DNA of 20,334 nt from a virus: positions 1 to 20,334 of the IMG/VR virus record IMGVR_UViG_3300023210_000292. One strand, written 5' to 3'. Made by a program: the position numbers and the translations under genes. The notes under the pieces were generated by a model. The model was given only the letters and a program-made list of their open reading frames with translations, was not told the DNA's origin and searched no databases. This document shows, piece by piece, positions 1 through 20,334 of this stretch (the first letter of the stretch is position 1; each line of letters opens with the position of its first letter).

Positions 1-252
1 TTACAGAATTGGTTCTTCAGCCTCTTCATCGACGACTTCACCCGTCTCCTCAACCTCATCCTCTACGAGAAATCCACGTGCTTCCATTTCTTTGATGAGG
101 TCTTCATCTGAAACTTCTGCTAAGTCTGGACTCTCGCCCATTTCTTCTTCACCTTCGGATTCAAATTCTTCACCGAAATCAAATTCCTCTTCTGCTCCTT
201 CAGCTCCTGCTGGTGCTGGTGGCATTTCCATACCTTTTAAATCTGGTCCCAT
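1..252 (-). CDS. Small very acidic phage protein, unknown function
   Basis: An 83-residue protein with its TAA stop at bases 1-3, so complete. After a short Pro/Ala/Gly-rich N-terminus nearly the whole chain is Glu/Asp-rich, with blocks such as EGAEEEFDFGEEFESEGEEE; no cysteine, membrane segment or known motif is seen. A segment around residues 47-60 (SDEDLIKEMEARGF) could form one helix. The ATG is preceded by AAGGAG about 8 bases upstream. It is the only gene in view behind its own consensus promoter (290-318), with a small hairpin between promoter and ribosome site, which suggests that strong expression is needed. Position beyond the fibre genes and acidity would fit a structural, chaperone or DNA-mimic role, but none is shown. 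I do not recognise the family. Confidence 0.75.
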   Translation of the reverse strand: MGPDLKGMEMPPAPAGAEGAEEEFDFGEEFESEGEEEMGESPDLAEVSDEDLIKEMEARGFLVEDEVEETGEVVDEEAEEPIL

Positions 253-265
253 TTTGTTCTCCTTA

Positions 266-280
266 CCCTCGGAATGAGGG
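266..280 (-). other. 5'-leader hairpin upstream of the acidic gene
   Basis: A perfect 5-bp stem (CCCTC/GAGGG, loop of 5) lies between the predicted transcription start near 283 and the AAGGAG site of the acidic gene. A short hairpin at an mRNA 5' end is known to slow decay of phage and bacterial messages; that role here is inference. A 5-bp stem alone could be chance, but its GC content and placement favour function. Confidence 0.4.
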
Positions 281-289
281 GTTAGTTAT

Positions 290-318
290 ATTATAGCATG
301 TTCTACGTCATTTGTCAA
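290..318 (-). promoter_or_regulatory. Sigma-70 promoter with extended -10 (P3)
   Basis: On the minus strand: TTGACA (318-313), a 17-base spacer, then TATAAT (295-290) preceded by TGC, an extended -10. Both hexamers are perfect consensus. The start should lie near 283, giving a leader of about 30 bases to the acidic gene. The same architecture, including the TGC before the -10 box, recurs at 12214-12242 and 17216-17244. Confidence 0.85.
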
Positions 319-351
319 GTACTTTCTCAAATACCTAGTAATAACGGTCTG

Positions 352-1020
352 TTAGTTAATCTTTACGAAGTAATTCACTGTAATGTTTACAGGTCTTGTT
401 TCTCCCGAACCTGTAGAAGTTGCGCCTGTGCTACCTGTACCGCCTGATCCTGTGCTACCCGTACCACCAGAACCAGTATTTCCACCAATATTTGTGGAAT
501 CTGTCATGTTAAAAGAGCCGGTGGCGTTTGAGCCTGTGTCAGCACTACGCTTATCAGCAGTAAAGTTGGTGCCGTTAGTGTCTTGATAAATCTTTCCGTC
601 CACGACATTTATTTTAGCATATAAACTAGTACCACTGTGACTGTGGCTTGGACCTGAGTGAGTGTGGCTTGGGCCTGAGTGAGTGTGTGAGAACATCGCA
701 TCACCCTGAGTTGATCCAGAAAGAGTGGCAGAAAGTGTCTGAGCATCCTGTCCACCATCATCCATACGCATGAATTTACCTGTTGCGTTTGGAAGTAGTC
801 CCGAACCCGAACCCAGAGTAACCAAGGTATCAAGAGCACTCCCAGAAACGTCTGTTCCGTCCAGCAGTTCCCAATCAGTTCCGTTGCGTGCTTGGAATTG
901 AGTGCGGGTAAGTAAGGATGCACGAACATCACCAATGTCCCAGCGATCATTACTTGTACTGGAACTACGGTCATCATTAATTACAATGTTTCCGTTTGCC
1001 CTAATTAGTTTATCTGCCAT
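352..1020 (-). CDS. Tail fibre tip / tail-collar-like protein with HxH repeats
   Basis: A 222-residue protein. The N-terminal half has the tail-collar-like pattern of phage tips (GDVRASLLT, FQ, then DWELLDG with DVSGSAL, LPNATGKFMRM). The middle holds three HxH motifs at 7-residue spacing (HTHSGPS, HTHSGPS, HSHSG). A Gly/Ser/Thr-rich linker follows, ending in ETRPVNITVNYFVKIN. In T4 gp37 and related tips, HxH motifs on three chains bind iron and pin the trimer together; a receptor-binding trimer is therefore likely here. The C-terminus nearly matches that of the protein at 1717-2385, so the two are paralogues. It overlaps the upstream gene by 11 bases. No terminator is obvious after its stop. 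Confidence 0.8.
   Translation of the reverse strand: MADKLIRANGNIVINDDRSSSTSNDRWDIGDVRASLLTRTQFQARNGTDWELLDGTDVSGSALDTLVTLGSGSGLLPNATGKFMRMDDGGQDAQTLSATLSGSTQGDAMFSHTHSGPSHTHSGPSHSHSGTSLYAKINVVDGKIYQDTNGTNFTADKRSADTGSNATGSFNMTDSTNIGGNTGSGGTGSTGSGGTGSTGATSTGSGETRPVNITVNYFVKIN
425..472 (-). repeat. Two tandem 24-bp units coding Gly/Ser/Thr linker
   Basis: Two adjacent 24-base units (425-448 and 449-472), differing at a few positions, encode GSGGTGST-type repeats in the linker of the tip protein. Such repeats can expand or contract by slippage, which would change linker length. Confidence 0.7.
641..682 (-). repeat. Two tandem 21-bp units coding HTHSGPS
   Basis: Two nearly identical 21-base units (641-661, 662-682) encode successive metal-binding-type HxH heptapeptides of the tip protein. 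They show that the histidine ladder grew by tandem duplication. Confidence 0.75.
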
Positions 1021-1666
1021 GGTTTGTATTTCCTATATTGTGTTGCGTAAGTGTTTTAAATATCTCAAACGGACAACTTCCCCATCCGTGAGGACTGGTT
1101 TCAGGCGGTGTCTGGGCAAGTAAATCCAGTGTAGTAGTTTGTGACGTTCCCAGCATTCTACAGAGGATACTCAAAAACAGAGGGTTCTCTGGGTTTGCCG
1201 ACACAAGTTTGCGAATTGCTCTCTGACTAGTCCACCCACTACAGCCAGCCTCTAGTTCAATCATAATTGAGAGTGCAACTAGGTGTGCTCTAAATCCTGT
1301 TGTAAACTGCTCTGGAATCCACAAAGGGAGAAAGGGTATTAGTTTAAATCTTGCTGCTAGAAACAAGGGTAGCAGGGGTAAAATGTTAATGTAGTCAAAG
1401 TTACCCCTCTCACCAACCGTACCTCCAGTTTTGAGGATTGCTCTTAGAATCCGGTCAATTCGGGCAGTGTCTCCATCTACCAGTGACCTCCAAAGTACAC
1501 CTAGGTAACCATCCCGTGAGATGTCACTCCTAGATTCTGAAGGGTCCAAGTCAGGATGTCTCCGGTATATTCCGGGCCTGAGTTCACAGGATTTCCAACC
1601 AGCTACGTTTCCGATGCTTGCAAATGTTAGGTAATCACCACGTTCAATTTCCTCAGTGTCTGACAT
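1010..1666 (-). CDS. Predicted helical protein encoded between two tail tip genes
   Basis: A 218-residue protein. Visible features are an N-terminal soluble part (ERGDYLTFASIGNVAGW), the segment SRDGYLGVLWRSLVDGD near residue 50, a Gly-rich GGTVGERG near 80, and a hydrophobic helix-rich stretch (YINILPLLPLFLAAR, then LVALSIMIELEAGCSG, then NPENPLFLSIL). From memory this order (SRD, then L-W, then a Gly loop, then helices ending in NPLF) resembles uncharacterised proteins encoded beside fibre genes in other tailed phages; I cannot confirm this here. The hydrophobic stretches are broken by Pro and charge and look like packed helices rather than clear membrane spans. AGGAG precedes the ATG. It sits between two paralogous tip genes, suggesting a part in fibre assembly or glycan handling, which is inference. 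Confidence 0.65.
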   Translation of the reverse strand: MSDTEEIERGDYLTFASIGNVAGWKSCELRPGIYRRHPDLDPSESRSDISRDGYLGVLWRSLVDGDTARIDRILRAILKTGGTVGERGNFDYINILPLLPLFLAARFKLIPFLPLWIPEQFTTGFRAHLVALSIMIELEAGCSGWTSQRAIRKLVSANPENPLFLSILCRMLGTSQTTTLDLLAQTPPETSPHGWGSCPFEIFKTLTQHNIGNTNHGR

Positions 1667-1716
1667 TGTTGTCTCCTGTTAGGTAGTCACCCTTGTCTAT
1701 TTTCAAGAAGCTTCTC

Positions 1717-2385
1717 CTAGTTAATCTTGATAAAAGTATTTACTGTAATATTAAGCGGTCTAGTCTCTACGTTACTATTGTTGGAAATAGACGCAGGAGT
1801 AGAACTTACACTAGAGTTACTTGCGGCACCAGTAGATCCCGGAGTTGTTGAACCACTAGTACCATCTGTGGCAGTACCCGTGGCAGCTGTGGTTGTCCCA
1901 ACCGCACCCGTTACGTTATAGTCTCTTGTTGTGGTGGTTCCGAAGGAACCCCCGGTAGAGACATAGCCTAATGAGTTTGTGTCAGAACCAATCAACGCTC
2001 TGATACTTCCTGAGCTGTGGGAGTGTCCTGCGCTGGAGTGAGTGTGAGAAGCACTACCAAATGTTCCTGAAGCAGTACCACCAGAGACTGTGATACCATT
2101 TAGAACAGTATCCTCAGTTTGCTGCGCTCTCATTGAGGCACCTCTAGTTGTTGTTCCAGCACCTTCAGCAATACTTGTGTGGTTTGATCTGAGGAATCTG
2201 TCACGAGCATCTGGAAGAGTTGCTCCAATGTAGGTAGCCAGTTTTGATCCTGTTATATCACGACCATCACACATTACCCAATCGGACGATCCCATTTCTG
2301 TTTGGAAGTCAGCTTCGTCTAGCATTGATTGTTGAATTGAGCCGACAGCAAAGGAGTCTACTCGTCTTTCGGTATATTTAGCCAT
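1717..2385 (-). CDS. Tail fibre tip / tail-collar-like protein, second paralogue
   Basis: A 222-residue tip protein starting MAKYTERRVDSFAVGSI. It has DWVMCDGRDITGSKL and LPDARDRFLRS (collar-like core), HTHSSAGHSHSSG in the middle, a Ser/Thr/Gly-rich linker, and the end ETRPLNITVNTFIKIN, nearly the same as the protein at 352-1020. I chose the ATG at 2385, which forms a TAATG overlap with the upstream fibre gene and has GGAG upstream at a long spacing of 12 bases. An in-frame ATG at 2403 would add six residues but has no clear ribosome site. It probably sits at the distal end of the fibre encoded just upstream and contacts the host receptor. Start uncertain, family fairly sure. Confidence 0.78.
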   Translation of the reverse strand: MAKYTERRVDSFAVGSIQQSMLDEADFQTEMGSSDWVMCDGRDITGSKLATYIGATLPDARDRFLRSNHTSIAEGAGTTTRGASMRAQQTEDTVLNGITVSGGTASGTFGSASHTHSSAGHSHSSGSIRALIGSDTNSLGYVSTGGSFGTTTTRDYNVTGAVGTTTAATGTATDGTSGSTTPGSTGAASNSSVSSTPASISNNSNVETRPLNITVNTFIKIN

Positions 2386-4247
2386 TATGTATTTGTTCTC
2401 CATCCAACAGTAGAGTCAACGTAGATAAATTCTACCCAGACACCGTTTGCATTAATTGTAAAATCAGAAGCCACAGAGTCAATGTTCGATCCGTTGCGAC
2501 CAACTGTGATATTAGCGATACCTGAGTTATTCCCAAAGTCATCTACCTTTACTCGCTGCCCAATTGTCGGAGTAGTAGGAAGAGTGACAGTCCTTGCCAC
2601 ACTTGAATCCACCATTACCTCATCTTGAGCAACAGCAGTGAATGGGTAGGAGACAGGCTTCTTTGTATTGTAGGTTGCCGCACTTTGAGCAACGCCACCA
2701 GTTGTAAATGAAATCTTGACGTTAGTTGAACCACCAACAATTGATGCCAGTGTTGTTCCTGTGGAAACAATCTGAGTACTCGTTACATTAAAGTATGCGC
2801 CTACATCGTGAATTTCCCACTCACCAGAATCCTCAATCAGTAGTATTGCTTGGAGAGGAACTTCTCCTTCTAAGCCGTGAGTAATTGGAAGGGCAGCGTC
2901 AATGTTTGTTGCTGTGTCTGTTGCTGTGTAAGACTTATTTGGAATAGGTGCAGGATCAGTATCGTGTCTGCGTCTACCTGTTGTTCCAAAGTCTCCGTCT
3001 GCAACTCCCCAAGCAGAGGTCGCATATTGGGCGTAGCCAATCGGAACGAATCTGTTTAGGTTTACGTCTTGGGGTTGGTCATTTAGGATTACAAAGTTAG
3101 ACTCAGTAATCGTGGTAACAGTCCTGCCATTATCTGTCAGAGTGATCGGAGCACCGAAGGTTGCAATGTCGAGGTATAGGTACGAGATAGCTGTACCAGA
3201 AGGGGCATCGGAAGCTCCAAAGGCACCAATAGTATCTAGGTCAACAGAGAGGTCTACTTCAACATCAGAACTGAGAGCACCGGACCCATTGTATGTTACG
3301 CACTCTTGGCCATCATCAACAATCAGAGTACCGCCTTTAATCAAACAGGTTCCATCTGCAATTACGCTTTGAACCTTGAGAGATGCGTCACCAGAAGGTT
3401 GTGCGATAAACTTACCAGCAGAGGCAGAGTACAAGAAAGCATCGCCCTCATCTGGGGTTGCTGACAGACCAAGTTTAACGTCTTCGCCACCAGAGAGGGT
3501 CAGGTTCTGACTTATATCAATAGTGCGGTCTGCATCATTAACATTAATATTAAGGGTTCGGTCTGCTGTGTTAAGAGCACCATCTGAGCTAGTTACTACA
3601 AGATCGTAAGTACCTGCATCTGATATTTTTGGAGAAACTAGTGTTTTGTTTGAGAGTTCGTCGGTTGTTGCTTTACCAACAAGAGTGTCGGTTGCATCTG
3701 GAAGAGTCACCGTTTTGTTTGTTGTTTGAGAACTTGTAATTGTTGTCTTTGTACCAGTAGTACCAGCAGCATCAAAGTCAATTTGAAGTGTTGGGTCTGC
3801 TGCATCATCAATTGTAAACGCATCATCCTGAGCATTAATTGTGTTTGTGTCACCTAGAGTTTTATTTGTTAGGGTTTGTGTTTCTGTGTTTGTTGTAATT
3901 TCGTCTGTTGCGTTACCATTACTTTTAACTGTTAAAACTTTGTCTGTGTGAGGTGTTGCTGTGAAGGAGACTGGTCCAGTAGAGACAGTAAATGCAACAG
4001 TCACAGTCATTGTATCTAGGTCGGTAATTACGTCTATGACTCTTGTTTCACCTCCTATTGTTATTGATTGACCGGAGGCCAGTTCAGTGTCAAAGAGTGT
4101 AGAACCATCACCAGCTACAGCAGTACTGGCAGCAACGGTCACATTACCAGAAGGAGTATAGGTGACATCTGGATCAATTGTAACAATCCGAGTAAGTCCT
4201 CTAAAGATTACCCTTACCGTTTCTGATATTTTGCCGAGTACTTTCAT
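2385..4247 (-). CDS. Long tail fibre protein
   Basis: A 620-residue Thr/Ser/Asp/Gly-rich protein without cysteine-rich or membrane parts. After a basic start (MKVLGKISETVRVIFRGLTR) come beta-rich segments, then the fibre-type phrases TQTLTNKTLGD (about residue 125) and ELSNKTLVSPKI (about 200), of the kind that recur in trimeric phage fibres. A further beta domain follows and the chain ends WVEFIYVDSTVGWRTNT. Such proteins attach to the virion at the N-terminus and carry tips at the C-terminus; the next genes encode two tip-like proteins. It starts after a stable hairpin at 4285-4302, at the switch from head to adsorption genes. I do not recognise a precise family or catalytic motif. Confidence 0.75.
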   Translation of the reverse strand: MKVLGKISETVRVIFRGLTRIVTIDPDVTYTPSGNVTVAASTAVAGDGSTLFDTELASGQSITIGGETRVIDVITDLDTMTVTVAFTVSTGPVSFTATPHTDKVLTVKSNGNATDEITTNTETQTLTNKTLGDTNTINAQDDAFTIDDAADPTLQIDFDAAGTTGTKTTITSSQTTNKTVTLPDATDTLVGKATTDELSNKTLVSPKISDAGTYDLVVTSSDGALNTADRTLNINVNDADRTIDISQNLTLSGGEDVKLGLSATPDEGDAFLYSASAGKFIAQPSGDASLKVQSVIADGTCLIKGGTLIVDDGQECVTYNGSGALSSDVEVDLSVDLDTIGAFGASDAPSGTAISYLYLDIATFGAPITLTDNGRTVTTITESNFVILNDQPQDVNLNRFVPIGYAQYATSAWGVADGDFGTTGRRRHDTDPAPIPNKSYTATDTATNIDAALPITHGLEGEVPLQAILLIEDSGEWEIHDVGAYFNVTSTQIVSTGTTLASIVGGSTNVKISFTTGGVAQSAATYNTKKPVSYPFTAVAQDEVMVDSSVARTVTLPTTPTIGQRVKVDDFGNNSGIANITVGRNGSNIDSVASDFTINANGVWVEFIYVDSTVGWRTNT

Positions 4248-4284
4248 ATATTTAATTCCTTAGAATATTGTTTTTAAGTGAGGT

Positions 4285-4302
4285 GGGGGTCCGAAGACCC
4301 CC
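4285..4302 (-). other. Very stable TTCG-tetraloop hairpin between head and fibre genes
   Basis: On the minus strand a perfect 7-bp stem (GGGGGTC/GACCCCC) closes the loop TTCG with a C-G closing pair, the classic extra-stable C(UUCG)G tetraloop in RNA. It lies between the stop of the 131-residue gene and the start of the fibre gene. No U-run follows on either strand, so it is not a standard intrinsic terminator; it more likely blocks 3'-end decay or is a processing or partial-stop site that sets the ratio of head to fibre proteins. Confidence 0.75.
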
Positions 4303-4309
4303 CTGCGTA

Positions 4310-4705
4310 TTAGGCTTCTGTTTCTTCTACGAATAACTTCGTTGGAACAGTGGTTGCACTAGAATCTCGTATAAGGTATTGACCAGTTAATCCTGCCGCT
4401 AAAGCAGTTGCACCCATACCTCCCTTTACTTTGATTTGTACAGTACTAGCCGAAGTATTGGATACCATAACAACTCGATCTGTTGCGATTGGATCACCAG
4501 CAGGTACGACGATATCAATAACAACAGGTTGAGATAGAGTAGGAACAACGATAATATCAGGAACTCTACTTAATTCTAGAGTGGCGACATCACCAACGTC
4601 TTCTATGTCTCTTTCTTTAAATGCGTGTTCTAAGGCTGCTTCGCCTTTACTTATGCGTAAACCAGTTTTCCTTCTAAAAGGTGGTCTTGCTATACGTGTT
4701 GCCAT
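4310..4705 (-). CDS. Small beta-rich virion protein, candidate capsid decoration
   Basis: A 131-residue protein starting MATRIARPPFRRK. The basic N-terminal 30 residues are followed by alternating beta segments (DIIVVPTL, PVVIDIVVPAG, DRVVMVSN, STVQIKVKGG, TKLFVEE). The start is the ATG with AAGGAG at good spacing; an in-frame TTG six codons upstream overlaps that ribosome site and is rejected. It directly follows the capsid gene and precedes the stable hairpin. Placement and fold type fit a head decoration or cement protein, which often follows the major capsid gene, but no sequence motif proves it. It resembles in style, not clearly in sequence, the 86-residue protein at 11188-11448. Confidence 0.65.
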   Translation of the reverse strand: MATRIARPPFRRKTGLRISKGEAALEHAFKERDIEDVGDVATLELSRVPDIIVVPTLSQPVVIDIVVPAGDPIATDRVVMVSNTSASTVQIKVKGGMGATALAAGLTGQYLIRDSSATTVPTKLFVEETEA

Positions 4706-4782
4706 GTTGTGTTCTCCTTTCAAGAGAAAGAGGAGGGATATACTGAAATTATTCCCAGTACCCCATTCCCCTAATTTGTATT

Positions 4783-6105
4783 CTAGTTCTCGAAGTTATG
4801 AATCTTCAAGATTGCGCCCGGACGTTTACAGATCATTGTCATGTAACCCATCATAAATTTCTGAACAGTTGACTCATAGCTTCCACTACCGTTCTGCTTT
4901 AAAAACTCACTGCCACCGACATTGATTTCTTTGAAGTCTTTACCGTGAAGTTCAAGACAGTCTTGACCAGCAGCACCGTTAGGGATAACCCACATACGCT
5001 TATCACCAGCAAATTCAGAACTCGCAAGCTCAAGTTGATCGCTACCATGAACAAAGCAGAATCCTTTGAATCCACGTTCCTTGTCAGTGTTAGCAACTAA
5101 TCTACGATCAGCTTCGTTACTTTCAATGAAAGCACTAAGAGTTTCAGGAGCACAAAGAACTTGTTGGTACTTAAAAGAAGAACCGTTACGAGTCTTAATT
5201 CGATCCATAGACTTCTGGATGTGAGAGATATCTACTGGAGCTGCGCCAGCGTTATAGTGCTCACCTTTGTAAACACCGTCAAGTGTTAAGTTGTGAATCT
5301 TACGACCATCAACCGCAGTAAGAGTTTCTAATCCCGGCATTGCTTCTGAAATAGAGTTGTACTCATCAGTACCGTTAGTGTAAGAACCTTGGTCCCAAGG
5401 AGTAGCAGACTTACGGTAAAGAATGTCTGTACTTGTAATCGCTACAAGAGCAAGAGAGGCACCCAATTTATCAGAAACAGTGATGGTATTTGCATCACGA
5501 TCTTTATCATCTACAACTAGTGTTAAAGTAGTTGTACCTACACCAGCGTTTGCTGTATATACCTTTAGCTCGTCACCGAACTCGATGTAACGCTCTCCAC
5601 CACGGCTTGTGTCAGTACTTGCAAGAGTAAGTACACGACTAGTACCGGAAGCTACGGAAGAAACAACTTCTCCCATGATTCCAGTTCCATCAAGGTGGAA
5701 GTTAGCAGAAAGGATACGCTTTTGAACGATACCTTTGTTTTGGATTTCGTGAGCAAGAGGCTCGAGATACTTCTTAGCGCCAGACTTTGCACGTTCCCAA
5801 AGATCATACTCTAATTCAACTGTAGAGTAAAGTTGGTTGAATCCAGCAGAACCTTCTTCAGTACTAGACTGAGAGCCACTTGGAAGAGCGACAGAACCCG
5901 AGGTCTTCCACTCGACAGCAGGAGCACCATAAGTCTTGTTGATTAAGAAATCGACAGAACGGGCTGCTTGGTCAGAAACCTTTAGCTTGTTTACCATTTC
6001 CCAGTCACGGAAGTCTTCAGAGATTTGATTTGTAATACCATCAGAGTATACCTTCTGTAAAAATTTACCGAGGGCTGCTGACGCATCAATTTGTGTTGTT
6101 GCCAT
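4783..6105 (-). CDS. Major capsid protein (probable HK97-type fold)
   Basis: A 440-residue protein placed right after the scaffold gene. The N-terminal region (ALGKFLQKVYSDGITNQISEDFRDWEMV) and the C-terminal stretch (YESTVQKFMMGYMTMICKRPGAILK) read like capsid proteins of the N4 gp56 / SU10-like type as I remember them. A beta-rich insert lies near residues 145-225 (EFGDELKVYTANAGVGTTTL, then DKDRDANTITVSDKLG). Length is usual for the HK97 fold. It builds the icosahedral shell around scaffold and portal. The AAGGAAAA ribosome site lies just before the ATG, only 18 bases after the scaffold stop. No membrane or protease motifs. Assignment as capsid is strong from context; the exact family needs a profile search. 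Confidence 0.88.
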   Translation of the reverse strand: MATTQIDASAALGKFLQKVYSDGITNQISEDFRDWEMVNKLKVSDQAARSVDFLINKTYGAPAVEWKTSGSVALPSGSQSSTEEGSAGFNQLYSTVELEYDLWERAKSGAKKYLEPLAHEIQNKGIVQKRILSANFHLDGTGIMGEVVSSVASGTSRVLTLASTDTSRGGERYIEFGDELKVYTANAGVGTTTLTLVVDDKDRDANTITVSDKLGASLALVAITSTDILYRKSATPWDQGSYTNGTDEYNSISEAMPGLETLTAVDGRKIHNLTLDGVYKGEHYNAGAAPVDISHIQKSMDRIKTRNGSSFKYQQVLCAPETLSAFIESNEADRRLVANTDKERGFKGFCFVHGSDQLELASSEFAGDKRMWVIPNGAAGQDCLELHGKDFKEINVGGSEFLKQNGSGSYESTVQKFMMGYMTMICKRPGAILKIHNFEN

Positions 6106-6123
6106 AATTTGTTTTCCTTAAAA

Positions 6124-7155
6124 TTAGTTCATTGGGTTCATAGCGGACATTAGATCGGCCATGAAGTCACCAGTTGGTTTGTCTTCTTTTTCCACTGCAA
6201 CAGCTTTTGCTACAGCTTTCTTTGCTTGTTTTTTGCTTTTTGTTTTTGTTTTCTTAGCGGCTACCCTAGCTGATCTTCCAAGTAGACTACGTAATTCGTC
6301 AGCAGCATCCTTCATTTCCTTGTTGATGATTTCTTTGTTGACACTTTCGTATTCACCTAATCTAGATATAACATCATTCCATAATCTTTTGTCTAGTTTA
6401 AGGGCTTCATCTGGGTCAGACTCTTGATTAAACCTGTGCTGTTCAAATGCACTAGTTACAAGTGACTGTTGTTCTGCTAATTCTGCGTTAGACTTCTTAC
6501 TCTCTGAATCCTCTACCTGACGGTTGAGTGCTGCTTCTCTCTTATCCAAATCCTTTTGTTTTGCCTCTTGCTTCTTAGCGTTGAGGTAAGCCTTTTGTTC
6601 TGGCTCTGAAAGTAGCGCAAAGCTGTCGTTATCCTTCTGCCAATCTGTAAGAACTTTTTCAGCAGCTTCTGTGCCGCCTGTGAATAACCTAAGTAGCTCT
6701 TTAGGATTTTCAATGTTCTCATTTAGAAGGGCAACCATTTCGACTGCTTTTGATTCTGCTGAGTCGGATGCCTTTATTCCATCAAGTTGAGATTTGTAGT
6801 CATCTCTTTCTTTTTGGTAACGAGCTTGTGCCACGTATTTCTGGTACACTCGTGTTATGTGATCTCGATTATTAAAGTCGATCTTCACGTTTTTTCCATC
6901 GGCCTTGACTGTGATTACTGAAGGTAGCTCGTCTGACTCTTCTTCAAGGTCATCTTCATCATCTTCTTCATCCTCTGAAAAGTCTACGCTCTCTTCAGAT
7001 TCCTCGTCTTCGTCCTCTGTGCTCACCTCATCTAAGTCTTCAATTTCTTCTGAATCTTCAAATGATTCTGCTGAGTCTTCAACATCTCCTCCAAAAGCGG
7101 CATATGCCCCATCTAGTACTGATGCTGTTTCTGCTTGAGCTTTTTCGTCTGCCAT
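6124..7155 (-). CDS. Capsid scaffolding protein
   Basis: A 343-residue protein between portal and capsid genes, the usual place for scaffold. Residues about 24-77 are extremely acidic (long Glu/Asp/Ser runs). A probable helical and coiled-coil region follows (YQKYVAQARYQKERDDYKS onward, then KQEAKQKDLDKREAALN). The C-terminus is very basic (KKTKTKSKKQAKK, around 301-314) and ends GDFMADLMSAMNPMN. Scaffolds of P22 and related phages also end in a short basic segment that binds the coat, so this polarity fits. AAAGGAG precedes the ATG. No protease triad is visible, so it looks like a removable or recycled scaffold, not a scaffold-protease fusion. The acidic block is unusually strong. Confidence 0.8.
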   Translation of the reverse strand: MADEKAQAETASVLDGAYAAFGGDVEDSAESFEDSEEIEDLDEVSTEDEDEESEESVDFSEDEEDDEDDLEEESDELPSVITVKADGKNVKIDFNNRDHITRVYQKYVAQARYQKERDDYKSQLDGIKASDSAESKAVEMVALLNENIENPKELLRLFTGGTEAAEKVLTDWQKDNDSFALLSEPEQKAYLNAKKQEAKQKDLDKREAALNRQVEDSESKKSNAELAEQQSLVTSAFEQHRFNQESDPDEALKLDKRLWNDVISRLGEYESVNKEIINKEMKDAADELRSLLGRSARVAAKKTKTKSKKQAKKAVAKAVAVEKEDKPTGDFMADLMSAMNPMN

Positions 7156-7175
7156 TCTTTACTCCTTTGTAACGT

Positions 7176-7243
7176 CCTTTCGGATGGCTACTACTTAATT
7201 CCAACGCCTCGAAAGGTAGCTGGTAAACCCCTGTATTGGGGTT
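7176..7243 (-). other. Two inverted repeats in the portal-scaffold gap
   Basis: A 6-bp hairpin AACCCC/GGGGTT (7226-7243, loop 6) spans the portal stop codon. Downstream lies a perfect 7-bp inverted repeat CCTTTCG/CGAAAGG (7176-7182 and 7210-7216, loop 27) that ends just before the scaffold ribosome site. Neither is followed by a U-run. They may tune scaffold translation or protect message ends; the second could be chance. Confidence 0.4.
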
Positions 7244-9287
7244 ACTGTTCTGGTAGTGGTGTTGGGGTAGGACTACTTGGAAGTGGAGCACCTCCCCCCA
7301 TTCCCGGTGTTTCTAATCCACCCTGTCCTGCTGGCATTTCCGTTGGAGCACCTGCTGGTTGTGGTTCTGCTGCCTGTGGAGCTGCGTCAGGTGATTTACC
7401 TTGGCTAAGACTCACACGATCTTCAATATGCTTTTCAATTAGAATCTGAATTTTGGCATCAAGGTCTCTAAACTCTGCTGTCATTACAAACTCGTTACAG
7501 TGAATAAGCATGTTTTTATGATCTGCCATTTCTCTAGGCTTAACATATGCTTCTGTTGAAATGATTCTTTCAAATATCTCTTGTTGTCTACTTGCTGCTA
7601 GTCCTAATAGGTCGTGTTGTCCTTCTAGTTCATTCAGCTTAAGCATTGACATTAATTGTCTGTTTTCTACACCAGCTTTTTCAAAGAGCGGCATCAGGGC
7701 CATAATCTCTTCTCGTCTGGAGGTAGGGTCTAAACTAAGACTACTACCGTACTCAACAACTAAATCAAATCCACCCATTATGTCTGAGCCTTTTACATCA
7801 TATAGTTGGTAGCTTTTTTCTTTACCAAGTACTTTGATTGTACGGTCATCTTTCCAGTGTCTTTGTATTAGTGCTAGGTAACTACGGTATATACCTTCAA
7901 CAAGTAATACATATTTGTTAAATATACGTCTGCGTATCATATTACCTTGATTAGTTGCATACTGCATACTAAATCCAGATTGCTCTCGTTCTTGTTTACC
8001 ATACATTGAATCATTGATTCCAGCCATGTCATCAACACCACCAGCATGACGGTCACGCATTGTAGCAACTTCTGGCATTAACTTTGGTGTCTCGATAAAG
8101 TGTGGAGCTTGTCCAGTAACTTTAACGATTTCCCAAGGAGTATCTGTAATAGAGTCTTCTGAGACATCAGCACCTTCATCAATTACCATTCTACAGTAAC
8201 CATGTGCTGCAATGTTCTCCATTGTAAGAGAGTCTAGTCTGTTAATCGTTTCTTGACCCGGAGCACCGTACTCAATAAAACTCTTTCCGTACACAGAATC
8301 AGTTACATCTATGTCAGTAAGAATATGGTATGGAAGCATTGCAACTTCTGGTCCACGGTCAACTTCAAATCCCATTGCCTCTGCGTCTACTTGTTCTCTA
8401 ATTTCAGCAGGGTCATTACTTGGCTCATAAAAACGGTGAGGGCTGGTGTCACATGGTTGAAGAAGTGTTGCATCTTCAAGCATACATGTATACCTACCCT
8501 GCATTCCATTGATTGGAAGACCTTTTTCGTAGTAGTGAAAAATGGGAATACGTACTTCTTGTAACTGCACAATTCCGTATTGCTCTTGCTTGTATGTATC
8601 GTCTTGTAAGTCTTTTTGTGCTTTCTTAAATAATTCTTCTTTGTCAGGCCATTTCATAGTAGCTTCATCTAGCGAATACCACACACGTTCAAATACGTAC
8701 TCAACATCAGCCCAGTTTCTAGCATGTGGATCAAGCCAGATGTCCCATATTGTGAGAGGCTTCATTGTAAAATCACCAGACATCTCTAGCATTCCAGCAG
8801 CAGGATCGAAACTTACAATCTCACCAGCGTTAGGATCAAAGCTAGTTTTAATAAAGCCTGTTCCGTACAGTAGAGTTTGTCCGTTGTTTAGGTCAATCTT
8901 CTCTTGCATTTGGTATGCTCTGATACCGTGTCTACAAAGACGATCTGCCGTGTCTGCCCTTCTCTTGTCAGCAGGATCACTACTGGTTGGACGAGCTTGC
9001 ACACTTGGCGGGTTAGCACTCATTTGTGCATTTAAAAAACGGTGATGTTTGAACAAGTAATTAACACCTGTTTCATTTTCATTTTCTGGAGTAAAGACCC
9101 TTTGAAGGATGTCAGCCGTAACTGGTCCTTTGTAATCAGACGTTTCTTCAGAAAGAGCGTTGTACAACAGTACTTCATTGTAACGCCACTGATGCTCTTG
9201 TTGTATTCTCATTTGTTTTGCATCATTAAAACGAACCTTTAGATTCTTCGATGCTTCGGCCTGTGACCATTGTTTAATTTTTAGCAT
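7242..9287 (-). CDS. Portal protein
   Basis: A 681-residue protein after the terminase cluster and before the scaffold, as expected for the dodecameric portal through which DNA is packaged. The N-terminal part contains QMSANPPSVQARPTS and a helix-rich SDPADKRRADTADRLCRHGIR, followed by GQTLLYGTGFIKTSFDP and LTIWDIWLDPHARNW, all typical of large P22-type portals. The middle has VYGKSFIEYGAPGQETINRL and a DDMAGINDSMYGKQ segment, then a long helical stem region. The C-terminal 45 residues are Pro/Gly/Ala-rich and probably disordered. The ATG overlaps the end of the upstream small gene by 14 bases. Family type is from memory; the role is strongly supported by length and gene order. Confidence 0.88.
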   Translation of the reverse strand: MLKIKQWSQAEASKNLKVRFNDAKQMRIQQEHQWRYNEVLLYNALSEETSDYKGPVTADILQRVFTPENENETGVNYLFKHHRFLNAQMSANPPSVQARPTSSDPADKRRADTADRLCRHGIRAYQMQEKIDLNNGQTLLYGTGFIKTSFDPNAGEIVSFDPAAGMLEMSGDFTMKPLTIWDIWLDPHARNWADVEYVFERVWYSLDEATMKWPDKEELFKKAQKDLQDDTYKQEQYGIVQLQEVRIPIFHYYEKGLPINGMQGRYTCMLEDATLLQPCDTSPHRFYEPSNDPAEIREQVDAEAMGFEVDRGPEVAMLPYHILTDIDVTDSVYGKSFIEYGAPGQETINRLDSLTMENIAAHGYCRMVIDEGADVSEDSITDTPWEIVKVTGQAPHFIETPKLMPEVATMRDRHAGGVDDMAGINDSMYGKQEREQSGFSMQYATNQGNMIRRRIFNKYVLLVEGIYRSYLALIQRHWKDDRTIKVLGKEKSYQLYDVKGSDIMGGFDLVVEYGSSLSLDPTSRREEIMALMPLFEKAGVENRQLMSMLKLNELEGQHDLLGLAASRQQEIFERIISTEAYVKPREMADHKNMLIHCNEFVMTAEFRDLDAKIQILIEKHIEDRVSLSQGKSPDAAPQAAEPQPAGAPTEMPAGQGGLETPGMGGGAPLPSSPTPTPLPEQ

Positions 9288-9501
9288 TCTTCTTAGCCCT
9301 CTTCTTCTTAAATTGAGCTAGTGCTTTTTTCAAGTAACTAGAGTCTTCAACTTGTGGTGTTTCATAGGCTGGTTCTTGGTAATGGTCGAAACCAAATCCT
9401 TCACATCTTGCGTAGTGATCGTGAACTTGGTTACAATGCTCACATTCTTCTTCTTCTTTGGGTGCTCTATCAGGCATCGTTATTTTCAAGTTTAATTTCA
9501 T
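9274..9501 (-). CDS. Small Cys/His protein between terminase and portal
   Basis: A 75-residue hydrophilic protein. Residues 20-41 carry CEHCNQVHDHYARC followed by FGFDH, so two or three Cys and several His could bind one zinc ion. The C-terminus is Lys-rich (KKALAQFKKKRAKKNAKN) and could bind nucleic acid. Its ATG is the ATG of an ATGA overlap with the 47-residue gene upstream, with GGAGG 12 bases before; an internal Met9 lacks a ribosome site. It sits between the large terminase and portal, which interact during packaging, so an accessory role there is possible but not shown. Confidence 0.65.
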   Translation of the reverse strand: MKLNLKITMPDRAPKEEEECEHCNQVHDHYARCEGFGFDHYQEPAYETPQVEDSSYLKKALAQFKKKRAKKNAKN

Positions 9502-9641
9502 AGTTTACGGTGCCTCCAAGGTTTACGTAATCTTCGTTCTTCTCTAACAATCTTCAGGGTTCTGACATCTTCTTCGTGCTTTTGTTTTGCTCTAAGTAGT
9601 ATGTAGGTACAAAACAACACAGTAAGTACATTGACTATCAT
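9498..9641 (-). CDS. 47-residue membrane-anchored basic peptide, coupled to terminase
   Basis: A 47-codon gene: MIVNVLTVLFCTYILLRAK, then KHEEDVRTLKIVREERRLR and a basic end KPWRHRKL. The first 16 residues are a hydrophobic segment long enough to span or insert in a membrane, followed by a charged, probably helical tail that should stay in the cytoplasm or periplasm depending on insertion. It overlaps the terminase stop by ATGA and the next gene by ATGA, so translation is tightly coupled on both sides and the reading frame is clearly maintained. By comparison with T7, where small lysis genes neighbour the large terminase, it could be a lysis accessory. No family recognised. Confidence 0.65.
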   Translation of the reverse strand: MIVNVLTVLFCTYILLRAKQKHEEDVRTLKIVREERRLRKPWRHRKL

Positions 9642-11188
9642 CTACGTCCTCTTCGTTTAACCATCATCTTAGACTTCTTCTTCTTTGGCGCAAATGCTTG
9701 TAGTTGCATCTTTTGCATTATCTGTTGATCTCTTGTCATCTTAGGCTTAAACAGCTTCTTGTTTGGCAATAGATCAATAAGGTATTGAAGTGCGTCTAAC
9801 AGGTGGAAATGTTGACTTCCCTGTATTCCGTCCTGTGCTGCATTCCATTGAGCACCTGTAAATTCATTAAACAACTCGTGTAATTCTGGACTAAATGTAA
9901 GCCACCCATCCAGCATTGCTTGTTGTAAGTTTGTAATCAGCTCTAATTTTCTACTATGTTTTTTAACTGCAAGCCAAGGATCATTATTCTGCAACGCTCC
10001 CGGAACTTTCTTTAGCTTGTTGAACTCAAGTATAAAGTTAGTCTCATGTACATCATATACTTTACGACTAATTGTGTATGGTGCAATCTGTCGATCAATG
10101 TCCACAACTAAATCAGAATACGCCTTGCCGCCATTTGTGTAACTAGCCTTGTTTACATGCCAACCAGAATCTGTTCTAACAGCCATTACCAGCCCACCTT
10201 TACCAGATGCAGCAGGGTCGTAAGCCATTACGTGTTCTTGGCTAGTACTGTATCCCTCTGGAAGAGAGTGTATATGTTTGCTACGATCAAAATGAAACAC
10301 AGAATCATCTGCATCCATCCAGTCTCCGTACAGTACAGCATTTCTAGCTGATTCAGGAAGACCTGCTACTTCGGCCATTACAGTTTCAACTGCTTCTGGA
10401 CTTTGAAAGATTGGGTTATCTAGCTTACCGAACTGATACTTACGTCCAACACGAGAATCAACACCATCAATCATATCTCTAACTTCTGGATTAGAAGTCT
10501 TTGGAGTCATTGTAACTACCATTTTACCTTTTTTTGAAGTGATACGCTGTATTGCTTCTTCAAGGTACATGTAATGATCCGGCATTTCGTCGATCCATAC
10601 AAAGTGTGCTACGTAACTCTGGATTTTATCTTTACTTTTTATTGCCTTTTCGTGACTCAGAAAGATAATCTTGTTACCATTCTTTAGATGAGTTACACTG
10701 GATAGGGCGTTACCGTCTTTTGCTAGTCTGTAAGTTCCGGGTTCTAAGAAACCTTTGATCTTCTTTTCCCAAAGTTCAGTTACCATCTTAGATACTTTAC
10801 CTGAAACTAGAAGTGTTAGAGGTTCATCACCCCAGTTACACCAAACTTTCTTACAATCAAGACACCTAAATTCTTCTTCTTCACCGCCACTATTTTCAAT
10901 TGGCTCAAAGTTCTCTGATTTACAGTGGTGGCAATGTTTTGAGTTTGGTCTCTCCCAGTACGGATGTGTTTCATTGAAAAACCACGCAGTAAGTCTACCA
11001 CCAAGGGTACTCTTTCCACTCTGGTTACCTGCAACCACGTACAGAATACGATGTAGTTGGTCCTTCAGTATCTCGTCTTGCTTCTCTGTTGGTCTACTTC
11101 CCAGTTTAAGTGGGTCATAACAGATGTTCTTTTCTCTTATTCGTTTTAACTTCAGTGCCGCAAGATATAATTTACGATCATCTGACAT
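9638..11188 (-). CDS. terL: Terminase large subunit (DNA packaging ATPase and nuclease)
   Basis: A 516-residue motor protein that cuts and pumps phage DNA into the prohead through the portal. The Walker A motif is AGNQSGKST (residues 53-61), and the Walker B is FVWIDE (196-201) with the catalytic Glu201. The VTMTPKTSNPE coupling motif lies near 225-235. A zinc-ribbon-like insert with CHHC at 86-89 and CLDC at 109-112 sits inside the ATPase domain. The RNase-H-like nuclease follows, with likely metal Asp324 (MAYDPA), Asp379 (VYDVHETN) and Asp465 (HLLDALQY). The C-terminus is rich in Lys/Arg. Length is normal and all key residues are present. The ATG forms a TAATG overlap with the upstream gene. 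Confidence 0.95.
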   Translation of the reverse strand: MSDDRKLYLAALKLKRIREKNICYDPLKLGSRPTEKQDEILKDQLHRILYVVAGNQSGKSTLGGRLTAWFFNETHPYWERPNSKHCHHCKSENFEPIENSGGEEEEFRCLDCKKVWCNWGDEPLTLLVSGKVSKMVTELWEKKIKGFLEPGTYRLAKDGNALSSVTHLKNGNKIIFLSHEKAIKSKDKIQSYVAHFVWIDEMPDHYMYLEEAIQRITSKKGKMVVTMTPKTSNPEVRDMIDGVDSRVGRKYQFGKLDNPIFQSPEAVETVMAEVAGLPESARNAVLYGDWMDADDSVFHFDRSKHIHSLPEGYSTSQEHVMAYDPAASGKGGLVMAVRTDSGWHVNKASYTNGGKAYSDLVVDIDRQIAPYTISRKVYDVHETNFILEFNKLKKVPGALQNNDPWLAVKKHSRKLELITNLQQAMLDGWLTFSPELHELFNEFTGAQWNAAQDGIQGSQHFHLLDALQYLIDLLPNKKLFKPKMTRDQQIMQKMQLQAFAPKKKKSKMMVKRRGRR

Positions 11189-11448
11189 TAAGTTCTTTCT
11201 ACGATTACGTCTAAACGGGTTGCACCGGAGCTTGTTATACGTACGTAACGACCTAGTGCTCTATCAGATACAACAACAACTGTTGCTGGCGTTGGTGCGG
11301 TTGTTATTGCTATGGTACGAGCCGAGTCAGCATAGGTTATTACAGTCAGGACCGCATTAGAAGCTGCCCTAAGTGCTACTACGTCTTCAGTTAAATCTAA
11401 ATCTACTGTGTTAGCAGGAGTTATACTGCCGTAATTTCGTGTTCCCAT
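11188..11448 (-). CDS. Small beta-rich protein upstream of terminase, unknown
   Basis: An 86-residue protein, mostly alternating Val/Thr/Ile with short turns (NTVDLDLTEDVVALR, AVLTVITYADSARTIAIT, ATVVVVSDRALGRYVRI, LDVIVERT). It suggests a compact beta sandwich like virion decoration or fibre-linker modules. No cysteine, membrane segment or catalytic motif. TAATG overlaps link it to genes on both sides. Function unknown; a virion component is the simplest reading given its fold type. Confidence 0.65.
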   Translation of the reverse strand: MGTRNYGSITPANTVDLDLTEDVVALRAASNAVLTVITYADSARTIAITTAPTPATVVVVSDRALGRYVRITSSGATRLDVIVERT

Positions 11449-11660
11449 TATACTGCTCCTGTCTGTGGTTTCTCTGGGGTTAGTCCTTTAAGACCTGATC
11501 TAGCTGCTTCATCTGCTTTTGCTTTTTTACTCTTTTTTAGCCGCTTAAATTTCTTATTGAATTTAACTTCCTTGGCTGCATCTTCTTTTTTTACGAGGTC
11601 TTCTTCCTCTTCTTGGTTTGAACCCATTGCTTGACTCAGGTTCTCCATAAGGTCTTTCAT
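11448..11660 (-). CDS. Small charged protein, unknown
   Basis: A 70-residue protein with an acidic N-terminal half (NQEEEEDLVKKEDAAKE) and a basic second half (KFNKKFKRLKKSKKAKADEAAR). It is probably disordered or one long helix. It is joined upstream by an ATGA overlap and downstream by TAATG. Such charged peptides may bind nucleic acid, but no motif supports a role. Confidence 0.6.
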   Translation of the reverse strand: MKDLMENLSQAMGSNQEEEEDLVKKEDAAKEVKFNKKFKRLKKSKKAKADEAARSGLKGLTPEKPQTGAV

Positions 11661-12202
11661 AGTCTTACTCCGATTCCAACTGCCACCGTGCCACCTTGTG
11701 TTGCCCAGCCGTTGATTGTGAATGGTGGTAATACGGTGTAGTTTAAACTTCCGTAGTACTCCAATTCAGTGGTATATCCTACCCCGATTGAGAGGTATTT
11801 TTGTTCTTTTGTTATGTTTGCTATTTCCCGCAAGAGGGTCTTTTCAAATCTGGACATTCGTTCCTCGATCTGCTTCTCGTAACGCTCTTTTACTTCAGTT
11901 GAGATTGATTCTTCCGACTCTGAGCTAGAGCTTGTTCGTGTTTCAACCGTTCCATCGGGGTGCACAATCTTGTAGGTATTGGAACTCTTCTTAAGTTTCC
12001 TGTTTTCGGTCTTGTATTTCTCAATGGTTCTACTAGTTCGTTCCACATATTCTTGATGTATCTCAATATTACGCTCAATGGTCTTCTCCATTCGACTAGT
12101 ATATTTGTCAGTTTCATGGATCGTGAAAGCCGACATTACTACCCCCATAGCTAGTCCTGCTAGGAGGTATGTGAATCTAGGGTGTGTTGTTATGAACTTC
12201 AT
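11657..12202 (-). CDS. Membrane-anchored coiled-coil protein, candidate inner-membrane spanin-like
   Basis: A 181-residue protein. Residues about 9-28 (RFTYLLAGLAMGVVMSAFTI) form one membrane span after a short N-terminus. A long helical region follows, mostly charged (HETDKYTSRMEKTIERNIEIHQEY onward, and later ERYEKQIEERMSRFEKTLLRE), interrupted by a Ser/Glu-rich stretch. The last 45 residues are beta-like (LSIGVGYTTELEYYG, then GTVAVGIGVRL). Topology resembles i-spanins such as Rz, and T7 places Rz just before its large terminase, but the beta C-terminus is not typical and no Rz1 partner overlaps it. A consensus promoter lies so close that its predicted start falls within or just after the AAGGAG site, so the message from that promoter would have almost no leader. 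Confidence 0.6.
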   Translation of the reverse strand: MKFITTHPRFTYLLAGLAMGVVMSAFTIHETDKYTSRMEKTIERNIEIHQEYVERTSRTIEKYKTENRKLKKSSNTYKIVHPDGTVETRTSSSSESEESISTEVKERYEKQIEERMSRFEKTLLREIANITKEQKYLSIGVGYTTELEYYGSLNYTVLPPFTINGWATQGGTVAVGIGVRL

Positions 12203-12213
12203 GTCACTCCTTT

Positions 12214-12242
12214 ATTATAGCATATCTAAACACAAATGTCAA
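12214..12242 (-). promoter_or_regulatory. Sigma-70 promoter with extended -10 (P2)
   Basis: On the minus strand: TTGACA (12242-12237), a 17-base spacer, TGC and TATAAT (12219-12214). Both boxes are perfect. The expected start is near 12207, while AAGGAG of the next gene covers 12212-12207 and its ATG begins at 12202. The promoter thus re-starts transcription into the spanin-like, terminase, portal and capsid genes, but would leave the first cistron nearly leaderless. Confidence 0.85.
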
Positions 12243-12266
12243 GTACTATTTTACAACCCACTAATA

Positions 12267-12515
12267 TTATTGACCTAATACTTTTAGAGCTGTTCCAATA
12301 ATGGCGGCAATGGTTGTAGTTATGGCAGCAACTGGTTTCCAAGGGAAAGGTTTCCTTATCTCAGTACGCAGTAACTCCACTTGTTCTTCGAGTAGGTCTG
12401 TTCTTTTTATATGGTATTTTAGATCGGCTTGCATTGCAACCAATATATCCCTCATATCATCCTGAGTCTTGCCAACCCTGTCTATTATCTCGTACAGCAT
12501 CTGTTCTGTGTCCAT
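12267..12515 (-). CDS. Small one-span membrane protein, holin-like candidate
   Basis: An 82-residue protein. The first 55 residues form a charged amphipathic, probably coiled-coil helix (MLYEIIDRVGKTQDDMRDILVAMQ, then HIKRTDLLEEQVELLRTEI). Pro-rich KPFPWKP then leads into one C-terminal membrane segment (VAAITTTIAAIIGTALKVLG). This layout resembles small phage proteins of the XhlA/holin-accessory type. Position before a spanin-like gene and the terminase parallels T7, where the holin precedes small terminase, Rz and large terminase. I chose the ATG at 12515 because it forms TAATG with the upstream stop and has GGGAGG at good spacing; an ATG five codons earlier lies within the preceding gene. 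No endolysin is visible in the window. Confidence 0.55.
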   Translation of the reverse strand: MDTEQMLYEIIDRVGKTQDDMRDILVAMQADLKYHIKRTDLLEEQVELLRTEIRKPFPWKPVAAITTTIAAIIGTALKVLGQ

Positions 12516-12739
12516 TACTCGCCCTCCCAATCAGCAGCGTTGGCAGCAAGGTAGGCCAGAATTTCTGCGTGACTCTTCTTCTCTCTCCCACCCATCGTGT
12601 TTGGAAAAGGGGTACAGAACTTTAATATAGACAACTCTCCATCAAGGCTTCTTCTGAAGGTAGCCTCCGTGTGACAAGACTCTTCAACCATCTCTTGCAC
12701 AATATCATCTGTTGGTATTACTACGTAAACTTTTTCCAT
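12515..12739 (-). CDS. Hypothetical 74-residue protein
   Basis: A 74-residue soluble protein starting MEKVYVVIPTDDIVQEMVEESC, with a mixed beta/alpha pattern and a helical C-terminus (HAEILAYLAANAADWEGE). The phrase ELSILKFCTPFPNTMGGRE lies in the middle. TAATG overlaps bind it to both neighbours, which supports real translation. Family not recognised. It sits between a lectin-like virion protein and a holin-like gene. Confidence 0.6.
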   Translation of the reverse strand: MEKVYVVIPTDDIVQEMVEESCHTEATFRRSLDGELSILKFCTPFPNTMGGREKKSHAEILAYLAANAADWEGE

Positions 12740-14172
12740 TAGCTCGGTACATCCGTTGTATAGTTAGAAGCGTCCATATTGGCAAGCGTTCCGTCAGCAG
12801 AGCCAACATTGTCATATACTGTTGTAGCGTCATCGCCGTCACCCATACGCCACCAGTGGGCAAGAGTTCCAGCTAGTGATAATGTCGTTGGGTCTGAAGG
12901 TAAGCCAGAGTTATAGAGGGTAGCTATATTAGCATCCGATAAAACTGTCCCTGTCCATATAGTTGTGTCGTCGATATCTCCGGGGAAGTATTCAATACCA
13001 CTTCTCTGTCTACCTACATTAATATCAGTGGTTCCCGCATGGATGGCAGACACCGTTGGGTCTGAGCCTTTGCTGGTCGTTACTTCTGAGCCGTCAACGT
13101 AGAGCTTTAGCGTACCTGATGCGAAGGTAAAGCCTACAAGGTGCCAGCCGTTGTTCTCTATATGACCGGCATCAGTACTAGTGTAGTCTTTTTCATTTGT
13201 ACCGCCACCATCAGAGCTAACATAAACCCTAATCTTGCCACCGGAGGTCACTCGAAGCGCCCAGCTTCTTTGGTTAATGCCTGTGTGTCGCTTGCTGAAT
13301 ATAGTCCTATTGCTTGTAAGGTTGCCTGTTTGAACCCACAAGAACACACTGAGATTATCGGTGTAGCTAAACGCATTGCCCATGTTGATATATTCGTCTG
13401 TCCCATTAAGAGAGGCAGCAAAGACACTGAAGCCGGGAGCTGGCCTAACGTCTGTTATATAGTTGGAAGCGTCCATATTGGCAAGCGTTCCGTCAAAGGT
13501 ACTAGCTAGATCATAGGTAGTTGTAGCATCATCATCACCATCACCTAATCGCCAGTAGTGACTAACATTGGCCGAAAATGACTCTTTTAATGGGTCTGAG
13601 AATACCCCAAGATTGAATCTAGATGTAACTTCCGCTTGGCTTAGTTCTTTATCGTAGACTACAACCTCATCTAACTGGCCATCAACATAGTGGTTTGATC
13701 CGTTCCTTGCACCAATGCCAAAGTTAGCAGAGCTTGTAATTGTTCCAGTAAGCGTATCAAGGTCTGTAGTAGTCGATCTAAGAAATCCATCTACATAGAT
13801 ATTGATACCACTAGCAAGGCTTGTGCCATCGTAGGTAGTAACAACGTGATGCCATAGTCCATCATCAAATACTGCATCTGTATGAACTTCTAGATCGCTG
13901 GTAGTAAGCGAGTTAGTTAGCTTCATGTGTATGTTACCCGAACTCATCTTCATAGAGCTGCCTCGAACACCGCCGCCCAAGACTTTACCCATTAGGGCCA
14001 TGTTAGTTGCGCTACTTGTTTTTATATAACACTCGTAACTAAAGCTCACGTTATGGGCAAAGGGAGCAGCCTGACCACAGTTGATCCACGCATCAACGCC
14101 ATTGAACACAGCAGAATATTCATTAATAAATAATGAGCCTCCTGCAAAGTTAGTAAAAGGAAAAGTAAACAT
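12739..14172 (-). CDS. Double LamG/concanavalin-A-like lectin protein, probable adhesin
   Basis: A 477-residue protein with two LamG-like jelly-roll domains at about residues 19-190 and 249-425. The first shows AVFNGVDAWINCG, DGLWHHVVTTYDG, INIYVDGF and GQLDEVVVYDKELSQAEV; the second shows ASLNGTDEYINMG, NNGWHLVGFTF and LKLYVDGSEV. Each is followed by a copy of HYWRLGDGDD or HWWRMGDGDD and DGTLANMDASNY. Such domains bind sugars; a role in surface binding is likely. I start it at the ATG at 14172, which forms TAATG with the upstream stop and has GGGAG at proper spacing; a longer form starting at 14199 would overlap the fibre gene by 28 bases. An internal duplication shows at DNA level. Confidence 0.85.
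   Translation of the reverse strand: MFTFPFTNFAGGSLFINEYSAVFNGVDAWINCGQAAPFAHNVSFSYECYIKTSSATNMALMGKVLGGGVRGSSMKMSSGNIHMKLTNSLTTSDLEVHTDAVFDDGLWHHVVTTYDGTSLASGINIYVDGFLRSTTTDLDTLTGTITSSANFGIGARNGSNHYVDGQLDEVVVYDKELSQAEVTSRFNLGVFSDPLKESFSANVSHYWRLGDGDDDATTTYDLASTFDGTLANMDASNYITDVRPAPGFSVFAASLNGTDEYINMGNAFSYTDNLSVFLWVQTGNLTSNRTIFSKRHTGINQRSWALRVTSGGKIRVYVSSDGGGTNEKDYTSTDAGHIENNGWHLVGFTFASGTLKLYVDGSEVTTSKGSDPTVSAIHAGTTDINVGRQRSGIEYFPGDIDDTTIWTGTVLSDANIATLYNSGLPSDPTTLSLAGTLAHWWRMGDGDDATTVYDNVGSADGTLANMDASNYTTDVPS
12767..12796 (-). repeat. 30-bp direct repeat, copy 2 (LamG gene)
   Basis: Thirty bases identical to 13466-13495, encoding the LANMDASN linker after the second lectin domain. Perfect identity over a stretch where the domains themselves have diverged points to recent exchange or strong constraint. 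Confidence 0.85.
13466..13495 (-). repeat. 30-bp direct repeat, copy 1 (LamG gene)
   Basis: Partner of 12767-12796, about 700 bases apart. Recombination between the two would delete one lectin domain exactly in frame, since the distance of 699 bases is a multiple of three. Confidence 0.85.
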
Positions 14173-15047
14173 TATTGAAAGTCTCCCGCTAGTGAGCAAT
14201 AGACGTTAGTTCCGTCTGATACTCCGGTTAATATATCTACTGAGCTGCCTGCTGTTGAAAGCACTGGAGCTGTACCACCCTGAAACTTAAACACCGCATT
14301 ATAAGACAGCGTTCTGCTACCTGTTCCATCTTGGGTAATTATCCAAATGTATGTAGCACCATTTTTTAAGTTGGTAGGTGCACCTAGTGCTCTGTTGTCA
14401 GTTAGAGTGACTTCGTGCACGTTACCAGCCGAACAATCTGTTGCAATGGTAGCTGCATCAGATAGGGTATTCATTGACGAGTAAGCCTGTGTGTTAACCT
14501 TCCACTCGTCTGTTGCAATACGACCCTTATCTACAGCAGAGCTATCTTCAAACTCTAAGAGATTAACAGAAGCACCTGAACCTTGTTTGTAGGTCACTGC
14601 TCCATTAGTTGCATCTGTAGTTATTTCAGGATCGGTACTGTTGTCATAAGCAGATTGAAGTGTACTAGCTGTACTAATCTCATCTAATACCCAAGTACCA
14701 GAATCACCTGTGACAACTCTCGGAGCGTCAGCAGTAATAACTTCTGTATCAAAAACATATCGCCTTGATTTATTTTCACCTAAAGCTACTACTTCATAAA
14801 CAACTATGGAATCACCTAACACGCCGCCTTGCGCTGATAGGTCTGGGTTATCTATATCTAATACTGAAACGCTTAACAGAGTAGTTCCTGAAGGACCGGA
14901 AGGTCCTGTTGCACCAAGGGTTGTGAGGTCACGGTACTCAAGTGTACCAGAACCATTTTTAATTAGTGCTGTATTATTACTAGCAGCATCAAAATCTTTT
15001 GGTCTGTGGAGACCTTCTGTGTCTGTTTGTTCTTTGTGCGTTGCCAT
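14172..15047 (-). CDS. Fibre-like virion protein with collagen-like segment
   Basis: A 291-residue protein. N-terminal HKEQTDTEGLHRPKDFDAASNNTALIKNGSGTLEYRDL looks like a virion attachment module. Then comes a short collagen-like GATGPSGPSG (about 45-54), and beta-rich domains (GDSIVVYEVVALGENKSRRYVFD, EVTLTDNRALGAPTNLKNGATYIWIITQDGTGSRTL). The last segment is common in phage fibre and tail proteins and reads GPTNLKxGxTYxxxxxQDxTGSRT in others I recall. It ends LAGDFQ. GGAGGAG precedes the ATG. The next gene encodes a lectin-like protein, so the pair may form one adsorption structure. Confidence 0.72.
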   Translation of the reverse strand: MATHKEQTDTEGLHRPKDFDAASNNTALIKNGSGTLEYRDLTTLGATGPSGPSGTTLLSVSVLDIDNPDLSAQGGVLGDSIVVYEVVALGENKSRRYVFDTEVITADAPRVVTGDSGTWVLDEISTASTLQSAYDNSTDPEITTDATNGAVTYKQGSGASVNLLEFEDSSAVDKGRIATDEWKVNTQAYSSMNTLSDAATIATDCSAGNVHEVTLTDNRALGAPTNLKNGATYIWIITQDGTGSRTLSYNAVFKFQGGTAPVLSTAGSSVDILTGVSDGTNVYCSLAGDFQ

Positions 15048-15050
15048 ATT

Positions 15051-15242
15051 CTACTCCTCCAAGAGTTGTCCAGAATCGTTAATTAAAAGTTCTCCAAGAT
15101 CATTTACCATATAAGTAGCAGCTAGGTCAATCCCATTTGCTATGTCCACAGTTACTTGGAACAGGGCCTCAGTGTGAGGGTCTATACAACCGCCACCTGT
15201 TGCGTCTAGGTTTGATGTGAATGGATTAAATTGAAACGCCAT
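15051..15242 (-). CDS. Hypothetical 63-residue protein before the fibre gene
   Basis: A 63-residue protein starting MAFQFNPFTSNLDATGGG. The opening FNPFTSNLDATG is a phrase I associate with the N-termini of phage fibre-connected proteins. The end, YMVNDLGELLINDSGQLLEE, has a short repeat pattern (NDLGELL, NDSGQLL). TAATG joins it to the gene upstream and it ends just before the fibre gene's ribosome site. It may be a small virion linker; this is inference. Confidence 0.6.
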   Translation of the reverse strand: MAFQFNPFTSNLDATGGGCIDPHTEALFQVTVDIANGIDLAATYMVNDLGELLINDSGQLLEE

Positions 15243-15475
15243 TAGCTAAATATCCCGTCTTGTGTTGTAAAAAGTTGTATTCTAATTTCTCTACCAGAGG
15301 AGTCTTTTGTTATTTCTGTTCTACTCTGAAAGACCTCTGTACCGTCTGGAGCCACACTAAAGTACCCATAATTAGTTATGAATGTAGTGGTGTATTCTGT
15401 TAGAATTAAATCAAATTTACGAGGTGCCATTAGCCCTGCAACAAATGACATTGAACCACCTGTTCTAACGCTCAT
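15242..15475 (-). CDS. Hypothetical 77-residue protein
   Basis: A 77-residue, mostly beta protein (KFDLILTEYTTTFITNYGYFSVAPDG, REIRIQLFTTQDG) with no cysteine or membrane span. It overlaps upstream by ATGA and downstream by TAATG, and has GAGGAGG before its start. It stands among fibre-related genes. No family recognised. Confidence 0.6.
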   Translation of the reverse strand: MSVRTGGSMSFVAGLMAPRKFDLILTEYTTTFITNYGYFSVAPDGTEVFQSRTEITKDSSGREIRIQLFTTQDGIFS

Positions 15476-15789
15476 TCTTCATCCTCCTCTAGTTCAAGTA
15501 CAAATCCACTTTGGACTAGTGCATGTTCAAATGCAATTACCAGTCCTTCTTCTTGTTCTGTTGTGAGAGTCTCACTCTGTCCTGTTACGTAGAGTACAGC
15601 GTGGCAATACTCGTGGACTAGTGTGCTGGCTTTCATATCTTCTGTTTTATTTAGTGCGGTACTAATTTCAATTGTACGTGCAGCACCGTCTGTGAGTCCG
15701 TAACATTCATCACCATCCTCTGTCAGCTTTTCTTTAAATTTGACCTCAAAAGCCACACCCATTACAGTTACAAATTGTTTCTTTTCCAC
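15472..15789 (-). CDS. HExxH zinc metallopeptidase-like protein
   Basis: A 105-residue protein with HEYCH at residues 59-63 in the helix ASTLVHEYCHAVLYVTG, and a second helix EEGLVIAFEHALVQSG whose Glu80/Glu81 or Glu88 could be the third zinc ligand. This matches compact gluzincin-type domains such as ImmA/IrrE-like peptidases found in phages. Before it lie a short beta sheet (FVTVMGVAFEVKF) and a Gly-rich turn (CYGLTDGAARTIEIS), also as in that group. It starts at GTG with GGAG upstream; the ATG at codon 10 would cut the first strand. ImmA cleaves phage repressors, but here the gene lies in the late block without a repressor neighbour, so its target is open. Confidence 0.75.
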   Translation of the reverse strand: MEKKQFVTVMGVAFEVKFKEKLTEDGDECYGLTDGAARTIEISTALNKTEDMKASTLVHEYCHAVLYVTGQSETLTTEQEEGLVIAFEHALVQSGFVLELEEDEE

Positions 15790-15792
15790 TGC

Positions 15793-16233
15793 CTACTTCT
15801 CCAGCTTCTTGATCTTCTTTTCTAGTTCATCATCTGAAAGTTGGGCGAGTTCCGCATCTGCGTACACAACTTCTGCTTTTGGAGCATGTGTTTTTGTCAT
15901 GTCCCAAACCATTGCCGCCGCTTTTAGCTTGTCACTAAACCGGAGTTCAGGGTCTTGTATTCCCTCAACAAGCATGTCCATTACCAGACTTTGTGCAAAG
16001 TGAAGGGTTTCCACCATTTCACGGGTGTTCAGAAACCAGTCAACAAATGCAGGATTTGAAAACTTCTCTGGCTTGCCAACGATGCGTACAGCGTCTTCTG
16101 CTGTTGGATCACCCTTAGAAGGCCCGTCAGTCCAGCTAGACCAGAAACGTGCTTTCAGCTTCTTCTCAGGGACGCTGGGCGTGTATACCTGACTCATTAG
16201 ACTTGTTATATTATCTTGATCTGTTCTATTCAC
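15793..16233 (-). CDS. Possible terminase small subunit
   Basis: A 146-residue, mainly helical protein. It has FVDWFLNTREMVETLHFAQSLVMDMLVEGI, then LRFSDKLKAAAMVWDMTKTHAPK, and a C-terminal tail QLSDDELEKKIKKLEK. Small terminases recognise the packaging site and pass DNA to the large subunit; many end in a short LSDEEL-type helix, and their central helices carry similar KLKAA patterns. There is no clear N-terminal helix-turn-helix. It starts at GTG, seven bases after a perfect GGAGGAG. It is six genes upstream of the P2 promoter and well apart from the large terminase, a less usual spacing. Alternative: a packaging or virion protein of another kind. Confidence 0.45.
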   Translation of the reverse strand: MNRTDQDNITSLMSQVYTPSVPEKKLKARFWSSWTDGPSKGDPTAEDAVRIVGKPEKFSNPAFVDWFLNTREMVETLHFAQSLVMDMLVEGIQDPELRFSDKLKAAAMVWDMTKTHAPKAEVVYADAELAQLSDDELEKKIKKLEK

Positions 16234-16344
16234 TTTTATGCTCCTCCAAGGTGTTTGGTGAGAAGTTTTTCACACCCGTACTCAGGGGTGGACTTTATGC
16301 GAACACACTCAGTCGGCGGAGGAATGCTCGATCCGAGGACCGGG

Positions 16345-16518
16345 CTACTTTTTCTTCTTCTTGTTGTACCGTTCTCGTGCACCACCTTTACTCATTGACT
16401 CTTTCAAGTTGTCAAGCCAGCTAGGTTCGTCATCTTCCTTTTTTTTCTTACGCTTAAATCGCTTACTTATCTTACGAGCAGCATCAGAGCTACCTTTGTT
16501 GTCTTTATCATAAGCCAT
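16345..16518 (-). CDS. 57-residue lysine-rich protein
   Basis: A 57-codon gene starting MAYDKDNKGSSDAARK and ending ERYNKKKKK. Its start overlaps the upstream stop as TAATG. More than a third of residues are Lys or Arg, with runs RFKRKKKKEDDE and NKKKKK around a WLDNLKESM segment. A DNA- or RNA-binding or scaffold-neutralising role is possible. It forms a pair with the similar lysine-rich gene upstream. Confidence 0.6.
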   Translation of the reverse strand: MAYDKDNKGSSDAARKISKRFKRKKKKEDDEPSWLDNLKESMSKGGARERYNKKKKK

Positions 16519-16724
16519 TATTTCTTTTCCTTTTTCTTAGGCTTCTTTACCTTTTCTTTTAATTTTTTTCTCTTCTTATCTATGTCTTTCTCTGCTTTCT
16601 TCTTTTTGTCGGCAATGTCTTTGTTTCCGAACATTGCGTCAAACAAGTCGTCCTTCATCTCCGGTTTCTTCTTACTACCGTCTGTAGTCTCATATTTACC
16701 TTTTAGCGGTTTACTTTTTGCCAT
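16518..16724 (-). CDS. 68-residue lysine-rich protein
   Basis: A 68-residue protein starting MAKSKPLKGKYETTDGSKKKPEMK with a hydrophobic island DDLFDAMFGNKD and then continuous Lys/Asp/Glu to the end (KKKAEKDIDKKRKKLKEKV). It is probably a single charged helix. AAGGAG lies 10 bases before the ATG, and the start overlaps the winged-helix gene by 14 bases. Function not recognised. Confidence 0.6.
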   Translation of the reverse strand: MAKSKPLKGKYETTDGSKKKPEMKDDLFDAMFGNKDIADKKKKAEKDIDKKRKKLKEKVKKPKKKEKK

Positions 16725-16953
16725 TACTTTTAATCTCCTTAAGAATAGCAGTATTCCCGCTCTCCCAATATATTAGTCCTTGATCGGATAGCCAGCCGAG
16801 AGTTTCATCCCATCTGGCCCTTCTAATGTTTAATCTGCGGCAAAGTTGCACTCTGTCGAAGGTTACCGTCAAATTCTGGCGAGTAATACCCTCAGTTCCG
16901 TACAGTAGCTCAATTAAGACCCTGCCTCCGCTTGTTCGCCATATACTTCTCAT
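16711..16953 (-). CDS. Small winged-helix DNA-binding protein
   Basis: An 80-residue protein. Residues about 33-74 read as a winged helix: helix DRVQLCRRLNI, recognition helix RRARWDETLGWLSDQGLI, then a two-strand wing YWESGNTAILKEI. The first 30 residues form another helix and strand (GGRVLIELLYG). Such domains bind DNA in regulators and in small terminases. It is the second gene after the late promoter, joined to the first by an ATGA overlap. It may regulate late transcription or, less likely, serve as the DNA-recognising terminase part. Domain call is by pattern only. Confidence 0.62.
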   Translation of the reverse strand: MRSIWRTSGGRVLIELLYGTEGITRQNLTVTFDRVQLCRRLNIRRARWDETLGWLSDQGLIYWESGNTAILKEIKSNGKK

Positions 16954-17156
16954 TTAGTCGTCTTCAGCAAATTCTTAAGTGCTTCATTTGGTTCAGGTGG
17001 AGATTCAAGAGTGCTCGAAACCAATTCCCAATCTCTGTCGGATAAACGTAGAAGTTGGTCCTCTCTCAGCACATCATCTAGTGGCTCTACGTCCCATTCT
17101 GTTATATAGATACTGCTTTTAGGCTGTTTGCTGTGTGAGTGTTTCAGTACTGTCAT
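16950..17156 (-). CDS. Hypothetical first gene of the late operon
   Basis: A 68-residue protein starting MTVLKHSHSKQPKSSIYITEWD. It has a charged helical middle (PLDDVLREDQLLRLSDRDWELVSSTLE) and the end NEALKNLLKTTK. The ATG at 17156 has AAAAGGAG at 5-base spacing; an in-frame TTG 13 codons upstream lies before the ribosome site and is rejected. Its leader begins at promoter P1. The last codons overlap the winged-helix gene, so the two may act together. No family recognised. Confidence 0.65.
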   Translation of the reverse strand: MTVLKHSHSKQPKSSIYITEWDVEPLDDVLREDQLLRLSDRDWELVSSTLESPPEPNEALKNLLKTTK

Positions 17157-17215
17157 CTGCGCTCCTTTTGCGGTTATAGACACGCTTTGTAGCAAGAACG
17201 TGTAGGTCTATATCT

Positions 17216-17244
17216 ATTATAGCACACTTTAAAGCAAATGTCAA
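17216..17244 (-). promoter_or_regulatory. Sigma-70 promoter with extended -10 (P1), start of late block
   Basis: On the minus strand: TTGACA (17244-17239), a 17-base spacer, TGC and TATAAT (17221-17216). It is a perfect consensus pair. The start should be near 17209, leaving a leader of about 50 bases. The spacer begins TTTG as in P2, and the three copies are clearly one family. Confidence 0.88.
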
Positions 17245-17355
17245 GCTTTATTTTCACCAAACAGCAAATAAATCAAAAACCTGAGTTTGTGCAAGTGGAG
17301 TTACGTGTAAGTAGTTGGAATTACTGGGGTTAGCTAAAATAAAGTGGAAAAACTG

Positions 17356-17439
17356 GGCGAGTGTCTACTTCTTCTAGGTGAAAGCCCTTCGTTCGGTGTA
17401 CATTTGAAGCGGCTGGTCCTCACTCGTGCCTTTCACACC
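17356..17439 (+). other. Possible H-type RNA pseudoknot
   Basis: GGCGAGTG (17356-17363) can pair with CACTCG and CC at 17421-17430 (two-base bulge). Inside that loop, GGTGAAAG (17377-17384) can pair with CTTTCAC and CC at 17430-17439 (one-base bulge). The two stems cross, which is pseudoknot topology, sharing one base at 17430. An inner CTTC/GAAG pair could also form. Each stem alone could be chance. Confidence 0.25.
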
Positions 17440-17542
17440 CATTCTCAAACTAGCGGGGCAAAAAAATGTGCAGAAGTTAATCTCATTCACCTGCAATTCC
17501 CAAACCCACTCCCCAAATCCCTTAAAGCCGTACATATGGCAA

Positions 17543-17631
17543 TACGTATTTGTGTACGTATGTGTGTGTGGAAGTATGGGTAATGATACTAACTACTTAT
17601 GTACTTACGTATGTGCTTACGGGCTTACGTA
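17543..17631. repeat. Cluster of four TACGTA sites (iteron-like)
   Basis: TACGTA occurs at 17543-17548, 17555-17560, 17606-17611 and 17626-17631. The first three extend to TACGTATTTG or TACGTATGTG on the same strand, the fourth to TACGTAAATG. Between 17593 and 17631 the related 8-mers ACTTATGT, ACTTACGT, GCTTACGG and GCTTACGT follow one another. Spaced repeats of one word in an intergenic region suggest binding sites of a replication or regulatory protein. Confidence 0.55.
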
Positions 17632-17644
17632 AATGCTGCTAGCC

Positions 17645-17711
17645 TGATAATCGAAGCGATCACTTCCTTATATGGGGAAACGGCTCTCCTGTTAGATTGC
17701 TGAGATTATCA
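17645..17711 (+). other. 67-base hairpin with a symmetric GA/GA internal loop
   Basis: TGATAATC (17645-17652) pairs perfectly with GATTATCA (17704-17711). Inside it, GA faces GA (17653-17654, 17702-17703), and then AGCGATC (17655-17661) pairs with GATTGCT (17695-17701) with one G-U. The 33-base loop contains a further TTCC/GGAA pair. In plus-strand RNA the GA/GA can form stable sheared pairs; on the minus strand it becomes UC/UC and the G-U becomes A-C. So the structure favours a plus-strand RNA. Confidence 0.5.
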
Positions 17712-18103
17712 TAACAATCATCAACAATTCCGCTAGCTTACTCTCCTTTACTGCCTTCAATCGCCCGATATCTTCAATAATATCAATAGGTTGACCCTGC
17801 CGCCTCTTGTGAGTGTCTAAGCATTGGTCATTGAACGTTTTGAATACACCTCCAACAATTTCATGGAGTTACTCGCCCGATTTCACCTGATTTCAGTAGG
17901 TTATATTTTTGGGGGTGTCTAATCCTTAGCCATGCCAACTATTTATAAGCCTTTGATATTGTTGGTACTTAGTTTGGCACAGGTTCTGCAATACTATTAG
18001 TGTCTCCTGAGTTACTCTAACTTAGTAGAATAGGTGAAACTCTTCACTGAATAAGTATTACATTAATAATAACGGTGACTTGTAAAATAGTTCTAAAGTT
18101 TTC

Positions 18104-18132
18104 TTGACAAGTACCGATAAGTAAAATAGTAT
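18104..18132 (+). promoter_or_regulatory. Sigma-70 promoter of the plus-strand operon
   Basis: TTGACA (18104-18109), a 17-base spacer, and TAGTAT (18127-18132), which differs from TATAAT at two positions. The start is expected near 18139. It is the only good plus-strand promoter seen before the small-gene operon, and faces away from P1. Confidence 0.65.
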
Positions 18133-18390
18133 TAAGGCAGAACTGGAGCAACGAAGCCAGTATAAACGTAGAGCGTTTTAATAGAATAGTACCACCTATC
18201 TAATTGTACTAGTATGGCACGTCAACGACCGAACGTAATCGGTGCGTGGGATCAAAGCTCTCCCATTTTTATCAGAATCTTTGCGGCCTAAATCTTTTTA
18301 ACTGGCCGATACTTGAGCCCCGATTGAGTTGCGGGTGACTAGGGAAGTTATAGCACAATTATCAGGATTGAAAGTCCCTGTAGTGTAAGA

Positions 18391-18468
18391 ATAGACTGCT
18401 TTAGTGCGAGTCCTTTCTCCAAATTGAACGTAAATTAACGGACAGTCTATCCGATTTTTTAATAGACT
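18391..18468 (+). promoter_or_regulatory. Mutually exclusive pairing element in the leader
   Basis: AGTCTAT at 18444-18450 can pair either with ATAGACT at 18462-18468 (local hairpin, loop 11 with a U-run) or with an identical ATAGACT at 18391-18397 upstream. Two identical partners for one strand are what a switch or attenuator needs, though function is untested. Confidence 0.35.
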
Positions 18469-18555
18469 ATTGTACTAGGATCAAACGCAATTAAAATGAG
18501 TCCTAATGGTTTTGGAAGTACAACCATTTAAATCAAAGCTTCTGGCATAACTCCG

Positions 18556-18634
18556 CTGCAATAATAGTAACTGAATTGATAACTCGGTGAAATTATTGCG
18601 GTTGAATTAAGGACAGCCACAACTGTCTTTAGTT
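18556..18634 (+). other. Two long adjacent hairpins ahead of the first ribosome site
   Basis: CTGCAATAAT (18556-18565) pairs with ATTATTGCGG (18592-18601), 10 bp with one G-U, and its loop holds a second stem ACTGA/TCGGT (18570-18574, 18584-18588). Next, AATTAAGGACAG (18605-18616) pairs with CTGTCTTTAGTT (18623-18634), 12 bp with two G-U, loop 6. The second ends 11 bases before the ribosome site AAGGAG. They could control translation of the first gene or close the 3' end of a structured RNA. Confidence 0.6.
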
Positions 18635-18656
18635 GAACCAACAAAGGAGTCAAGTA

Positions 18657-18818
18657 ATGTTAACAACAGTTGAATTAGACTATGTAGAATGTGCACTGGG
18701 TCGAATCCCAGTAGCAAACGAAATCATCGAAATTGAATGCGGAAGCGGCTACCATTTTCAAGTAGTCGGAAGTCCTACGCCATATGCAGTAACCCTTAGA
18801 CAAGTCGAGGTAGTATAA
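18657..18818 (+). CDS. Hypothetical 53-residue protein, first gene of plus operon
   Basis: A 53-residue protein starting MLTTVELDYVECALGRIPVANEIIEIE, then GSGYHFQVVGSPTPY and AVTLRQVEVV. The pattern suggests a small beta-rich domain with one helix, no membrane span and two cysteines. The ATG at 18657 has AAAGGAG upstream; an in-frame TTG at 18633 lies in the 3' arm of a hairpin and before the ribosome site, so it is rejected. It follows the structured leader directly. Family not recognised. Confidence 0.6.
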   Translation: MLTTVELDYVECALGRIPVANEIIEIECGSGYHFQVVGSPTPYAVTLRQVEVV

Positions 18819-18819
18819 C

Positions 18820-19065
18820 ATGAGCGGAATTTGCCCAAGTAATCAACGTAAGCCTAACACAGATGTAAGTAACTTCAGTGTGGAGTACTGCGAGCCAAAG
18901 AAGCGACGCAAGCTACTGGACGCACAACATAAAAAGAAGCACATGTGTAAAACCCAACAACGTAACGCAATTAAGAAGTCTAGGGCCAATGAAGGTACTC
19001 GGCGAAAAGCGACTAGATTAATTAAAGCAGCTAATTGGAATACTACCAAGAAAGTGAGTAACTAA
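18820..19065 (+). CDS. Very basic 81-residue protein
   Basis: An 81-residue protein with about a third Lys/Arg, including PKKRRKLLDAQHKKKHMCK and GTRRKATRLIKAANW, and three cysteines (positions about 5, 24 and 43). It starts one base after the previous stop, with GAGG nine bases before. Such charge implies binding of nucleic acid, possibly host DNA or RNA; not proven. Family not recognised. Confidence 0.6.
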   Translation: MSGICPSNQRKPNTDVSNFSVEYCEPKKRRKLLDAQHKKKHMCKTQQRNAIKKSRANEGTRRKATRLIKAANWNTTKKVSN

Positions 19066-19169
19066 TGCAACCAACAATTTTCGAGACACTAATGTATAGC
19101 CTGTTTGCAGCAGGTGTAACAACAACAATACTAGGCAGCCTAACATGGGTGCTAATGAACTGGAGTTAA
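19065..19169 (+). CDS. 34-residue single-span membrane peptide
   Basis: A 34-codon gene starting MQPTIFETLMYSLFAAGVTT and continuing TILGSLTWVLMNWS. One hydrophobic helix covers residues about 9-31. Its ATG overlaps the upstream stop as TAATG, which supports translation. Tiny membrane peptides in phage early regions often modify the host envelope or block other phages, but nothing specific can be read here. Confidence 0.55.
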   Translation: MQPTIFETLMYSLFAAGVTTTILGSLTWVLMNWS

Positions 19170-19172
19170 ACT

Positions 19173-19409
19173 ATGATAGTAAACAAAGCAGCAATGGAGT
19201 ACTGTTTGCCGAACGCTGTACCTCTAGCAATGTTAGAGTCAGTGCGCGATGGGGAATATGGTCCTGATCTTACAGACCTTTACGCTATCTTCAGTAAACC
19301 TTCCGATGTTATTTGGGGTATGTGTCGTTGGAGTAAGACTCGCCAAGGTGCTGCATTCTGGAGAGAAGTAGCAGCCCACGTAAGCAAGATGGAGAGGGAG
19401 ATACTATGA
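19173..19409 (+). CDS. Hypothetical 78-residue protein
   Basis: A 78-residue soluble protein starting MIVNKAAMEYCLPNAVPLAMLESV, with YGPDLTDLYAIFSKPSDVIWG in the middle and a helical end GAAFWREVAAHVSKMEREIL. GGAG of the preceding gene's end serves as ribosome site seven bases before the ATG. Cysteines at about 11 and 51. No family recognised. Confidence 0.6.
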   Translation: MIVNKAAMEYCLPNAVPLAMLESVRDGEYGPDLTDLYAIFSKPSDVIWGMCRWSKTRQGAAFWREVAAHVSKMEREIL

Positions 19410-19540
19410 ACCACCTTCCTAGAGATAAGATCATAAGAATGACAGCCTTAGAGCTAGAAAGATATAAAGAGAGACTTTATGATGAGCTAACTAGGGTTGA
19501 AATACAACTAGAACAACGTAGGAGTGAAAATGACATTTAA
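19406..19540 (+). CDS. 44-residue coiled-coil peptide
   Basis: A 44-codon gene starting MNHLPRDKIIRMTALELERYKER and continuing LYDELTRVEIQLEQRRSENDI. Nearly all of it is an amphipathic helix with Leu/Ile/Tyr spaced as in a coiled coil. It starts by an ATGA overlap with the upstream stop and ends 11 bases into the next gene. It may act as an oligomer or bind a host protein; this is inference. Confidence 0.55.
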   Translation: MNHLPRDKIIRMTALELERYKERLYDELTRVEIQLEQRRSENDI

Positions 19541-19673
19541 TCCGGCAATACTACAAATAATCCTTGAACGATTGGAGAATGAGCATGAAAGTAATCCTAC
19601 TGACTGGACTGATATTGAGTGGGTGTGGCCCACTGAGTCCGACGATCAAAACAGAGAGTACAGCATCCACTAA
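19530..19673 (+). CDS. 47-residue acidic peptide overlapping the lipoprotein gene
   Basis: A 47-codon gene starting MTFNPAILQIILERLENEHE and ending DWTDIEWVWPTESDDQNREYSIH. It has a helical first half and an acidic, Trp-rich second half. GGAG stands five bases before the ATG, and the start lies within the previous gene's end. The lipoprotein gene starts inside it at 19585 in another frame and overlaps it by 89 bases. Either frame could be the less real one, but both have good ribosome sites. Confidence 0.5.
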   Translation: MTFNPAILQIILERLENEHESNPTDWTDIEWVWPTESDDQNREYSIH

Positions 19674-19848
19674 ACACAAAGCGGATGCCGAGATTAATAC
19701 CTACAGTACACTTGACAGGATACTAGAAATCTGTGAAGTCTTAAAGGAGGGACGTGTTGTTCCTTACTCACAATGGACGCCAGCCCAACACAAGTGCATT
19801 GCAGCACTTCAACTAGGAGGTTTAGACAATGGCAACATTAACAACTAA
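19585..19848 (+). CDS. Small lipoprotein with lipobox
   Basis: An 87-residue protein starting MKVILLTGLILSGCGPLSP. Residues 2-11 form a short signal peptide and LSGC is a lipobox, so cleavage before Cys13 and lipid attachment are expected, with a mature part of about 75 residues. The rest is polar with helix DRILEICEVLKEG and a segment WTPAQHKCIAALQ; the two later cysteines could form a disulfide in the periplasm. GGAG is seven bases before the chosen ATG; the longer TTG-started form lacks a site. Known phage lipoproteins include o-spanins and superinfection-exclusion proteins. Position in the presumed early operon favours the latter, but this is inference. Confidence 0.65.
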   Translation: MKVILLTGLILSGCGPLSPTIKTESTASTKHKADAEINTYSTLDRILEICEVLKEGRVVPYSQWTPAQHKCIAALQLGGLDNGNINN

Positions 19849-20056
19849 GGTAACACACGGACAGGAGGTGTTTAGGGAGAACAAGTTCTATGGCTTCACC
19901 TATAGCCTAACGGTGGTTTCTTGGGACCGTTATTACGGTCTTATGAATACTACCAGTTACATGATAGTTGGTGATGGTATGATGTCAGAAAAGAAGTTAC
20001 TAAAGTATATGAAGAAATACAACTACTACACAACAAAGAAGGTAGGTGAAGTATGA
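19829..20056 (+). CDS. Hypothetical 75-residue protein
   Basis: A 75-residue protein with a beta-rich first part ([20 protein letters not shown], then [16 protein letters not shown]) and a basic helical C-terminus ([15 protein letters not shown]). It is unusually rich in Tyr (about ten). GGAGG lies eight bases before the ATG, and it overlaps the lipoprotein gene by 20 bases. No family recognised. Confidence 0.6.
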
Positions 20057-20334
20057 AGATACTACACAAGATTACAGGTGAGGTACTTCTTGAGATTGAT
20101 ATCTTGAGAGGTGCTTACTTGGGGGGTGTTTACTTGAGAGGTGCTAATTTGGGAGATGTTGATTTGAGTGGTGTTAACTTGGGAGATGTTAACTTGAGAG
20201 ATGTTGATTTGAGTGGTGCTGACTTGAGTGGTGCTAACTTACACGGTGCTAACTTAAGAGATGCTTACTTGAGAGGTGCTGACTTGAGTGGTGTTGACTT
20301 GAGTGGTGCTTCTGGAATACTTTCATTCAGTGCA
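20053..20334 (+). CDS. Pentapeptide-repeat protein, cut by window edge
   Basis: The first 94 residues of a protein that runs off the window. After an N-terminal [16 protein letters not shown] come 14 tandem pentapeptides (residues 17-86) of the A-D/N-L-x-x type, e.g. [15 protein letters not shown], followed by SGILSFSA. Pentapeptide repeats fold as a right-handed square beta-helix; some (MfpA, Qnr) mimic DNA and guard DNA gyrase, but most have unknown roles. The start overlaps the upstream stop as [16 protein letters not shown] before the repeats resembles openings seen in other pentapeptide proteins, as I recall. The end and any C-terminal domain are outside the window. Confidence 0.85.
20101..20310 (+). 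repeat. Fourteen 15-bp tandem repeats coding pentapeptides
   Basis: Units of 15 bases such as GACTTGAGTGGTGCT repeat with changes at a few positions, using the same Leu codon TTG in nearly all units. The uniform codon choice points to recent unit duplication rather than ancient repeats kept by protein selection only. Confidence 0.85.

Follow-up and report, generated by a model that had tools for sequence, protein, structure and literature searches.

Paired hairpins beside the first early ribosome site in the long predicted leader of an uncultivated tailed phage

The window analysed here is the whole of the 20,334-base IMG/VR record IMGVR_UViG_3300023210_000292, which comes from an uncultivated tailed phage with a genome of ~66 kb. 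Near-identical DNA is present in three other IMG/VR contigs, and because the two ends of one of these, 66,241 bases long, overlap by 417 bases, we take that contig to be a near-complete, circularly closing genome. Late genes (terminase, portal, capsid) run in one direction over ~36 kb and early genes (polymerase A, helicase, Sak annealing protein) in the opposite direction over ~26 kb, and the two blocks part at window positions 17210-18656. This divergent region between the leftward late operon and the rightward early operon contains no credible ORF and is the biggest gap without genes in the 66-kb genome; the near-identical contigs differ there at three positions in 1,457 bases. The first early gene (18657-18818, plus strand) encodes 53 aa, has no PHROG match, and carries a Shine-Dalgarno GGAG at 18646-18649, read in the sequence 7 nt 5' of its ATG at 18657. 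No tRNA genes were found in the window or across the 66-kb genome, and a tRNA T-arm look-alike within the first early gene (18695-18712) was taken as coincidence. Pentapeptide-repeat genes, at window 20053-20334 and at 61118-61819 and 65544-66005 of the 66-kb contig, are the sites that vary most among the near-identical contigs over the stretch compared, their repeats showing many T/C differences.

Genome-wide, six promoters match TTGACA-17-TATAAT perfectly, each with TGC before the -10; on the 66-kb contig (L017-L020) they lie at 2991, 7993, 21243 and 28412 (plus strand) and at 42841 and 56117 (minus strand). A box like TATAAAATAGTAC stands immediately 5' of the -35 at several of them. The late promoter at 17216-17244 on the minus strand is one of the six, a 12/12 match whose box is also present in G006 and L044. 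The promoter facing the early genes, TTGACA-17-TAGTAT at 18104-18132 on the plus strand (-35 at 18104-18109, -10 at 18127-18132), scores 10/12 against the consensus because of the TAGTAT at its -10, a score that is weak alone since 10/12 matches also occur by chance elsewhere in the genome. What supports it is conservation in L053, a distant relative with a terminase 32% identical to that of the window phage. Together with its flanks CTAAAGTTT and TACCGATAAG the early promoter spans 18085-18136, and L053 carries a block, CTAAAGTTT..TT......TACCGATAAG, that matches it without gaps over ~45 bases and precedes TATAAT, with the 17-base spacer, the place and the orientation all as in the window. 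This alignment scores 19 against a shuffle maximum of 18, none of 300 shuffles reaching 19. Sequence and conservation thus bear out the plus-strand promoter proposed in an earlier note on this DNA. Another box, GTAAAATAGT, occurs twice around the early promoter (18082-18096 and 18121-18135) and again at 12245-12254, ahead of a late promoter; it is possibly a regulator site.

A transcript starting ~7 nt past this -10 would run through a predicted untranslated leader of ~518 nt (18139-18656, plus strand) before reaching the ATG, an unusual length given that the leaders of all six perfect promoters are shorter than ~60 nt. The leader holds no gene: the longest plus-strand ORF beginning inside it is under 40 aa, and none of its translated pieces has a credible match in relatives, which agrees with the earlier note's impression that no convincing gene is present. 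Nor was a terminator found in the plus direction between the early promoter and the first early gene. In L053, the one relative that shows this junction, the gene begins ~32 nt past the same promoter, and the ~490 extra bases here raise the thought that the leader might be what is left of one or several decayed small early genes, stretching from the promoter to the first intact gene. We consider this improbable, as translated pieces of the leader show no match to early proteins from the relatives or from the phage itself.

Folding of the leader RNA places its structure at the 3' end. The earlier note had proposed a large structured RNA of ~520 bases as a candidate, which the folding does not bear out: the whole 518 nt give z = -1.7 against shuffles, and the 5' four-fifths (18139-18549) are at chance level (z = +0.38). 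The sole variant in that part and in the leader, a G/T difference at 18168, disrupts a predicted 5' pair. All four stems that the note listed are present, namely two of 7 bp (18444-18450/18462-18468 and 18505-18511/18522-18528), one that reaches 11 bp with G-U pairs (18555-18565/18592-18602) and surrounds a 5-bp stem (18570-18574/18584-18588), and one of 12 bp with G-U pairs (18605-18616/18623-18634). The further claim that they exceed chance holds for 18550-18650 alone and fails for the two 7-bp stems, whose segment (18444-18549) has z = -0.08. Watson-Crick stems of at least 7 bp number 5 in the leader against 1.0 in shuffles, a count matched by 0.7% of shuffles; with G-U pairs allowed the figures are 17 and 14, which is ordinary (24% of shuffles match). 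The segment 18550-18650 itself reaches z = -6.4 when picked after the fact and -5.1 on fixed 120-nt tiles.

Two abutting hairpins account for this signal. Hairpin A (18558-18599, plus strand) consists of an 8-bp lower stem and the inner 5-bp stem at 18570-18588, with z = -3.8 and a pair probability of 0.98. Hairpin B (18600-18639, plus strand), which directly adjoins it, pairs 4 bp and 12 bp around one mismatch beneath a CCACAA loop, includes two G-U pairs, and has pair probabilities of 0.97-1.00; it is far more stable on the sense strand (z = -5.95, -19.4 kcal/mol) than on the antisense strand (z = -2.1, -10.4 kcal/mol). As one 82-nt unit (18558-18639) the hairpins fold with -31.3 kcal/mol and z = -7.1 sense versus -4.1 antisense, so that the leader RNA does contain structure above chance, as one would look for in a regulatory 5' leader, and their sequence is invariant in every homologous copy. 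In a scan of the 66-kb genome the pair ranks first of 22,054 82-nt windows, with a narrow lead (z -5.92 vs -5.86 for the next windows). The same scan also picks up a hairpin at ~39.59 kb, where the two operons converge and a functional structure of this kind is expected. The 3' edge of hairpin B lies 18 bases upstream of the ATG and 6 nt short of the Shine-Dalgarno sequence. On the other side of the pair, ACTCC at 18550-18554 is complementary to GGAGT at 18646-18650, and the helix between them would turn A and B into arms of a three-way junction; we treat this pairing as a possibility, since its probability varies from 0.39 to 0.85 with the length folded and it is gone when 18540-18760 is folded.

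These observations bear on the earlier suggestion that 18139-18656 is a large ornate RNA of the GOLLD or ROOL type, discrete and abundant. GOLLD is structured along the whole RNA, with covariation to back the structure, and ROOL is a discrete, abundant transcript that forms a homo-octamer. The window leader resembles GOLLD in being non-coding, phage-borne and hundreds of bases long, and ROOL in being phage-borne and of similar total length; its length of ~520 nt, its source in a phage and a promoter of its own count in favour. It differs from both in having no Rfam match and no tRNA neighbours, in being structured in its last fifth alone, and in being joined to an mRNA. At the gathering score, Rfam covariance models gave no GOLLD or ROOL match anywhere in the window, and at E<=10 the stretch 17200-18750 yielded just chance miRNA and virus matches with scores far under the cut-offs, so that neither these families nor any other was matched. 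GOLLD is frequently found near tRNA genes (PMC12286853), and here there is no tRNA island. With the missing terminator, a first 410 nt that fold no better than shuffled sequence, the lack of a homologue in 27 sources, a leader sequence that is not conserved in relatives, and the short leader of L053, membership in this class now appears very improbable. The candidate giant phage RNA is thereby removed and a defined element of 100 nt takes its place, one that probably serves local gene control.

Relatives of the phage were collected by terminase alignment, which gave 22 loci at 30-100% identity and so widened a set of four contigs, 44-47% identical, that the capsid protein had brought up. One relative, L043, is 67% identical in the terminase, but its contig begins within that gene. 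Searches with the portal, terminase or polymerase protein alone recovered the same phage only, as did the early-gene proteins; a two-row portal alignment search added nothing further, annotated phages showed no DNA similarity, and GTDB genomes gave no match. In every closer relative whose contig extends into the divergent region, this region is likewise large and without genes, measuring ~1.4 kb in L053, no less than 1.3 kb in G006, and 0.8 kb or more in each of L050 and L051; overall, the gene-free stretches of relatives at this place span from at least 0.8 to 1.5 kb. Outside the promoter blocks no sequence in it can be aligned to the window. We can describe a control region for a phage clade that the annotated phage records covered here barely contain and in which they show no cultured member: it has six perfect promoters, an early promoter that is conserved, and a large, repeat-rich, gene-free stretch of divergent DNA at a fixed place.

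The abundance of short repeats in equally large gene-free stretches of the relatives (G006, L050, L051, L053) and the lack of conservation of the leader sequence also fit a different explanation, that the whole 1.45-kb region acts at the level of DNA, probably as an origin with promoter and regulator sites, in which case the leader would be transcribed incidentally and the hairpins would be palindromic binding sites or chance. Cumulative GC skew is lowest at 17210-18656 and highest near 40 kb, where the operons converge, a profile that fits a replication origin at the divergent region but is not independent evidence for one, because the coding strand changes at the same point. GTAACT/AGTTAC is enriched in L050, L051 and L053, whereas motif counts inside the window are weak, and the G-U pairs that improve folding of the hairpins on the sense strand would be needless in a DNA palindrome. 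On balance we regard this explanation as a possible but lesser contender. In the window, four TACGTA palindromes cluster together with GTGTGTG at 17543-17632 and are possibly binding sites, and a diverged repeat, CGCCCGAT.TC...AT.TCA.TAGGTT, was spotted by eye at 17767-17803 and 17876-17910. L051 has GCATTAC palindromes. G006 (L040) carries tandem arrays with units of 14 nt (TTAACTCGACCTAC) at 17606-17735 and of 12 nt (TCACTCCCCGGA) at 18112-18174; the arrays are origin-like, and over the first of them each strand gives z about -7 to -8.

Another set of phage leaders offers a further comparison. The put antitermination RNA binds the beta' zinc-binding domain of RNA polymerase and gives terminator read-through. 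In phage HK022 the put RNAs are ~70 nt long, form two stem-loops and lie in early leaders, putR at ~270 nt from the start site (PMC9378689). Going by that description, hairpins A and B share with putL and putR the two adjacent stem-loops of ~70-80 nt and the place in an early-operon leader, and differ from them in abutting the ribosome site. By this analogy the 82-nt pair might bind the host polymerase, whose use is consistent with the sigma-70-type promoters of the genome, and allow read-through of terminators in the ~26-kb early operon. The operon itself argues the other way: terminator-like sites are no more frequent in it than by chance, almost none on the sense strand, and two more perfect promoters within it would lessen the need for antitermination. 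We therefore think a put-like role unlikely. We hold out equally little hope for the broader idea that the hairpins constitute a new RNA element, independent of proteins, which either modifies host RNA polymerase, with put-like action and unrelated sequence, or switches early translation, though an action on polymerase would make them a second kind of RNA-only antiterminator.

We favour, at roughly even odds, the other alternative in the earlier note, a regulatory leader of the early operon: 18139-18656 would be the 5' untranslated leader, and its terminal hairpins would set how stable the first early message is or how well it is translated. This fits the promoter shared with L053, the sense-strand z score, the first rank in the genome, the missing terminator and the location of a strong pair of hairpins beside the ribosome site. 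We infer that the leader is transcribed, that the hairpins fold in the cell and that they affect decay or translation. Transcription would start at the conserved sigma-70-type promoter (18104-18132), and most of the leader would be filler without structure, specific to the lineage, or sequence for control at the DNA level, leaving the final ~100 nt as the part active in RNA. Hairpins A and B would stack end to end, probably folding right upon transcription, and could shield the ribosome-site end of the message against nucleases, toggle the ribosome site open and closed through the pairing of ACTCC with GGAGT, or do both. Bacterial mRNA is known to be stabilised by 5' hairpins and by strong ribosome sites (PMC3997798). 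The likeness to such leaders is a strong hairpin in an untranslated leader beside a ribosome site; the difference is that stabilising hairpins are usually found right at the 5' terminus, whereas the predicted start is ~420-500 nt away from the two here. Against a regulatory leader stand the small margin over the next genome windows, the dependence of the pairing that would hide the ribosome site on folded length, and the results from relatives. L053 uses the same promoter with its ~32-nt leader and has no hairpins like A and B there, a covariance model of the hairpin element found no homologue in 27 sources, and the DNA pattern of hairpin B with a free loop retrieved the same phage only. From comparison of the sequences, the best reading is that the hairpin-bearing early leader is lineage-specific.

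In L051 (1-840), L050 (1-795) and L059 (551-579), a second promoter directed toward the early genes stands beside the late promoter. It reads into DNA without genes, and in L051 this DNA has strong structure (z = -5.5). That site would be a better place for a discrete phage RNA, should the clade have one.
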